Assembly: GCF_030734285.1 (NCBI RefSeq)
Contig: NZ_CP132294.1
Span: forward strand, 930,001 to 994,000
Reading direction: 5' to 3'
DNA: 64,000 nucleotides
Source of the DNA: Natronococcus sp. AD-5
Lineage (GTDB): Archaea > Halobacteriota > Halobacteria > Halobacteriales > Natrialbaceae
Shown: one piece after another, positions 1 to 64,000 of the stretch
How positions within the stretch are numbered: position 1 is the stretch's first letter
Layout: every line of letters starts with the position of its first letter
Notes under the pieces: model-generated
Told to the model about the DNA's origin: nothing
Seen by the model: only the letters and a program-made list of their open reading frames with translations
Database searches by the model: none
Position numbers and translations under genes: made by a program

Positions 1-959
1 TCGCGCGCGAGGGGCGCGAGCTGGTCGCGAATCGCCTCGACCACGAGGCCGTGCTCGCGCTGGAACTTCCGGCTGTCGACCATCCGCTCGACGTGCTCGT
101 CGTCCTCCTCGGGGGTCTCTCCGCGCGGAACGGAGCCCGCGAGCGCCTCGGTCTCAACGCGGTCGCCGCGTTTCGAGACCAGTCGCTCGGGGGGCGCGCC
201 GAAGAACGTCCCGCCGCCCTCGCGCCCGATCAGGAACCGATAACAGTTCGGATACTGGCGACGCAGCCGCTCGAGCGTCGCGGGGACGTCGACCGCCCCG
301 TCGAGTTCGACCGAGAGCGCCTGCGCGAGGACGACCTTCGTGAGGTCGTCGTTCGCGATTCGGTCGAGCGCCGTCTCGACTTGGGCCTGCCACGCCGCGG
401 GCGCGGTCGTGCGACGCGTCGAGCGAACGCCGGGTCCCGATCCGCTCGGACGCATCGCCGGCAGGTCGATCAGCCGTTCGTGCCAGTCCTCGAGGCGGCG
501 CGCCGCCTCGTCCGCCTGCCGTGCGACCGTCGTGAGCCACGTGCCGTCGTCGCTCCGGGTGACGAGCACCCGCGGAACGACGAACGACGCCGGCTCGAAG
601 CCGTTCCAGGGCGGATCGGGCTCGTGGCCGTCGTGAAACGAAAAGCCGCCGAACGCGCGCGGACGAGCGACCGCGGGGCCGACGTGATCGAAGCCGTCGA
701 ACGCCGCGGCGGCCTGCGTTCGGATCTCGTCGAACCGCTCCGGGCCGCTGGCGGCGAACCGGGCGGCGACGCCGCGTCCGACGACCTCGAGCCCGTCGGG
801 CGTCGCCCACTGGATGCGACACGCGTCGTCGGCCTCGACGATCGCACCGAAGGAAACGTCCTCGAGTTCGCGACACCGGCTCACCAACTCGGTACTCTCT
901 CCCGCGCTCGCCGGCCGCGAGTCGCCAATCAGTTGTCGCCCGCCCGACGTTCGATCCAT
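1..959 (-). CDS. menF: Isochorismate synthase, partial (C-terminus beyond the window)
   Basis: Chorismate-binding family enzyme that converts chorismate to isochorismate, the first step of menaquinone synthesis. The minus strand reads through the window edge without a stop, so the C-terminal catalytic part is missing. The visible part includes the conserved stretches 'FLIGREGGGTFFGAPPERL' and 'TEALAGSVPRG', typical of the isochorismate/anthranilate/salicylate synthase fold. The ATG at 957-959 begins 'MDRTSGGRQLIGDSR'. Menaquinone is the usual haloarchaeal quinone, which favours isochorismate over anthranilate or p-aminobenzoate synthesis. Remaining men genes would be expected to the left (inference). 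Confidence 0.88.
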   Translation of the reverse strand, partial: MDRTSGGRQLIGDSRPASAGESTELVSRCRELEDVSFGAIVEADDACRIQWATPDGLEVVGRGVAARFAASGPERFDEIRTQAAAAFDGFDHVGPAVARPRAFGGFSFHDGHEPDPPWNGFEPASFVVPRVLVTRSDDGTWLTTVARQADEAARRLEDWHERLIDLPAMRPSGSGPGVRSTRRTTAPAAWQAQVETALDRIANDDLTKVVLAQALSVELDGAVDVPATLERLRRQYPNCYRFLIGREGGGTFFGAPPERLVSKRGDRVETEALAGSVPRGETPEEDDEHVERMVDSRKFQREHGLVVEAIRDQLAPLAR

Positions 960-1000
960 CGAACGCACGTCGGGACTGCCGCGCCTTCAGCCTAACTATT

Positions 1001-1606
1001 CTAGCTGTACCGCTCCTCGTTCCACGGATTCGCCGTCTCGGAGTAACCGCGCCGCTCCCAGTAGCCCGGTTCGGGTTCGGTGAGAAACTCGATGCCGTCG
1101 ACCCACTTTGCGCCCTTGTAGGCGTACTTGTGTGGGGTGACGACCCGCAGCGGACCGCCGTGATCCGCCGGCAGCTCCTCGCCGTCGTAGGCCCACGCGA
1201 AGAGGACCTCGTCGCGGAGACAGTCCTCGAGCGGCAGGTCCGTGGTGTAGTCGTCGAGCGCCGAGAACATGACGTGGACCGCACCCTCACGAACGCCGGC
1301 CCGTTCGGCGATGGTGGGGAAGGGAACTCCCGTGAACGCGCAGTCGAACTTGCTCCAGCCGGTGACGCAGTGAAAGTCCTGACGCTGGGTCACCGTCGGC
1401 AGCTCCCGGAACTCCTCCCAGGAGAAGGAAAGCTCCTCCTCGACGGCGCCGGTGACGGTGAACTCCCAGGTTTCGGGATCCCACTCCGGCGTGCCGCTCT
1501 TCGAGAGCACCGGGAACGCGGACGTTTCGCGCTGTCCCGGCGGCAGCCGCTCCTCGCCGAACTCCCGGTACAGTTCCGTGACGTCGGTCATATCGTTCGT
1601 GCTCAT
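1001..1606 (-). CDS. Molybdopterin-dependent oxidoreductase, sulfite oxidase/YedY-like fold
   Basis: A 201-residue protein made only of the oxidoreductase molybdopterin-binding domain. The segment 'QDFHCVTGWSKFDCAF' contains the cysteine expected to bind the molybdenum, in the usual 'CxxGW' setting, and 'YTTDLPLEDCLRDEVLFAW' and 'HGGPLRVVTPHKYAYKG' are also family hallmarks. There is no signal peptide and no membrane anchor, so a cytoplasmic location is likely. The substrate cannot be told from sequence. Family members oxidise sulfite or reduce methionine sulfoxide and related compounds. It lies 41 bp from the start of menF in the same direction, and the two may be cotranscribed. Confidence 0.85.
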   Translation of the reverse strand: MSTNDMTDVTELYREFGEERLPPGQRETSAFPVLSKSGTPEWDPETWEFTVTGAVEEELSFSWEEFRELPTVTQRQDFHCVTGWSKFDCAFTGVPFPTIAERAGVREGAVHVMFSALDDYTTDLPLEDCLRDEVLFAWAYDGEELPADHGGPLRVVTPHKYAYKGAKWVDGIEFLTEPEPGYWERRGYSETANPWNEERYS

Positions 1607-1892
1607 ACACGGGAGGTGGAACTCCGCTCACGTAGGTGTGACGCTGTGCTGTCAGCGTCGTCGACCGGTGAGCGGTTCTCGATAGCGGTTTCCGGGGTGA
1701 TAGGCCGGCCATACGTTCGTTCAGGGAACCGGTAGTTGCGACCGCGAGACAAACGGCCGGAAGAAATATCGGATTTGCCGGTCGGTACCGCCGGCGAAAC
1801 GGTCTGTAATAGTCGGAACGAGGCCACAACTTGGGGGTACCTCGCGAAACCCTCGCCACCCCTTAGTACGGTGTTATCCACCAGAGCAGTGT

Positions 1893-2192
1893 ATGGAGAG
1901 CAGACAACAGATGACGGAACGAGAGGTCTCCGGACAGGCAGCTGAAGAAGTCGGCGAACAGGCCATGGGCCCCGCGTTTATGGCAGCCGCCGCCTCGGTC
2001 GGGCTGTCGTGGTACTACTTTTTCGTCCGTGGTGACCGCGAACGGGGGATTTTCGTCGGGCTCTGGCCGCCGACCATCCTCGCGTTCGCGAGCTACTTCA
2101 ACCAGCGAAAGATGCGCCAGAAGATCGATTCGATGACCCAGCCCGGGACGACGCTCAAAAACGCGATCGACTCCATGATGGGGAACAAGTAA
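1893..2192 (+). CDS. Small haloarchaeal membrane protein, function unknown
   Basis: A 99-residue protein with a hydrophilic N-terminus, then two hydrophobic stretches (about residues 28-47 and 53-70), then a basic and polar tail ending 'AIDSMMGNK'. It is probably an inner-membrane protein with two segments. I do not recognise a family with a known function. A second ATG six codons downstream (1911, 'MTEREVSG') is an equally possible start. It is divergent from the molybdopterin oxidoreductase, with a 286-bp gap that holds no other supported gene. Confidence 0.7.
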   Translation: MESRQQMTEREVSGQAAEEVGEQAMGPAFMAAAASVGLSWYYFFVRGDRERGIFVGLWPPTILAFASYFNQRKMRQKIDSMTQPGTTLKNAIDSMMGNK

Positions 2193-2298
2193 CCCCCTCC
2201 CCTCCCCCGTTCGGTTCCTCGCCGACGCGACTCGGCCAGCGGTGTCGGTAGCTCGTTCCCGCTCCCACGCCAAGAGAACAATAGTTTCACGCGAGAAA

Positions 2299-2308
2299 TT
2301 TTTTCTTT
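2299..2308 (+). terminator. Oligo(T) run, probable archaeal terminator
   Basis: TTTTTTCTTT about 107 bp after the stop of the small membrane protein. Oligo(T) on the coding strand is enough for archaeal RNA polymerase termination. The run stands out in very GC-rich DNA. Confidence 0.4.
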
Positions 2309-2366
2309 CCCATCGACGTAGATTGCCCGTCAGAGCTAAATACCCCCTCGCCGAAAGCCGAATCAG

Positions 2367-2591
2367 ATGCCGAAAGTAGAGATCACCATCCCGGAACACC
2401 TCGAGATGCAGATCGCGCAAATGGTCGAGCGCGGCGAGTTCGTCAACCGCGAGGAAGCGATCGAGGATCTCCTGTCGACGGGTATCAAGGCCTACAAGAC
2501 CAGCGGACCGATGGACGAGGAAGAGGAAGGAATGGGTACCGGACTCGAAGACGACGGAATGATGGGCCACGACGACGAGTACGTTTTCTGA
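2367..2591 (+). CDS. Ribbon-helix-helix (CopG-like) DNA-binding protein
   Basis: A 74-residue protein. Residues 1-45 fit a ribbon-helix-helix fold: a short strand 'KVEITIPEHLEMQI' and a helix pair including 'FVNREEAIEDLLSTGIKAY'. The tail (about residues 50-74) is very acidic and methionine/glycine-rich. It is likely a dimeric DNA-binding regulator, with no target visible. It converges on the small membrane-anchored gene at 2595, leaving only 3 bp between the stop codons. Confidence 0.75.
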   Translation: MPKVEITIPEHLEMQIAQMVERGEFVNREEAIEDLLSTGIKAYKTSGPMDEEEEGMGTGLEDDGMMGHDDEYVF

Positions 2592-2594
2592 TTT

Positions 2595-2789
2595 TTACAG
2601 GCCGAGTGCGAGCAACGGAATCCCGAACGCGATCAGGGCTCCGACGAGCACGACTGCGATGCCGACGCCGACGTCGCGCGTCGTGTATTCGCTCATCGGT
2701 GCGGTCGTTCGGTCGGCCTCGAGGTCGTGGCCGACGTCGGCACCCGAATCGTGATCAACCGCAGGGTCAGTGTCGCTGTCGTCTGCCAT
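2595..2789 (-). CDS. Small acidic protein with one C-terminal membrane segment
   Basis: A 64-residue protein starting 'MADDSDTDPAVDHDSG'. The first 40 residues are acidic and cytoplasmic, and the last 20 ('VGVGIAVVLVGALIAFGIPL') form one membrane helix at the extreme C-terminus, so it looks tail-anchored. The open frame extends further upstream to 2951, but the added part is arginine- and proline-rich in the manner of a non-coding frame, so the ATG at 2787-2789 was chosen. No function is recognised. Several such small haloarchaeal proteins exist as domains of unknown function. Confidence 0.65.
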   Translation of the reverse strand: MADDSDTDPAVDHDSGADVGHDLEADRTTAPMSEYTTRDVGVGIAVVLVGALIAFGIPLLALGL

Positions 2790-2929
2790 ACCTGCGTGTT
2801 GCCGGCTCGGCATCTTAAAGATACCTACAGCGATGCGCGCGGACGGCCCCGGCTCAGAGGGAGACGTTCGGTGACGAATCTTCCCTCCGCTCGGACCCCG
2901 GCGCGTCCACCGATCGTTCGATTCAGACG

Positions 2930-2937
2930 GCTTTACT
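2930..2937 (+). promoter_or_regulatory. TATA-like element for hisF
   Basis: 'GGCTTTACTACC' lies about 29-36 bp before the hisF ATG, the usual spacing for a leaderless haloarchaeal transcript. Confidence 0.5.
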
Positions 2938-2965
2938 ACCCCGAGTACCAACGTCCGGCTAACAA

Positions 2966-3781
2966 ATGGCCCTGACCAAGCGAGTCATCCCGTGTATCGA
3001 CGTCGACCTGGACGAAGACGGGAACCCGGCGGTCTACACCGGCGTTCACTTCGAGGATCTGCAGTACACCGGCGACCCGGTCGAGATGGCCCGGGCGTAC
3101 AACGAGGCGGGCGCCGACGAGTTCGTCTTCCTCGACATCACCGCGTCCGCGGAGGGACGCGAGACCATGCTCGACGTCGTCCGCGACGTCGCCGACGAGG
3201 TGTTCATCCCGCTCACCGTGGGCGGCGGCATCCGAACCGCCGAGGACATCAAGGAGACGCTGCGGGCCGGCGCCGACAAGGTCTCGATCACGACCGGCGC
3301 GCTCGAGCGACCCGAACTCATCACCGAAGGCGCGCGCGCGTTCGGCAGCCAGTGTATCGTCATCAGCGTCGACGCCAGGCGTCGCTTCGACGAGGGTGGC
3401 GAACACTACGTCGAGATCGACGGCGAGTCCTGCTGGTTCGAGTGCACGAAGAAGGGCGGCCGCGAGGGGACCGGAATCGACGTCCTCGAGTGGGCGAAGG
3501 AAGCCGAAACCCGCGGCGCCGGCGAGCTGTTCGTCAACTCCATCGACAAGGACGGTACCAAGGACGGCTACGACGTTCCGCTGACGAAAGCCGTCTGCGA
3601 CGCCGTCGACACGCCGGTCATCGCCTCGTCGGGCTGTGGCGGCCCCGAAGACATGTACGAGGTGTTTACCGAGGCCGGCGCCGACGCCGGGCTCGCGGCG
3701 TCGATCTTCCACTTCGACGAGCACTCGATCCAGGAGTGTAAAGCGTATCTGGACGATCGCGACGTTCCGGTTCGTCTCTAA
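2966..3781 (+). CDS. hisF: Imidazole glycerol phosphate synthase cyclase subunit HisF
   Basis: The TIM-barrel cyclase subunit of IGP synthase, which uses ammonia from HisH to close the imidazole ring in histidine synthesis. The protein has 271 residues, normal for haloarchaea. Diagnostic parts are '[18 protein letters not shown]' (first catalytic Asp), '[17 protein letters not shown]' (phosphate-binding loop) and '[13 protein letters not shown]' (second catalytic Asp). The other his genes are not in the window, which fits the scattered his genes of haloarchaea. Confidence 0.97.
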
Positions 3782-3841
3782 ATCGCCCTTCGAGGACCGT
3801 CCCGGTGAGTCGTCCGTCACGCCGTCGCACTTCGGCGCCGA

Positions 3842-4279
3842 TTACGTCCACTCCTCGAGGGCGCCCCACGATCGCGTCTCGCCGGCGCGGATCGCGACGA
3901 TCGGTCGCTCGCGGAGGGCGTGGTCGTCGTACTGCTCGTAGGTCGACCGAAGCGCGCGAACGGCCGTTTCGTGGCCGCTCTCGTCCGGGTGAATCACCTC
4001 GGCCCGCCCGCGGACCTGCACCCACGCGAGGCGAGCCCAGTTCTCGCTGTAACGGTCGACGAGCACCGTGACCCGCGGATTCGACCGAATATTCCGGACC
4101 CGTTGGAGCTCTCGCGTGGATTTCGGTTTCTCGTCGATCGCCGAGACGAGTCGCAACCCGTTCTCCCCGTCGACGAGCGCGTAGCAGATCGGAACGGCGT
4201 GCGGTCGATTCCGCGCGTCGACCGTCGCCAGCGATCCGACCCGAGCCCCCTCGAGGAACGCTCGCTCTGCCGGCGTCAT
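3842..4279 (-). CDS. PPOX-class F420-dependent oxidoreductase (split-barrel flavin fold)
   Basis: A 145-residue split-barrel protein starting 'MTPAERAFLEGARVG'. The core 'VGSLATVDARNRPHAVPI' followed by 'IRSNPRVTVLVDRY' and 'WVQVRGRAEVIHPDE' is typical of the pyridoxamine-phosphate-oxidase-like family, and the ending 'ETRSWGALEEW' resembles the subgroup that binds deazaflavin F420. It probably reduces or oxidises a small cytoplasmic substrate. The start at 4277-4279 is preferred over the ATG at 4358-4360 because the extra 27 residues are basic and unlike the family. Confidence 0.78.
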   Translation of the reverse strand: MTPAERAFLEGARVGSLATVDARNRPHAVPICYALVDGENGLRLVSAIDEKPKSTRELQRVRNIRSNPRVTVLVDRYSENWARLAWVQVRGRAEVIHPDESGHETAVRALRSTYEQYDDHALRERPIVAIRAGETRSWGALEEWT

Positions 4280-4399
4280 ACGGAGACCTCGATGGCGAGC
4301 GGGAAAAGCGCTGGTCTCGGTTCGTGCACTCTCCGTTCGACGGGTCGGCGAGATCGGCATCCAATACGCTTATAGCTCCGCGGTCGCGCCCTTCTATCA

Positions 4400-5233
4400 G
4401 TGAAGTGGCGGTGCACCTGGTGTGGCAAACCACACGCGGAAGACGATCCCCCCTGCGACGCGTGCGGACACAATACCTTCGAGAAGGCAGTCGTCCGGCG
4501 GGAAGGAGAGGCGCCGCCACGGACGGAGACCGTCGACACCGGCACGACCTACGTCTGGGTCTGTCCGAACTGCGGCCGCGAGCACGTCAGGTACAATCCG
4601 CCCTGTGCCCGCTGTGGCGAGCACGACCTCGAGAAGACCGAACAGACCTACGACAGCGTCGACCGCGACCTCGACGTCCCCGGCTGGCTCGAGGTCGCGA
4701 AACCCTACGTCCCGGCGTTCGCCGTCATCGGACTCGTCGCGCTGCTGTTCGCGGCGGGGATCGTCTCGCCGTCGATCCTGCCCGGAATCGGTCACCCCTC
4801 CCCGCCCGACGCGCCGGGCGACGGAACCGAAGTAGCCGGGATCGACCTCGAGGAGACCGAACTGCTGGTCCACGAGCGACTCGAATCGGAACGAACCGGC
4901 GGCGGGACGCGGTACGACGACGACCTCGCGGCGTTCGCGGAGTACCACAACCGGGCGTTCGTGGCACAGGAGTACGACGACGCGAATCCCGATCCCGCCG
5001 GGCGCGACGAATTCGGCGTCGATTGCAGCGTCGATCCCGCCAGCAGGTCGCTTTCGCTCACCGGTTCACCGATCGACGACTACAACGACGAGGCGGCCCT
5101 CGCCGACGATATCGCCGCCGCGCTGCTCGCCTCGTCGATCGGCGACGACGTCCGGACCAGCTATCCGGGCGAAGGGCTCGACGTCCACGCGACCGACGAC
5201 GGCGCCGTCCACGTTACCTACGTCAGCTGCTGA
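4400..5233 (+). CDS. Two zinc ribbons plus membrane segment plus degenerate CAP/SCP-like domain
   Basis: A 277-residue protein with a GTG start. Two zinc ribbons, 'CTWCGKPHAEDDPPCDAC' (about residues 5-22) and 'CPNCGREHVRYNPPCARC' (about 55-72), are followed by one membrane helix (about 100-125, 'AFAVIGLVALLFAAGI'). The C-terminal outer part includes 'LLVHERLESERTGGGTRYDD' and 'FAEYHNRAFVAQEYDDAN', which resembles a CAP/SCP domain. That assignment is tentative. The zinc ribbons would lie inside and the CAP-like part outside the cell. Its role is unknown, and the architecture could link an intracellular partner to the cell surface. Confidence 0.7.
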   Translation: MKWRCTWCGKPHAEDDPPCDACGHNTFEKAVVRREGEAPPRTETVDTGTTYVWVCPNCGREHVRYNPPCARCGEHDLEKTEQTYDSVDRDLDVPGWLEVAKPYVPAFAVIGLVALLFAAGIVSPSILPGIGHPSPPDAPGDGTEVAGIDLEETELLVHERLESERTGGGTRYDDDLAAFAEYHNRAFVAQEYDDANPDPAGRDEFGVDCSVDPASRSLSLTGSPIDDYNDEAALADDIAAALLASSIGDDVRTSYPGEGLDVHATDDGAVHVTYVSC

Positions 5234-5316
5234 GTTGGGCCGTCGGCGGAGACGCGCACTCTTCCCTTGGCAAGGAAGTAACGCGCGACGAAACGAGTCC
5301 GGTCGAGAAAAGCGGC

Positions 5317-5601
5317 TTAGGCTGCCGCCTCGAAGGCGTCGCGGAAGCGGATCGCCTTCTCGCGAACGTCGACCGCGGCCTCCTCTAAGGCCTCGAGGGG
5401 ATCGACGCCGGCTTCGGTCTTGATCGTCAGGATCGGCTCCGTCTGTCCGCCCGACTGTTCGGGATTCACGTCGTACGTTGCCGCGCTCACGTCGTCGTGC
5501 TCGAGGAGCGCGCCCTTGAGGACGTTCATGAACGTGTGATCCTCGCCGGCGATCTCGATCGAGAGTTCGTCCTCGCTGCTCTCGGTGACCCGCAGTTCCA
5601 T
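5317..5601 (-). CDS. rpo11: DNA-directed RNA polymerase subunit Rpo11 (RpoL)
   Basis: A 94-residue subunit that pairs with Rpo3 in the assembly platform of archaeal RNA polymerase, matching eukaryotic Rpb11. '[20 protein letters not shown]' is the conserved dimer-interface segment, followed by '[17 protein letters not shown]'. The start 'MELRVTESS' at 5599-5601 gives the normal family length. A longer in-frame extension begins in the divergent promoter region and is not credible. It is divergent from the rhomboid gene. Confidence 0.95.
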
Positions 5602-5688
5602 GTCCCTTTCTGGGGCCGTCAGCCGCTTGTACCTTTCCTTTTCGAGCCCTGCCGTTGGGTACACGATCGTCGCGGCCGTGGAGAAATT

Positions 5689-5695
5689 CATATAC
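5689..5695 (+). promoter_or_regulatory. TATA-like element for the rhomboid gene
   Basis: 'TTCATATACGG' is centred about 26 bp upstream of the ATG at 5718. This also supports that start over the earlier in-frame ATG at 5655. Confidence 0.45.
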
Positions 5696-5717
5696 GGATC
5701 CGGCCAAATCACGGGAC

Positions 5718-7526
5718 ATGGATCCGATCGCGGCCGCGGTCGCGGGGCTAGTCGTCGTCGCGCTGCTCGGTTCCGCGGCGATCGTCCGGCGGCTTCATCG
5801 ACCGGACCGGCCGTGGGCCGGGATCGCGCGTGCGCGACTCGTGATGGGCGTCCCGTGGGGATCGCTGGTCGTGATCGTCGCGGTCTGCGTCGTCTATCTT
5901 TTCGTGCAGGACGGAATCACGGATCCCTCGAATCCCGTCGCGGTTCCGTACCGCGCCTGGTCGTACTTCTACCCGCTCGGGATGCTCACCGCGTCGTTTT
6001 CGCACGTCGGACCGACGCACCTCGTCGGGAACGTCCTGGGTGCGGCCGTCGCCGCACCGATCGCCGAGTACGCCTGGGGGCACTACCCGGACGACCGCGA
6101 AGCCGAGGCGGCCGAGTCGTGGCGAACCGACCCCTGGGTGCGCGCGCTGGTCGGATTCCCGCTGACCGTTTTCGCCGTCGGACTGGTCACCAGCCTCTTC
6201 GCGCTCGGGCCCGTGATCGGCTTCTCGGGGCTCGTCTTCGCGTTCGCCGGCTTCGCCATCGTCCACTACCCGATCGTGACGCTCGTCGGCGTACTCGGCG
6301 TGCAGGGGGCGCTCCTGACGATATTCCGGGCGCTACAGCGTCCGATCAACGTCTACGTCGCCGAGCCGAGCCCGCCGGGGCCGCCCACGTGGGCGACGAT
6401 CGCCATTCAGGGCCACGCGCTCGGATTCTTTATCGGCGTCGTCCTCGGAATCGCGCTGCTGCGACGCCGCGGTACCCGCCCCGACCCCCTCCACCTCTGG
6501 ATCGCCGTCCTGCTGTTCGGCTTCGCCAAGTCGCTGTGGGCGATCTACTGGTTCGGCGGCGACGACACGTTCGTCCTCTTTCGGGGACCCGGGGTCGTCG
6601 TCGTCGCGGTACTCGCGATCGTGATCACGCTCGCAGCCACCGGCTCCGAGAGGCCGATCGTCCCGCGACGCTTCCGAAAACGAATCCGAGCGTCGGAGGC
6701 GCGCTCGAGCGACGGATCGTCGCCCGGCACGCGACCGCTCGAGATGGTCGACGGTCGCTCCGGCCGCGCCGACGCCAACCCGCGACTCGAGCGCATCGTC
6801 GAGATCGCGCGCGGAGCCCGGACGAGCGAACCGACGCCCGAATTGAGCCGGCGACGGGCGGCGTTCCTGATCGTTCTCGTCGTGACCGCAGTGCTCGCCG
6901 GACTAGCCGTCCCCGCCAATCTACTCCTGGTCGAGGACGACCCGTCCTCGGAGACGCACGTCGATATCCAGGGGTACACCGTCGAGTACGCCGAAAACGT
7001 CGAGAACGAACTCGTCTCCCCGGTCGCCGTGGGGCCGTTCGACGACGCCGTCTCCCTCGAGTCGAGCGGCGTGATCGTCCGGAGCGACCAGCGCCAGATC
7101 TGGCTCGAGGCGGTGACGAGCCGGCGCCTCGAGTTCACCGGCGAGGAGACGGTCCACCTCGGCGGCCCCGGCTGGCGGGAAGCCGTCCACGTCGAGCGAA
7201 CCGGCTGGGAACCGGTCGGCAACGAGACGGTCTACCAGGTCTGGATCGAGGGCGGCGGCGAGGATCGACAGCTCGCCCACGAGTCCGGCGACTCGCGCGC
7301 GGACGTTCGAATCGACGACCGCTCGGTGACGGTCGCCTCCGACGACGGCGAGTTCGTCCTCGAGGTCGCCGAGGTCGGCGGAGACGACGCCGCGACGGCC
7401 CCGATCCCCGGGGAGGGGCGCTCGACCGACGCGGGCGGACTCGCGTTTGAGCGCGACGACGGGACGATCTACGCGGTCTCGAACGGAACGGAGGTCGCCG
7501 TCGCAACCGAGGAAACGTACGATTGA
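5718..7526 (+). CDS. Rhomboid-family intramembrane serine protease with extracytoplasmic C-terminal domain
   Basis: A 602-residue membrane protein. The N-terminal half has the rhomboid fold: 'THLVGNVLG' (H-x3-N), '[12 protein letters not shown]' with the catalytic Ser at about residue 170, and '[10 protein letters not shown]' with the catalytic His at about residue 233. Rhomboids cut transmembrane helices of other proteins within the membrane. After an Arg-rich cytoplasmic linker (about 310-375) a further membrane helix ('[18 protein letters not shown]') leads to a beta-rich, acidic domain of about 200 residues that should lie outside the cell. That domain is not recognised and could select substrates (inference). 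Confidence 0.88.
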
Positions 7527-7573
7527 GATGCGACTCGCTATCGCGTCTGGGTGCCGAATGCGAACCCGGACCG

Positions 7574-8716
7574 TCAGTTGCGCTCCTCTCCGGAAATGTC
7601 CCCGTCCTCGTATCCCGCCGCTCTGAAGAACCGCCGTTCGATGATCCTCGCGGCGATGTTGATGAGATCGTCTCCCTCCCGCGACGCGTCCGCGAACAGA
7701 CCGAGCGGAATCTGTGCGGCCGCCCTGTCGTCGTGACCCCCGGCGGAGCCGACGTCGCCGAACACCTTCTCGAGAAGGGTTCCCAGATTGACCCGCGAGT
7801 CGGTCGATCGGGCGCTGACGTGTATCTCGTCGCCGCTGATACCGAAGACGAGAACGGTCTGTACGCCCTCGAGGTTCAGCAGGTAGTCCGCCGCCTGCGG
7901 AAGCACGTCCCGTTCCGGGCTCCGACCGACGCTCGCGACGAGGTACGCCGATTGAACGGTGCGGGTTCGGATGGCCTCGGCGATGGCGTCGACCGTGATT
8001 TCAGACAGCGGCGGGTCGTTCATCTCCCTGAGAAGGCTGAGATCGACGAACGGGTGGAGGTACAGCGCCGCCACGTACTCCTTTTCGGTGACGTTCTGGA
8101 GGAAATCGAGCGTCTCCCGGCGAATCGCGAACAGGAGCGCCGTCGCCAGCTCCGAGTCGAGCGGAAGGTCGAGCGCCCGGTGGTACTCGACGATGATCGA
8201 CGTCGTGCTGCTGTACTCCTCACGTACGTCGACGAACGTCGCCGGGGGTTCGTCTGCGGGATGGTGATCGATCACGATATCGACGGTCGTTTCGGGCGGA
8301 AGACTGTTGTTCCGCCCGGGAATCGAACAGTCCACCAGCGCGATACGGTCGAACTCCGCGACGGCGTCCGCCGTACACTGCTCGAGTTCGATGTCGAGGA
8401 GGTTCACGAAGACTCGATTCTGCGGATGGGTGACTTCGCCGCCGTAGAAGAACGTCACGTCCCAGACGCTCGCGTACTCGGCGACGCGCTCGAGGGCAAG
8501 CGCGCTCGCCAGACAGTCCGGATCCGGGTTATCGTGACAGATGATGGCCAGCGACTCCGTGTCGGACAGCAAATCGACCAGCCGCTCGGCACGGGATACT
8601 TCGATCGACGGTTCGTCCGCGGAGCGATCCTCGGCCGTCGCGTCGTCTTCTTCGACTGTTCCTCCTTCTGCAGAGTCCGTCTCTGCGGTCTCCGAAGGAG
8701 GCTGTTCGTTGGCCAT
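7574..8716 (-). CDS. DHH-family phosphoesterase (RecJ/NrnA-like)
   Basis: A 380-residue protein. An acidic, disordered N-terminus (about 45 residues) precedes a DHH domain with 'CHDNPDPDCLASALALERV' (motif I), 'LVDCSIPGRNN' (motif II) and 'VIDHHPADEP' (the DHH motif proper). The C-terminal DHHA1 part includes 'VSARSTDSRVNLGTLLEKVF' and 'GSAGGHDDRAAAQIPLG', the usual substrate-binding GGHxxxAG loop. It is likely a metal-dependent phosphodiesterase acting on short oligonucleotides or a cyclic dinucleotide. The open frame continues upstream over the METTL5 gene as an antigenic-looking Arg/Ser-rich shadow, so the ATG at 8714-8716 was chosen. Confidence 0.88.
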   Translation of the reverse strand: MANEQPPSETAETDSAEGGTVEEDDATAEDRSADEPSIEVSRAERLVDLLSDTESLAIICHDNPDPDCLASALALERVAEYASVWDVTFFYGGEVTHPQNRVFVNLLDIELEQCTADAVAEFDRIALVDCSIPGRNNSLPPETTVDIVIDHHPADEPPATFVDVREEYSSTTSIIVEYHRALDLPLDSELATALLFAIRRETLDFLQNVTEKEYVAALYLHPFVDLSLLREMNDPPLSEITVDAIAEAIRTRTVQSAYLVASVGRSPERDVLPQAADYLLNLEGVQTVLVFGISGDEIHVSARSTDSRVNLGTLLEKVFGDVGSAGGHDDRAAAQIPLGLFADASREGDDLINIAARIIERRFFRAAGYEDGDISGEERN

Positions 8717-8861
8717 GCGTGGTTCCGGCCAGTTAGGCCGGGTGAGCCGCGTTCTATCGACTTCTCTTTGCCGGATAAAGACGCTTGTCGCTGCAGTTGC
8801 CACCTCGTTTAACGGAACTCGGGCCAGACGGTGCGAAGACCATGTAATAGCACGCGAGACG

Positions 8862-9491
8862 TCACCGATCCCCCCACTCGATCCGGAACACTTCCGCCTC
8901 GAGCGTCGCCTCCGCCTCGGCGTGAAAGTCGAACCGCTTCGCGATCGGGAACGTCGCGCGAAACGCGTGCGTGACCTCGCCGCCCTCGTCGGCGGCGAAC
9001 GATTCGACGAACGACCGGCTCCCCTCGTTGTGGATCGTATAGGAGACGACCGCGAGTTCCCGCGCCGCCTCGAGAAACGCCCTGTCGGCGTGCCGGTTAC
9101 CGCGCTGGGCGCCGAAGGGCGGATTCGAGAGAACGGTTGCGTCGCCGACCGACAGCGGATGGCGGGTGACGTCGCCGCGGATCCAGCCGGTCGCGTCCGT
9201 CGCGCCGACGCGCGCCGCGTTCTCGCGAGCCAGCGCGAGCGCGCCGGCGTCGACGTCGACACCGACCGCGCGGTCGGCGCCCGCCAGCGCGGCCGCGATC
9301 GCGAGCATCCCCGTTCCGGTTCCGAGATCGACGACCGGCCGCTCGAGATCGCCCTGCAGGCTCGCGAGGTGGCAGACGTGGGCGGCGATCTCGGGCGGCG
9401 TGAGGTACTGTTCGAGCGCCGCCGACGGCTCGGCGAAGTCATCGAGCGACTCGAGCCGACGAGCGAGCGCGCGCCGAGACGGACCGGGCAT
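8862..9491 (-). CDS. METTL5-family class I methyltransferase
   Basis: A 209-residue SAM-dependent methyltransferase. 'VVDLGTGTGMLAIAAALAGA' is the SAM-binding motif I. 'LSNPPFGAQRGNRHADR' is the NPPF catalytic motif of N6-adenine methyltransferases in the METTL5 arrangement. Eukaryotic METTL5 modifies one adenine in small-subunit rRNA, so an rRNA or other RNA target is likely here (inference). 'YLTPPEIAAHVCHLA' at the N-terminus also fits the family. It ends 10 bp from the next upstream gene and is probably cotranscribed with it. Confidence 0.85.
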   Translation of the reverse strand: MPGPSRRALARRLESLDDFAEPSAALEQYLTPPEIAAHVCHLASLQGDLERPVVDLGTGTGMLAIAAALAGADRAVGVDVDAGALALARENAARVGATDATGWIRGDVTRHPLSVGDATVLSNPPFGAQRGNRHADRAFLEAARELAVVSYTIHNEGSRSFVESFAADEGGEVTHAFRATFPIAKRFDFHAEAEATLEAEVFRIEWGDR

Positions 9492-9501
9492 TACGCCGGC
9501 G

Positions 9502-9903
9502 TCAGTGCTCGAGCGTAATGGGCCCGTCGAGTTCCAGTTCGATGCCCTCGCGGTCGGCGCGCTCGGCGCAGGCCGCGAGCGCCGGGCGGACCTTCTCGGC
9601 GCTGGCGACGTCGTCGGCCGAGACCGTCACGGAGCCGACGCCGAGGAACGCGCCCGCTCGGACGTAACTCCGGATTCGGTCGACCTCGTCCTGGGTAGCG
9701 AGCGAACAGTCCTCGTCGAAGCAGGCGTCGACGGTCAGTTCGGCGGGGAACAGTCCTTCGTCGGTCAGCTCGCGCTTGAGGTCGCGGAGGTATCCCGGCG
9801 CCGTCGACTCGAGCGCCGACGCCTCGAGCGAAACGGGGGTGACGTCCGCGGGTCGACAGCGATCGATCGGCGATTCGAACTCGGACGATGGGGTAGTACT
9901 CAT
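9502..9903 (-). CDS. Conserved haloarchaeal protein of unknown function upstream of METTL5
   Basis: A 133-residue acidic soluble protein starting 'MSTTPSSEFESPIDR'. A central block 'FLGVGSVTVSADDVASAEKV' and C-terminal 'REGIELELDGPITLEH' suggest an alpha/beta fold, but no catalytic motif is visible. It sits 10 bp upstream of the METTL5-like gene in the same direction, so a link to RNA modification is possible, though only by context. An ATG eight codons further upstream lies close to the AT-rich promoter area and is less likely. Confidence 0.68.
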   Translation of the reverse strand: MSTTPSSEFESPIDRCRPADVTPVSLEASALESTAPGYLRDLKRELTDEGLFPAELTVDACFDEDCSLATQDEVDRIRSYVRAGAFLGVGSVTVSADDVASAEKVRPALAACAERADREGIELELDGPITLEH

Positions 9904-10065
9904 TGGGAGCACATACATAGCCTGCATACAAAAAGTTTGTTAATGCTTGAGAATAATATCCAGTCGGCGAGGTGCCACGAATCCGGATCCGATTCGCCGT
10001 CGCGTAGTTATCCCTCCGCTGGTAGGTTCAAGTAGAATTAAGAACGGGCCGGAACAGGGACAGGT

Positions 10066-10236
10066 ATGAACGAGTGTCCGCGGTGTCAGAGCCCGCTCGA
10101 GGAACTCTCGTTGGGGGAGGTTGCGACGGTTACGTGTTCCCGCTGTGGGTACGCGGACGTCCCCGTGGAACACGAGAGTATCGGCGAGGAGGCGGAATCC
10201 TGGCGCGACGCGCTCAACCGCTTCTACGAGGGATAG
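10066..10236 (+). CDS. Small zinc-ribbon protein (56 residues)
   Basis: A short gene reading 'MNECPRCQSPLEELSLGE' and then 'TCSRCGYADVPVEHES', ending 'DALNRFYEG'. Two CxxC knuckles about 17 residues apart make a complete zinc ribbon. Codon use is normal for the genome. It lies between the DUF gene and the actin homologue, converging on the latter. Haloarchaea carry many such one-domain zinc ribbons, and the function is unknown. Confidence 0.72.
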   Translation: MNECPRCQSPLEELSLGEVATVTCSRCGYADVPVEHESIGEEAESWRDALNRFYEG

Positions 10237-10312
10237 GCGACGGGCTGCACCTCGCGATTCGAAAGGCTGCACGCGGAGCGCACCGCTCGAAAAGAGTCGA
10301 ACCGAACGTCCG

Positions 10313-11347
10313 CTACTCGTTCGCCGCCGCCGCTTCGGCTTCCGGCTCTTCCTCCTGGTCGTGGTCGACGTCCTCGTCGGATCGGGCGGCGACGAGGCCG
10401 CCGCGTGCGACGCTGTACAGCGGCTCGTTCGCGTGAGAGACGCCGCTGATCGAGAACGGAATGTTCGCGTCCTGGAGGTGGTCGCGGAACAGATCCTCGA
10501 AGCCGCTGGGACTCGAGGTCCCGCCGGTGACGACGACGGGGACGTCGAGCCCTTCCTCGACGTCTTCCTCGTCGACCTCCTGGACGATGTTCTCGATGAC
10601 GTAATCGAGCAGGTTCTCGTAGTAGATCGAGAGCGCGCCCTCGACGCCGCCGACGTCCGTCGTGAAGTCGAGTTCGAAGTCGTTCTCCTTGATCGAGGTG
10701 ACCTTGTCGACCGGCGTGCCGGTCGCGCGCGCGGCCTGCTCGTCGACCCAGTCGCCACCGCGGGCGACGGAGAACTTCATGACGGGCACCGCGTAGTAGG
10801 CGAGACAGACGTTCGTCATCCCCGCACCGAAGCTGATCCCGAGCCCGGTGAAGTTGTTGTCAGCGAGCTCGGAGTAGATGACGGACATCCCCTCGTTGAT
10901 CGGTTCGGCGTCGTACCCCATGTCGTTTAGGAACGACTCGATCGTCTTCTGGTGATAGAGCGTCGAGAGCTCCGAGTCGATCGGGTCCGCCGGCGTCGAG
11001 AAGTAGAGCTTCTCGTCGGGGTAGGCGGGTTCGCCGACGACCTGTTCGATGATGAGCTTCATCATCGGAATCGCGCTCTTCTCGTCGTTCGAGAGGATCC
11101 CGTGTTTCATCGGTCGTCGCGTCTCCTTGTTGAAGATGTTCGCGAAGTTCAGGGCGTCGTCGCCGACGACGTACACCTTGTCGTCCTTGCGGATGTGGAG
11201 GACTTCGCTTCGCGAGAGCATCTGCTCGGCCATGTCCGAGTACTCGATTTCCACGAAGGAGTTGCGCTGCTGTACGAACACCGTGTCGTTTCCATCCTGC
11301 TGTGCTGACAGGATGTTCATCGTTCCGACGTCTAGGCCTTTGGCCAT
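10313..11347 (-). CDS. Actin/Hsp70-fold ATPase, haloarchaeal actin homologue (salactin/volactin type)
   Basis: A 344-residue protein starting '[17 protein letters not shown]', with actin-family signatures: phosphate-1 loop 'GLDVGTMN', phosphate-2 '[19 protein letters not shown]' and adenosine motif '[17 protein letters not shown]'. The tail is acidic (Glu/Ala/Asp). Haloarchaeal proteins of this type form dynamic filaments with roles in cell shape, growth and division (known for the family). The start at 11347 is preferred because a TATA-like sequence lies 24-29 bp upstream. It follows a membrane protein gene in the same direction, a possible membrane partner. Which of the two named actin subtypes it is cannot be fixed by eye. 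Confidence 0.82.
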
Positions 11348-11370
11348 ATTGGCCAAGGTAACTGATTCGT

Positions 11371-11376
11371 TATAAG
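11371..11376 (-). promoter_or_regulatory. TATA-like element for the actin homologue
   Basis: On the minus strand 'ACTTATAACG' lies 24-29 bp upstream of the ATG at 11347. It implies a leaderless transcript separate from the upstream membrane gene. Confidence 0.5.
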
Positions 11377-11442
11377 TCTAGTGTACTCACTGTCTTAATT
11401 CGATGACAGTCCGGAGAGAATACGTCTCTCGAGGAGCAGCGA

Positions 11443-12357
11443 TTAGTTCCGCGACACCAGCGCGCGGACCCGCTCGAGGAGCGCCGAGACGAATCCGGCG
11501 GACTGCGGGTCCTCGTCCGCGGCCGCCTCCCGGCGCTTCTGTTCGCGAAGTTCCTTCAGCTTCGTCGTCTGGTCGTCGACGGTCGAACTCGAGGTCGTCG
11601 TCTTCGTCTCGCCCCCTTTCAGCCCCTTGAGGCCGGCGACCTGCGCGTCGACGCCCGACGAGCGGGCCGTCTTGGTTCCGGCGCTCGTGTCGACGGAGAC
11701 GCCGTCGAAGTCGTCCTCGGAGAAACTCAGCCGCTTGTGCTCGGTCTTCTCGACGCCACCCCAGGAGAGTTCGACGTCCTCCATCGCCTCGTCGATGTCT
11801 CGCCGGACGTCGGCGTCGGAGAACTCGTCTTCCTCGTCCTCACCGGCGTCGATCTCGACCGTCTCCGCCTGGCGTGCGAGGTCGAGGTAGTGCGCGACGA
11901 GCGCCGCGCCGGTCGACGCGATGAGCCCGGAGAGACCGACCGCGTACGTCGCGACGACCTCGATGGTGTAGTCGACCTCGCGGACGAAGTTCCAGTGGAG
12001 GGGATAGGCGTGGACGAACCCGGCGACCGCGACGGCCGTGATCACGGCGCCGCCGACCGACGTGTACAGCACCCGGCGTTCGGCGGGCAACAGGACGACG
12101 ATCCCCAGCATCATCGCCGGGAGCGAGAGCATTCCGAGCGCGTACGCCGACTGGATCCAGTCGTAGTACGCGCTGTCCAGGGTGTGGACCTCGTGTGTGC
12201 TCCCCCACAGGAAGAGCACGAGGGCCGTCACCGCGATTCCGATACCGCCGAAGAAGAGGCCGAAGCCGACGTAGACGTCGGTTCGCTCCTCGGGTTCGCC
12301 GATGTACCGACGGTAGAGGTCGAAGAGGTACCCATCAGGGGACTGTTCCGCTGACAT
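11443..12357 (-). CDS. Polytopic membrane protein with long acidic cytoplasmic tail
   Basis: A 304-residue protein starting 'MSAEQSPDGYLFDLYRRY'. Five hydrophobic segments are visible within about residues 25-160 (for example 'VGFGLFFGGIGIAVTALVLF'). A hydrophilic tail of about 140 residues follows, with an acidic part, a Ser/Thr-rich low-complexity part and a basic segment 'LREQKRREAAADEDPQSAG', and it ends 'ERVRALVSRN'. No enzymatic motif is seen. It is next to, and in the same direction as, the actin homologue, so a membrane anchor for the filament is an attractive guess but unproven. Confidence 0.72.
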   Translation of the reverse strand: MSAEQSPDGYLFDLYRRYIGEPEERTDVYVGFGLFFGGIGIAVTALVLFLWGSTHEVHTLDSAYYDWIQSAYALGMLSLPAMMLGIVVLLPAERRVLYTSVGGAVITAVAVAGFVHAYPLHWNFVREVDYTIEVVATYAVGLSGLIASTGAALVAHYLDLARQAETVEIDAGEDEEDEFSDADVRRDIDEAMEDVELSWGGVEKTEHKRLSFSEDDFDGVSVDTSAGTKTARSSGVDAQVAGLKGLKGGETKTTTSSSTVDDQTTKLKELREQKRREAAADEDPQSAGFVSALLERVRALVSRN

Positions 12358-12444
12358 TGACACCTCATTTATACTCCAGTACTATGACTGTTGGGCTCAC
12401 CGATAGATCGTATTTCGTGAACCTCGCTGGTCGTGAAACTTGCC

Positions 12445-12483
12445 ACGACATACCTTCGTTGGCTCGAGAAGGCGATATGTCGT
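12445..12483. repeat. Inverted repeat ACGACATA ... TATGTCGT
   Basis: Two 8-bp arms (12445-12452 and 12476-12483), perfect complements, separated by 23 bp. They lie about 220 bp before the regulator gene and could be paired operator half-sites. Confidence 0.4.
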
Positions 12484-12562
12484 CGCAACGACCGGGGTTA
12501 CTTCGGCGAACTCTTATGCGTCAGACGTATCGTGATGCGGTACAGCTGTTCGCTACAGGTGC

Positions 12563-12576
12563 TTACTGCCCAGTAA
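12563..12576. promoter_or_regulatory. Palindrome TTACTGCCCAGTAA, candidate operator
   Basis: 6-bp arms TTACTG and CAGTAA around CC, about 125 bp before the start of the winged-helix regulator. The size and symmetry suit a dimeric winged-helix protein, so autoregulation is plausible. Confidence 0.4.
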
Positions 12577-12699
12577 AGTAATATCATCTCTGTGTGGTGT
12601 TCGCGAAGTCGTGTAATACAAGGCGCGTGCGCAGTACAGATTATGTCGGATCGCTCAGTACAGAGGAATCACTATATCGATTGCGTGAGTAGATTTAGC

Positions 12700-13509
12700 A
12701 TGGCTCGATATAGCACATCGTCGTCAGTTGACGATATCGCGTACCTCACGCGGGCTGAACACCGCAGCCCGACGCTTATCGCGCTAACTGTTCGTCCCCG
12801 AAGTCGAGCCGAACTCTGGGAACTGACCGGCGTATCTTCGTCGACGATCCGACGGACGCTCGGTGAGTTCGAAGACCGGGGTTGGGTCCGCAGGAGCGGC
12901 TACCAATACGAGACGACACAGTTAGGCGCGTTCATCGCGGCTGCGATGGCGGAGCTACTCGAACGGTTCGAAACCGAACAGAAGCTCCGCGACGTCTGGC
13001 AGTGGCTTCCGAGCGAGGAGTCCGGCTTCACGATCGATATGTGTTCCGACGCGGTCGTGACCGTCGCCGAGGCCGATGACCCGTACCGTCCTGTGAACCG
13101 ATTCATCTCCCTGCTCCGCGAGACCGATCAGTTTCGGTTCGTCGGATTCGACGTGGCCTTGTTCGAACAGTGTAAAGAGGAACTCTGCGAACGGATCGTT
13201 GACGGCATGCGCGCGGAGATCATCAATCAGCCGCGAGTGGTCAACTACGTCCGCTCGACTTGCCCGGAGCTATTTTCCGGGGCCCTGGAGAGCGGTAATC
13301 TCACGGTGCGGTTGCACGACGATTTGCCGTCCTCTGGGGTCGGTATCTTCGATGACCGAATCGCGATCATCGGCTACAACCCCGACAGCGTGTCGGTCCG
13401 CGTGTTGGTCGATACCGACGCACCGGAGGCGCGCGAGTGGGCGGAATCGATATACGAGTCCTACCAGCGCGAGACTCCGACACTCCCCCTCGAAATGATT
13501 GACGAGTGA
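12700..13509 (+). CDS. Winged-helix transcriptional regulator with FilR1-middle-like sensor domain
   Basis: A 269-residue regulator starting 'MARYSTSSSVDDIAYLTR'. The N-terminal helix-turn-helix includes 'RSRAELWELTGVSSSTIRR' and 'LGEFEDRGWVRRSG'. The C-terminal 160 residues ('VNRFISLLRETDQFRFVG', 'LHDDLPSSGVGIFDDRIAI') resemble the ligand-binding domain found in methanogen FilR1 regulators and in many haloarchaeal regulators. The ligand is unknown. The start at 12700 excludes 36 upstream residues that are not family-like. It precedes OsmC and methyltransferase genes in the same direction and may control them. Confidence 0.82.
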   Translation: MARYSTSSSVDDIAYLTRAEHRSPTLIALTVRPRSRAELWELTGVSSSTIRRTLGEFEDRGWVRRSGYQYETTQLGAFIAAAMAELLERFETEQKLRDVWQWLPSEESGFTIDMCSDAVVTVAEADDPYRPVNRFISLLRETDQFRFVGFDVALFEQCKEELCERIVDGMRAEIINQPRVVNYVRSTCPELFSGALESGNLTVRLHDDLPSSGVGIFDDRIAIIGYNPDSVSVRVLVDTDAPEAREWAESIYESYQRETPTLPLEMIDE

Positions 13510-13753
13510 ACATACCGGTGTCGTGAGCGCGACCCGAAACACGCTGACCGGTATTTTCGCACCGTCGCACCGTATACAACGGTGCTGACGGTAGATCGAG
13601 TCACGAGGCGATCCGCACGCAGCGATACGTCGCTTGCAGCTGATGACCAGGTTTCACCGTCTGCACGGTCGTCAGTTGCTGCCGGACTGGTAGCAGATAG
13701 CTAACTAACGTTCGAACTCGTATCCTCTCTCGCCGGGAGGCGAAACAAAAACT

Positions 13754-14359
13754 ATGACCGACGAACAGCATATCAATCACGGCGTAGATATCGAGAAACT
13801 CGAGGAATTCGCCGAGCACGCGGCTGAACATCCCGACGAGGTGCGGCTCGGGCTCGGCGCACGCTCGACCTACGAGGGGACGTGCGCCCACAGCCTCGCG
13901 CAGATGGATTCGTACACGCTCGGCGACGAGACGATCGTCCGCGAAACCCGCGAGTACACGATCCCGTACGGGGGATGGAAGGAAGTGTTGGACGCAGGGG
14001 GGTGGGTCGGCGCGACCGACCGGATGGAACCGATCGAAGTCGCGCTCTCCGCACTCGCCTCGTGTATTAACGTCGGCATCACCATCAACGCTGTTGCGAA
14101 CGGCGTCGACGTCGAGCAGCTTCAAACGCGTGTCAGGACCGACGCTGATCCAGGCGTCCTCTTTAACCTCAAAGATCTCAACGAGGCCGACACCGTCTTC
14201 GAGAACCTGACCGCCGAAGTGGAGATCGAAGGTGAAGATCTCGACGAGGACCAGATCGACGAGTGGGCACGGCGCGCACCGGTTTACACGCTCGTCTCGC
14301 TCGCCCAGGACGTCGAACTCACCGTCAATACCCCCGCCGAGGTGCGGGTTGACGACTAA
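13754..14359 (+). CDS. OsmC-family protein
   Basis: A 201-residue OsmC/Ohr-fold protein. 'VALSALASCINVGITINAVA' is the helix carrying the conserved peroxidatic-type cysteine, and a second cysteine is in 'GTCAHSLAQM'. OsmC proteins act as thiol peroxidases on organic hydroperoxides or as carriers of thiol-reactive groups. 'WARRAPVYTLVSLAQDVELT' is the typical C-terminal part. It lies 14 bp before the methyltransferase gene in the same direction, so the two are probably one operon under the upstream regulator. Confidence 0.9.
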   Translation: MTDEQHINHGVDIEKLEEFAEHAAEHPDEVRLGLGARSTYEGTCAHSLAQMDSYTLGDETIVRETREYTIPYGGWKEVLDAGGWVGATDRMEPIEVALSALASCINVGITINAVANGVDVEQLQTRVRTDADPGVLFNLKDLNEADTVFENLTAEVEIEGEDLDEDQIDEWARRAPVYTLVSLAQDVELTVNTPAEVRVDD

Positions 14360-14373
14360 CGAGGTGGTGGTGA

Positions 14374-15144
14374 ATGGCAAATTCACTCGACGTGGAACGA
14401 CTCGAGCGGGCGGTCAGGAACGTCTACCGAGACGTCGCGGAGGCGCCAGCCGAAGAGTATCACTTCGAGATGGGTCGTCCGTTGGCGGAACGCCTCGGCT
14501 ATCCGTCGGACGATCTCGATCGGATTCCCGAAGAAGCCGTGGAGTCATTCGCAGGCGTGGGCTACCATTTCGACCTCGCCGACCTTCGGGAAGGGGACGA
14601 CGTGCTCGATCTGGGCAGCGGGTCGGGGACGGACGTGTTCGTGGCGGCACTCCACGTCGGCGACTCCGGGAGCGTTACCGGCCTGGACATGACGGACGAA
14701 CAGCTCGACAAGGCTCGAATTTTGCGAGACGAGGCTGGGATGAACTCCGTCTCGTTCGAGAAGGGGTACGTCGAGGAGCTTCCGTTCGATGACGGGACGT
14801 TTGACGTCGTGATTTCGAACGGCGTCATCAACCTCTCGCCGGATAAAGACCGCGTGTTCGAAGAAACAAATCGGGTGCTCGCCGAAGACGGGCGCCTCGC
14901 CATCTCCGACATCATCAGTGAGCAACCGTTACCCAAGAGCATCAAAACCAACGAGGATCTCTGGGCGGCGTGTATCGGCGGCGCCGAACAGGTTGACGAG
15001 TACAGAACGATGATCGAGGACGTCGGCTTCGATGTCACCGATCTCCGGGAGAATTCGACATACGAGTTCGTTTCGGAACAAGCGCAGGGAGCGTGCCAGA
15101 AGTACGGTGTCAAGAGCGTCTCGTTGAGCGCCCGTAACTCGTGA
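14374..15144 (+). CDS. ArsM-like SAM-dependent methyltransferase
   Basis: A 256-residue class I methyltransferase. 'DDVLDLGSGSGTDVFVAA' is motif I, and 'VISNGVINLSPDKDRVF' closely matches arsenite methyltransferases (ArsM). Two cysteines sit where ArsM places its metalloid ligands: 'LWAACIGGAEQ' and the C-terminal 'GACQKYGVKS'. The third ArsM cysteine, normally just before motif I, is absent (the sequence there is 'GVGYHFDLADLR'). The true substrate may therefore differ from arsenite. It is 14 bp downstream of OsmC, an unusual pairing that suggests thiol or metalloid stress. Confidence 0.8.
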   Translation: MANSLDVERLERAVRNVYRDVAEAPAEEYHFEMGRPLAERLGYPSDDLDRIPEEAVESFAGVGYHFDLADLREGDDVLDLGSGSGTDVFVAALHVGDSGSVTGLDMTDEQLDKARILRDEAGMNSVSFEKGYVEELPFDDGTFDVVISNGVINLSPDKDRVFEETNRVLAEDGRLAISDIISEQPLPKSIKTNEDLWAACIGGAEQVDEYRTMIEDVGFDVTDLRENSTYEFVSEQAQGACQKYGVKSVSLSARNS

Positions 15145-15418
15145 GCGAATGATACCACGACGGCCACCAACGACCGATTGACAGCGTATTACGCAGAACG
15201 TACTGAAACCGAGCGCGGGCGCAGCAAGAACGTACGCGCGGAGCAGGGCCGCGGCCGCGAGCAACGAGGAGGGCGATACCGACGAAAGTCGATGTCGACG
15301 AACCGGAAAACGTTGGGATCGAGGCGATCACGAAGCGCGCGCCCCTTCGTATACCGCGTAGCCGCGTCGTTCGACGTCACCTGTGCGACGCTGACGACGA
15401 GCGCTCATCGCTGTCGAA

Positions 15419-15565
15419 TCACGCCCACGCCTCGAGATCGGCGCACGTAGTGGATTCGATCCACTCGTTTCGCGCGGCTGGGTTCCGGAGCACGGCGGTG
15501 CCGTTGTCGGTATGATCGATCACGAGAGTGGGCGCTTCGCGATCGGGCTGTTTCTTGTGGGGCAT
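15419..15565 (-). CDS. Very small haloarchaeal protein (48 residues)
   Basis: Reads 'MPHKKQPDREAPTLVIDH' then 'NGTAVLRNPAARNEWIE' and ends 'TTCADLEAWA'. The core resembles small haloarchaeal proteins of unknown function with a 'NPxAxxxWI' motif. Codon use is normal and the ATG and TGA are clean. It was missed by length-limited gene finding. The function is unknown. It is in tandem with the DUF1059 gene (138 bp between them). Confidence 0.5.
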   Translation of the reverse strand: MPHKKQPDREAPTLVIDHTDNGTAVLRNPAARNEWIESTTCADLEAWA

Positions 15566-15703
15566 AGATCGTGGGGCGTCAGCGGGTGTATTCGACCGGT
15601 CGAGCAGTGGCCAAGCGATACCACCGGGACCGATTCGGATTCGGACTGCAGTGGATTCGACACGGGAGAAAACACGGGACGAGAGAAACGACGTCCGTTC
15701 CAG

Positions 15704-15877
15704 TTAGACGACGCGTAGATGTTCGTCTCGAAGTTCCTCGCCCGTGTATTCTTGCCCGTGAACGTCGCGCATATGTTTCTTGGCTAGCTCGAGCGCCTCT
15801 TCTTCGTTTTCCGATTGGATGATGAATCGGCAATCGGCTGCCGCCGATTCACAATCGAGCTTGTGTGCTTTCGTCAT
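15704..15877 (-). CDS. DUF1059-like small protein (57 residues)
   Basis: Reads 'MTKAHKLDCESAAADCRF', then 'SENEEEALELAKKHMRDVHG' and 'YTGEELRDEHLRVV'. The pattern of an N-terminal cysteine pair ('LDCESAAADCRF'), an EEE-ALELAKKH helix and a 'H-x-x-D-x-HG' segment is typical of DUF1059. Its function is unknown. Its GC content is lower than that of its neighbours. It lies in the 970-bp stretch after the methyltransferase, in the opposite direction. Confidence 0.75.
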   Translation of the reverse strand: MTKAHKLDCESAAADCRFIIQSENEEEALELAKKHMRDVHGQEYTGEELRDEHLRVV

Positions 15878-16083
15878 CGGGGTTCTTCTCGCCTTTCGGC
15901 AAGAGAGGATACGAGCGCGAACGTTAGTTAGCTATCGCGTGACACTTCGGTAGCCGCTGGCGTTCTCCCAGCGGGTGCACGGTGGTCACCAGGTGCACGC
16001 GAGAAGCCGCTCGCCCACGTGAACGACTCGTTACAAGAACCACATGTGGGGTCGTGAACGCTGTCCAACACGAAAAGCGCCGC

Positions 16084-16090
16084 CGTTATA
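16084..16090 (+). promoter_or_regulatory. TATA-like element for dph2
   Basis: 'CCGTTATACGTCC' lies 25-31 bp before the dph2 ATG at 16115. Confidence 0.5.
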
Positions 16091-16114
16091 CGTCCGTGGC
16101 CGTAACGACGGACA

Positions 16115-17164
16115 ATGAGTCAGGAGTCGGAGTACAGCGAAGGGGACCTCAGGAACGTGGGGATGAGCCTCAAGCACGACCGGGAGTGGGACTACGAACT
16201 CGAGCGGATCATCGAGGCGATCGAGGAGCGGAACGCGACGAAAGTCGGTCTCCAGTTCCCCGAGGGGCTGAAACGCCGCGGTCCGAAGGTGGCGGACGAC
16301 CTTCGCGAGCTCGCCGGCGACGACGTGACGTTCATGCTCTCGGGTCAGCCGTGTTACGGCGCCTGCGACCTCGACACGTACCTGATGAAGCGCACCGACG
16401 TGTTCGTCCACTTCGGCCACTCGCCGATGAAGAACACGGACAAGGTGATCTACGTCCCGCTGTTCTCGAACGTCGAGGTCACGCCGATCATGGAGGAGGC
16501 GCTCGACACCCTCGAGCCGCCGGAGGAGACCGAAGGCGTCGGCCTCGTCACCACGGCCCAGCACATGAACCGCTACGAGGAGATGTCCGAGTTCCTGGAG
16601 GAACGGGGCTACGAGGTTTACAGCCGTCGCGGCGACGACCGCCTCACCCACGAAGGACAGGTGCTCGGCTGTAACTACGCGAGCGCGGACGTCCCCGCGG
16701 ATCAGGTGCTGTACGTCGGCGGCGGGAAGTTCCACCCGCTCGGGCTGGCGATGGAACACCCCGACAAGCACGTCGTCATCGCCGATCCGGTCAACAACGT
16801 CGTCACCGCCGCCGACACGGAGAAGTTCATGAAGCAGCGCTACGCCTCGGTTCACAAGGCGATGGACGCCGAGAAGTGGGGCGTCATCTTCTGTACGAAG
16901 ATCGGCCAGGGTCGCTGGGAGACCGCCCAGAAGATTCTCGACGATAACGACGACGCCTACCTCATCACGATGGACGAGGTCACCCCCGACCGACTCCGGA
17001 ACTTCGACATGGACGCCTTCGTCAACACCGGCTGTCCGCGGATCACGACCGACGACGGCCCGCGGTTCCACAAGCCGATGCTCACGCCCGGCGAGTATCA
17101 GATCGCCGTCGGCAATAAGCCGCTCGACGAACTCTCCTTCGACACCTTCCACGGCACCTGGTGA
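16115..17164 (+). CDS. dph2: Diphthamide biosynthesis enzyme Dph2 (3-amino-3-carboxypropyl transferase)
   Basis: A 349-residue noncanonical radical-SAM enzyme that starts diphthamide formation by adding a 3-amino-3-carboxypropyl group to a histidine of elongation factor 2. The three cysteines that hold the 4Fe-4S cluster are visible in 'GQPCYGACDLDTYLMK', 'QVLGCNYASADVP' and 'FVNTGCPRITTDDGPRF', each from a different domain as in archaeal Dph2. The start at 16115 is supported by a TATA element at normal spacing. It is monocistronic by context. Confidence 0.95.
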   Translation: MSQESEYSEGDLRNVGMSLKHDREWDYELERIIEAIEERNATKVGLQFPEGLKRRGPKVADDLRELAGDDVTFMLSGQPCYGACDLDTYLMKRTDVFVHFGHSPMKNTDKVIYVPLFSNVEVTPIMEEALDTLEPPEETEGVGLVTTAQHMNRYEEMSEFLEERGYEVYSRRGDDRLTHEGQVLGCNYASADVPADQVLYVGGGKFHPLGLAMEHPDKHVVIADPVNNVVTAADTEKFMKQRYASVHKAMDAEKWGVIFCTKIGQGRWETAQKILDDNDDAYLITMDEVTPDRLRNFDMDAFVNTGCPRITTDDGPRFHKPMLTPGEYQIAVGNKPLDELSFDTFHGTW

Positions 17165-17289
17165 CCCGCACCGGCCTGCGGTACCCGTAAACCTGCTCGA
17201 CGGCCGCTCGAAGTCTTTCCGGCTGCGACGAGTCTCGACATGGTGTCGGCTCGCTGAGAAAACATGCCGTTCGTGACGCTACCGATCGA

Positions 17290-18087
17290 TCAGTCGTCCG
17301 TGTCTCCGCCGTCGGCCTCGTCGTTACTCTTCCCGTCGGCTCGAGTCCGGGTCAGGAACTCGTAGCGTCGGCAGACGTCCGACCAGTCGACGACGTTCCA
17401 CCACTCCTCGATATAACTCGCCCGTTCGTTCTCGTACTGGAGGTAGTAGGCGTGTTCCCAGACGTCGAGCGTCAGCAGCGGAATCGCGCCCTGATGGGCC
17501 AGGCCGTTCTGAGACTCGACCTGCCCGATCACCAGCAGGTCGGCGATCGGCTCGTAAAACAGCATCGCCCACCCGTTGCTCTCGACGTTCTCCGCGGCCG
17601 CGGTGAACTCGTCCCGGAACCCCTCGAACGAACCGAACTGGTTCTCGAGCGCGGATCGGAACTCGCCGCCGGGTTCGCCCCCGCCGTCGGGACTCATGTT
17701 CTGCCAGAAGATGGTGTGGTTGACGTGACCGGAGAAGTTGAACGAAAAGTCCCGCTTCGCGGCCGTGACGTCCTCGAACTCGCCGTCGGAGCGCACCTCT
17801 TCAAATGTATCGAGGGCGTCGTTCGCCCCGTCGACGTACCCCTGGTGGTGCTCGCTGTGGTGGAGTTCCATGATCCGCTCGTCGATGTGGGGTTCGAGCG
17901 CGTCGTAGTCGTAGGGCAGTTCCGGTAGCGCGTACCGCCCGTTTTCCGTGGCACCGGACTTGGGGCCGTCGGAGTCGTCGGATCCCGTCGCCGCGGTCGA
18001 TCCGACCAGCGCGAGGCCGGTCAGCCCGCCGATCGTTTGCAGGACGTCGCGCCGCTGCCCGGTCGGGAGAATCGAGTCGTTTGTCAT
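17290..18087 (-). CDS. Exported Fe/Mn superoxide dismutase with Tat-type signal
   Basis: A 265-residue SOD. The N-terminus 'GQRRDVLQTIGGLTGLALVG' is a twin-arginine-type signal, followed by an acidic spacer and then a full SOD domain from 'YALPELPYDYDALEPHID'. Metal ligands are visible: His in 'LHHSEHHQGYV', His in 'HVNHTIFWQN', and Asp/His in 'TLDVWEHAYYLQY'. It removes superoxide outside the cell or in the cell-wall space. Most haloarchaeal SODs are cytoplasmic, so an exported copy is less usual. The C-terminus is acidic. It is divergent from the MBL gene. Confidence 0.92.
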   Translation of the reverse strand: MTNDSILPTGQRRDVLQTIGGLTGLALVGSTAATGSDDSDGPKSGATENGRYALPELPYDYDALEPHIDERIMELHHSEHHQGYVDGANDALDTFEEVRSDGEFEDVTAAKRDFSFNFSGHVNHTIFWQNMSPDGGGEPGGEFRSALENQFGSFEGFRDEFTAAAENVESNGWAMLFYEPIADLLVIGQVESQNGLAHQGAIPLLTLDVWEHAYYLQYENERASYIEEWWNVVDWSDVCRRYEFLTRTRADGKSNDEADGGDTDD

Positions 18088-18271
18088 ACGCTCGCGTGAA
18101 CAACGTTCCGTTCAATCAAAACCCACCCGGCAATATAAGGTATTGAATTAACGCCCGAATATATCGAGACTAATTAGGCAAACTGATCTTACCCGAGAGC
18201 CGGGACCGCTTGAATCGACGACACTCGCGGAGACGACAACACTTACCCGGTCGGTCTGCGCATCCCAGAGT

Positions 18272-19105
18272 ATGATCCACAGCGACTGGGACGACTGGCT
18301 CGTTCGTGACGTCGAAGACGCATCGCCGGACGGCGTCGCGATCTGGTACCTCGGCTGCAACGGCTTCGTGCTCAAGGGACGCGAAGGAACGACGATTTTC
18401 ATCGACCCGTACGTCGGCCTGGGCGACCCGCCGCGAACCGTCCGCATGATCCCCGTGCCGTTCGATCCCGAAGACGTGAGCGAGGCCGACGCGGTCCTCG
18501 CGACGCACGAGCACACCGACCACGTCCACGGACCGAGTCAGGCGCCGATCCTCGAGAATACGGGTGCGACCCTGTACGCGCCGGACGACAGCCTGGCGGT
18601 CGCGCGCGAAGACGAGACCTGGACGGACGAGTGGGACGTGAGCGACGAGCAGTTCGGCGAAGTGAGCGAAGGGGATAGTCTCGAGATCGGCGAGTTCACC
18701 CTCCACGTCGAGGATGCGTACGATCCCGACGCGACTCACCCGGTGAGTTACGTCCTCGAGCACGAGGCGGGAACGTTCTTCCACGGCGGGGATACGAAAC
18801 CGTCCGACGAGTTCGAACGGATCGGTTCGGAGTACGACATCGATCTCGGCGCACTCGCGTTCGGCACCGTCGGACGAATCCCCGACAAGGAGACCGGAGA
18901 GCCGAAGCGAACGCGCTGGTACAACGACGAGAACCAGATCGTTGAGGCGGCCGCCGACCTCGAACTCGAGGCGCTCCTGCCGAGTCACTGGGACATGTGG
19001 CGCGGCCTCACCTCGGATCCGAAGGTGCTCCACCACCACGCGAAGAGCTTCGCGTATCCCCGCCGACTGGAACTCGTCGAAATCGGGGATCGCGTCGATC
19101 TATAG
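18272..19105 (+). CDS. MBL-fold metallohydrolase, UlaG-like
   Basis: A 277-residue metallo-beta-lactamase-fold protein. 'LATHEHTDHVHGPSQAP' carries the HxHxDH metal motif. 'FHGGDTKPSDEFERIG' and 'LLPSHWDMWRG' supply further metal ligands. 'IWYLGCNGFVLKG' at the N-terminus is typical of the UlaG (ascorbate-6-phosphate lactonase) subfamily. The physiological substrate in haloarchaea is unknown. It is monocistronic by context. Confidence 0.86.
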   Translation: MIHSDWDDWLVRDVEDASPDGVAIWYLGCNGFVLKGREGTTIFIDPYVGLGDPPRTVRMIPVPFDPEDVSEADAVLATHEHTDHVHGPSQAPILENTGATLYAPDDSLAVAREDETWTDEWDVSDEQFGEVSEGDSLEIGEFTLHVEDAYDPDATHPVSYVLEHEAGTFFHGGDTKPSDEFERIGSEYDIDLGALAFGTVGRIPDKETGEPKRTRWYNDENQIVEAAADLELEALLPSHWDMWRGLTSDPKVLHHHAKSFAYPRRLELVEIGDRVDL

Positions 19106-19217
19106 CCTCCGCTGAAAGCCGGTACACACCCGCTCGCACGGCCGTTTTCGATCGGAGCCTATCGTTTCAGTGAGTCCTCTCGGCGCACGTATATCAGAAC
19201 TGATACTGTCCGTACAA

Positions 19218-19224
19218 TTTATAG
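19218..19224 (+). promoter_or_regulatory. TATA-like element for the acidic coiled-coil gene
   Basis: 'CAATTTATAGTAA' lies 25-31 bp before the ATG at 19249. Confidence 0.5.
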
Positions 19225-19248
19225 TAATGCTATGGTAACGTTGGCGCC

Positions 19249-20907
19249 ATGAGTAGCACCGCCGACACGGACGACGTGATCGAGGTCAGTGCCGATGGGT
19301 TGACCGTCCGAAAGCGGTTCGCGGCGGACGAGTTCCCCGTTCCGGCGATCCGGTTCGAGATCGAGTCGGACCACGACGAGTCGGTTACATTTCGCCTCTC
19401 GGAGGAGATTCCCGAATCGTTCCCCATGGATAAGGTCGGGTTCCACCCCGACTACTACAGCGACGACTGGACGGCCTTCCAGGACAACCACGTCGAGTTC
19501 ACCGGCACGCTCGTGCCCGACGAACAGCTCGTAACCGTCTACGGGATTCGGATCGACGACGAGAGCGTCGCGGCCGAGTTCCTCACGGAGCCGACGGTCG
19601 TCGAAGTCAGTTCCGAGGACGCGGCCGGGTCGGACGCCGACGCGATCAGCGACGGGGTCATCGAGACGATCGTCTCGGACGATGGGACCCAGGCGGTCAA
19701 GGACATGATCGCCGGCGAGACCGATTCCGTACCGGGCCTCGAGGACGACGAGGATCTGGATCTGGATCTCGAGGACGACACCGATCTCGCCGACGAGGAG
19801 GCGGGGCTCGAGGACGAACCCGACATCGAACTCGGGTTCGAAGAGGACGAACTCCCCGAGACCGACGAGGACGAGGCGATCGAAGCCGCGCCGCCGGCCG
19901 ACGGCACGGTCGATCTCGATCTGGAGTCCGACGGAACCGAAGCCGAGGAATCCGGCGTCGCGGGCGCCGGTACGTCCGAAGTCGATCTCGGGCTCGAGGA
20001 GGAGTCAGACCTCGAGCGGCCCGAAGACTCCGCTGCCGACGACGTCGAGACGACCGCGGACGTCGCCGAGGAGGAAAGCGAGGGTATCGCTATCGAGAAC
20101 GAAGACGGCACTATCGAAGAGACGGACGGCGATACCGAGGACGCGGACATCGGCGGTGAAGACGACGTGGATCTCGAGGCCGACGACGCGGACGCCGAAT
20201 CGGCGGAGACCGACGCCGAACCGAACGCGCCGGACGAGTCGCCCGCGGCCGACGAGAGCGAGGACGCTACCGACGAGCCGAGTGACGAAGCGAGCGAATC
20301 GACCTCGACCGAGACGGACTCGAGCGAAGCCGATTCGGCCGAAGACGAGCCCGACGCCGCGTTCGACGGCTCGATCGGCGCGCGACTCGCGGCGGAGATT
20401 CGCGAGGAGACCGTCGACGAGGAGGATCTCGAGGTCCTGCGCTCCGAGCTCGATCTCGAGCCCTCCGGCCCGGAGATCGCGAAGGTCGAGCACCTCCAGT
20501 CCCGGGTCGAGGAAGTCGCCGCTTACACGGACGCGCTAGAACGGTTTCTCGACGAGCAGGGGACCGGCGAGCAGCTGATCGAGGACCTCCGGGCGGAGCT
20601 GGCGTCGTTCGAGGACGACCTCGCTGCGATGAACGACCGACTCGAGGACACCGACTCGCGCGTCGACGGCGTCGAAACCGACGTCGAGTCGCTGACCGAC
20701 TGGACCGCCGACCTGGAAACCGATCTGGCCGACGTCACGGACGACGTCGAATCCGTGGAAACCGACCTCGACGACGTAAGCGACGACGTCGAAACGGTCG
20801 ACGAACGCGTCGACGACCTCGCCGACGACCTCGAGCAGGTTCAGGAAGGGCTGACGGACATCCGGAACTGGCGCGACCAGCTCGGTTCGATGTTCTCGGA
20901 CGGCTAG
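19249..20907 (+). CDS. Very acidic protein with N-terminal beta domain and C-terminal coiled coil
   Basis: A 552-residue protein. Residues 1-125 form a compact domain ('LTVRKRFAADEFPVPAIRFE', 'FTGTLVPDEQLVTVYGIRI'). Residues 130-375 are a low-complexity Asp/Glu-rich linker. From about residue 380 to the end it is helical, with a repeating pattern of the form 'DVETDLDDVSDDVETVDERV' that predicts a long coiled coil. No enzyme motif or membrane segment is present. I do not recognise a named function. The layout suggests a structural or scaffold role such as an SMC-like linker, though without any ATPase. It is followed after 49 bp by the gene at 20957. Confidence 0.75.
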   Translation: MSSTADTDDVIEVSADGLTVRKRFAADEFPVPAIRFEIESDHDESVTFRLSEEIPESFPMDKVGFHPDYYSDDWTAFQDNHVEFTGTLVPDEQLVTVYGIRIDDESVAAEFLTEPTVVEVSSEDAAGSDADAISDGVIETIVSDDGTQAVKDMIAGETDSVPGLEDDEDLDLDLEDDTDLADEEAGLEDEPDIELGFEEDELPETDEDEAIEAAPPADGTVDLDLESDGTEAEESGVAGAGTSEVDLGLEEESDLERPEDSAADDVETTADVAEEESEGIAIENEDGTIEETDGDTEDADIGGEDDVDLEADDADAESAETDAEPNAPDESPAADESEDATDEPSDEASESTSTETDSSEADSAEDEPDAAFDGSIGARLAAEIREETVDEEDLEVLRSELDLEPSGPEIAKVEHLQSRVEEVAAYTDALERFLDEQGTGEQLIEDLRAELASFEDDLAAMNDRLEDTDSRVDGVETDVESLTDWTADLETDLADVTDDVESVETDLDDVSDDVETVDERVDDLADDLEQVQEGLTDIRNWRDQLGSMFSDG

Positions 20908-20956
20908 TTCGCGGGAAACGCAACTCGTTTATCCGTCGGTAGTTGAGAACTGGTCG

Positions 20957-21880
20957 ATGGGCGAGACGATCCCGATCGCGGTCCCGCGGAAGGGGCGGCC
21001 GCTCGAGTGCGTGCTCGATCGCGTCGCTGCACGGCTCGACGTTCCGGCCCTCGCGGACGACATCACGTCGACGCTTCGACACGAAAAAGCACGGACGAAA
21101 GGCACCGTCGACGCCGACGAGGACGTGTACCATCGTCTCGCCGCCTACAGCACCGTCGACGATCCGACCGAACCCGAGTACACCCTCCTTCGTGACGATC
21201 GTGCCGGGAAACCGAGGCGGATCGTCTTCGACAGCGTGACGATTCCGCTCGACGATCGCGACGGCGTTCCCGAGGGGACGTCGATCCAGCTCGTCGGTCG
21301 CGAAGAGCCGTTTCGCGCGCTGCGAACCCACGAGTTCGCGCTCGGGTTCGATAGCGCCGACCTGGTGCTCGAGGAGGTCGTCGAACTCCGACCGAAGCCG
21401 CTCGACCGGATCGCCGACGTCAACGCCCGGATCAACCCGGTCGATACCGACGTCCGCGTCGTCACGGGACTCGGCGATACCGTCTATCACACCCTCATGG
21501 CGACCCCGGAAGCGGCGCCGCCGTCCGAATCGATCGACCGCGACTTTCTCGAGGACTACGAGGGGCCGATCTGTATCGAACCGCGGTACGAGCGGCTGGT
21601 CCAGGCCGTCCTCGGGACGAAGACGCTCGACGGCGTCGAGTTTCACTATCCCGCGAACGGTCGCGAAGAAGAGGCGGCGATCGCCGACACGGGACTCGGC
21701 GTCTACCTGACCGTGACCGGTTCGACCGCTCGAGATCACGGGCTGTTGCTCGGCGAACAACTGTTCCCCAGCGAGACGGTGCTGCTCGAGAACACGCCCG
21801 AAGTCTCCGAATCCGTCGCCGCAGTCCGATCGGTGCTGGCGAACGGTGCTGCGGAGACGGAACTCGCGGTCACTCACTGA
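20957..21880 (+). CDS. Protein of unknown function, weakly similar to ATP phosphoribosyltransferase HisG
   Basis: A 307-residue soluble protein. The start 'MGETIPIAVPRKGRPLECVL' resembles the first strand and loop of HisG ('IAVPNKGRL'), and alternating strands and helices fit a periplasmic-binding-type fold. 'LRPKPLDRIADVNARINPVD' and 'YEGPICIEPRYERLVQAVLG' are well-formed coding segments with no motif I recognise. The HisG link is tentative, because the conserved catalytic residues cannot be confirmed by eye. It lies 49 bp downstream of the acidic coiled-coil gene and is possibly cotranscribed with it. Confidence 0.6.
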   Translation: MGETIPIAVPRKGRPLECVLDRVAARLDVPALADDITSTLRHEKARTKGTVDADEDVYHRLAAYSTVDDPTEPEYTLLRDDRAGKPRRIVFDSVTIPLDDRDGVPEGTSIQLVGREEPFRALRTHEFALGFDSADLVLEEVVELRPKPLDRIADVNARINPVDTDVRVVTGLGDTVYHTLMATPEAAPPSESIDRDFLEDYEGPICIEPRYERLVQAVLGTKTLDGVEFHYPANGREEEAAIADTGLGVYLTVTGSTARDHGLLLGEQLFPSETVLLENTPEVSESVAAVRSVLANGAAETELAVTH

Positions 21881-22077
21881 TCCGTCCGGTTCTCCCTCTC
21901 GTCCCTGACTATCCGTCTACAGCCGTGGGAGCTTCTGGGAGGCCAGTATTAGTGCTCCGGCTCGAGGAGATTCGCCGCTCAAATTTCATATAGCAGCATA
22001 GGATTCATTCGACTGGCCTCAACCGTCGTACGGTAAGAAATATTGCATCTAAAGTCTGTCAAATGTGGCGAAACGGC

Positions 22078-23033
22078 CTATAGCAGCGAGTAGATGTTCG
22101 CCCCGTAGACCGTCCGGACTTGGTCGCCCCAGTTGTGGGTGTAGGTGTCGATGACGTCGCTGGCGACGTCGCCGCGAAGGTACTTGACGACGCCGCGATC
22201 GCCCGTTCGATCCCGGAGGTGCGTCGTGAAGAAGTGCCGGAAGTAGTGGGGGGTCACGTTCTCCGTTGCACCGCCGCCCGTCCGATACCAGCCGTGCTCG
22301 CGGGCGTGTTTCTCGACGACGTACCGGACGTCCGAGGTCTGTAACCGCTCGCCGGAGTTCGGCGTCGACCGGGAGCACCGTATCCCGCTTGCGCTTGTTC
22401 GAGGCGGTTCGCTCCTCACCGTTGACGGTCCGGCCGCGAGCCGGCTCGGCGGCGACGAACACCGATGCCGCGCGACGCTCGAGCTGGACGCGCGGCGTCC
22501 ACTCGAGGTCGACCTCCGGTGTCTCGAGGAGGCAGCCCCGTAGATCGAGGTTACAGAGTTCGCCGACGCGCATCCCGGTTTTCAAGCAGGGTGACGACCA
22601 CGGCCCGCTCGAGCGGATGCGCGATCGAATCGACGAACGAGCGCATCTCGGGGACCGAAATATCCCGGCGCGTCGGGTTCGTATCGATCGATTCCGACAA
22701 CTCCTCCATGACGAGTACCATCGGATTCTCCTCGAAGACGCCGACCTGGGTCATGTAGTCGTAGAAGCGGTTGAGGTAGGACGCGTACGTCGCGATCGTG
22801 CTCGGTTCGAAGCGATCGCGAAGGGAGTGGACCCAGGCCATACACTCGCGCCGACCGACGTCCGAGACGTCCTCGACCGCGTCGAAGCGTTCGCACGCGA
22901 ACGCCTCGAACTGCCGGAGGACCCGCTCGTAGGCCTCGAGCGACCGACCGCTCTTTCCGTGATAGCGCTGGTCGTCAAGGAAGTACGCGATCGGGTCCGC
23001 GACCTCCTCGGGTGCGTCCGTTCTAGTCGCCAT
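22078..23033 (-). pseudogene. Decayed tyrosine recombinase (XerC/D-like) with two frame breaks
   Basis: Reading from 23033, frame A encodes the N-terminal core-binding domain ('DPIAYFLDDQRYHGKSGRSL', 'YASYLNRFYDYMTQVGVFEE') and the start of the catalytic domain ('HPLERAVVVTLL'). One extra base near 22588 then shifts the frame. The product continues as 'KTGMRVGELCNLDLRG' and 'RTASNKRKRDTVLPVDAELR'. A second break removes about 25 codons and shifts the frame again, after which 'SDVRYVVEKHAREHGW' runs to the end with 'TPHYFRHFFTTHL' and the Tyr region 'VIDTYTHNWGDQ'. The intact homologue at 23885 gives the alignment. It is inactive as it stands. Confidence 0.85.
22142..22281 (-). repeat. 140-bp inverted repeat copy A, inside the recombinase pseudogene
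   Basis: The reverse complement matches 24689-24828 at 139 of 140 positions. It covers the catalytic HxxR box through the region just before the nucleophilic Tyr. Sequence on both sides diverges sharply. Confidence 0.9.
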
Positions 23034-23208
23034 CGTCCTCGACGATCGTGTAGCCGCCGTGGCGGCCGCTGTATCGAATCCGGTTCTCGGCCTGTAGCTG
23101 TTCGAGGGCGTCGTCGAGTCGCGACTCGACGTCGTCGGTGACCGCCTCGAGGAGTTCGTCCCACGCGTACGTGTCATTTTCCAGTAAATTGAGGACACGT
23201 GTTTCGAG
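23023..23208 (-). pseudogene. Remnant of the recombinase partner gene
   Basis: The encoded segment 'LETRVLNLLENDTYAWDELL' through 'ENRIRYSGRHGGYTIVEDDG' matches the C-terminal winged-helix-like half of the intact partner at 23512. The N-terminal ribbon-helix-helix-like half is missing. It is replaced by an AT-rich, unrelated open frame that runs back to 23385. The stop overlaps the start of the recombinase pseudogene by 11 bp, mirroring the overlap in the intact cassette. Confidence 0.7.
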
Positions 23209-23511
23209 GGCTTTACCCCTAGGGTCTAAGCACAGAATATGCAGTATCATTCCCAGGTCATTTTCGGCTATCTTTAGGTTTTGACAGTGGGTTATAGGTC
23301 TCAAACTAGACTCGCTAGTTCGTACACTACAATAGTAATAGTCACTCAAAACCATATTTGTGTATGTGACATCAGTATAACTCATAGTATGCTACCATGA
23401 ACACAAATAATTAGTAAATCACCTCCAGATTATGAGTTTAATCTCACAAATAAATACCCTTATTTGTGAATATAGGGTAGATTGAAGTGGTTAGAGTTCG
23501 AGAACGAAGAT

Positions 23512-23892
23512 ATGACTGACAATGAGCGAACTACCGTGCAAACGTACGTGCCACGATACCAGAAACAAGTGTGGAGCGATCACGCCGATGAACTAGATAT
23601 GAGTCAAAGCGAATTCGTTCGAACCATGGTCCAGGCCGGTCGTCAGGACTTCGACGTTCCCTCACTCACCTCCCATTCCGATGAAAATTCGGAAACCAGT
23701 ACGGAAGATCTGGAAGAACGTATTCTCGATGTTCTCAATCAAGAGGCCGTCCTTGACTGGGACGACCTTATCGAACGACTGGTAGCAGACATCGAAGACG
23801 ACGTTGACGCGGCCTTAGGGAGACTGCAGGACGAAAATCTCGTTCGCTATAGTGGACGTGACGGGGGATACATCCGGACCGACAATGAGTGA
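23512..23892 (+). CDS. Small DNA-binding partner of the tyrosine recombinase (DUF5805-like)
   Basis: A 126-residue protein starting 'MTDNERTTVQTYVPRYQKQV'. Residues 8-45 look like a ribbon-helix-helix fold ('LDMSQSEFVRTMVQAGRQD'). The C-terminal half ('DDLIERLVADIEDDVDAALG', 'DENLVRYSGRDGGYIR') looks like a winged helix. I believe this matches DUF5805, a haloarchaeal integrase partner family (unverified). The stop overlaps the recombinase start by 8 bp, so the two are translationally coupled. It is AT-richer than the surrounding chromosome. A role as recombination directionality factor or regulator is inference. Confidence 0.8.
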   Translation: MTDNERTTVQTYVPRYQKQVWSDHADELDMSQSEFVRTMVQAGRQDFDVPSLTSHSDENSETSTEDLEERILDVLNQEAVLDWDDLIERLVADIEDDVDAALGRLQDENLVRYSGRDGGYIRTDNE

Positions 23893-24907
23893 GGTATCAG
23901 AGTCGATTGAATATTTCCTTGAAGATATTGAGCATCACGGTCGAAACGAACGAACCACGTCCGCGTATCGTCGTGTCCTTCTCGAATTTGAAGCGTATCT
24001 CGATGAAGAATTTGGGAAATCGCCCACGGAGGCTGGATACAGGGACTGTATGTCTTTTACTCACGAACTCCGTTCGCAGTACTCGGAAAGTACGGTTGCG
24101 AGCTATACGTCATACTTGAATCGGTTCTATGGCTATCTAGTACGGGTCGGTCACCACGATGAAAACCCGATGGAACTCGTTCTCGAAGAGATGAGTGAAT
24201 CGATCGAGTCGAATCCATCACGTCGAGATATTTCTCTTGCAGAGATGCGGGATTTCATCGCTGCCGTTCGACATCCCTTGCACAGAGCGATTGTCATTAC
24301 ACTATTAAAAACTGGCATTCGATCCGGAGAGCTCTGTAACCTCGATCTGATCGATATCAACCTTGATCATGAGGTGATGTGGTGGAATCCTCGAGCTCAG
24401 ATTGCTAAACAACCCGATTCACTATACATTTCTGCAAAACATGCTTATGGAAACGAATCCGATGGTATAGTTAGAACAGCATCTAATAAACGCAAACGCG
24501 AAACGATAATTCCAATCGATGACGAGCTCAAAAATGCACTACTCCAGTGGTTAAGCATCCGTCCAGATACTCAGAGTACTGTACAGCCGCTTTTTGTAGG
24601 AACGGTTGAGCAATGGGGAAAACGAATTACAATTGATATTGTCCATCATACCGTTGAAAAATATGCACGGAACCATGGCTGGTTTCGAACGGGCGGCGGT
24701 GCAACGGAGAACGTGACCCCCCACTACTTCCGGCACTTCTTCACGACGCACCTCCGGGATCGAACGGGCGATCGCGGCGTCGTCAAGTACCTCCGCGGCG
24801 ACGTCGCCAGCGACGTCATCGACACCTATACGCATAATTGGGGGGATCGTATTCGAGAAACCTATCTCGAAAATATTTATTCCCTACAGACAGGTTCACC
24901 TTATTAA
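23885..24907 (+). CDS. Tyrosine recombinase/integrase, intact
   Basis: A 340-residue site-specific recombinase. The core-binding domain occupies about residues 1-110 ('ESTVASYTSYLNRFYGYLV'), with the catalytic domain after it. Active-site residues visible are Arg I in 'KTGIRSGELCNLDL', the HxxR box in 'VTPHYFRHFFTTHLRD' and the nucleophilic Tyr in 'VIDTYTHNWGDR'. The gene is AT-rich except for a GC-rich 140-bp block near the 3' end that is nearly identical to the pseudogene copy. The start at 23885 (ATGAGTGA) overlaps the partner gene. It probably mobilises a small integrated element. No att site is identified. Confidence 0.9.
   Translation: MSEVSESIEYFLEDIEHHGRNERTTSAYRRVLLEFEAYLDEEFGKSPTEAGYRDCMSFTHELRSQYSESTVASYTSYLNRFYGYLVRVGHHDENPMELVLEEMSESIESNPSRRDISLAEMRDFIAAVRHPLHRAIVITLLKTGIRSGELCNLDLIDINLDHEVMWWNPRAQIAKQPDSLYISAKHAYGNESDGIVRTASNKRKRETIIPIDDELKNALLQWLSIRPDTQSTVQPLFVGTVEQWGKRITIDIVHHTVEKYARNHGWFRTGGGATENVTPHYFRHFFTTHLRDRTGDRGVVKYLRGDVASDVIDTYTHNWGDRIRETYLENIYSLQTGSPY
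24689..24828 (+). repeat. 140-bp inverted repeat copy B, inside the intact recombinase
   Basis: Matches the reverse complement of 22142-22281 at 139 of 140 positions. The single difference is a synonymous C/T in the codon pair for 'YLRG'. The block is clearly GC-richer than the rest of the gene around it. Confidence 0.9.
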
Positions 24908-25748
24908 AAGTGAAAGATAGTTTCACGATACCGTTTTTCAAGAGACGGGAAATCGATATTTGAATCTGAATGAGATCCTAAGATGTATTCGCGGTGATGT
25001 AGTGGTCCCCGAAACCGTTCTTTGAAAAAGTATCTCAGGGCAATTGGTGTGAAGTTCGATATTTCATTGTCTGTTGAATAGTATCCATGTTTTCTCCCAT
25101 ACTTTTCGAAAATATATCGTATATTAGCTGGTTTAATACGCTTTCTCCAACTATCTTTCGTTTCTGTGAACAACGCCTCATCTTCAGGTTGGTCCGGTCG
25201 GATTGCTAGCCATCGCAATAATACTGATTCCAATTGATCATCAATCGGAATCAGAGTACGTTGATTCCGTTCTTTGCGGTTACTGTATGGAATATCTCCG
25301 CCATACTGTACAACCAATCCTGGGCCATCAAATTTATCCACTGTTCCTGTCTGAGCATTATTTAAATTATGTCACTTACATTAAGATTACACAACTCTCC
25401 AACGCCAATTCCAGTCTTTGCGATAGTAGCGATAATTGCTAGCGAGAGAGGATGGTGAACGGTATTGTATATATCTAAAACAATACGCATTGGAAAAATA
25501 TTTCGTGAAGTTGTAGGTGTAGGCGAATCTTTATTCGTTCCTCGTCGGTGACCGTGAGCAGCACGGTGACAATCTCGACAAAGCGTAATTAGATTATCTG
25601 ACCTGTTTGTTCCACGTGTATGTATCGGTACAATATGATGAACGTTCAAATTGGTCGTTTCACCGCAATTTCTGCACATCCCATCGTCTCGCTTTAGAAT
25701 TTGATCGCGAAGTTTGAACCATTCGTGTCCGCGAAGTCGCTCCGCCAT
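24904..25748 (-). pseudogene. HNH endonuclease fused to a degenerate tyrosine-recombinase domain, frameshifted
   Basis: Reading from the ATG at 25748, about residues 1-60 are an HNH nuclease: 'KRDDGMCRNCGE', 'NVHHIVPIHTRGTNRSDN' and 'LITLCRDCHRAAHG'. A short linker leads into a recombinase catalytic domain ('HHPLSLAIIATIAKTGIGVG', 'ELCNLNVSDI'). A one-base deletion near 25360 breaks the frame. The next frame continues 'RNQRTLIPIDDQLESVLLRW' and 'YIFEKYGRKHGYYSTDNEIS'. The core-binding domain is absent. Arg I is Gly ('GIGVGEL'), the HxxR His is lost ('TPIALRYFFKERF') and the Tyr is not evident. The DNA is AT-rich, and the 3' end abuts the intact recombinase. Confidence 0.75.
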
Positions 25749-25849
25749 TTTGCTACTCAATGGTTTCTCACAGCTTAAATCAATATTGCTGTCAAGTTTA
25801 GTGGGGACAGGTTATTCATCCGACATAAACGTATGTTAGAATACAATCG

Positions 25850-25872
25850 CATATATCATATGTCGATATATG
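25850..25872. repeat. AT-rich 23-bp palindrome near the island edge
   Basis: 7-bp arms CATATAT (25850-25856) and ATATATG (25866-25872) around a 9-base centre that itself contains CATATG. It lies in the AT-rich gap between the HNH fusion and the PH-domain gene. It could be a recombinase or regulator site. Confidence 0.4.
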
Positions 25873-25940
25873 AAATACAGACTATATTGAATAGGAATCC
25901 AATGATAGGTGATTCAGCAGTTGATCTACAGAAGAACGCT

Positions 25941-27533
25941 TCAGTCAGGCTCTTCCGGGGTAGAATCTGAACCAGATTCGAGATTCTGTGCTGGATCATT
26001 CTGACTGTTAAACCATTCACCAACTGTCTTGGATCGTTTCCGCGCGCGGAGTCGTTTCTGCAGTCGGTCCTCGATGTGGCGCTGCAACTCGAGTCCCGTC
26101 TCGGCGTCGACGTCGTACGCGGTCGCCGCCCGTCCGAGGAACGTGGCCGAACTCGCGGTGTCCGCCGTGACGCTGGCGAGCCGACGTCGGCGCTGGAAGA
26201 TCGACTGCGTGTGGAGCACCGCCTGGACGCGGTAGTAGGGAACGACCTTCGTCGACCGCCTCCAGAACCCGGTTCGCGCGAGAACGTACCGGTCGCCGGC
26301 GCGGTACCCGCGGTTCGACCACTTCAGGTGGGCGGCGACCGGGACGAGGACGAGCAGACCGGCGAGCGCGTACCAGCGCTCGAAGATCGTAACGCTGGCG
26401 AGCAGGTAGCCGACGCCGACGACGACGGCGACGACCAGGAGGTACCGGACGCCGTATCGCTCCCGCGCCCGTTTCGGCGGCGCCTCGAGGTCGACGTCGC
26501 CGAAGGGTTCGATCGAGCGGGCGAGGTCGACGACCCGGTCGAACCTGGCGAGCGGGATCGCGGATTCCGACCCCCGGCTGTCCGACTGGCCGGGCGCGTA
26601 CCCGGCGGTTTCGACGGCCAGCGCCCCGTAGCCGAACCACCGGAAGGGGACGCGTTCTGAGATCGTCAGCGTCTGGACCTTCTCGAGCGGAATCGTTCCG
26701 CTGTAGCGCTGGATCAACCCGCGCTCGTAGTACAGTTCGTCGCCGATGCGCGTGAGCCGGAAACCGTAGTACCGGTTGACGGTCAGGACGGCGCTCACGA
26801 CCCAGGCGGCGAGCAAGAAGAGCAGGACGGCCCACGCGAGGGCGACGGCGCCACTGCCGGGGCCGATCCCCTCGACGAGACCGACCGGAACCAGCGTCGC
26901 AGGGTCGAGTCCGCTGACGAACGAGAGTGCGATCCCCCCGAGGAGGCTGGCCCCAGGATCGATCGTGAACACGCTCAGGATCGCGAGTTCTCGCGGTTGA
27001 ATCTCGAAGAGGAGATCCTCTTCGTCCTGCGGTTCGTCCTCGATTGCGTCGCGATCGGTCGCCTCGTCGGCCGCCGCTTCGCGGTCGTCGTCGGTCCGCG
27101 CGCCGCGACGGAGTCGCCGCCTGAGTCGCCGAGCCTCGTCCTCGCCGACGTACTGCAGCGAGACCTCCGTCTGTCCGCCGCCCGCGGTTTCGATGTGGAC
27201 GGCGGCGACGCCGAGCGCCCTGCTGAGGACCGTTTGCCTGATATCGACGTTCTGAATCCGGCGCAGCGGGACTTCGCGATCGCGCCGCGCGACGACGCCC
27301 GAGGCGACGTCGAAGGTATCCGCGGTGAGTTCGTACCGGAACCGCTCGTAGTAGGCGATTTCGTAGACGACCGCGACGAGGATGCCGGCGAGGACCATCC
27401 CGCCGACCGAGAGCAGGTTCGGCCCGGCACCGCCGGGCGAGACGACGATCCCGGCGATGAAAAACAACAGTCCGACGTTCACGCTGCGCGAAATCGATCG
27501 AGCCGCGACCGACGCCGGGTGGAGCTTCTTCAT
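25941..27533 (-). CDS. PH-domain membrane protein, YdbT-like (three bacterial PH domains), copy 1
   Basis: A 530-residue membrane protein. Bacterial-type PH (bPH2/DUF304) repeats are seen at '[20 protein letters not shown]', '[20 protein letters not shown]' and '[20 protein letters not shown]', each after a pair of membrane helices. An acidic, Arg-rich linker lies at about residues 145-180. The function is unknown beyond membrane association. It overlaps the small PH gene upstream by 4 bp (ATGA), the usual ydbS-ydbT pair. The last ~20 residues ('[20 protein letters not shown]') are encoded by AT-richer DNA at the edge of the recombinase island and differ from the copy at 36120. Confidence 0.85.
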
Positions 27534-28018
27534 ACGGCGTCCTCACCCTCGCTCTCGATCGCGAGTCGGCGCAGTTCCTCGCGGAGTTTCTCGGCTCGCG
27601 CCGGGGTCAGCCCGGGAATCGCCACGTCGGCGCTTCGCGATCCAGCCGTGTAGACGACGACCGTCGAGAGCCCGGTGGTCCGCTCGAGCGGCGATCGACG
27701 GGAGTCGACGTGCTGGACGCGGACGTACGGGACGACGGTCTTGATTCGGGTGAAGACGCCCCGTTCGATGAACAGTCCGTCTCCTTCTACCTCGAACCGC
27801 CAGACGGAGTAGCGAAGCCAGGCGACGACGAGCCGAACGATACCCACGGCCACGGCGAGCGCGATGGCTCCCGGGACGAGCAGATCCGGCGTGTTAGCCC
27901 AGAAGTCGGTGACAGAGAGCAACAGTGCTCCCCCCACGAGGAATCCGCCGGCGAGACTGGCCCGAAAGAGCGCCACGATGAGCCAGACGGCGCGAACTCG
28001 CGGGTTGAGTCGTTCCAT
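27530..28018 (-). CDS. PH-domain membrane protein, YdbS-like, copy 1
   Basis: A 162-residue protein with two membrane helices (about 12-36 and 47-67) and one bPH2 domain: '[20 protein letters not shown]', '[20 protein letters not shown]', '[18 protein letters not shown]'. It overlaps the larger PH gene by ATGA, implying coupled translation and a joint complex. A paralogous pair lies at 36120-38227. Confidence 0.88.
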
Positions 28019-28455
28019 AGGTGCCGAGATGAGAGGTACGAGAATAAAGAGTGGGATAGCGGATCCGGCGGTTACACGACGTCGCGGGAGCGCAGGAACG
28101 ACGCTTGCGATACGTCCGTCAGCCGAGACAGATGCCGGTCGCCGCCGCGAATCCTAGGGCAGTCCGACCGACGCAGCGATGCCGAATCCCGAGGGTCGGT
28201 GCGCCGGCACCGAGCGAGAGGACCGCGAGACCGGCACTGAGTAACTGGAGCGCCGCGGTGATCGCCTGACCGGATCGGGGGCTCGAGGGTCGACGAGCGC
28301 GACGCTCGAGTCGGCGACCCGGTCCGCCCGCGATCGTACGCTGGTCACACGTCTCGTACGCCGTCGAACGCTATGAGCGCGAGGGCCTTGCGAACGGAGA
28401 CGGGCCGTAACGTAGAGCGGCCGGTCGAAGGAGAACTGCCGTGTAGGTGGCGAAA
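28019..28455. other. Intergenic region, no convincing gene
   Basis: A 437-bp stretch between the PH pair and a zinc-finger gene. A hydrophobic minus-strand reading frame ending at 28119 ('ALQLLSAGLAVLSLGAGAP', '[12 protein letters not shown]') has no acceptable start codon after the nearest in-frame stop. It may be a decayed membrane-protein gene. Nothing else is supported. Confidence 0.4.
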
Positions 28456-28689
28456 TCAGTGCGTCGCCGCCCTGAGGTCGTCGATCTGGTACAGGTCCTC
28501 CTGCAGTCCCGTCCCGTCGCAGTCCTCGTTCGGACACTCGTAGTGCCAGCCGTCCTGTGTCGCGTCACTCTCGCGGAATCGTTCGCCGCATACCTGGCAG
28601 AAGAGTTGTCCTTTCTCGCACGTGTCTCGGTGCAGTTCCAGCGCGAGTTCCGTCTGAAACGACTGATTACAGTTTCGACAGGTGTACAT
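28456..28689 (-). CDS. Small zinc-finger protein (C2H2-like plus zinc ribbon)
   Basis: A 77-residue protein starting 'MYTCRNCNQSFQTELALELH'. Residues 4-24 form a C2H2-like finger (CRNC ... LHRDTC), followed by a second metal site 'FCQVCGERF' with 'WHYECPNEDC'. It probably binds nucleic acid or protein. Small zinc-finger proteins of this kind are common in haloarchaea and mostly uncharacterised. The upstream extension to 28716 is short and basic and was not used. Confidence 0.75.
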   Translation of the reverse strand: MYTCRNCNQSFQTELALELHRDTCEKGQLFCQVCGERFRESDATQDGWHYECPNEDCDGTGLQEDLYQIDDLRAATH

Positions 28690-29019
28690 ATTTCGTCTGA
28701 CGCGAGCGGACCTCAAAATCCCTTGGGTTCGTTTCTTCCGCCCGAATTGCCGGTGATTCGGCTCCGCTACGCCGATTTACCGCGAACGTCCTGGGAAAAA
28801 AGACGTACTAGCCGCGCTGTTTACTCGAAACCGTGTGTCTCGGGTTCTGGCAACTCTGTGGGTTGGAAACGCGCTCGAGCTCCGAGCGGCGACTCCCGTC
28901 GACGGGTCGAGACGGGTGTTCGCGGCGCCCGCTGGACGGCACCGACTCGAGCGGCGAGGGAAAACTCGCTCGACAGCGGGTGAACGCGAACGGCGAGTCC
29001 GCGGCCGCGGTTCACCCGA
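28690..29019. other. Intergenic region, nothing recognised
   Basis: A 330-bp gap between two minus-strand genes (fumC and the zinc finger). Reading frames here are Arg/Pro-rich and start or end inside neighbouring genes. No RNA, repeat or operator was recognised. Confidence 0.4.
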
Positions 29020-30429
29020 TCAGTCGTCCCGACCCAGAATGCCGCGTTCGGTCATCTTCCGGGGGTCGAGCACTTCGTCGGCCTCCTCCTCGTCGAGGTA
29101 GCCCTTCTCGAGGACGACCTCGCGGACGGTCTTGTCCTCCTTGAGCGCGGTCTTTGCGACCTCGCTGGCCTTGTCGTAGCCGATGTGAACGTTGAGCGAG
29201 GTGGCCAGCGCCATCGACTGTTCGACCTCCTCAGCGCAGTGCTCCTCGTTCGCCTCGAGCGGCTCGACGAAGCGCCCGGCGAAGACCCGACTCGAGTTCG
29301 AGATCAGCTCCGCGGACTCGAGGAAGTTGTGCGCCAGCACGGGCTTGTAGAGGTTGAGGTCGAGCTGTCCCTCGGCGGCGCCGGCGGAGACGGCGGCGTC
29401 GTTGCCGACGACCTGCTTGTGGACCTGGTTGACGGCTTCGGCGACGACGGGGTTGATCTTGCCGGGCATGATCGAGGAGCCGGGCTGGTTCTCTGGCTGT
29501 TCGATCTCGCCGAGACCGTTGCGCGGGCCGGAGGCCAGCAGTCGGAGATCGTTGGCGATCTTGTTCAGCGAGCCGGCGACGACGCGCAGCGCGCCGTGGG
29601 CCTCGGCCATCGCGTCGTGGGCGGCCTGGGCCTCGAAGTGGTTGTCGGCCTCGCGGAACTGGACGCCGGTCTCCTTGGTGATGTACTCGGCGGCGCGACC
29701 GGGGAACTCCTCGTGGGTGTTCAGTCCCGTTCCGACGGCGGTGCCGCCCAGCGCGAGCTCCGCGAGGTGGTTGCGAACCTTGTCGACGCGGTCGAGTCCC
29801 TTCTCGACCTGGGTGCGGTAGCCGCCGAACTCCTGGCCTAACGTGACGGGCGTCGCGTCCTGGAGGTGCGTCCGACCCGTCTTGACGACGTCGTCGAACT
29901 CCTCCTCTTTGGCCTCGAGCGCCTCCCGAAGCGTATCGAGGGCCGGGATGACGTCTTTCTCCACCGCTTCGAGGGCGGCGACGTGCATCGCGGTCGGGAT
30001 CACGTCGTTGGACGACTGGCCGTAGTTGACGTGGTCGTTGGGGTGGACGACGCGGTCGCCGATCTCCGCGCCCGCGATCTCCGCGGCGCGGTTGGCGATG
30101 ACCTCGTTGGCGTTCATGTTCGAGGAGGTGCCGGAGCCGGTCTGGAAGACGTCGACCGGGAACTGATCGTCGTGCTCGCCGGCGATGACCTCGTCGGCCG
30201 CCTCGATGATCGCCTCCGCGACGTCGTCCTCGATCAACTCGAGGTCGCGGTTGGCCCGTGCGGCGGCCTTCTTGACGACGCCGAGACCGCGAACGAACCG
30301 CCGGCTGAAGCTGATCCCCGAGATGGGGAAGTTCTGGATCGCGCGCTGGGTCTGAGCGCCCCAGTAGGCGTCCCTCGGAACCTGCATCTCGCCGAGACTG
30401 TCGCGTTCGACTCTGTAGTCCTCGCTCAT
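29020..30429 (-). CDS. fumC: Class II fumarate hydratase
   Basis: Converts fumarate and water to malate in the TCA cycle. The 469-residue length is normal. The superfamily signature 'GSSIMPGKINPVVAEAVNQV' carries the catalytic serine loop. 'TGSGTSSNMNANEVIANRA' and 'VHPNDHVNYGQSSNDVIPT' are substrate-binding regions typical of class II fumarases, and 'TGRTHLQDATPVTLGQEF' is the third conserved region. It is cytoplasmic and iron-independent. It appears monocistronic. Confidence 0.97.
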   Translation of the reverse strand: MSEDYRVERDSLGEMQVPRDAYWGAQTQRAIQNFPISGISFSRRFVRGLGVVKKAAARANRDLELIEDDVAEAIIEAADEVIAGEHDDQFPVDVFQTGSGTSSNMNANEVIANRAAEIAGAEIGDRVVHPNDHVNYGQSSNDVIPTAMHVAALEAVEKDVIPALDTLREALEAKEEEFDDVVKTGRTHLQDATPVTLGQEFGGYRTQVEKGLDRVDKVRNHLAELALGGTAVGTGLNTHEEFPGRAAEYITKETGVQFREADNHFEAQAAHDAMAEAHGALRVVAGSLNKIANDLRLLASGPRNGLGEIEQPENQPGSSIMPGKINPVVAEAVNQVHKQVVGNDAAVSAGAAEGQLDLNLYKPVLAHNFLESAELISNSSRVFAGRFVEPLEANEEHCAEEVEQSMALATSLNVHIGYDKASEVAKTALKEDKTVREVVLEKGYLDEEEADEVLDPRKMTERGILGRDD

Positions 30430-30632
30430 GTGCGGGCGTTGGCGGCCGGGTGCGTAAAATCCACCGGTCTGATCCCGGGAGCCCCCGACGCGGCCCTCGA
30501 CGTGACGTTTTACCCACCTTCCCTGCTATTGAACGAACGGTGGCCGTACTTCTTACCAACCATTCACTCATACTATAATTAATATTGAAAAATGTTAAGT
30601 GCCCCGTATGCAATCAACGTTTGTGATCCACA

Positions 30633-31910
30633 GTGATTGACAATAGCGATCGTTCGCGGAGAACGGTTCTCAAGGGTGTCGGATCTGCAGGGGTTGCGGG
30701 GCTCGTTAGTCTGGCAGGATGTACGACCGGTGAGGGCGGTGACGGTGACGACACGCTCGAGGTGCTCCACGGGTGGACCGGCGGCGACGGTGCCGAGGCG
30801 GCCGACGCGCTCTTCGGAGCGTTCGAGGACGAACACTCCGATATCGACCTCGACGAGAAGCCGATCGGCGGCGGCGGGAACCAGAACCTCGACGATACGG
30901 TCGCAAACCGACTTCAGGGAGGCGACCCGCCGAGTTCGTTCGCCGGGTGGCCCGGCGCGAACCTCGAGCAGTACGGCGACGCTATCGGCGATATCGAGTC
31001 CGAAGTCTGGGACGAAGGAGAGCTGAAAGACGCCCACGCCGAGGAAGCGGTCGAACTCTGCCAGCACAACGACGGCTACTCGGCGGTTCCGATCGGATCC
31101 CACCGACTGAACGACCTCTTTTACAACGTCGACGTTCTCGACGAGGCGGGCGTGGACCCGGACTCGATCGACAGCGCCGACGCGTTCGTCGACGCGCTCG
31201 ACGCCGTCGACTCCGAGACCGACGCGACGCCGCTCGCGATGTCGCTCGAACCGTGGTGTATCCTCCAGACGTGGGCGCAGACGATGCTCGGCGAGCACGG
31301 CTACGACGCCTACGTGAGCTTCATCGAGGGCGACGGCGACGAGGAGGCCGTGCGCTCGACGTTCGAGACGCTCGAGGAGATCCTCGATAACTACGTCAAC
31401 GCCGACGCCGCCTCCGTCGACTTCACCGAGGTCAACCGTGACATCATGAGCGGCGACGCCGCGTTCATCCACCAGGGCAACTGGGTCGCCGGCGCGTACA
31501 TCGCGGAGGAACTGGAGTACGGCGGGACGTGGGACGCGATTCGGTACCCCGGAACGGAGGACTACTACACGCTCCATATCGACTCGTTCATCTATCCGAA
31601 CGACAACCCGACCCCCGAGGATACCGCAACCTGGCTGCGATTCGCCGGGAGCGAGGCGGCACAGGTCGCGTTCAACCAGTACAAGGGGTCGATTCCGACG
31701 CGGGTCGACACGCCCACCGATGACTTCAACGCGTACCTCACGGACACGATCGAGGACTTCGACGACGCCTCGGAGAAGCCGCCGACGCTCGCTCACGGTC
31801 TCGCCGTCGACCAGAGCACCCAGACCGATCTCGAAGGGGTGCTGAACAACGACTTCGCGGACCCCTACGACGTGGATAGCGCTACGGACGGCTTCATGAA
31901 CGTCTTCTAA
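30633..31910 (+). CDS. ABC transporter extracellular sugar-binding lipoprotein
   Basis: A 425-residue carbohydrate-type (family 1) solute-binding protein with a GTG start. The N-terminus 'DRSRRTVLKGVGSAGVAG' is a Tat signal with lipobox 'SLAGC', so it is a lipid-anchored surface protein. The mature part contains 'EVLHGWTGGDGAEAADALF' and 'ADAFVDALDAVDSETDATPL', typical of sugar-binding proteins. It opens a four-gene operon with two permeases and an ATPase. The sugar cannot be named from sequence. Confidence 0.92.
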   Translation: MIDNSDRSRRTVLKGVGSAGVAGLVSLAGCTTGEGGDGDDTLEVLHGWTGGDGAEAADALFGAFEDEHSDIDLDEKPIGGGGNQNLDDTVANRLQGGDPPSSFAGWPGANLEQYGDAIGDIESEVWDEGELKDAHAEEAVELCQHNDGYSAVPIGSHRLNDLFYNVDVLDEAGVDPDSIDSADAFVDALDAVDSETDATPLAMSLEPWCILQTWAQTMLGEHGYDAYVSFIEGDGDEEAVRSTFETLEEILDNYVNADAASVDFTEVNRDIMSGDAAFIHQGNWVAGAYIAEELEYGGTWDAIRYPGTEDYYTLHIDSFIYPNDNPTPEDTATWLRFAGSEAAQVAFNQYKGSIPTRVDTPTDDFNAYLTDTIEDFDDASEKPPTLAHGLAVDQSTQTDLEGVLNNDFADPYDVDSATDGFMNVF

Positions 31911-31925
31911 CCCCACTCCAGTTTT

Positions 31926-32939
31926 ATGAAAGACGTTCTAGAACTCCTGTGTAGCGTCCGACGCGGACGAATCGCGGGGCGAGACGAATCCGAGAGCCGT
32001 CCCGACGAGCGTCCGATCAGGACCGACGGCGGGGCCGTCGACGACCGGTCGTCGCTCCGTCGCTGGCTCGACAGCGATCTGGTACAGTCGGCGCCGTTCT
32101 GGCTCCCGCCGTTCCTCCTGATGGGCTTTTTCGTCTACGCCGCGATCGGGTGGAACTTCCTGCTCTCGCTGACGAGTTACTCCGGGTTCGGCGATCCCAA
32201 TTACGGCGACCTGAGCTTCGAGAACTACTGGACGATGTTCGAGGATCCGGGGATGTGGGCGGCGACGCGGAACACGTTCGTCCTGCTCGTGGGCTTCACC
32301 CTGGCGTGTCTGGTCGTCGGACTCGTGCTGGCGCTGCTGCTCGACCGCGAGATCCGCTTCGGGAGGCCGCTTCGGACGATCTACCTCCTGCCGTTCGCCC
32401 TGTCGTTCATCGTCACGGCCCAGTTCTGGCGGTGGATGTACAACGTGAACAACGGCATCGTCAACCAGTTCATCGGCCTGTTCGGCCTCGGGCCGTACAA
32501 CTGGCTGGGGAGCCCGCGGCTCGTGCTCGGATCGGTGATCTTCGCGCTCGTCTGGCAGTTCAGCGGCTACACGATGATCATCTACCTCGCCGCGCTCCGA
32601 TCGATCCCGAACGACCAGTACGAGGCCGCGCGGGTCGACGGCGCGAGTACGATCCGGATGTACCGGCGCGTCATCGTCCCGCAGTTGCGGCCCGCGATGG
32701 TCAGCGCGTCCGTGGTCCTGATGCTGTTCGCGCTGAAGGCGTTCGACTTCCTGTACGCGATCTCGGACGGCTACCGGCCCCGCCGCGGAGCCGACATCCT
32801 CGCGACGAAGATGGTTCGCGAGTCGTTCAGTCGCTCCGAGTGGGCCTACGGATCGGCGATCGCGATCCTGTTGTTCGTGCTGTCGCTGGCGGTTATCGCA
32901 CCGTACCTGTACAACCAGTACAAGCGAGGGAACCTATGA
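31926..32939 (+). CDS. ABC sugar transporter permease 1 (MalF/UgpA-like)
   Basis: A 337-residue inner-membrane protein with about six helices after a 55-residue hydrophilic N-terminus. The EAA loop 'YEAARVDGASTIRMYRRVI' docks with the ATPase. It lies 15 bp after the binding protein and overlaps the second permease by 4 bp, so it is part of one operon. Its role is to form half of the translocation channel. Confidence 0.92.
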   Translation: MKDVLELLCSVRRGRIAGRDESESRPDERPIRTDGGAVDDRSSLRRWLDSDLVQSAPFWLPPFLLMGFFVYAAIGWNFLLSLTSYSGFGDPNYGDLSFENYWTMFEDPGMWAATRNTFVLLVGFTLACLVVGLVLALLLDREIRFGRPLRTIYLLPFALSFIVTAQFWRWMYNVNNGIVNQFIGLFGLGPYNWLGSPRLVLGSVIFALVWQFSGYTMIIYLAALRSIPNDQYEAARVDGASTIRMYRRVIVPQLRPAMVSASVVLMLFALKAFDFLYAISDGYRPRRGADILATKMVRESFSRSEWAYGSAIAILLFVLSLAVIAPYLYNQYKRGNL

Positions 32940-33862
32940 GCGAGAAATCAGTTACGACCGAGACGCCGAGCGCAACGGACCGCGCGACCGAAGGAATCGA
33001 ACTCGGACGCGTCGGGCTGTACGCGACCCTGATCGGCCTGGTAGGATTCTACCTCGTCCCGATCGAGTCGGGGTTCGTGACGTCGATCAAGACCTCGGAA
33101 GCGCTGCGAGACACCGCGCCGTTTTTCCCGCCCGGCCCCGGCGGGACTACGTTCGAGAAGTGGCAGATCGCGTTCGACTACCTCGCACCGGGGCTGGTCA
33201 ACAGCGTGCTGTTTACGATCCCCTCGACGATCCTCTGTGCGATCTTCGGCAGCATGGCCGCCTACGGCCTGACGCTGGTCAAGTGGCGCGGTCAGGTCGC
33301 CGTGCTCGCGCTGTTCATCGCGGGCATCTTCGTCCCGTACCAGGCGGTGATCGTGCCCCTCTACGAGTTCTGGACCCAGTGGGCCCAGCTGGACGCGCGG
33401 CTCGCGTTCCTGTGGGGGCTGCCGCTGCTCGCCGAACACCACGCGACGCTCCTCGAACTGATCATCACGCACACGGCCTACGGCGTTCCGATCATTACGC
33501 TGCTGTTCCGCTCGCAGTACAAGACGATGTCCTGGGAGATGATCGAGGCCGCGAGGCTCGACGGCGCGTCGGTCTGGCGGATCTACCGCCGGATCGTCCT
33601 GCCGCTGTCGGTTCCGATGTTCGCGGTCGTGTTCATCTTCCAGTTCACCCAGATCTGGAACGAGTTCCTGTTCTCGCTGACGATCATCGGGAGCGTCAAC
33701 AACCCGGCCGCGTCCGCGACCCTGATCCTGTCGGGGCTGGGCGAGGCCCTCGAGGGAACCGACTACCCGCTCCGGATGGCGGGGGCGTTCATCACGGCGC
33801 TGCCGACGCTGCTCGTCTACGTGCTGTTCGCCGACAAGTTCGCGGAGGGCGTGCGAGTATGA
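32936..33862 (+). CDS. ABC sugar transporter permease 2 (MalG/UgpE-like)
   Basis: A 308-residue membrane protein starting 'MSEKSVTTETPSATDR'. The EAA loop 'EMIEAARLDGASVWRIYRR' is clear. The ATGA overlap with permease 1 indicates coupled translation. The open frame extends far upstream over permease 1, but that part is a non-coding shadow. A second ATGA overlap at the 3' end links it to a tiny reading frame before the ATPase. Confidence 0.92.
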   Translation: MSEKSVTTETPSATDRATEGIELGRVGLYATLIGLVGFYLVPIESGFVTSIKTSEALRDTAPFFPPGPGGTTFEKWQIAFDYLAPGLVNSVLFTIPSTILCAIFGSMAAYGLTLVKWRGQVAVLALFIAGIFVPYQAVIVPLYEFWTQWAQLDARLAFLWGLPLLAEHHATLLELIITHTAYGVPIITLLFRSQYKTMSWEMIEAARLDGASVWRIYRRIVLPLSVPMFAVVFIFQFTQIWNEFLFSLTIIGSVNNPAASATLILSGLGEALEGTDYPLRMAGAFITALPTLLVYVLFADKFAEGVRV

Positions 33863-33900
33863 CCGACCGACGACCGACCTTACAGAAACGGAGGCTCTGA
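33859..33900 (+). other. Tiny open frame (13 codons) carrying the ATPase ribosome-binding site
   Basis: 'MTDRRPTLQKRRL' begins at an ATGA overlap with permease 2 and ends 2 bp before the ATPase ATG. It contains 'GGAGG', an unusually good Shine-Dalgarno for this window, about 9 bp before the ATPase start. It is probably a coupling frame or leader and not a functional protein. Confidence 0.3.
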
Positions 33901-33902
33901 CG

Positions 33903-35087
33903 ATGGCAGAAACGCAACTCGACGACGTAACGAAAGTGTTCACGGACGACGACGGCAGCGATATCGTTGCCGTCGACGAGGTATCGATCGACATCGAGGA
34001 CGGGGAGTTTCTCGTGCTCGTCGGACCGTCCGGCTGCGGCAAGTCGACGACGCTGCGGATGATCGCCGGACTCGAGACGATCACGGACGGCGCGATCCGC
34101 CTCGACGACCGGGTGATCAACGACCTCCCTGCGAAGGACCGGGACATCGCGATGGTGTTCCAGTCGTACGCGCTCTATCCGCACATGACCGTCCAGGAGA
34201 ACATGTCGTTCGGACTCGAGGAGTCCACCGACCTCTCCGACGACGAGATCGCCGCCCACGTCGAGGAGACCGCCGAGATGATGGGGATCGGCGACCTGCT
34301 GGATCGAAAGCCGGGAGAACTTTCGGGCGGCCAGCAACAGCGCGTCGCGCTCGGCCGGGCGATCGTCCGCGAGCCGGCGGTGTTCCTGATGGACGAACCG
34401 CTCTCGAACCTCGACGCCAAACTCCGCGCGCAGATGCGCACCGAGCTCCAGCAACTTCAGGAGGACCTCGAGACGACGACGGTCTACGTCACGCACGACC
34501 AGACGGAAGCGATGACGATGGGCGACCGCATCGTCATCCTCGACGACGGCGAACTCCAGCAGGTCGGCACGCCGCTCGAGTGCTATCACGAGCCCGCGAA
34601 CGTGTTCGTCGCGGACTTCGTCGGCGAACCGGCGATGAACTTCTTCGACGTTACGCGCCGCGACGCGGACGGCGAGGGTGCCGTGCTCGTCGGCGAGCAC
34701 CTCGAGTACGCCGTCTCCGACGACGTCTCGGCGACGATCGGCGATCGCAGCGAGGTCGTCCTCGGGGTGCGTCCGGAGGACGTCGGCATCGAAATCGGCG
34801 ACGGAGAGCGACGGCGAGAAGACGGTCACGCCGTCCCCGCGACGGTGACCGTCGTCGAACCGACCGGCGACGAGAACATCGTCTACCTCGCACTCGGCGA
34901 GGGCGACGGAGAGCACGAGGGCGAGACGGCCATCGCGACGATCGACGGAATGAGCCGCATCGGGTCCGGCGAACGCGTGGCCGCCTACATCCCCGAAGAC
35001 GCGATTCACGTCTTCGACGCGAAAACCGGCGAAGCGCTCCACAATCGCCGCGTCGAGAGCACCGAACCTCGAGCGCCGAACATCTGA
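33903..35087 (+). CDS. ABC sugar transporter ATPase (MalK/UgpC-like)
   Basis: A 394-residue ATPase. Walker A 'GPSGCGKSTTLRMIAG', signature 'LSGGQQQRVALGRAIV', Walker B 'VFLMDEPLSNLDAKLRAQ' and switch 'TVYVTHDQTEAMTMGDR' are all intact. The C-terminal TOBE/OB domain (from about residue 235) is the MalK-type regulatory part. Such ATPases can serve more than one sugar importer. The start follows a GGAGG ribosome-binding site, which supports this ATG. Confidence 0.95.
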   Translation: MAETQLDDVTKVFTDDDGSDIVAVDEVSIDIEDGEFLVLVGPSGCGKSTTLRMIAGLETITDGAIRLDDRVINDLPAKDRDIAMVFQSYALYPHMTVQENMSFGLEESTDLSDDEIAAHVEETAEMMGIGDLLDRKPGELSGGQQQRVALGRAIVREPAVFLMDEPLSNLDAKLRAQMRTELQQLQEDLETTTVYVTHDQTEAMTMGDRIVILDDGELQQVGTPLECYHEPANVFVADFVGEPAMNFFDVTRRDADGEGAVLVGEHLEYAVSDDVSATIGDRSEVVLGVRPEDVGIEIGDGERRREDGHAVPATVTVVEPTGDENIVYLALGEGDGEHEGETAIATIDGMSRIGSGERVAAYIPEDAIHVFDAKTGEALHNRRVESTEPRAPNI

Positions 35088-35219
35088 TCGGCGAGCCGGT
35101 TCGTCGGCTCTCGAGGGTCGAGTCGACCGATTCTTCCGACGCCGTTTCGTGTCGCCGCTTTTCGTCTCCGTCCGTATCTACGTACGCTCACACTCCGACG
35201 CGAGCGTCGTTCGACCGTC

Positions 35220-35933
35220 TCACCGTGATTTCGACGCCGATCGGTCGCCCGACGCTCGAGCGTAGCCGGTACCGACGGCGCGGGCACCCGCGACGAGGAG
35301 ATAGGCTGTGGCCGCCGCGGCGACCAACCCTGGCGCGTCACCACGGCGGACGGTCGTGACGGCGAACCACGTCGCGAGGACGACGAGCGAAAACCCGACC
35401 GTCCACCGCAGGAAGTACGTCGGGTCGGTTAGGACGGGGAGCAGGGCGTCGGCCTCGACGGCCGCTTGCAACCGGCCGGTCGACGCGCTCGCGGCTACCG
35501 CGACCGGGTACGCGTACGCACACGCGAGGAAAAAGAACACCAGCGCGGTCGACGAGACGAGCGAGAACAGTCCCGCCTCGTTTTTGAGCGCGAGCGCCTC
35601 CGGCGTCTCCGTCAGCGAACGCGCCAGCAGGACGGTCGACGGGACGAGCAACGCGGCCGCCAGCGCGAGGGCCCCGAGACCGGACCGGACTACCGCCCGT
35701 GCGGACGGCCGCGGTCGCCGCTCGTCGGAACCGAGCACGAACGCCGTCGTTCCGAGGAGGACGACGACGCCGGTGAGCGCGACGAGCGCGGGGACGAGCG
35801 CGACCGTCGACGGTACGAACGCCGCCGCGTACCGCAGTCCGACCGCGATCGCGACGACGCTGACGCCGCTCCTGAGCAGCGCCGCCCGGCCGATCTCGTC
35901 GCCGACCGGGTACCGAAGCGCATCGCCGATCAT
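35220..35933 (-). CDS. Polytopic membrane protein, DUF4013-like
   Basis: A 237-residue protein with about six hydrophobic segments. The N-terminus 'MIGDALRYPVGDEIGRAALL' matches the usual opening of haloarchaeal DUF4013 proteins (a short cytoplasmic segment before the first helix). No catalytic motif is visible. It lies between the sugar importer and the second PH pair, facing the importer. Its function is unknown. Confidence 0.7.
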   Translation of the reverse strand: MIGDALRYPVGDEIGRAALLRSGVSVVAIAVGLRYAAAFVPSTVALVPALVALTGVVVLLGTTAFVLGSDERRPRPSARAVVRSGLGALALAAALLVPSTVLLARSLTETPEALALKNEAGLFSLVSSTALVFFFLACAYAYPVAVAASASTGRLQAAVEADALLPVLTDPTYFLRWTVGFSLVVLATWFAVTTVRRGDAPGLVAAAATAYLLVAGARAVGTGYARASGDRSASKSR

Positions 35934-36119
35934 GTCCGTCCCCGGCGACGCTCCTCGATCGGTCGATCGATCCCTTCCGTACCCATACGCGGCGAGTGGT
36001 GCGGTCGGGGCAAAAACGTCGCGATCCCGGCCGTGACGTCGCGGACGTCGTCGTCGACACCGTCGCCGCGGTCGCTCTCTCGACCGCGCCGTTTCCCGCA
36101 GGCGGCGGGTTACGGCCGA

Positions 36120-37769
36120 TCAGGTGAAGTCCACCGAAAGGCCGACGTCGTCGGAACGAGCGCGCTCTCGCAGGGCCGTCTGCAGGTTCTTCCGCCCCGT
36201 CTCGTGAGCGCCTCGAGCGTCCTCGAGGTCGACGTCGTAGACCGCCGGCGTCGCCCAGAAGAACGTACGGGAACTGGCGGTGTCGACGACCAGCGACGCC
36301 AGTCCGAGGCGGCGCTGGAAGATCGACCGCCGCGTCGTGACGGTCTGGATGCGGTAGTACGGGATGACGGTCGTTCGTCGGCGCCAGAACCCGCGTCGAA
36401 TCACCAGGTGCTCCTCGCCGACGTAGTAGCCGAGGTGGACGTACCGCAGGTGCGCCGCCGGCGGCACCGCCGCGAAGACGACCGCGGCGAGGTACCAGCG
36501 CTCGAGCGGCGTCACCCGGGCGATTGCGAAGCCTATCGCGACGGTCGCGGCGGCGATCAACGAGTACCGGACGAGGTACCGGCGGCGCGCGAGCGGCGGC
36601 GGCCCCTCGAACGTCGGCGTCTCGACGCCCGCGAGGCTCTCGGTGAACCGGTGAACGCGGGACGTTCGGGCGAGCGGGACGGCCGACTGGCTGCCGCCGC
36701 TGCTGTCCGGTCCGTAGCCGGCCGTTTCGACCCACAGGCCGGCGTACTCGATCGCGCGCTGGATCGGGTTGTCGGTGACCGTCACCGACTGCACCTTCCC
36801 GACCGGAATCGAGCCGCTGTAGCGCTGGAGGAGGCCGCGCTCGTAGACGAAGTCGTCGCCGACGCGGCCGAGCCGGAAGTCGTAGTACGTCGCGAACGTG
36901 TAGGCGACGCTGACCAGGTAGGTGACGACGATCCCGTGGATCATCGAGACGACCGTCAGGACGCCGTAACTCCGCGCGTCGCCGGTCGCGAGGTCCGCCG
37001 GACCGCCGAACGGCCGCGAGAGGGCGACGAGCGCCTCGAGAACCGTGTCGGTCGCGAGGAAGAACACGAACCCGATCGCCGCGACCGCGGCGGGTCGCAG
37101 CGTCGTCAGCGAGTACAGGAGGAGTTCCCGCGACTCGAGGGCGAACAGCCGCTTTCGCCGGGGCTCACGACGGCGGTCGGACGACGGAATCGATCGCCGA
37201 TCCGCGGCTCGACGATCGGTTTCGCTCGCCTCCGTCCGCTCACCCGACTTCACGCCCTCCGGCGGTGTCTCCGCCGTTAGCTTCGACTCCGTCGACCCGG
37301 TCGAGGGCGCGTCGGAGCGGTCGTTCACCCGGGCCGTCCGACGACGAATCTGGTGCCGTAATCTGTCGGCGTCCGTCTTGCTGACGAAGTTCAGCGCCGC
37401 CTCGCTGTCCCCGCCGCCGGCCGTCTCGACGGTGACGACGGCGAGGCCGAGCAGTCGCTGCAGCACGCCTTGCCGCACGTCGACGTTCTGGATCCGCCGG
37501 TACGGGATCTCGCGGGACCGGCGGGCGAACACGCCGGAGGCGACGTCGAACGTGTCCGGCGTGACGGCGTATCCGAACCGATAGTAGTACGCGACGCCGT
37601 AGCCGGCGCCGAGGAGGAATCCGAGCAGCGCGACGAGCGGCGACCACGCCATCCCGACGGGATCGACGACGCCCGCGAGTCCGATGACGAGAACGACGGG
37701 AACCCAGAGCCAGAGCAGTCCGTACTGGACGGCGTACGCGGCCGCGCTGAACGGATGGAGTCGGTTCAT
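36120..37769 (-). CDS. PH-domain membrane protein, YdbT-like, copy 2
   Basis: A 549-residue paralogue of the protein at 25941. Matching bPH2 segments are '[20 protein letters not shown]', 'DFRLGRVGDDFVYERGLLQR' and 'HLVIRRGFWRRRTTVIPYYR'. A longer Ser/Arg-rich linker lies at about residues 150-215. It overlaps the small PH gene by ATGA exactly as copy 1 does. It ends 'RARSDDVGLSVDFT', without the extra tail of copy 1. Confidence 0.85.
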   Translation of the reverse strand: MNRLHPFSAAAYAVQYGLLWLWVPVVLVIGLAGVVDPVGMAWSPLVALLGFLLGAGYGVAYYYRFGYAVTPDTFDVASGVFARRSREIPYRRIQNVDVRQGVLQRLLGLAVVTVETAGGGDSEAALNFVSKTDADRLRHQIRRRTARVNDRSDAPSTGSTESKLTAETPPEGVKSGERTEASETDRRAADRRSIPSSDRRREPRRKRLFALESRELLLYSLTTLRPAAVAAIGFVFFLATDTVLEALVALSRPFGGPADLATGDARSYGVLTVVSMIHGIVVTYLVSVAYTFATYYDFRLGRVGDDFVYERGLLQRYSGSIPVGKVQSVTVTDNPIQRAIEYAGLWVETAGYGPDSSGGSQSAVPLARTSRVHRFTESLAGVETPTFEGPPPLARRRYLVRYSLIAAATVAIGFAIARVTPLERWYLAAVVFAAVPPAAHLRYVHLGYYVGEEHLVIRRGFWRRRTTVIPYYRIQTVTTRRSIFQRRLGLASLVVDTASSRTFFWATPAVYDVDLEDARGAHETGRKNLQTALRERARSDDVGLSVDFT

Positions 37770-38227
37770 ACGGCGTCTTCAGCCTCGCTCTCGACGGCGA
37801 GTTCGCGGAGCGTATCCTGCAGGTCCCGCGCCCGGTTCGGCCGCAGTCCGGGGATTCGGACGTCCGCGTTCCGCGAACCGGCCGTGTAGACGACGACGCT
37901 CGAGAGCCCGAGCGCCCGTTCGACGGGCCCGAACTGCGTGTCGACGTGCTGGACGCGGACGAACGGGACGGCGGTCTCGACGAACGTGACGACGCCGCGT
38001 TCGAGGTAGAGCGCGTCCGGCTGGAGTTCGAACTGCCAGACCTGGTAGAGCCGGATGGCGTACGCGGCGCCGACGGCGACCGCGGCGCCGACCACGACCG
38101 CCAGTCCGACGGTCGGGACGGACGCGATCCACCGATCGACGGCGCCGAGCACGGCGCCGAGAACGATCGCCACGATCGCCGTCTGGGCGATCCAGAGGAT
38201 CCTGATACGCGGATGAAGCGACTCCAT
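37766..38227 (-). CDS. PH-domain membrane protein, YdbS-like, copy 2
   Basis: A 153-residue paralogue of the gene at 27530. It has two membrane helices and then a bPH2 domain: 'WQFELQPDALYLERGVVTFV', 'AVPFVRVQHVDTQFGPVERA', '[20 protein letters not shown]'. The gene order and 4-bp overlap match copy 1, so the pair duplicated as a unit. Confidence 0.88.
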   Translation of the reverse strand: MESLHPRIRILWIAQTAIVAIVLGAVLGAVDRWIASVPTVGLAVVVGAAVAVGAAYAIRLYQVWQFELQPDALYLERGVVTFVETAVPFVRVQHVDTQFGPVERALGLSSVVVYTAGSRNADVRIPGLRPNRARDLQDTLRELAVESEAEDAV

Positions 38228-38344
38228 ACGGGTATCCTATCAGGAACGAAGGATAAAACTGCGGTTCGGCCGGCGGTGGCCCGACGGGAAGTGCGTACCG
38301 TCCGCGGATCGGACGGCGCGCCGGTCGAGCGACGGACTGCCGGA

Positions 38345-39556
38345 TCAGTCGCGGGTCTCCCGTCCGGCGCGCATCGCCTCGAACGCGTTGCCGATCGGGT
38401 GGTACCCCGGTTCGACCGCCGGCTCCGGACGCGGCTCGAGCGGCTCCCCCTCGGGCGTGACGCCCGTCCGCCAGTTGCCGTACCGCGGGTTGACGAGCGC
38501 GCCGTGGGCGTACGCCCAGCAGTCGTCGTACCACTCCCAGTAGGAGTCGTCCTCGGTGCGGGAGCCGAGCACCGCCGCGGCGCCGATCGCCTCCGCGACC
38601 GGCCACCCGTACCGGTTGGCGACGAGCGGCTCGCCGTCTCGATCGACCGTGTAGTAGAAACCGCCGCGGTCGTCGTCCCAGCCGTACTCGACCGCGGCGT
38701 CGAACAGCTCGGTCGCGCGCTCTACGAACCACGCCTCGTCCCGGTGGCGATCGAGGGTTCCCAGGAGCTTCGCCCACTCGAGCTGGTGGCCCGGCTGGTA
38801 CCCCCACGGTCGGAACGTGTGTTCGGGCTCATCGCGGTTGTACGCCCAGTCGGGCTCCCAGTCGGCGGTGTAGTGCTCCCAGACGAACCCGTGGTCGGCG
38901 TCGGGATCCGCGGGGGTTCGAACCAGCTCCGCGAGGTCGACGGCCTGCTCGAGGAAGCGCGACTCGCCGGTCGCCTCGTAGGCGGCGATCGACGCCTCGC
39001 AGAGGTGCATGGTGGCGTTTTGGCCGCGGTAGGGTTCCACTTCCGACCAGCCCGGGCTCGCCTTCGCGACCGGGAGTCCGTGGTCGGGGTCCCAGAATCG
39101 GTCGCGAACGAGATCCTGGGTCCGCTCGAGCCCCTCTCGCGCGCCCTCGAGGCCGACGGTCGTCCCCGCGGCGCAGGCGAGCAGGGCGAAGGCGTGGCCG
39201 TAGCAGTACCGATTCCGGTCCCGCGGCTCGGTGCCGTCCAGAATCCAGTCGTACCCGCCCGCCTCGTCGTCCCAGTGCTCGGTCAGGAGAAATCGCAGGC
39301 CGCGTTCGGCCGCGGGTCGACACCACCGCGGGCCGTCGATCCGCGCGCCGACGCAGTGGGTGAACGCGTACCGGGCCGTCGCGACGAGGTGTTTCGTCCG
39401 GCCGTCGTAGACGTGGCCGTCCTCCTCGTCCAGCTGTGCGACGTACCCGCCGTGGACGCGGTCGACGCCGGCCGGATGGTAGAATCCGAGCACGTTCAGG
39501 ACGTGACCGCGGAGCGCCCGTTCGTCGCGAAACGCGGAGCGTACCGTCGTGTCCAT
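38345..39556 (-). CDS. AGE-family epimerase/isomerase
   Basis: A 403-residue (alpha/alpha)6-barrel sugar epimerase of the N-acylglucosamine 2-epimerase family. Family-like segments are 'TKHLVATARYAFTHCVGA', 'CYGHAFALLACAAGTTVGLE', 'NATMHLCEASIAAYEATGE' and 'GYQPGHQLEWAKLLGTLDR', which place the conserved His and Arg residues. The family acts on GlcNAc, mannose or cellobiose, and the substrate here is uncertain. It lies about 3.3 kb from the sugar importer and may process what that system brings in (inference). Confidence 0.88.
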   Translation of the reverse strand: MDTTVRSAFRDERALRGHVLNVLGFYHPAGVDRVHGGYVAQLDEEDGHVYDGRTKHLVATARYAFTHCVGARIDGPRWCRPAAERGLRFLLTEHWDDEAGGYDWILDGTEPRDRNRYCYGHAFALLACAAGTTVGLEGAREGLERTQDLVRDRFWDPDHGLPVAKASPGWSEVEPYRGQNATMHLCEASIAAYEATGESRFLEQAVDLAELVRTPADPDADHGFVWEHYTADWEPDWAYNRDEPEHTFRPWGYQPGHQLEWAKLLGTLDRHRDEAWFVERATELFDAAVEYGWDDDRGGFYYTVDRDGEPLVANRYGWPVAEAIGAAAVLGSRTEDDSYWEWYDDCWAYAHGALVNPRYGNWRTGVTPEGEPLEPRPEPAVEPGYHPIGNAFEAMRAGRETRD

Positions 39557-39628
39557 ACGCGCCGGAACGGCGACGGCCCCCCTAAGCGTTCGGTGTCTCG
39601 CTCTTGGGTCGGCGGCGGTCGCGTCCCC

Positions 39629-39880
39629 CTACTCGAGTTCCTCGTACTCCTCGGGCGTGTACGTCGAGAGCTCGAGCGCGTGGATGTCGGTCGTCATGTG
39701 ATCGTCGAGCGCGTCGTAGACCCGCTGGTGTTGCTGAACCAGCGGGAGTTCCTCGAAGGCCGGCGAGACGACCGTCGCCGCGAGGTGGTCGTCGTCGTGT
39801 TCGTCGCGCGCGTGCGTAACCGTCGCGTCGGCGTCCTCGAGTGCCGATTCGATGACCGCCTCGACGTCGTCGGGCTTCAT
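39629..39880 (-). CDS. BolA-family protein
   Basis: An 83-residue single-domain protein starting 'MKPDDVEAVIESALEDADA'. The BolA core 'DEHDDDHLAATVVSPAFEEL' followed by 'VQQHQRVYDALDDHM' shows the conserved H-x-R region of the family. BolA proteins work with monothiol glutaredoxins in iron-sulfur trafficking or bind nucleic acids. The annotated ATG gives the usual family length. Confidence 0.88.
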   Translation of the reverse strand: MKPDDVEAVIESALEDADATVTHARDEHDDDHLAATVVSPAFEELPLVQQHQRVYDALDDHMTTDIHALELSTYTPEEYEELE

Positions 39881-39970
39881 ACGAGACCGATCGGCCGCTC
39901 GGGGCAAAAGCGCCGCGGTCGACGGCGCGCGACCACGAGACTTATGCTCGCCGGAAAGCGTGTCGGGAAT

Positions 39971-40471
39971 ATGTCACTCGCAAGCGAGACGCGCACCGCG
40001 GTCGACGAACACCCGTTTCTCGTGGCCGCGCTGCGGGCCGGCGTGGTGAACTACACCGCGGCCGCCCGATACCTCGACGTCGACGGCGAGGTCGACGCGG
40101 TGGCGACGGCGATTCGCCGGTACGCCGAGGAACTGCCGGCGTTCGAGACCGACGCGCGCGACGTCCGCGTCAGGATGGAGAGCGGGATCACCCCGATCTC
40201 GGCGGACGGTTCGCACCCGGAAACGGCGCTGCTCGCCGTCGGCGGAACGTCGTTCCGGACCGACGGCGGCGAGCTGACCGCGATCGTCGCGACCGGCGCC
40301 GTCGATACGACCGCCCTCGCGGAGTCGCTGCAGCGGCTCTCGCTCGCGGAGATCGCGCCGGTCGCCGCCGGCGTGAGCGAGGGCGCGATGATGCTCATCG
40401 TCGAGCGCCTCGAGGGGGCGAACGCGCTGCGCGCGGTCGAGGACGCGCTCGAGCGCGTTCCCGCGACGTAG
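39971..40471 (+). CDS. Conserved haloarchaeal protein of unknown function
   Basis: A 166-residue protein starting 'MSLASETRTAVDEHPFLVAA'. The N-terminal half is helical with an HTH-like 'GVVNYTAAARYLDVDGEVDA'. The second half ('LLAVGGTSFRTDGGELTAIV') looks ACT-like, with alternating strands and helices. The combination suggests a small DNA-binding protein with a ligand-binding domain, but no family function is recognised. A much longer open frame through this region is a shadow of the genes on the other strand. Confidence 0.72.
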   Translation: MSLASETRTAVDEHPFLVAALRAGVVNYTAAARYLDVDGEVDAVATAIRRYAEELPAFETDARDVRVRMESGITPISADGSHPETALLAVGGTSFRTDGGELTAIVATGAVDTTALAESLQRLSLAEIAPVAAGVSEGAMMLIVERLEGANALRAVEDALERVPAT

Positions 40472-40623
40472 TCCTTCGGGAGCGGACCACCGGAAAGGTA
40501 CTTGCGGCCCGCTCGCGGAGTGCTATCGATGACGATCTCGAGAGCCGTACTGATCATTCCGGAGTCGAACGGCCGGTCTCGCCCGCGAACGCCCGTCGAT
40601 CCCGGGCTCGGGAGGGAGAGAGA

Positions 40624-41601
40624 ATGACCGACGATCGGACGCAGGTGGCGATCGCCTGCCAGGGCGGCGGGAGCCACACCGCCTTCACCGCGGGCGTCCT
40701 CCGCGAATTCCTCTCGCAGTGGCAGCGGCGGGAGGAGACGTTCGAGCTGGTCGGAATCAGCGGCAGCTCCGGCGGCGCGTTCAACGCGCTCGCGGTCTGG
40801 TACGGACTCGTCACCGGGGACGAGTCGACGGCGATCGCGATCCTCGACGAGCTCTGGGACGACATCGCCGCGAACGACGCCCTCGACCAGCTGTTCAACG
40901 GCTGGGTGACGGCGTACGCTCGGCTCGAGAGTGTCGGCGTCGGCTTCCCCCAGGTGAGTCCGCACCACTCGCCCGCGGCCAAGTGGAGCCAGCAGCAACT
41001 CGCCGACCTCCTCGAGCGCCACGTTCCCATCGGAGAGATTCCCACCCTCTGTGCGGCCGAGGTGCCGAACCTGGTCGTCGGCGCGGTCGACGTCAACGCC
41101 GGCGAGTTCGTGACGTTCGTCAACGACGACGTCACGATCGACGCCGTCCTCGCCTCGGCCGCGATACCGGGACTGTTCGAGTCCGTCGAAATAGGCGGCC
41201 ACCGCCACTGGGACGGACTGCTCTCACAGAACCCGCCGGTCGGGGACCTGCTCTCCCTTCCCGGCGACCGGACGCCCGACGAGCTGTGGATTATCCAGAT
41301 CAACCCCCAGACCCGGCCGGAGACGCCGACCTCGCTTTCCGAGATCGCCGACAGGCGCAACGAACTCGCGGGCAACATCTCGCTGAACCAGGAGCTTCGC
41401 ATCGTCGAACGGATCAACGAGTGGATCGAGGGCGGCTACTTCGACCACCCGGGGTACACGACGACGGCGGTCAGGCGCATCGAGCTGACGGGCTACCACC
41501 AGTCGACCAAGGTCGACCGCGATCCCGACTTTCTCGAGCAACTCGCGGCCGAAGGCGAGGAACGGGCCGCGGCGTTTCTCGACGACCGGGCGTCGGAGTG
41601 A
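40624..41601 (+). CDS. Patatin-like phospholipase
   Basis: A 325-residue patatin-fold lipid acyl hydrolase. 'ACQGGGSHTAFTAGVL' is the oxyanion hole, 'GISGSSGGAFNALAVWYG' contains the nucleophile Ser in GxSxG, and 'HWDGLLSQNPPVGDLL' has the catalytic Asp in a DG motif. There is no signal peptide, so it is cytoplasmic or membrane-peripheral. Haloarchaeal lipids are ether-linked, so the substrate may be another ester. Confidence 0.9.
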   Translation: MTDDRTQVAIACQGGGSHTAFTAGVLREFLSQWQRREETFELVGISGSSGGAFNALAVWYGLVTGDESTAIAILDELWDDIAANDALDQLFNGWVTAYARLESVGVGFPQVSPHHSPAAKWSQQQLADLLERHVPIGEIPTLCAAEVPNLVVGAVDVNAGEFVTFVNDDVTIDAVLASAAIPGLFESVEIGGHRHWDGLLSQNPPVGDLLSLPGDRTPDELWIIQINPQTRPETPTSLSEIADRRNELAGNISLNQELRIVERINEWIEGGYFDHPGYTTTAVRRIELTGYHQSTKVDRDPDFLEQLAAEGEERAAAFLDDRASE

Positions 41602-41692
41602 GCGCTCGTCGCGGACGAACGACGCCTCGAGAGAATCGGCGCGAGCGACGTCCACCACACTGCTTAACTGCCGTCCGGAAAAAATCAGGGTA

Positions 41693-43192
41693 ATGACCCT
41701 GCACGTGACGAACACGTTGACGGGCGAGAAGGAGCCGTTCGAGCCACAGGACCCCGAGAACGTTCTCCTCTACTACTGTGGTCTGACGGTCTCCGACCCG
41801 CCCCACCTGGGCCACGCGCGCTCGTGGGTCCACGTCGACGTCATGCACCGCTGGCTCGAGCACCTCGGCTACGGCGTGCGTCACGTCGAGAACTTCACCG
41901 ACGTCAACGAGAAGATCGTCGCCCGCGTCGGCGAGGACGACCTCGGCGAGGACGAGGCCGACGTCGCGGCGGCGTACATCGAGCGGACGCTCGCGGACAT
42001 GCGCTCGCTCAACCTCCTGCGCGCGGAGGTCTACCCTCGCGTCTCCGAGCACGTCCCCGAGATCGTCGACCTCATCGAGACCCTGATCGAGAAGGGCTAC
42101 GCCTACGAGTCCGACGGTTCGGTCTACTTCGACGTCACCGAGTTCGACGGGTACGGCGCGCTCTCGAACCAGGATCTCGAAGAGATCGAGTCCCAGGGCG
42201 ATCCCGACGAACGCTCGGAGAAGCGAAACCCGGCGGACTTCGCCCTCTGGAAGGCCGACGGCGTCGAACCGGACGCGATCGAAGAGCACCGCCACGAGGG
42301 CGCGGCGCCCGCCGAGGAGGCCTGCGGGACGGCCCTGACCTGGGACTCGCCGTGGGGCGAGGGCCGGCCCGGCTGGCACGTCGAGTGTTCGGCGATGAGC
42401 ATGACCCACCTCGGCGAAACCCTCGATATCCACGTCGGCGGCCGAGATCTGGTCTTCCCCCACCACGAGAACGAGATCGCCCAGTCCGAGGCGGCGACCG
42501 ACCGCCGGTTCGCGAAGTACTGGCTCCACTGCGAACTGTTCCAGATGGGCGACGAGAAGATGTCCTCGAGCCTCGGTAACTTCGTCACCGTCGACGACGC
42601 CGTCGACCGGTGGGGGACGAACGTCCTCCGGACCTTCCTCACCGCCGGCGCGTACAACAACGCGCAGCTCTACTCGGACGAGACGATCGCTGAGGCCGAA
42701 GAGCGGTGGGATCGCCTCGAGCGCGCCTACGAAGCGGCCGTCGACGTCGTCGACTCGCCCGACGTGAGCGCGAAGGTCGCGGACGAGGACCTCCGCGAGG
42801 CCGTCGCCGACGCCCGCGAGGAGTTCGCGGCCGCGATGAACGACGACTTCAACACCCGCGAGGCCCAGTCGGCGCTGCTGGAAATCGCGACGGCGATCAA
42901 CCGCCACCTCGAGGACGCCGACGAGTCCGACTACCGCGGGCTGCGCCGGGCGCTCGAGACGCTCGAGGAACTGGGCGGCGTCCTCGGGCTCTCGTTCGAG
43001 GGCGACGCCGACGGCACCGCGGACCTCGCGGGCGACGTCGTCGAACTCGTCCTCGACGTGCGCGAGCACGAACGCGAGTCGGGCAACTACGAGCGGGCCG
43101 ACGAGTTGCGCGACGAACTCGAGGCGCTGGGGATCGAGGTGCAGGATACGGACGACGGGCCGACGTATCGGCTCCCGTCGGGCGACGAGTAG
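41693..43192 (+). CDS. cysS: Cysteinyl-tRNA synthetase
   Basis: A 499-residue class I synthetase that charges tRNA-Cys. The HIGH-type motif is 'VSDPPHLGHARSWVHVD' and the KMSKS-type motif is 'MGDEKMSSSLGNFVTVDD'. Zinc-site residues include the Cys of 'LLYYCGLTVSDPPH' and 'GWHVECSAMSMTHLGE'. A TATA-like 'GCTTAACTG' about 27 bp upstream supports the ATG at 41693. Confidence 0.97.
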   Translation: MTLHVTNTLTGEKEPFEPQDPENVLLYYCGLTVSDPPHLGHARSWVHVDVMHRWLEHLGYGVRHVENFTDVNEKIVARVGEDDLGEDEADVAAAYIERTLADMRSLNLLRAEVYPRVSEHVPEIVDLIETLIEKGYAYESDGSVYFDVTEFDGYGALSNQDLEEIESQGDPDERSEKRNPADFALWKADGVEPDAIEEHRHEGAAPAEEACGTALTWDSPWGEGRPGWHVECSAMSMTHLGETLDIHVGGRDLVFPHHENEIAQSEAATDRRFAKYWLHCELFQMGDEKMSSSLGNFVTVDDAVDRWGTNVLRTFLTAGAYNNAQLYSDETIAEAEERWDRLERAYEAAVDVVDSPDVSAKVADEDLREAVADAREEFAAAMNDDFNTREAQSALLEIATAINRHLEDADESDYRGLRRALETLEELGGVLGLSFEGDADGTADLAGDVVELVLDVREHERESGNYERADELRDELEALGIEVQDTDDGPTYRLPSGDE

Positions 43193-43334
43193 AACCCGGT
43201 CGCAGGACCGACGGTCTTCGCTTCGGCTATCGCTTTCGGGCGAGGTAGGAGCCGATTACCCCGCTCGAGCGGCTGTTCCGACGGTGAGACCAACCGCGTA
43301 ACTTATGGGTTAGAATACGGTGAACGAGACTAGT

Positions 43335-44030
43335 ATGAATCGACGGCAGTTCGTCGCCACGGCCGCGGTCGGATGCGTCGGCGTCTCGGCCGGTTGTCTC
43401 AGCAATCTCATCGAGGACGCGACGACCTTCTCGGCGTCGCCGGCGGTCGTCGGCGAGAGCGCGGCCGACGAAGCCGGCTACGAGTACCAGGGGACCGAAG
43501 AGACGGTCAGATCCGAAGAGGTCGCCGGCGAAGACGTCGAGGCGACGAACTACATCTCCGAGTACCACCGGACGATCGAGACGCTGAGCGTGCTCGGCGG
43601 CGACGTCGACGCGGGCGTGTTCGCCGTCATCACGACGCCGCAGGTCAGCGTCGCCGGCGAGGATTTCAACCCGGTCGGCGACATGAGCAACGCGGAAATC
43701 ATCGAGTTGATTCAGAGCCAGTACGAGGAGCTCTCGGTCGGGAAGTCCGTCGGCGGGCGCGCGGTCGACGCGTTCGACGGCACGACCGTCTCGCTCGAGT
43801 CGTACGAGGGCGAGGCCGCCTTTCGGGACCAGGCCGAAATCGACGTCTTCCTCGACATCGCCACGCCCGATCACGGCGGCGACCACCTCGTGATCGTCGG
43901 CGTCTATCCGGACGACGGGAACCTCCCGCGTAACTCCGAACGCGACCGAGTGGATACGATGATCCGGGGGCTCGAGCACGGCGACGACGTGGGCGCGGAA
44001 ATCGTCGAGAGCGACGCTGACGACGGATAG
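43335..44030 (+). CDS. Haloarchaeal lipoprotein, DUF6517-like
   Basis: A 231-residue protein starting 'MNRRQFVATAAVGCVGVSAG', a Tat signal with lipobox ending in Cys, then 'LSNLIEDATTFSASPAVV'. The mature part ('EEVAGEDVEATNYISEYHR', 'FAVITTPQVSVAGEDFNPV') fits DUF6517, an uncharacterised haloarchaeal surface family. It is expected at the outer face of the membrane. The upstream GTG at 43320 is possible, but the twin arginines argue for this ATG. Confidence 0.75.
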   Translation: MNRRQFVATAAVGCVGVSAGCLSNLIEDATTFSASPAVVGESAADEAGYEYQGTEETVRSEEVAGEDVEATNYISEYHRTIETLSVLGGDVDAGVFAVITTPQVSVAGEDFNPVGDMSNAEIIELIQSQYEELSVGKSVGGRAVDAFDGTTVSLESYEGEAAFRDQAEIDVFLDIATPDHGGDHLVIVGVYPDDGNLPRNSERDRVDTMIRGLEHGDDVGAEIVESDADDG

Positions 44031-44381
44031 CGGGCGAGGGACGCCGTCGGCTCGTCGATCGGCACCGATCTAGAGTCGTTTCGAGGCGGGAAACGCGTTT
44101 TGGAAAGGGTTCTACGTCCGCTAAACAAATATAATCAGCATTTACTGAGAAAATTATTTCCGCCGGCGAGAGAAGAGGGAACTGACCGGGGATCCATTGA
44201 CAGTCACAACACCTATCAGCCAACTCCCCGGTCGTACCCTCTCTAATCGTGAAGAGACGGAACTGCTGAATATCTTCTGGCCCGAACGGTCTCGCCGATT
44301 CGTTCACGCTCGTCCTTCCGCGGGCGCTGCCAACGGGTGGATCAAACGCGTCTCGCCTCGTGTGCGACGAGTCCGGCGAAC
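44031..44381. other. Convergent intergenic region with a long inverted repeat, no gene seen
   Basis: A 351-bp gap between the DUF6517-like gene and the presenilin-like gene, which converge. It includes an AT-rich stretch (44120-44160) and the inverted repeat at 44169-44244. A 62-codon plus-strand frame is not convincing. Confidence 0.5.
44169..44244. repeat. Long imperfect inverted repeat between convergent genes
   Basis: The left arm (from 44169, through GAGGG at 44175-44179 and GACCGGGG at 44184-44191) pairs with the right arm (CCCCGGTC at 44226-44233, CCCTC at 44237-44241, to 44244). The spacer is 34 bp. It could be a terminator, the ends of a small mobile-element remnant, or an RNA hairpin. 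Confidence 0.5.
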
Positions 44382-45440
44382 TTAGAGGCCGAGCGCCGTG
44401 GCGATCGAGAGGCTGCTCGCGAGCGCGCCGAGCAGGTAGCCGCCGATCGCGCCGCCGTTGAGCAGCGGCAGCCCCGCGTGAGGGCGCCCCTTGAGCACCA
44501 TGTGCATGAGTACGAGCAGGCCGGCGATCGTACCGAGGATGGCACCGAGCGCGGGGACGTTCAGGGCGATGCCGGGAACCTCGAGCGCGCCCGCGTCGAG
44601 GAAGTACGCCGCGCTCGCGGCGAGGATCGTCGGGATGACGGCGTCGCCGAGCCCGATGAAGAGCGCGTCCCGCTCGAGGTCCGCCGCGTCGTCCCGGTCG
44701 GCCGATTCCGGACGGGATTCGTCCGCCGACTCGGCTGGCTCGTCGCCCTCACCGGCGTGGCTCGAGCAGCCGCTCTCGTCAGCGGTACTCGAGTCGCCGT
44801 CGGTCTCCTCCTCGAGAACGTCGTCCGTGCTCCCGGCGGCGAGATAGGAGTACGAGAGCGTCGTCGGGATCACGAGGACGACGGGAATCTTGAGATCCAT
44901 CACGCCCTCGGCGAGGTCGAGCATGTGCTCGGTCCGGTAGACGCTGATCGCGTCGTAGATGGCGAGGACGGACAGCAGCAAGATCGCCGGCAACAACCCG
45001 AAGCTGATCCCGAACAGGGCCGCGGCGCCAGCCCCCATCAGGACGCCGGTGAGGTCGATCACGTACCACTCCGGGTAGACAAGCAGCGCCGCGCCGACGC
45101 CGAGGGCGGCGAGCGCGGCGAGCGCGTTGGTCGAGCCGACCGTGACCACCGGCGGGACGAACTCGGTGAGGACGAACCAGGCGAGCATCACGCTCACGCC
45201 GATGATCGTCGCCCTGATGAGCCACTCGAGGTCGTACCGAAACGTCGCGAGCATGAAGCCGGTCGCGACGAGGATGATCGCGAAGTAGACGAGGCTGTTG
45301 GTCGGGTTCTCGGGGTCGTCGACGGCCTGCCGTTCCGAGTCGTGGAACGGTTCGATCAGTGCCAGCGCGCCGAGCTGGACACCGAGAAACAGCAGGACCG
45401 TCATACCGACGGCCGCGAGGACCCGGGTCCGATCGTTCAT
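44382..45440 (-). CDS. Presenilin-like intramembrane aspartyl protease (PSH family)
   Basis: A 352-residue polytopic protein with about nine helices. The two catalytic aspartates are visible in 'VLAIYDAISVYRTEHML' (YD motif) and 'FIGLGDAVIPTILAA' (GxGD). The third family motif appears as 'AGLPLLNGGAIGG' (PLL where PAL is usual). A Ser/Asp/Glu-rich cytoplasmic loop of about 60 residues separates the two aspartate helices. The enzyme cleaves membrane helices within the bilayer, with unknown substrates. Confidence 0.9.
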   Translation of the reverse strand: MNDRTRVLAAVGMTVLLFLGVQLGALALIEPFHDSERQAVDDPENPTNSLVYFAIILVATGFMLATFRYDLEWLIRATIIGVSVMLAWFVLTEFVPPVVTVGSTNALAALAALGVGAALLVYPEWYVIDLTGVLMGAGAAALFGISFGLLPAILLLSVLAIYDAISVYRTEHMLDLAEGVMDLKIPVVLVIPTTLSYSYLAAGSTDDVLEEETDGDSSTADESGCSSHAGEGDEPAESADESRPESADRDDAADLERDALFIGLGDAVIPTILAASAAYFLDAGALEVPGIALNVPALGAILGTIAGLLVLMHMVLKGRPHAGLPLLNGGAIGGYLLGALASSLSIATALGL

Positions 45441-45513
45441 GGCGCGGGGTTTGCACCCGCTCCTCTTGGGGTTTTTCGTTGGTACCCGGCCGACTCGACC
45501 GATCGCCGCCGGC

Positions 45514-45756
45514 TCACCGCGTGTACAGCGTCGAGCTAACCAGCGACGGCAGGTGGACGTCGTCGTCCGGCGTCACCGCCAGGTAGGGTCGGTCGACGGG
45601 ACCGAAGACGTCGACGACGCGGCCGACGGTCTCGAGCGAGTCGTCGAGCACCATCGTCCCGATCTCGTCCCGGTGCGTCTCGGCGTCTCCGCCCGCGTCC
45701 GTCCGTAAGATCGCCAACCCCTGGGCGGTGCGGACGACCTGTCCGACCCGACGCAT
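45514..45756 (-). CDS. gar1: H/ACA ribonucleoprotein Gar1
   Basis: An 80-residue subunit of the archaeal H/ACA RNP, which guides pseudouridylation and helps substrate release. '[19 protein letters not shown]' and 'IGTMVLDDSLETVGRVVDVF' are the Gar1 beta-barrel, followed by 'GPVDRPYLAVTP'. Its ATG shares one base with the srp19 stop (TGATG), so the two are a coupled operon, the common archaeal order. Confidence 0.92.
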   Translation of the reverse strand: MRRVGQVVRTAQGLAILRTDAGGDAETHRDEIGTMVLDDSLETVGRVVDVFGPVDRPYLAVTPDDDVHLPSLVSSTLYTR

Positions 45757-46037
45757 CACTCCCGCATCGCGACGACGTACGCCGCGACGGCCTGGACGAG
45801 GTCGTTCTTCGTCGAGTCGTCGGCCCCGCGAACGACGACCCGGCCGCGGTCGGCCCAGTGCTCCCGCGAGTAGGACTTGTCCCGCTCGATCGTGGCGTCG
45901 TAGCCGATCTGCTGGACGGCTTTCGCGATCTCGTCGACCGTCGGCTCCTCGACCGCCAAGTCCTCGGCGACCCGTCGCCCCTCGGCCCGGGAGAGGTCCG
46001 TATCGAGATAGGCGGGCCAGATGACGTTCTCGACCAT
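45756..46037 (-). CDS. srp19: Signal recognition particle protein SRP19
   Basis: A 93-residue protein that binds SRP (7S) RNA and prepares it for SRP54. It starts '[20 protein letters not shown]' and contains '[20 protein letters not shown]', typical of archaeal SRP19. The earlier in-frame ATG at 46076 adds 13 unlikely residues. It overlaps gar1 by one base. Confidence 0.93.
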
Positions 46038-46122
46038 ACCGTCATCTCGGCAGGCCTCCGGGTAAACACTTTTCAAAAATGGTCGGTTTCGCCCTCGAGT
46101 TCGGTCGGCGCTCGATACCGCG

Positions 46123-47184
46123 TTACCGGCGGCGAGTCAGTCCCGCCAGCAGGGCGAGCAGCGCCGCGGCGGCGACGGGAACGCCGAAGCCGGGGATCGT
46201 GTCGCCGCCCTCGGCCGTCGCGTCTGCATCGTCGGCCTCCTCATCTTCGGCCTCCTCATCCTCGGCGTGGATCTCCTGTGCGATCTCTTCGATCGCGAGC
46301 ACGACGAGCGGACCGGGTTGGCTCATGTACTGGTCGTTGACCGCGACGAACTGCTCGTTCTCGTAGGCGGTCGTTTCCGTGATGGGCTCGCTGACCGGCG
46401 GCTCGTCGCCCCAGGACTCGCCGTAGACGATCCACTCGGGATCTTCCGCGACGACGACCTCGTCGCTGATCTCGGCCCAGCCCTCGATGCCGGCTTCCGC
46501 GCCCAGGTTCTCGACGCCGGCGGCCGTCAGGATTTCGTGCTGGAACGTTCCCTCGCCGGCGGTGAAGCCGTCGCCCATCTCGTAGTACGCGAGCGGACGG
46601 TCGTCGTCGTCGACCATCTCTTCGACGCTCTCGAGTCGGTCGTCCATCCACTCGAGCGTCTCCGCGGCACCCTCGCACTCGCCGACGATCTCGCCGGTCA
46701 ACCTGACGTTCTCCGCGACGCCGTCGAGGGATCGTTCGGTCGGGAAGACGTAGACGGTCAGCCCCGAGTCGCGAAGCTGATCGATCACGTCGTCGCCCTG
46801 GAGCGCGTTCGCCGCGAGGACGACGTCGGGATCGCGGTCGATGACCTCCTCGGCGACGGGCGTGACGCCGTCGTCCTCGGAGATGTCGAGTTCCTCGTCG
46901 GCCTCGAGGTACTCGGTGTACGGGCCGACAGGCATACCGTCGACCTTCTCTTCGGCGCCGATCTCGAACATCACCTGGGCGTCGCTCGGCTGCAGCGCGA
47001 CGACCGAGTCGGGCTCTTCCTCGATCGTTATCTGCTCGCCGGTCGCGTCCTCACCCTCGAAGGGGAACTCGCAGGTCGGCTCTTCTTGCGCGATACTCGC
47101 CGCCCCTTCCCCCGCGACGGCGGTCGGCGTGAACGCGGCGAGCGCGGTCAGTACGGCCACGAAAACGATCAGTGATTTTCGCAT
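46123..47184 (-). CDS. btuF: Surface-anchored corrinoid-type ABC binding protein (BtuF-like) with PGF-CTERM
   Basis: A 353-residue solute-binding protein of the iron-siderophore/B12 class. A Sec-type signal is at '[18 protein letters not shown]'. The binding fold includes '[20 protein letters not shown]' and '[18 protein letters not shown]'. The C-terminus has an acidic spacer, then '[19 protein letters not shown]' and 'TRRR', a PGF-CTERM sorting signal for lipid attachment. It is divergent from btuC/btuD, which fits a B12/cobinamide importer. A metal-chelate substrate is the alternative. Confidence 0.85.
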
Positions 47185-47193
47185 CGATCGGAC

Positions 47194-47206
47194 AGTGGTC
47201 CCCACT
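47194..47206. promoter_or_regulatory. Palindrome AGTGGTCCCCACT, candidate operator
   Basis: 5-bp arms AGTGG and CCACT around TCC, lying 10-22 bp before the btuF start and beside the shared TATA element. It is well placed to control both directions. Confidence 0.45.
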
Positions 47207-47210
47207 CCAA

Positions 47211-47220
47211 CAAATATTTG
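47211..47220. promoter_or_regulatory. Palindromic TATA element CAAATATTTG shared by btuF and btuC
   Basis: A perfect 10-bp palindrome lying midway between the divergent starts: 27 bp from the btuF ATG at 47184 and 25 bp from the btuC GTG at 47245. The symmetry would allow TBP to bind in either direction. It also argues against the upstream TTG at 47218 as the btuC start. Confidence 0.6.
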
Positions 47221-47244
47221 CCTACTGCAAGCGAGCTTTCAGCC

Positions 47245-48264
47245 GTGTCTCGGGGTCGCACCGTCTCGTGGTCGCTCGCGCTGTCGGTGCTACTGGGCGC
47301 CGTCGTCGTCGCCAGCGCGGCGCTCGGACCGGTCCGGATCGATCCGGTGACCGTTTCGAAGGCGATCGTCAACCTCGTCGGGATCGGCGGGTACGAGGTG
47401 CCCGCGACGCACCAGACGATCGTCGCGGACGTCAGACTCCCCCGAATCCTCCTGGCGGCGACGGTCGGCTTCGCGCTCGCGGCGGCCGGGACGGTCATGC
47501 AGGGCTTCTTCAGAAATCCCCTCGCCGATCCGTCGATCATCGGCGTCTCCTCGGGGGCCGCGGTCGGCGCCGTCGCCGCGATCGCCTTCCCCGCGCTCGT
47601 GCCGATCGGGAGCGTCCACCTGCCCGCGTTCGTCGGCGCGCTCGCGACCGCGTTTCTGGTCTACGCCATCGCGACCGAGGGCGGTCGCACGCCGGTTGCG
47701 ACGCTGCTGCTCGCCGGCGTCGCCGTCCAGGCGTTTCTCGGCGCCGTGATCTCGTTCATGCTGGTCCACAGCGGCGAGAACCTTCGGGAAGCGGTCGTCT
47801 GGATGATGGGCCACCTCCACCGGAGCAACTGGGGCGACGTCGGCTTCGCGCTGCCGGTAACGCTCGTCGCCGTCCTCGTCCTCGGGGCCTACACCCGCGA
47901 GATGAACGTCCTCCTGCTCGGCGAGGAGGACGCCCAGCACCTCGGCGTGAACGTCGAGCGGACCAAGCTGCTGTTGCTCGCGCTCGCGAGCGTCGTCACC
48001 GCCGCTGGGGTCGCCGTCGCCGGCATCATCGGTTTCGTCGGCCTCGTCGTCCCCCACGCGATGCGGCTGATCGTCGGCCCGGACCACCGAATCCTGCTGC
48101 CGACGAGCGCGCTCGCGGGCGCGTCGTTTCTCGTCGTCGCGGACACCATCGCCCGCGTCGGCGCGTTCGGCATCCCGATCGTCCCCGTCGGAATCGTCAC
48201 CGCGACCGTCGGCGCGCCGTTCTTCCTCTACCTGCTCACGAACCGGGAGGTGCACGCACTGTGA
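47245..48264 (+). CDS. btuC: Corrinoid/iron-chelate ABC permease (FecCD/BtuC family)
   Basis: A 339-residue permease starting at GTG ('[20 protein letters not shown]'), with about ten helices. Family hallmarks are '[20 protein letters not shown]', '[11 protein letters not shown]' and the cytoplasmic loop '[19 protein letters not shown]' that docks to the ATPase. The last codon and stop overlap the btuD start (GTGA). It works with BtuF and BtuD. Confidence 0.93.
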
Positions 48265-49568
48265 CGGGCGATCAGACGGGCTCGGCCGCAGCGAACGGGG
48301 CGCGGGTCGACGTCAGCGACGTCGCCGTGTCGCTCGGCGAGGTCGACGTCCTCGAGGACGTCTCCGTGACCGTCGAGCCGGGCGAGTTCGTCGGTCTGGT
48401 CGGGCCGAACGGGGCGGGCAAGACGACCCTCCTGCGGACGATAAGCGGCGCGCTCTCGCCGACGCGAGGAGCCGTCACGATCGACGGCACGGACCTCCAC
48501 GACCGTTCGTCGAAGGCGGCCAGTCGGCTGGTCGCGGTCGTCCCGCAGGATACGACCCTCTCCTTCTCCTTCGACGTGCGGACCGTCGTCGAGATGGGGC
48601 GCTACCCCCATCGGTCGCGGTTCTCGCCGCCGGCCAAGGGCGATCGCGAGCGGGTCGAACGCGCCCTCGAGCGGACCCGAACCGCCGAATTCGCCGACCG
48701 GCCGATCGACGAGGTCAGCGGCGGAGAGCGCCAGCGGGTCGTCCTCGCCCGCGCGATCGCGCAGGACACCCCCGTCCTGTTGCTGGACGAGCCGACGGCC
48801 AGCCTCGACGTCAACCACCAGATCGAGACGCTCGAGCTCGTTCGCGACCTCGTCGAGGACGGCAGTACCGTCGTCGCCGCGATCCACGACCTGGACCTCG
48901 CCGCGCGGTACTGCGATCGCCTCGTCGCCCTCGCGGACGGATCGGTGCTGGAGGCGGGGCCGCCCGAATCGGTGCTGAACACGAACACCCTCGCGGCCGC
49001 CTTCGACGTGAGCGCGGCGGTGACCGAGAATCCGGTGACCGGGACGCCGACCGTGACCGCCCTCCGCGAGACGGCGGTCTCACCGGTTCCGGAGCGAGTC
49101 CACGTCGTCGGAAACGACTCGAGCGCCGCGAGCGTCGTCTCGCGGCTGGCGGCCGCCGGCGTCGACTGCACGATCGGACCCGTCTCGAGCGGCGACATCG
49201 CTGCCGAAGTCGCCCGTCAGCAGGGCGTCGAGACGCTCGAGATCGAACCGTTCGCGCCGCTTTCGGCCGCCGACCGGTCCTCGGTCCGGCGGTCGCTCGA
49301 GGCTGCCGACGCGACGGTCGCGGCCGACCTCGAGGTCGGCGCCGGGAATCAACTCGTCCTCGAGGACCTGGCCGAAACGACCCCGCTGGTCGTCGTCGAA
49401 CGCCGCCCCTTCGTCGAACGAAACCACGCCGGCGAACGGGCGCGAACGCTTTACGAACAGTGCCGACGGCGAGGGGTCGTGGCCTCGCCGGACGAGGTGC
49501 TCGAGGCGGTCGCCGAAGCGGCGAATGCGTCGCGATCGCCGAGAGAGGTCGAAACAACGGAAGATTGA
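48261..49568 (+). CDS. btuD: Corrinoid ABC ATPase (BtuD-like) with extra C-terminal domain
   Basis: A 435-residue protein with a GTG start at the GTGA overlap. The first ~265 residues are an ATPase: '[19 protein letters not shown]' (Walker A), '[19 protein letters not shown]' (signature), '[16 protein letters not shown]' (Walker B). A further ~170 residues ('[20 protein letters not shown]', '[20 protein letters not shown]', '[19 protein letters not shown]') form an alpha/beta domain seen in haloarchaeal homologues but absent from bacterial BtuD. It may sense or salvage corrinoids. That role is a guess. Confidence 0.9.
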
Positions 49569-49803
49569 GCGCGAACGGTATCGTCGAAGTCGTCGAGCGG
49601 TAATCCGACCGGCACCGACGGTGCGCTCCAAGCGAGAATTACGCGTTCTCGACCGTCGGTCGGTCCATCGAGATCACCGACGCCGCGGCTTCCGGTCGTA
49701 ATCGGCCGCTACGCTCGAGCTAGCCACGATTCCGGGGCCCAACCGAACTCTGCGCGCGGAAACGGGCTCGCGACTTTTTGCGCTTCCGAATCCCGTTCGA
49801 GGT

Positions 49804-50361
49804 ATGGGTATCGACGACAGTCCGACCCGACGAAGCGTGCTCCGGACCGCCGCCGCCGCGGCCGCAGCGGCCGGCGTTACGGGCGTAGCGACCGCACAAG
49901 AAGACGAGGAGGACGGCGAAGCGGACGCGGGGGAAGACGAAACCGGACGACTGCCGATCGTTCTCGGCGCCCGGACGGAGTACTGGTACGGTATCGCTCC
50001 CGAGGAGATCGAGGGCGAGGAGAATCCGACGCTCGAGTTCGAGGACGGCGAGGGGTACGAACTCGTCTGGATCAACCTCGACGGGGTCGAACACGAACTG
50101 GTCCTCGAGTCCGAAGCGGGCGATGAGATCGCGGTCTCGGACGAGACGGAGACGGCCGGTGAGGCGGTGTCGATGACCGTCGATGCGGCGGCGGAGATGA
50201 GCGAGTACTACTGCGAGTACCACCCCGACTCGATGCGCGGCGAGGTCGAACTGGACGGCGGGTTCGACCTCTCGAGGGGCGACGGTGGCGGTCGCACGGA
50301 CGACGATGATCATATGGGCGGTGACGACCACGTGCACGACGGGAACGAATCCGACGGGTGA
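49804..50361 (+). CDS. Tat-exported cupredoxin (halocyanin/plastocyanin-like)
   Basis: A 185-residue protein. 'PTRRSVLRTAAAAAAAAGVT' is a Tat signal, followed by an acidic spacer. The type-1 copper site is complete: His in 'NLDGVEHELVLES', then Cys, His and Met in 'YYCEYHPDSMRGEVELDG'. The tail is rich in Asp/His/Gly ('DDDDHMGGDDHVHDGNE') and may bind metal. It is probably a surface electron carrier. No lipobox is seen, so it may be soluble outside the cell. Confidence 0.88.
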   Translation: MGIDDSPTRRSVLRTAAAAAAAAGVTGVATAQEDEEDGEADAGEDETGRLPIVLGARTEYWYGIAPEEIEGEENPTLEFEDGEGYELVWINLDGVEHELVLESEAGDEIAVSDETETAGEAVSMTVDAAAEMSEYYCEYHPDSMRGEVELDGGFDLSRGDGGGRTDDDDHMGGDDHVHDGNESDG

Positions 50362-50444
50362 GGACGACGATGCCGACGGCGGCTACTGAGCCGGCTCCGG
50401 CCCGACCTCGACGACGGCCGGGTTCGGCGATCCGGACTGGACGG

Positions 50445-50451
50445 TTTTTTA
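50445..50451 (+). promoter_or_regulatory. TATA-like T-rich element for gatE
   Basis: TTTTTTA lies 26-32 bp before the gatE ATG at 50477. It could also terminate transcription from the cupredoxin gene. Confidence 0.4.
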
Positions 50452-50476
50452 CCCCCGCGCACCCGAGTGGCCGTCA

Positions 50477-52447
50477 ATGACCGACTACGACTACGACGAG
50501 CTCGGACTCGTCGCCGGGCTGGAGATCCACCAGCAACTCGACACGGCGACGAAGCTGTTCTGTCAGTGTCCGACCGAGCTTCGCGAGCCCGCGACGTCGA
50601 CGCGGCGGTTCACCCGCTACCTCCACCCGACCCGAAGCGAACTGGGCGAGATCGACGAGGCCGCCCTCGAGGAGAGCAAGGTCGACCGCGAGTTCGAGTA
50701 CCTCGCGTACGACTCGACCTGTCTCGTCGAGGAGGACGACGAACCGCCGCACGAGTTGGACGAGGAAGCGCTCGAGACGACGCTCGAGATCGCCCAGCTG
50801 ATGGACATGGCGCCGGTCGACCAGGCCCACGTCATGCGAAAGATCGTCGTCGACGGTTCGAACACGTCCGGCTTCCAGCGCTCGACGCTGATCGCGACCG
50901 ACGGGGAGATCGAAACCAGCGACGGCGCGGTCGGCATCGAGGATCTCCTGCTCGAGGAAGAGAGCGCCCAGCGCGTCGAAGAGACCGACGACGGCGTCCG
51001 CTACAGTCTCGACCGACTCGGCATCCCGCTGGTCGAGATCGGCACCAGTCCGGACGTCTCGACGCCCGAGCAGGCGCTCGAGGCCGCCGAGCGGATCGGG
51101 ATGCTGCTTCGCTCGACGGGGAAGGTCAAGCGCGGCCTGGGGACGATCCGCCAGGACGTCAACGTCTCCATCGCGGAGGGGGCCCGCGTCGAGATCAAGG
51201 GCGTCCAGAGCCTCGACGACATCGACGACATCGTCCGCAACGAGGTCGCCCGGCAGGTCGAACTCGTCGAGATCGCCGGCGAACTCGACGAGCGGGAGGC
51301 CTCCGTCGGCGAGTCGCAGGACGTGACCGAGGTCTTCGAGGACACCGACAGCGGCGTCATCGGCGGCGCACTCTCCTCGGGTGGCTCGGTGACGGCCGTT
51401 CCACTCTACGGCTTCGACGGACTGGTCGGCCGAAAGATCGCACCGGACCGACGGCTCGGCACGGAGTTCTCCGACCACGCGAAGCGCCACGGCGCGGGCG
51501 GGATCTTTCACACCGACGAGCTCCCCGCCTACGGGGTGACCGAGGACGAGGTCGCGGCGCTTCGAGACGCGGTCGACGCCGGACCCGAGGACGCCGTCGC
51601 GATCGTCGCCGACGACGACGAAACCGCCGCGTCGGCGATCGAGGCCGTCGCCGAGCGCGCGGCAACGTCGCTCGAGGGCGTTCCCGAGGAGACCCGCGGC
51701 GCGAACGACGACGGGACGACCCGGTACCTGCGCCCGCTCCCCGGCGCGGCGCGGATGTACCCCGAGACGGACGTTCCGCCCGTCGAGCCGGATCCGAGCG
51801 ACGTCCCCGAGCCGGAGCTGCTGACCGAGAAGGTCGAGCGCTACCAGGCGGAGTACGGCCTCGGTGCGGGGCTCGCGGAGCAGGTCGCCTACGGCAAACA
51901 CATGCCCCTCTTCGAGGACGTCGTCGCCGACGGCAGCTCCGCGAGTAGCGAGGGACGAAGTCCCTCGGACCGTTCGAGCGGGCGGGGCCCGCGAGAAGAC
52001 GACGCGAGCGGAGGCTCGTCGGACGAGTCCGACGGCGTCGACCCGACGCTGGCCGCGACGACGCTCGAGTCGACGCTCACCGAACTCCGTCGCGACGACG
52101 TCCCCGTCGAGAATCTGACGGAGACGCACCTCGCGTCCGTGCTCGAGATGGCCGAGCGCGGCGACCTCCCCAACGAGGGCGTGCCGGACCTCCTGCGGGC
52201 GCTCGCCGAGGAGCCGGATCGGTCGGCCGAAGAGGCGGCCGAGGAAGCGGATCTCGGCGGCGCCGACGAAGCCGAGGTCCGCGAGGCCGTCGTCGAGGTC
52301 GTCGAACGCAACGAGGGCCAGGTCGAAGAAGAGGGAATGCAGGCGTTCTCCGGCCTCATGGGCGAGTGCATGGGTGCCCTCCGCGGAAAGGCCGACGGCG
52401 ACCTCGTGAGCCAGCTGCTGCGCGAGGAGATCCAGAAACGGGCCTGA
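50477..52447 (+). CDS. gatE: Glutamyl-tRNA(Gln) amidotransferase subunit E
   Basis: A 656-residue archaeal GatE, which with GatD converts Glu-tRNA(Gln) to Gln-tRNA(Gln). It has 'GLVAGLEIHQQLDTATKLF', 'GTIRQDVNVSIAEGARVEIK' and 'YLRPLPGAARMYPETDVPP', conserved in the GatB/GatE kinase-amidotransferase domain, plus the C-terminal helical and YqeY-like tail ('GLMGECMGALRGKADGDLV'). It is longer than usual because of a Ser/Gly/Arg-rich insertion (about residues 490-520) encoded by consecutive hairpins. Confidence 0.95.
   Translation: MTDYDYDELGLVAGLEIHQQLDTATKLFCQCPTELREPATSTRRFTRYLHPTRSELGEIDEAALEESKVDREFEYLAYDSTCLVEEDDEPPHELDEEALETTLEIAQLMDMAPVDQAHVMRKIVVDGSNTSGFQRSTLIATDGEIETSDGAVGIEDLLLEEESAQRVEETDDGVRYSLDRLGIPLVEIGTSPDVSTPEQALEAAERIGMLLRSTGKVKRGLGTIRQDVNVSIAEGARVEIKGVQSLDDIDDIVRNEVARQVELVEIAGELDEREASVGESQDVTEVFEDTDSGVIGGALSSGGSVTAVPLYGFDGLVGRKIAPDRRLGTEFSDHAKRHGAGGIFHTDELPAYGVTEDEVAALRDAVDAGPEDAVAIVADDDETAASAIEAVAERAATSLEGVPEETRGANDDGTTRYLRPLPGAARMYPETDVPPVEPDPSDVPEPELLTEKVERYQAEYGLGAGLAEQVAYGKHMPLFEDVVADGSSASSEGRSPSDRSSGRGPREDDASGGSSDESDGVDPTLAATTLESTLTELRRDDVPVENLTETHLASVLEMAERGDLPNEGVPDLLRALAEEPDRSAEEAAEEADLGGADEAEVREAVVEVVERNEGQVEEEGMQAFSGLMGECMGALRGKADGDLVSQLLREEIQKRA
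51949..52018. repeat. Triple-hairpin insertion inside gatE
   Basis: Three palindromes in a row: CGAGGGAC-GAA-GTCCCTCG (51949-51967), GCGGGC-GGG-GCCCGC (51978-51992) and CGAGC-GGAG-GCTCG (52005-52018). They encode 'SEGRSPSDRSSGRGPREDD' and following residues, unlike the rest of GatE. It looks like a palindromic element tolerated in frame. Confidence 0.6.
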
Positions 52448-52597
52448 TCGCGAGCCGAAAGCGAGCGCGTAACCCGACGCGGGGCCGACTCGATCCCGTC
52501 GGGCCTGTGAGGGGCTTCTCGAAAGCGGATACGCGACTAACCCGTCACGGCATACGAATAGCCGGAGTCGGTCGTCGAAGGACCGTGCGACCGTACG

Positions 52598-53080
52598 CTA
52601 GTCCTCGACGAGTTCCTCGAGCAACGTCTCCAACTCGTAGCTCCGCAGCGCGTCCCGCTCCTCGATCGCCGAGATGACGAACGTCGAGTCCGTCCGATCG
52701 ACGCCCTCGAGTCGTTCGAACTCGGCGATCAGCCGCTCGACCATGCCGCTGTCGCTCAGGCGGGCGATGACGATGAAGTCCGTCTCGCCCATCGTGAAGT
52801 AGACGTTCGTCACGCCCTCGACGGTCGACAGCCGATCGGCGAACGTCTCGTAGGAGCCCTGGTAGTCGGCGTGAACCTCGACGATGACCGTGACGCCGAG
52901 GCCGAGTTCCTCGAGATCGACGTCGTAGCGATCGTTCGTGATGACGCCTTCCTCTCGGAGGTTGTTGAGACGGTAGTGGATCGTCGAGACCGGAATCCCG
53001 GTCGCCTCGTGAAGCCGTTCGGGGCTCCCGGTCTCGAGTTCGGAAATCGCCTTCAGCAGGCGCACGTCGCGTTCGTCCAT
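52598..53080 (-). CDS. Lrp/AsnC-family transcriptional regulator
   Basis: A 160-residue regulator. The winged helix occupies residues 1-60 ('LKAISELETGSPERLHEAT', 'STIHYRLNNLREEGVI'), and the RAM ligand-binding domain follows ('VEVHADYQGSYETFADRLS', 'GETDFIVIARLSDSGMVERL'). It is probably an octameric amino-acid-responsive regulator. It is divergent from the EamA transporter, with 186 bp between starts, a common arrangement for local control. Confidence 0.9.
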   Translation of the reverse strand: MDERDVRLLKAISELETGSPERLHEATGIPVSTIHYRLNNLREEGVITNDRYDVDLEELGLGVTVIVEVHADYQGSYETFADRLSTVEGVTNVYFTMGETDFIVIARLSDSGMVERLIAEFERLEGVDRTDSTFVISAIEERDALRSYELETLLEELVED

Positions 53081-53266
53081 GGGCCGAATTCGGCCGGGGG
53101 TGATTTCTGTGCTTCGAAGGGAACGCGACCGGTTGGAGATATCTTCAACACTAGTGCGCTCCCCCGGACGTACATTCGGATGCGATTCATATGTGTGGTT
53201 CTACATCCGACTTTTGACGCGTGGTTGTAGAAGAGACTAAATACAGGAACGGATTTCGAACGGAGC

Positions 53267-54316
53267 ATGAGTCGATCTCCATCCGTTCGTTCTGGCTACC
53301 AGGATGCGGTGTTGTTTTCGATCCTCGCGCTCTGCTGGGGGACCTCGTTCGTCGCGATCGAGGTCGGCCTCGAGTACGTGCCGCCGTTGCTGTTCGCCGG
53401 ACTTCGATACGCCCTCGCGGGCGTGATCGTCCTCGGGTACGCGGCCGTCGTGACCGATCGGCTTCGACCGGTCGACCGAGCCGAGTGGCTCGCCGTCGGC
53501 GTCGCCGGAGTGTTCGTCATCGCGCTCTACCACGCGCTGCTGTACGTCGGCGAGCTGTACGTCCCGGGGGCGATTGCGGCGACGATCGCCAGCACGGCCC
53601 CGATCCTCACGGCCGCGTTCGCCGGCGCGGTCCTTCCGGAAGAGCGGTTCGCTCCGGCGGGAGCCGTCGGACTCGTCCTCGGACTCCTCGGCGTGATCGC
53701 CGTCGTCCAGCCGTCGCCGACGGGACTCGAGACCGAGGTCCTCCTCGGCGCCGGGCTCGTGTTCGGCGCCGCGAGCGCATTCGCGATCGGAACCGTGCTC
53801 GTGCGCCCGATCGACGCCGCACTGCCGGTCGAGACCCTCCAGGCCTGGGCGATGCTCGTCGGCGGAGCGGTGCTCCTGCTCGCCGCACCCCTTCGCGGCG
53901 AATCGGTAGGCGCGATCGACGTGACGCCGTCGGCGCTGCTCTCCTTCGCCTACCTCACGCTCGTCTCGAGCGTGTTCGCGTTCTTCCTCTACTTCGAACT
54001 GCTCGACCGGGCCGGCGCGACGCAGGTCGCCCTCGTAGGATACGCCGAGCCGGCGGTCGCGATCGGCGTGAGCCGGCTGGTACTCGGCTACGTCGTCGAC
54101 TCGCTCGCGGTCGTCGGACTGTTCACGATCCTCGCCGGCTTCGCCGCCATCAAGCGACGGGCGCTCTGGCGGCTCGTGCGATCGACCGTCGAGAAGCGAC
54201 GGAGGTCGACCGGCGCCACTCCGCCCGTCGAGGCGCAGACCGAGGCGAGAACCGACGGCGGCGTCCCCTCCGAGAGCGAGCGCGCGGATTCGGAACCGTC
54301 GGCCGGCCGACGGTAG
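53267..54316 (+). CDS. EamA/DMT-family transporter
   Basis: A 349-residue membrane protein with two repeated EamA halves and about ten helices ('FSILALCWGTSFVAIEVGL' first half, 'AFLYFELL'-like region 'FAFFLYFELLDRAGATQVAL' second half). The C-terminal 50 residues are hydrophilic and Arg/Glu-rich. It likely exports a metabolite or amino acid. A TATA-like 'CTAAATAC' lies 25-31 bp before the ATG. The divergent Lrp gene may regulate it. Confidence 0.88.
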   Translation: MSRSPSVRSGYQDAVLFSILALCWGTSFVAIEVGLEYVPPLLFAGLRYALAGVIVLGYAAVVTDRLRPVDRAEWLAVGVAGVFVIALYHALLYVGELYVPGAIAATIASTAPILTAAFAGAVLPEERFAPAGAVGLVLGLLGVIAVVQPSPTGLETEVLLGAGLVFGAASAFAIGTVLVRPIDAALPVETLQAWAMLVGGAVLLLAAPLRGESVGAIDVTPSALLSFAYLTLVSSVFAFFLYFELLDRAGATQVALVGYAEPAVAIGVSRLVLGYVVDSLAVVGLFTILAGFAAIKRRALWRLVRSTVEKRRRSTGATPPVEAQTEARTDGGVPSESERADSEPSAGRR

Positions 54317-54463
54317 TTCCGAGACGAGGCCGACCGGTAATCGGTTCGACGTCCGGTTGGACGCGGAACCCCGAGGCGGTACTCGTACCCGTCGAGCGAT
54401 CCTCGCCGCGAGTCGACGCTGCTCTTCGTTGTCATTCGATGGCGTGTGACACACACTCACGAA

Positions 54464-54470
54464 AGTTTAT
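54464..54470 (+). promoter_or_regulatory. TATA-like element upstream of the HTH/zinc-ribbon gene
   Basis: 'AAGTTTATACG' lies about 45 bp before the ATG at 54513, implying a short 5' leader. Confidence 0.35.
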
Positions 54471-54512
54471 ACGAAACAACGTGGCCCGAACACGTGACAA
54501 CGGGGTACAATA

Positions 54513-55232
54513 ATGAACGCGAAAACGACGACACTCACGGCGGTTTGTCACGTGCGCGCGCCACTGCTCCTCGAGCCGATCGACAGACAGGTCGAGACGT
54601 TGCGAGCCTGCGAGTCCGAGGGGACGATCGACGACCTCCTCCTTCGAAGCTGGCCGAAGGAGGTCGCGCTGTCCGACGACAGTCCGTACCAGGAGGCGCT
54701 CGAGGCGTACGATCGGTTCCGAACGTGGGCCGACCGGCGGGGGGTGAACGTCCGTCCGCCGTTCAGGGAACGAACGACGACGTCACAGGTGACCGGCGAG
54801 ACGAGCGAGTTGCTCGTGACGCCGCTCCTCTGCCTCGAGCTCTACGCCGACGACGAGCCGGTCGGGGTGTTCCCCCACTCCGTCGGCGACGAAACGGTCA
54901 CGACCGAGGACGCGATCGCCAGCCTCCGGTGTGGCGAACTCCCGGCGCCGCTCGAGGGCGACGCGCCCGAAACGGCGCCGCGCGCAGGCGACACATCCAG
55001 TTCGATGCCGGGTACGGACGCGGCATCCGAAACGCGTGGATCCGGGGAGTCGACGGTCGCGGATTCGGACGGCTGTCCCGACTGCGACGGCGCGCTGATC
55101 GACGGACAGGGGCTGTTCGCGTGCTCCGACTGCGGGTGGACCGGAACGATCACCGAAACGGGTGAGTACGCGTCGGAGACGGATCGGACGTTCGAGACGC
55201 GCGACGTGCCCTTCCCGGCTCGCGGCAGCTAA
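54513..55232 (+). CDS. Haloarchaeal protein with N-terminal HTH_63-like domain and C-terminal zinc ribbon
   Basis: A 239-residue protein. The first ~140 residues ('VCHVRAPLLLEPIDRQVETL', 'ESEGTIDDLLLRSWPKEVAL', 'LYADDEPVGVFPHSVGD') resemble a haloarchaeal HTH-associated family (tentative, PF20575-like). A Ser/Thr/Glu-rich linker leads to a zinc ribbon 'CPDCDGALIDGQGLFACSDC' near residue 190. No membrane segment is present. It is possibly a regulator, though its function is unproven. Confidence 0.65.
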   Translation: MNAKTTTLTAVCHVRAPLLLEPIDRQVETLRACESEGTIDDLLLRSWPKEVALSDDSPYQEALEAYDRFRTWADRRGVNVRPPFRERTTTSQVTGETSELLVTPLLCLELYADDEPVGVFPHSVGDETVTTEDAIASLRCGELPAPLEGDAPETAPRAGDTSSSMPGTDAASETRGSGESTVADSDGCPDCDGALIDGQGLFACSDCGWTGTITETGEYASETDRTFETRDVPFPARGS

Positions 55233-55264
55233 GGAGACGGACCGCGGCAGGTACCGAGACGCGG

Positions 55265-56308
55265 TCACTCTTCTTCGAGGACGGTATCGTCGTACGTCGC
55301 TTCGATCTCGACGGAGGTTCCGCCGCGGACGGCGTCGACGTCGTCCGCGTCCGTTCCGAACGACGACTCGAGTCGGTCCACGTCGACGCGGTCGTCGTCT
55401 CGATAGCTCACCACGGCGCTCGCGGTCGCACCGTCGTCGCGAATCGATAGCTGCTGATGGATGCCGGCAGCGCCCTCGACGCCTTCGAACTCGAAGCTGA
55501 GATCGTCGGTGTCCGCGTCGGTCTGATCCTCTCCGAGGTCTTCCGCGGTGAATTCCTCGTCCGGCGTGTACAGTCCAAGTGAGATTCCCTCGGCGTCGCC
55601 GGCGCGGAGGAGCCGGGCGAAGTCGTCGTCGGTCTCGTACGCCGGCTCGCGCTCGCCGGCGGCCGTCGCGACGGTTCCCTCGACGGCGGCCGCCGCGTCG
55701 AACGCGTCGTCCTCGCTCGGGTACGAGTAGGCGAACGCGGCGTCCGCGACGCCGACGGCTTCGCCGCTCTCTCCGTCGACGTAGACCGCGTACGCGGCCG
55801 CGGTCGTCTCCGGGTCGTATCCCGCCGCCTCGAGCGCGTCGGTGAACTCGTCGCGCTCGTACGCCCCGGTGATCGCGTACACGCCGTCCACGTAGACGAA
55901 CGCGCTCGCATCGGTCGTCTCCCCGTGCGCGTTGAAGGCGTCTACCGCCGGAGAGTCGGCGAGCTGGACGAGGCCGAACGACGAGAGCTGTGCGAACGCG
56001 ACCGGGTTGACGAGCAGCGGATCCGTGGGCTGCTCGCCGCCCTCGGGATCGTCGCGCTGGATCCGCGTGTCGAACGCGATGGCGCCGTAGAAGTACGACG
56101 ACCGATCGGTCTCCCGGAGCAGCGACGCGTACGGCGGGAGGTCACCGCCGTCGATCGGTTCGTCGGAACCGGGCGTCGAATCCTGATCGTCGCTACCGTC
56201 GGAGTCGTCGGGGCCGGCGGTCTCGTCGGCCGTTTCCGAACACCCGGCGAGGGACGCCGTCCCCGCCGCCAGCAGGGAGAGCGTGGTCCGTCGATGGAGT
56301 CGCGTCAT
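55265..56308 (-). CDS. Haloarchaeal surface lipoprotein, function unknown
   Basis: A 347-residue protein with the signal 'RLHRRTTLSLLAAGTASLAG' and lipobox Cys, then an Asp/Gly/Ser-rich spacer. The mature domain ('LLRETDRSSYFYGAIAFDTR', 'YVDGVYAITGAYERDEFTDA') is acidic with two similar alpha/beta halves. No enzyme motif is recognised. It is anchored to the outer membrane face. The GC and codon pattern is normal for the genome. Confidence 0.75.
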   Translation of the reverse strand: MTRLHRRTTLSLLAAGTASLAGCSETADETAGPDDSDGSDDQDSTPGSDEPIDGGDLPPYASLLRETDRSSYFYGAIAFDTRIQRDDPEGGEQPTDPLLVNPVAFAQLSSFGLVQLADSPAVDAFNAHGETTDASAFVYVDGVYAITGAYERDEFTDALEAAGYDPETTAAAYAVYVDGESGEAVGVADAAFAYSYPSEDDAFDAAAAVEGTVATAAGEREPAYETDDDFARLLRAGDAEGISLGLYTPDEEFTAEDLGEDQTDADTDDLSFEFEGVEGAAGIHQQLSIRDDGATASAVVSYRDDDRVDVDRLESSFGTDADDVDAVRGGTSVEIEATYDDTVLEEE

Positions 56309-56392
56309 CCAGTGGTGTTCCTCGTTGGACGTTCATTACTGTACCGGAAAGTAAGAAAATACTGTTAGTAAGAATATATTATACGATATCCC

Positions 56393-57178
56393 TCAGTCCT
56401 CTGCCGGGCGTTCGGTCGCTCGACGGAGCAGGCCGAGCAACGTGTTCGCCTCCCGCGTCGTCAGGTCGGCGCGACCGAACACCCGGCGAAGCATCCGCAT
56501 CGTCTTGTCGCGTTTCTCGTCCGGGTGGTTGATCTCGGCGAGCAGCGCCCCCCACTGGTCGTAGAGCCGATCGAGCGTCTCCTCGGGTGCGCGGGTCCGC
56601 TCGAGGTCCGGTAACTGCGTTTCGTCGACCGAGAGGGTGAGCGTACGCAGCTCGTACAGCGTCACCGTCGCGGCCTGTCCGAGATTCAACACGGGATAGT
56701 CGGCGTTCGCGGGGATCGCACAGATTTCGTCGATTCGGGCGAGTTCGTCGTTCGTGAGCCCGACCCGCTCGCGGCCGAAGACGAGCGCCGTCGGCGCCTC
56801 GACCGTCGGGAGGCGGTCGGCGAGGTCGGCGGGCGTGGAGTAGGGATACCGGATGTGACTCCGGTCGTCCTCGTTCGTCACCGCCGTACAGCCGATCGTG
56901 TGGTAGGTTTCGACGAGTTCGTCGAACGCGAGTTCGGTCGCGTTCGGGAGGACGTCCTCGCGGGCGTGCCCGGCGAACCCGTAGGCCTCGCCGTCCGGGT
57001 CGAGGGCCGGGGGGTCGACGAGCAGGAGGTCCTCGAAGCTGAAGTTCTTCATCGCTCTGGCGACGGTGCCGACGTTCCCCGGCGTCTGTGCGTCGACGAT
57101 GGCGACCGCCGGCGGCGTTCGATCCGCGTCGGGAGTTGATTCTCCGTCGAGAGTGTCCGAACTCGAGTCGTCGGTCAT
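56393..57178 (-). CDS. trmJ: tRNA (cytidine-2'-O-)-methyltransferase TrmJ (SPOUT)
   Basis: A 261-residue SPOUT methyltransferase. 'VDAQTPGNVGTVARAMKNF' is the N-terminal core, 'LVFGRERVGLTNDELARID' and 'IPANADYPVLNLGQAATVTL' form the trefoil-knot SAM site typical of TrmJ. The C-terminal helical tail ('MRMLRRVFGRADLTTREAN') fits archaeal TrmJ, which 2'-O-methylates C32 of tRNA. It lies beside the replication origin region, transcribed away from orc1. Confidence 0.88.
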   Translation of the reverse strand: MTDDSSSDTLDGESTPDADRTPPAVAIVDAQTPGNVGTVARAMKNFSFEDLLLVDPPALDPDGEAYGFAGHAREDVLPNATELAFDELVETYHTIGCTAVTNEDDRSHIRYPYSTPADLADRLPTVEAPTALVFGRERVGLTNDELARIDEICAIPANADYPVLNLGQAATVTLYELRTLTLSVDETQLPDLERTRAPEETLDRLYDQWGALLAEINHPDEKRDKTMRMLRRVFGRADLTTREANTLLGLLRRATERPAED

Positions 57179-57285
57179 AGCTTAGCGGGGTGCGTGGCGT
57201 GGGCAGTTTCGATCGTCCCTCGAGCGAGATTCCTGGTTCGAAGCGCGCTTTCGAGACGGCCCCGAATTCGGCGAATCGTGTCCAT
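57175..57285 (-). CDS. Possible 36-residue small protein upstream of trmJ
   Basis: Reads 'MDTIRRIRGRLESALRTRNL' to 'AHATHPAKL' and overlaps the trmJ start by ATGA. The overlap suggests coupled translation, but the composition is basic, unlike most haloarchaeal proteins. It could be a chance frame or a leader peptide. Confidence 0.3.
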   Translation of the reverse strand: MDTIRRIRGRLESALRTRNLARGTIETAHATHPAKL

Positions 57286-57395
57286 ACCGCGGATAGCGAG
57301 TGCGAGTGGAAAAGTCGTCTGATGGTGGACCGCGTCGGATCGTGAGTGATGCGGATCTCCGTGAGTGAGTATTGGTACCCGTTTACTAGATTGTG

Positions 57396-57419
57396 ATCTA
57401 GAAACTAATCTAGAAACTA
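57396..57419. repeat. Tandem 12-bp AT-rich repeat, candidate unwinding element
   Basis: Two back-to-back copies of ATCTAGAAACTA (57396-57407 and 57408-57419). A purine-rich tract to about 57535, with few C residues, follows. Confidence 0.5.
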
Positions 57420-57683
57420 GAACGAGTAGAGGGTAGTGTGAAGTAAGGTGAGTAGTGCGGAGTAGAGTAAGGAGTGCGAACAGGACGAGTAGTGCAAGAT
57501 AGAGTGACTGGTGTGAAATGGAGCGGGTAGTGACGATGTCCCGTCTGTTGTACCGCCAGATTGCTTCGGGAGAGGACGGAGTGATCGGGAGAGGGTTTGT
57601 CGGAAAAGGACGATCAGATAACACCTGTCGCTTCAAGAACGACGGTGCGGAATACTGGAACGAGATCGATTACGTGAGGGAGA

Positions 57684-57705
57684 CACACCCCCGTCGCGTT
57701 TGTAA
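57684..57705 (-). promoter_or_regulatory. ORB-like element 1 (reverse)
   Basis: On the minus strand it reads TTACAAACGCGACGGGGG then TGTG. It matches element 3 except in the 3-base stretch after TTACA. Confidence 0.7.
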
Positions 57706-57739
57706 GACGATTCACGTGTGGGGAGGTTCCGTTCGGGAA

Positions 57740-57761
57740 CACACCAGCGTCGCGGCTGTAA
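57740..57761 (-). promoter_or_regulatory. ORB-like element 2 (reverse, degenerate)
   Basis: On the minus strand it reads TTACAGCCGCGACGCTGG then TGTG. The G-run is interrupted. Confidence 0.55.
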
Positions 57762-57832
57762 AATCTCTCGCTCGAGGGACGGTTTCCCGGCAATTCGGGG
57801 GTTTCGATTCCGGCCTACCCGCCCGTTCGCCG

Positions 57833-57854
57833 TTACATCCGCGACGGGGGTGTG
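57833..57854 (+). promoter_or_regulatory. ORB-like element 3 (forward)
   Basis: TTACATCCGCGACGGGGG then TGTG. It faces element 2 across 71 bp. Confidence 0.7.
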
Positions 57855-58007
57855 CGTGCCATCTCTCGTCAGTCGTCACGAGTGTGCATCCGGCTTCGCG
57901 GTAGTTTTCACGGCGCGACCCGCGGATCTATCGGCGGCGTCCCGGTGCGTTTCGCTTCCGGATTTCCGATGCTGCCGGCTCACTTCCTCGGAGATACCCT
58001 CGAACCG

Positions 58008-58029
58008 TTACATCCGCGAGGGGGGTGTC
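58008..58029 (+). promoter_or_regulatory. ORB-like element 4 (forward)
   Basis: TTACATCCGCGAGGGGGG then TGTC, 153 bp after element 3 in the same orientation. Confidence 0.7.
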
Positions 58030-58093
58030 GGTCTCTCTGACTCGCGAGTTCCCGGGACTTAGAAACGCGAGGCCGGCGAGATACACGGTAGTA

Positions 58094-58111
58094 GTTGAGA
58101 GTTCTCTCAAC
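58094..58111. repeat. Perfect palindrome GTTGAGAG-TT-CTCTCAAC
   Basis: 8-bp perfect arms around TT, between ORB element 4 and the half element before orc1. It is a candidate binding site for a dimeric protein that controls origin or orc1 promoter use. Confidence 0.55.
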
Positions 58112-58139
58112 ACGGGTATGAGCCTCTCGAACGACCCAT

Positions 58140-58171
58140 TTACATCCGCGATCGATCTCCATAGCTTTATT
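58140..58171 (+). promoter_or_regulatory. ORB half element and TATA-like sequence before orc1
   Basis: TTACATCCGCGA (58140-58151) repeats the first half of the ORB, and CTTTATTT (58164-58171) lies 32-39 bp before the orc1 ATG. The close spacing suggests Orc1 binding could repress its own promoter. Confidence 0.5.
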
Positions 58172-58202
58172 TCAGTCCAGTTGGAAGGCACGGGGTACCG
58201 AA

Positions 58203-59432
58203 ATGTCCGCGAACGACGATCGTGATCCCCTCTTCCGATACGACGATCCGGTGTTTGCCGACGAGCGGTTGCTCGAGATCACGCACCTCCCCGGCCCGGA
58301 CCGGATCGTCGGTCGCGACGAGCAGATGCAGCGAGTGGCGGACGCCCTGAATCCCGCGATCTTCGGGAGCGAGCCGAATCACCTGTTCATCTTCGGCAAG
58401 ACCGGCACCGGCAAGTCGCTCATCTCCAGATCCGTGACCAAACGGGTGATCTCGGAGGCCAAACGCGACGAGGTCACGGTGAAGTACGCCTTCATCGACT
58501 GCGGCGAGCAGAACACCGAGGCGTCGATCGTCAAGACGATCGCGCAACTGGTCAACGAGCCCGGTACGAGCGGGGTCTCCGTTCCCGACCGCGGTCTCGG
58601 AACCGGCGACTACTACAAGCGGCTCTGGCAGGCCGTCGACCGCTGTACGGACGTCACCATCGTCATCTTGGACGAGATCGACATGCTCGAGGACGACGAG
58701 GTCCTGCGCAAACTCTCGCGCGCGGGAGAGAACCGCCGGATCTCCGACTCGAGCATCGGCATCATCGGCATCTCGAACAAGATCGACTTTCCCGACCACC
58801 TCTCCGAACGCGTCAAGTCGAGTCTCTCGCGCGACGAACTCGTCTTCTCGCCGTACGACGCCAACCAGCTCGTCGAGATTCTGGAGAAGCGACGCGACGC
58901 GTTCCACGACGGGGTGCTCTCGGGCGACGTCATCCCGCTGACGGCAGCCCTCGCCGCACAGGAACACGGCGACGCGCGCAAGGCGATCGACATCCTCCGG
59001 AACGCGGGTCGGATCGCCAAGAAGCAAAACGCCAGCCGCGTGACCGCCGAGCACGTCCGCGACGCGAAGGAGAAAACCGAGGCCGACCGGTTCAACGAAC
59101 TGATCGAGGGCTCGCCACAGCAGGCGAAGGCGATCCTCTACTCGCTGACGCTTCTGACCGAAAACAGTACGGAGAAGGAGTTTCCGACGAAGATCATCTA
59201 CAACCAGTACAAGGAGGTCGCGCGCCGACTCGACTTCGACGTCCTCTCCGAACGTCGCGTCCAGGAGATCCTCCAGGAGCAGAACTTCCTCAACGTCATC
59301 CAGTCCGAGCGCGAGGGGCGGGGACGCGGCCGCGGCGCGCACGCGAAACACCGCCTGCTCGAGAACCCCTCGATCGTCAAGAAGGTGCTGCTGCGGGACT
59401 CGCGGCTCGCCCCCCTCGAGGAGGAGACCTAA
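58203..59432 (+). CDS. orc1: Orc1/Cdc6 replication initiator
   Basis: A 409-residue AAA+ initiator. Walker A is 'IFGKTGTGKSLISRSVTK', Walker B is 'VTIVILDEIDMLEDDEVL', and 'IGIIGISNKIDFPDHL' is sensor 1. 'EHGDARKAIDILRNAGRIA' is the sensor 2 region. The C-terminal winged helix ('ILYSLTLLTENSTEKEFPTK', 'SERRVQEILQEQNFLNVI') binds ORBs. It lies immediately beside ORB-like repeats, the standard archaeal origin-initiator arrangement. Confidence 0.96.
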   Translation: MSANDDRDPLFRYDDPVFADERLLEITHLPGPDRIVGRDEQMQRVADALNPAIFGSEPNHLFIFGKTGTGKSLISRSVTKRVISEAKRDEVTVKYAFIDCGEQNTEASIVKTIAQLVNEPGTSGVSVPDRGLGTGDYYKRLWQAVDRCTDVTIVILDEIDMLEDDEVLRKLSRAGENRRISDSSIGIIGISNKIDFPDHLSERVKSSLSRDELVFSPYDANQLVEILEKRRDAFHDGVLSGDVIPLTAALAAQEHGDARKAIDILRNAGRIAKKQNASRVTAEHVRDAKEKTEADRFNELIEGSPQQAKAILYSLTLLTENSTEKEFPTKIIYNQYKEVARRLDFDVLSERRVQEILQEQNFLNVIQSEREGRGRGRGAHAKHRLLENPSIVKKVLLRDSRLAPLEEET

Positions 59433-59498
59433 GGAGAGCGGACCCGGTTCGCCCGGCGGGATCGCGGTATCTTTCTGCCTCGCTTTCGGAGTACCCGT

Positions 59499-60692
59499 AT
59501 GGATAGCGTCGACGCGGCCGGGCTGGGGATCGGCGACGGGTTCCCGACCCGGATCATGGGCGTGTTGAACGTCAGCGAGGAGTCGCCGTACGATCCGAGC
59601 GTCTACGACGATCCCGACGAGGCGGCCCGGTACGTGGACGAGGAACTGATCGGCGAGGGCGCGGACATCGTCGATATCGGCCTCGAGTCGGCGAACAAAC
59701 GGTTCGACGTCCTCTCGGCCGAGGGGGAACTCGAGCGCCTCCACGTCGCCTGCGAGACGATCGACCGCGTCTCCGGGGACGCGATCTTCTCCATCGAAAC
59801 CCGGTACCACGAGGTGGCCGACGAGGCGCTCTCGCAGGGGTTCGACATGGTCAACGACATCTGCGGCTTCGCGGACCCCGAGATGCCGACCGTCTGTGAG
59901 GCGCACGACGCCGCCGTCGCGAAGATGGCGAGCCCGCCGGATCTCGAGCGCCCCGGTGCGGTCGAAGAGACCGACTGGGCGGCCCGAAAGTCCCCCGACT
60001 GGGCTGCCGAGGCAGACTACGTCGACCAGGTGTACGAGGCGTTGAAACAGAACGGGCTCACGGACAGGACGATCGTCGATCCCGCCTTCGGCGGCTGGAG
60101 CGAGGCCCAGACCCTCGAGGACGACCGGGAGACGTTCCGCCGACTCCGGGAGTTCCGGGCGCTCGACCGTCCGATGCTGGTCTCGATCAACCGGAAGAAT
60201 TTCCTCGGAGAGATCGCCGGCCGCGACACGGACGGACGGCTTCCCGTGAGCCTGGCGGCCACGTCGCTGGCGATCGAACGCGGGGCGCACGTGATCCGGA
60301 CCCACGACGTCGCCGAAACCCGTGACGCGGCCGCGATCGGCGACGCCTTCGCGGAACGCGCGAGCGTACGGACCGACGGGATCACCGTCACGGAGCTGGA
60401 CGTCCGCTCTACTCGCGAGCTTCGACTCCACCTCGAGGAACGCGGACTCGATCCGTCGGTCGCGGACGACTGGCGAACTCGCGTCCTCGAGGTCGAGGGG
60501 CTCGAGCGCGACGACCGAGACCGGTTGCGGTCGATCGCCGCCGAGTGCGACACAACCGTGCACGATGTGAACGCTGAACGGAGTATCGTTCTCGGCTCGG
60601 AAGCGTCGATTTCTGCCGTTTCAGAACGAATACGGGATAAAGGCGGTCAGCTCGATCGCATCGCTTCTGTTTTCCAACGATTGTTAGAGTAA
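59499..60692 (+). CDS. folP: Dihydropteroate synthase (archaeal type, with C-terminal extension)
   Basis: A 397-residue TIM-barrel enzyme joining hydroxymethylpterin diphosphate to an aminobenzoate. 'TRIMGVLNVSEESPYDPSVY' is the characteristic first strand and 'ADIVDIGLESANKRFDVLSA' the second. 'MVNDICGFADPEMPTV' and 'HVIRTHDVAETRDA' are the later pterin-site segments. About 120 extra residues follow the barrel, as in haloarchaeal homologues. It sits two steps from mptE in the same pathway. Confidence 0.9.
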   Translation: MDSVDAAGLGIGDGFPTRIMGVLNVSEESPYDPSVYDDPDEAARYVDEELIGEGADIVDIGLESANKRFDVLSAEGELERLHVACETIDRVSGDAIFSIETRYHEVADEALSQGFDMVNDICGFADPEMPTVCEAHDAAVAKMASPPDLERPGAVEETDWAARKSPDWAAEADYVDQVYEALKQNGLTDRTIVDPAFGGWSEAQTLEDDRETFRRLREFRALDRPMLVSINRKNFLGEIAGRDTDGRLPVSLAATSLAIERGAHVIRTHDVAETRDAAAIGDAFAERASVRTDGITVTELDVRSTRELRLHLEERGLDPSVADDWRTRVLEVEGLERDDRDRLRSIAAECDTTVHDVNAERSIVLGSEASISAVSERIRDKGGQLDRIASVFQRLLE

Positions 60693-60734
60693 GAGAAAGC
60701 TTATGACGGAGGCTCCGAAAGGAGAGGATGGACG

Positions 60735-60777
60735 CCGGGCGGTCTCCCGGGTAGGGGTACTTGGAGGCGACCCCCGG
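60735..60777 (+). other. Two mutually exclusive hairpins between folP and mptE
   Basis: CCGGG (60735-60739) can pair with CCCGG (60746-60750), or the overlapping CCGGG (60747-60751) with CCCGG (60773-60777), helped by GGGG/CCCC. The choice could affect transcript ends or mptE expression. No known RNA family was recognised. Confidence 0.35.
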
Positions 60778-60871
60778 CCCACAACACGGAATTATTGCGA
60801 TACTACGCCGATCAGTGACGACGTCGTCTCGGAACGCACAGACACATAGGGTCGCGGAGACGAGCACGACT

Positions 60872-61570
60872 ATGGAGTTCGACGAGTGGGAGCCCGTGTA
60901 CGACGCCATCCACCGCGATTTCGGCTACGAGCGGGGCGACGACGAGCGAGCGCGGGACGTTCTCGCGTCGCTGACCGGGCCGTTCGACCGCGAGCGACTC
61001 GCGGCCGTCCGCGGCGCGACGGTCGCCGTCGCGGGAGCCGGGCCGTCGCTCGAGACCGACGCCGCACTCGAGCGCGCACGCGAGGCAGACGTCGTCTTCG
61101 CCGCCTCGACGGCGGCGGATACGCTCGCCCGAATGGGACTGGACGCGGACTGCATGGTCACCGACCTCGACAAGAACCCCGACACCGTCCGCCGGCTGAC
61201 CGAGCGGAAGACGCCGGTCGCGGTTCACGCACACGGGGACAACGTGGCGGCGATCCGCGCGGTCGTCCCCGACTGCGTCGACGAGTACGTTCTCCCGACG
61301 ACGCAGGCCGAACCCCGCGGCCCCGTCTCGAACTTCGGCGGGTTCACCGACGGCGACCGGGCGGCTTTCCTCGCCGATCACCTCGGCGCCGCCCGCCTCC
61401 GGTTCGTCGGCTGGGATTTCGACGACCCCTCGGTGGACTCGACGAAGGCTCGAAAACTCGAGTGGGCCGAGCGGCTGCTGTACTGGCTCGAGATCCGGCG
61501 CGGCGACCGATTCGCGGTGCTGGACGGGCGACGAAACTGCATCGAGACGGCGCCGCTGCCGATCGACTGA
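60872..61570 (+). CDS. mptE: 6-hydroxymethyl-7,8-dihydropterin pyrophosphokinase MptE
   Basis: A 232-residue archaeal enzyme (DUF115 family) that makes hydroxymethyldihydropterin diphosphate, the substrate of dihydropteroate synthase. Conserved segments are 'VAVAGAGPSLETDAALERA', 'DADCMVTDLDKNPDTVRRL' and 'VAVHAHGDNVAAIRAVVPD', with 'RGPVSNFGGFTDGDRAAFLA'. The start at 60872 gives normal length. The upstream 37 codons of open frame are not family-like. It is in the same direction as folP, 179 bp apart. Confidence 0.93.
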   Translation: MEFDEWEPVYDAIHRDFGYERGDDERARDVLASLTGPFDRERLAAVRGATVAVAGAGPSLETDAALERAREADVVFAASTAADTLARMGLDADCMVTDLDKNPDTVRRLTERKTPVAVHAHGDNVAAIRAVVPDCVDEYVLPTTQAEPRGPVSNFGGFTDGDRAAFLADHLGAARLRFVGWDFDDPSVDSTKARKLEWAERLLYWLEIRRGDRFAVLDGRRNCIETAPLPID

Positions 61571-61633
61571 CGGCCGTCGATCGTCCGGCCGTCGGCGAAG
61601 CCGGTGAGGGCGTACTGTCCGTTTCCGTCGGTG

Positions 61634-61828
61634 TCACTCGATTCGATACTCGACGATGTCGTCGCAGCCACAGGCCGGACAGGGGACGCGAGCGAACTCG
61701 ACCGTCGTTCCGCAGCGCCGACACTCCTCGATGACCGTCGCTCCGGCGTCGCGAGATAGCACTGACTCGAGCGTCGCTCGCACGGTCGATACCGATACCG
61801 CCCCGTCGCTTTGCCGTTCGCCGTTCAT
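61634..61828 (-). CDS. Small zinc-ribbon protein
   Basis: A 64-residue protein with an N-terminal helix ('VRATLESVLSRDAGATVIE') and a zinc ribbon 'ECRRCGTTVEFARVPCPACG'. It ends 'DDIVEYRIE'. It probably binds nucleic acid or a protein partner. The start at 61826-61828 is chosen, although an upstream ATG at 61870 adds 14 low-complexity residues. Confidence 0.7.
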   Translation of the reverse strand: MNGERQSDGAVSVSTVRATLESVLSRDAGATVIEECRRCGTTVEFARVPCPACGCDDIVEYRIE

Positions 61829-62139
61829 ACACCGACTGGCAGTCGTATCAGTGTTTGTTATTGTATTCATAACGTGAACGTCGGTTCCGATACGGCGACG
61901 TCGACCCCATTAGTGTTTGGCGGCCGACAATATTGCGACTGCTCGGAGGACGGGAGATGACGATATCGCAGCGCTGCGGCCGGTCACCCTGCTACCGGCT
62001 CCCGATTCACGGTCGTTCGGGCCGGCCCCGGATCGGTTGACGAACCGGTACCGTTTTCGGTTCGAAATGCTGTATGTCAATGGATCCTACCATTAGTTCG
62101 ACAAGAAAGCTTATGCCGGGATGCTCAACTTATGGAATT
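61829..62139. other. Divergent intergenic region, no gene seen
   Basis: A 311-bp gap. A TATA-like 'GCTTATG' lies about 30 bp before the gene at 62140. Nothing else is recognised. Confidence 0.4.
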
Positions 62140-62469
62140 ATGTCACGGAACACTTCGGTGCAGAACGCAACCGGCGGGAGCGATCCCGATCGGCTTCCGA
62201 ATCTCGTAACGATCGTCGGTCGCGGAATCCCGTCGAACTTCGAAATCGCCGTCGACGGCGAAATCGAAATGATCGCCGACGATCCCGTCTCGGAGGGAAC
62301 GGTCGTCTCCGGCGGCGCCGCGGAGGGGACGATCGAGGTCGGCGTCCAGCGCTTCCGGTTCTCCGGCCAGATGGCCAACGTTCACGTCGTCGACTGGAAC
62401 GGGACGGAGATGTCCGAATCGGCCAGTACGCCGGAGGTCCACGTCGACTACGGCGTCGCTACCCGCTAA
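62140..62469 (+). CDS. Small conserved haloarchaeal protein, function unknown
   Basis: A 109-residue protein starting 'MSRNTSVQNATGGSDPDRLP'. It is beta-rich and acidic: 'NLVTIVGRGIPSNFEIAVDG', 'EGTIEVGVQRFRFSGQMANV', 'HVVDWNGTEMSESASTPEV'. There is no signal peptide and no catalytic motif. A TATA-like element lies about 30 bp before this ATG, supporting it over the upstream ATG at 62074. Homologues are likely short haloarchaeal proteins. Confidence 0.65.
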   Translation: MSRNTSVQNATGGSDPDRLPNLVTIVGRGIPSNFEIAVDGEIEMIADDPVSEGTVVSGGAAEGTIEVGVQRFRFSGQMANVHVVDWNGTEMSESASTPEVHVDYGVATR

Positions 62470-62611
62470 CTGTTCTCGCCAGCGTTGACTTGCGCCCGCA
62501 CACCTCCCCTGCACCGGGTACGTCCCGCGCTAGACCGGATTCGCCGTCCCCCCGCCGAATTGCGGGTCGGTTCGCTCCTCGAGCCGATCGGCCACGGACG
62601 GGCGATCGCGC

Positions 62612-63616
62612 TCAGTCGTCCGGTGCGAGCGCCTCGATCGTCGCCTCGATCTCGTCGCTCGAGGCGCCGCGCGGGAACCCGATCGCGACGTCGTCGACGC
62701 CGTCGATCGCTTCGAATTTTTCCAGTTCCTCGCGGGCGCGATCGGGCGTTCCGGCGGCCCCGAGGTCGTCGAGCAGGTCGTCAGGGATACGCTCGAGCGC
62801 CTCCTCGGTGTCGCCGCTCGCCCACGCGGCGGCGATCTCGTGGGCTTCCTCCTCGTACCCCTGCCGCGAGAGCGACTCCCGGTAGTAGGTCCCCATCGCG
62901 CCGACGTAGAACGCGAGGTGCTGGCGGGCGAGCTCGCGGGCCCGATCGCCGTCCTCGAGCGCGCACGCGGTCAGCGAGAGCGTCACGCGGACCTCGTCGG
63001 GATCGCGGTCCCCGAGGTCCATCCCGCGGCGGAGATCCTCGAGTCGGTCGGCGAGTCCGTCGGGGGTGAAGACGACCGCGTGCCAGCCGTCGGCGAACCG
63101 GCCCGCGAGTTCGACCGACTTCGGTCCCATCCCCGCGGCGTCGATCGGGACCGGCTCCGCGGGCGGATTACACCGGAGGCGAAAGCCGGCCAGCGAGAAG
63201 ATCTCGCCGTCGTAGTTGACGGTCTCGCCGGACGTCACGGCGCGGACGATCTCGAGGTACTCCCGGGTGCGCCGGAGCGGGCGGTCGAACTCGACGCCGT
63301 GCCACCCCTCGACGACGGCGGGACCGCTCGGGGCGATCGCCACCCGCAGTCGGCCGTCGGCGACCTCCTGGAGGGTCGTGGCGGTCTGGCCGAGCAGCGC
63401 CGGCGACCGCGAGTACACGTTGACGATGCTCGGCCCGAGCCCGATCTCGTCGGTCTCGCGAGCGATGTCGGTCAGAACGGTGACCGCGTCGCGGCCCCAC
63501 GTCTCTGGGAGCCAGGCGTAGTCGTAGCCGCGAGACTCGCCGAGTCGCGCGAGGTCGACGAGCGAGTCGACGGATGGCTGTGCTGCGACGGGGAGATGAA
63601 GGCTTCGTACTGTCAT
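62612..63616 (-). CDS. F420-dependent LLM-class oxidoreductase
   Basis: A 334-residue TIM-barrel flavin/F420 oxidoreductase of the luciferase-like monooxygenase fold. 'GYDYAWLPETWGRDAVTVL', 'IGLGPSIVNVYSRSPALLGQ' and 'IDAAGMGPKSVELAGRFADG' are family hallmarks. It begins 'MTVRSLHLPVAAQPSVD'. It probably belongs to a TIGR04024-like haloarchaeal subgroup (unverified). The substrate is unknown. An 8-bp inverted repeat lies about 120-145 bp upstream. Confidence 0.85.
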   Translation of the reverse strand: MTVRSLHLPVAAQPSVDSLVDLARLGESRGYDYAWLPETWGRDAVTVLTDIARETDEIGLGPSIVNVYSRSPALLGQTATTLQEVADGRLRVAIAPSGPAVVEGWHGVEFDRPLRRTREYLEIVRAVTSGETVNYDGEIFSLAGFRLRCNPPAEPVPIDAAGMGPKSVELAGRFADGWHAVVFTPDGLADRLEDLRRGMDLGDRDPDEVRVTLSLTACALEDGDRARELARQHLAFYVGAMGTYYRESLSRQGYEEEAHEIAAAWASGDTEEALERIPDDLLDDLGAAGTPDRAREELEKFEAIDGVDDVAIGFPRGASSDEIEATIEALAPDD

Positions 63617-63734
63617 GGAGTGGATTTCACCGCTTCCGGCCGCATTCGGCCGGTCCGTCCCCGTACGGTCGGCGACCACCGGCCGAACCGGCCGTCGACC
63701 GTGACCGTCCGAGACAGGTCTGCACGAGAATACA

Positions 63735-63759
63735 CAATCAACTCTCTTAATGTTGATTG
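63735..63759. promoter_or_regulatory. Inverted repeat CAATCAAC ... GTTGATTG, candidate operator
   Basis: 8-bp perfect arms (63735-63742 and 63752-63759) with a 9-bp AT-rich spacer, in an AT-rich patch. It lies about 119-143 bp upstream of the LLM oxidoreductase start on the same side. It suits a dimeric regulator, and could alternatively terminate the gene that ends at 63878. Confidence 0.5.
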
Positions 63760-63877
63760 CTGATCGCGAGTGTCGTCGCGGGACTACCGACCGTGAGGAG
63801 GGGTGCGGGGAGGCGCAGGGTCGACCGAACGAAAGCGGGGGTGAGAAGAGGACCGGGCGAAGACGACAGCGGACCGC

Positions 63878-64000
63878 TCAGAACAACGCGTCGAGTTCGC
63901 CGCCGGTGTCCATCAGGGCGACGAAGTCGTCCTGTGCGTTCGCCCGGACGGACTCGGTCGTCTCCTGGGCCTCGATCGCGACCTCCTGGAGCTGCTGGAT
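63878..64000 (-). CDS. C-terminal end of an uncharacterised protein (partial)
   Basis: The visible 40 residues read 'QQLQEVAIEAQETTESVRAN' to 'DDFVALMDTGGELDALF'. They are helical and acidic, like the tail of a phasin-like or coiled-coil protein. The gene continues past the window edge, so no product can be named. Confidence 0.6.
   Translation of the reverse strand: MQQLQEVAIEAQETTESVRANAQDDFVALMDTGGELDALF

Follow-up and report, generated by a model that had tools for sequence, protein, structure and literature searches.

The window analysed here, a stretch of 64,000 nucleotides of the Natronococcus sp. AD-5 genome, includes two copies of a module in which a DUF5805 gene (PF19121) is followed by a tyrosine recombinase gene. 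The features of the locus are listed in Table 1. The GC-rich copy, unit 1, lies in a gene order that is common to other Natronococcus (a metallo-hydrolase-like gene, a 307-aa gene, recombinase, DUF5805, bPH genes and fumC) and shares 83–87% identity with the single copy of a congener (locus L049). Comparison with L049 located two lesions in its recombinase gene, a one-base frameshift near position 22585 and an 86-nt deletion at position 22350. The accompanying DUF5805 gene is cut at about position 23226, in the linker between its domains, and the N-terminal half of the gene, the promoter and the dif-like site are gone from this unit. The N-terminus of DUF5805 looks like a ribbon-helix-helix domain.

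The sequence between position ~23226 and the C-terminus of a bPH gene near position 26034 is AT-rich and non-native. Its module, unit 2, is inverted relative to the native one. The cassette recombinase was closest to XerA, XerC and XerD in both model and structure searches, and the catalytic Arg (TGIRSGEL), HxxR (TPHYFRH) and Tyr (DTYTHNW) are all present within its PF00589 and PF02899 matches. A third recombinase gene, the HNH-Xer gene, is a remnant. In addition to the replacement of the box I Arg by Gly, its catalytic domain has lost the box II His and the Tyr segment, and the gene is frameshifted in the window. The bPH-type membrane protein gene pair is found in two diverged copies (about 41–50% identity) at positions 25941–28018 and 36141–38227, and the right edge of the cassette falls in the C-terminus of the first pair. 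At the level of sequence comparison, these results showed that unit 1 is the native Natronococcus module and that unit 2 is foreign.

Table 1. Features of the AD-5 locus (positions in the window)
Feature	Position	Strand	Basis and remarks
Native Xer-like recombinase pseudogene	22078–23042	−	Alignment with intact L049; tree; PF02899, PF00589
Donor copy of converted tract, HxxR box to Tyr codon	22142–22281	−	Alignment, synonymous sites
Native DUF5805 gene remnant	23026–23227	−	Homology to native genes ends at 23225–23227; PF19121
Foreign AT-rich cassette, right edge approximate	23228–26033		Replaces native interval, DUF5805 linker to bPH C-terminus
Cassette dif-like site, CTCACAAATAA ATACCC TTATTTGTGAA (11-6-11)	23443–23470	+	Motif, conservation
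Intact cassette DUF5805 gene, ATG probably at 23512	23482–23892	+	PF19121, E 3e-24
Intact cassette Xer-like tyrosine recombinase, 340 aa, overlaps DUF5805 stop	23885–24907	+	PF02899, PF00589; XerA/XerC/XerD models; XerA, XerD structures
Recipient copy of converted tract, within intact AT-rich gene	24689–24828	+	Alignment, synonymous sites
C-terminal part of HNH-Xer fusion gene	24904–25341	−	Frameshifted from HNH part; without catalytic Tyr segment
HNH part of HNH-Xer gene and box I region	25362–25760	−	PF01844; TGIGVGEL, catalytic Arg replaced by Gly

A short tract shared by two diverged recombinase genes

An earlier note had described two nearly identical inverted blocks in recombinase genes that otherwise differ heavily, one of them decayed, and had proposed gene conversion between the decayed and the active copy. 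Base-by-base alignment bore out the description. The blocks are identical at 139 of 140 positions, the single mismatch being T in unit 1 and C in unit 2, and the rest of the two genes is strongly diverged; the decayed gene is the GC-rich one, which is frameshifted and deleted and has a truncated partner. Identity drops to 31/50 in the 50 nt that precede the block and to 26/50 soon after it, and then reaches background levels, while a repeat search extended the inverted repeat to two 195-nt arms, 22124–22318 and 24652–24846, that are 91% identical. The block is also, as had been noted, a GC-rich patch inside the AT-rich intact gene: its GC content is 60–66% compared with about 45% in the rest of the gene, and GC3 of this plus-strand gene is 41/47 in the block versus 117/293 outside (P = 7e-10), with jumps at both block edges. 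Of the limits proposed for the tract, the inclusion of the HxxR box was correct, but the tract does not stop just before the Tyr segment. Its end falls within the catalytic Tyr codon (TAC/TAT, with a different last base), and thus the Tyr of DTYTHNW is reached.

No other stretch of the protein is as conserved in the family as the block: 42–47 of its 47 residues are shared by intact homologues across haloarchaea. Since identity of the protein is expected from this conservation, the synonymous sites are the test. When units 1 and 2 were compared at codons for the same amino acid, the third positions matched in 45 of 47 cases in the block but in 34 of 96 elsewhere (29/72 for the N-terminal part, 5/24 next to the block; P = 6e-13). 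Near-identity without conversion could be attributed to purifying selection acting on the catalytic core, or to a conserved element in the DNA, and the conservation of this stretch speaks for such a view. However, homologues with the same block protein sequence differ at 9–26 of the 47 third positions, and a match as close as this one is confined, among the homologues compared, to the two copies of Natronococcus sp. AD-5. The block is therefore conserved in independent recombinases as protein and not synonymously, and the refuting condition named in the earlier note, that independent recombinases would show the same block, does not overturn the conversion. Together with the GC3 jumps, these observations leave selection a very small probability, and on the synonymous sites it was rejected as the cause of the block identity.

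Phylogenetic analyses led to the same result. In the tree of the sequence outside the block, unit 1 is placed among Natronococcus genes and unit 2 belongs to a clade of foreign type (98/84); in the tree of the block, the two copies of the AD-5 genome pair together (99/78). A bounded synonymous excess and discordant trees in and out of the block are the signs of ectopic conversion, and, judged by them, the 140-nt patch is a real gene conversion, as proposed. The direction of the transfer was deduced from the third positions. The unit 2 block shares 38/47 of them with the native gene of L049 and 25/47 with the locus of Natrinema hispanicum DSM 18328 (L059), which, of the database relatives, is nearest to unit 2 when the block is left out of the comparison and whose own block has a GC3 of 25/47. 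Because unit 2 is foreign outside the block, while inside it the two copies pair and are closer to native L049, these comparisons showed the decayed native GC-rich copy to be the donor and the intact AT-rich copy the recipient. The unit 1 codon at the mismatch, CTT, is derived, the compared relatives having CTC, as expected if the dead gene mutated once the conversion had taken place. No third donor copy was found elsewhere in the AD-5 genome.

The earlier note had also considered that a crossover between the repeats would invert the intervening DNA. The 140-nt inverted repeats, at 99% identity, make a homologous inversion possible in principle, and the two copies could then be an active switch that flips 2.4 kb and swaps the recombinase tails. 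This interpretation was not supported. One partner is a pseudogene that has no promoter, start or intact frame. No crossover or inversion was seen between the repeats in the window, where each gene has, on both sides of the tract, the tail and the 5′ part proper to its own type, and the orientation is the same in the other relatives that carry a cassette. We consider a switch very improbable.

Recurrent replacement of the module in relatives

The same interval holds similar cassettes in N. hispanicum DSM 18328 (L059) and in genomes G115 (L172) and G024 (L041). N. hispanicum strain CDM_6 (L102) is cassette-free and near-identical to L059, and the flanks of the G115 locus are 96–97% identical to those of the cassette-free N. 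thermotolerans DSM 11552 (L095). Two-copy loci in which no HNH gene was detected are present in Natronolimnohabitans (L062) and in a MAG (L061). The left edges of the cassettes are located in the DUF5805 linker, in a stretch of about 12 nt upstream of ACCCTGGGGGTAACG. In the tree, the native copies group by genus and the cassette copies form a separate clade, which showed, for the loci compared, that replacements recur in several genera, at least three of them being independent. One ancestral insertion inherited by all carriers is unlikely, since the native copies group by genus, near-identical cassette-free strains exist and the cassettes of the two Natrinema differ from each other more than the native copies of the same two genomes do.

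Of about 100 genomes of the family, a few carried a full or partial HNH-recombinase gene, in every case at an xer locus. This HNH and recombinase-dead Xer family includes the gene in the window (24904–25760, minus strand) and those at L059 7039–7890, L172 5469–6308, L041 9563–10426 and L056 10868–11746. In the last of these, from genome G019, the HNH-Xer gene is on the other side, just upstream of a native module. Other genomes (L043, L044, L046, L063–L067 and L175) have only a unit-2-type recombinase, in the native orientation. The weak grouping of their catalytic block with native types (GIVQYL) suggests that this block may have been converted at earlier times as well. An inversion was considered as the origin of these genes, but the tails give no support to it.

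These distributions resemble those of HNH homing endonucleases in that an HNH gene travels with the cassette repeatedly at one locus, with a recurrent left edge. They differ in that the HNH domain, a putative nuclease, is fused to a recombinase-dead Xer domain, and in that an interval is replaced instead of a clean insertion being made. It is conceivable, although we rate it as rather unlikely, that the cassette is a homing element whose HNH domain would cut the resident Xer/dif module under the guidance of the dead Xer domain, with repair installing the cassette. On the same tentative footing, the installed cassette would bring its own site, its own DUF5805 and a recombinase with another specificity for the arms. 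The recurrent edges would equally be preserved if the cassette were passed on by ordinary homologous recombination from a donor that carries it.

The recombinase family and its dif-like site

A relative of the recombinase was detected in 58 of the 61 genomes; the 50 good haloarchaeal genomes all have it, and with it the module of DUF5805 and recombinase. A close relative usually occurs once per genome. DUF5805 occurs in Haloferax volcanii too, which was among the control genomes. The cassette recombinase scored 124.8 bits against the NCBI XerA equivalog NF040815, below the cut-off of 220, and on this model it is therefore not classed as XerA; the cut-off was not reached by any protein of the 21 haloarchaeal genomes searched. 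A viral or plasmid integrase was considered and rejected: phages and viral contigs gave no match, and large haloarchaeal replicons gave two close ones. Likewise, tRNA-linked integration was discarded, there being no tRNA in the window. The recombinase behaves as a housekeeping gene and not as a stray integrase. A second, more diverged relative adjoins the main one in G049 (L182 1678–2244) and in G012 (L179) lies at a locus apart from it, accompanied by a DUF5805-like gene.

A TAA-N6-TTA sequence is located upstream of DUF5805 in 77 of 79 loci, almost always at a distance of 147–163 nt from the same codon. For any other spacer length between 2 and 12 nt the count reached at most seven, the motif being tied to the 6-nt spacer. 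Twelve more loci in which recombinase identity is 50% or higher were compared, and 10 of them have the sequence, eight of these 55–67 nt before the DUF5805 start. It is absent from two of the 79 loci, from two of the 12 and from three deep-branching loci (about 42% identity). In the divergent loci L176, L177, L178, L182 and L183, DUF5805 and the recombinase are kept and TAA-N6-TTA is missing; the site may have changed there.

The arms differ by recombinase type, with the consensus ggATAA-N6-TTAtCccGAAt for the native-type site and CAAATAA-N6-TTATTTGTGAA for the foreign-type site, and the sequence of the spacer varies while the arms are kept. The cassette carries the foreign type and thus its own site, the native site having been lost with the native promoter. 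At the 22 arm positions, the mean match to the dif of Pyrococcus abyssi (PMC2958812) is 13.4 for the native type and 13.8 for the foreign type, and the inner arms ATAA/TTAT are the same. The site is single-copy in the AD-5 genome when up to 3 mismatches are allowed. A search of 61 genomes with a degenerate native-type pattern produced five matches, four of these being immediately upstream of the gene for this recombinase, and the reversed control produced none. In addition to the full palindrome, cassette loci (23350–23470 in the window, L041 7990–8100 and L172 7590–7700) have, further upstream, one or two TTTGTG/CACAAA half-sites that may be operators or sites of the arm type.

The best explanation of these results is that most haloarchaea have one operon, DUF5805 followed by an Xer-like recombinase, that adjoins a single dif-like site. 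From its anatomy and conservation, we infer that the recombinase may act on this site and resolve chromosome dimers. The XerA score below the cut-off, the loci that lack TAA-N6-TTA and the unaffected viability of H. volcanii after deletion of four xerC/D-like genes (PMC7776575) count against this reading. The palindrome could instead be the operator of a DUF5805 autorepressor of the ribbon-helix-helix kind, the recombinase having another housekeeping role or none; conversion and replacement would be unchanged. An operator role is possible because the site, immediately before the start of DUF5805, overlaps the probable promoter of this gene. In favour of it, too, the additional TTTGTG half-sites are nearby in cassette loci, and a change of arms goes along with a change of DUF5805 and not of the recombinase alone. 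Against this, the spacer is exactly 6 nt long and variable in sequence between conserved arms, the inner arms match those of P. abyssi dif and the linked enzyme is Xer-like, and linked xer-dif modules are known in bacteria (PMC2731167). We regard the operator alone as an unlikely account, although both roles could be true.

Taken together, the locus is probably a haloarchaeal Xer/dif module in allelic replacement by a foreign version that was then patched by conversion. A foreign site, DUF5805, recombinase and HNH-recombinase gene replaced the native interval from the DUF5805 linker to the end of the neighbouring bPH gene, removing the native site, the promoter and half of the native DUF5805. 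The native recombinase, without promoter and partner, decayed. With the best-conserved stretch of the two genes then present as an inverted repeat, its copies 2.4 kb from each other, homologous repair without crossover probably copied about 140 nt, from the HxxR box to the Tyr codon, from the native to the foreign gene. The exchange was probably neutral, because the resulting protein segment is the one usual in the family. As in ectopic conversion of duplicated genes, a short near-identical tract has diverged flanks, donor and recipient can be identified and there was no crossover. Unlike the usual case, the partners are a native gene and its foreign displacer, and the tract coincides with the catalytic core.

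Relation to known Xer systems and significance

XerA/dif is established in Thermococcales (P. abyssi) and Thermoplasma acidophilum (PMC2958812, PMC8371274). The haloarchaeal module resembles it in having a chromosomal tyrosine recombinase with a SAM-like N-terminus and an 11-6-11 site with inner arms ATAA/TTAT, which is single in the one genome tested here. However, the haloarchaeal recombinase scores below the XerA model cut-off and is in an operon with a DUF5805 gene, and the site is directly upstream of this operon, while the dif of Thermococcales is not next to xerA. A single recombinase gene and an adjoining site also form one module, with similar protein length, in XerS/difSL of streptococci and XerH/difH of epsilon-proteobacteria (PMC2731167, PMC5357621). 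XerS and XerH belong to another recombinase branch and have no DUF5805 partner, and the centre of difSL is 11 nt compared with 6 nt in the haloarchaeal site. The XerS and XerH systems depend on FtsK, which to our knowledge is absent from archaea. The linked DUF5805 protein is therefore a natural candidate for controlling the recombination reaction.

A 2020 review of H. volcanii stated that several XerC/D-like genes suggest the existence of dif sites, with a role in replication termination to be determined, and that the deletion of four xerC/D-like genes, a set that may or may not include the DUF5805-linked one, did not affect viability (PMC7776575). No paper that names a haloarchaeal dif or mentions DUF5805 was found in the open-access literature searched, and earlier work may exist elsewhere. 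The comparison of relatives points to a candidate Xer/dif system for chromosome separation in haloarchaea, and, with the recombinase gene near-universal and its dif-like neighbour fixed in position, the haloarchaeal Xer/dif question can be tested directly in a laboratory haloarchaeon. The window illustrates how such a system may be exchanged: a foreign recombinase arrives together with its site, the resident gene decays, and conversion preserves part of the resident sequence. If the homing reading is true, a selfish element would take over a chromosome-maintenance system while this system stays working.
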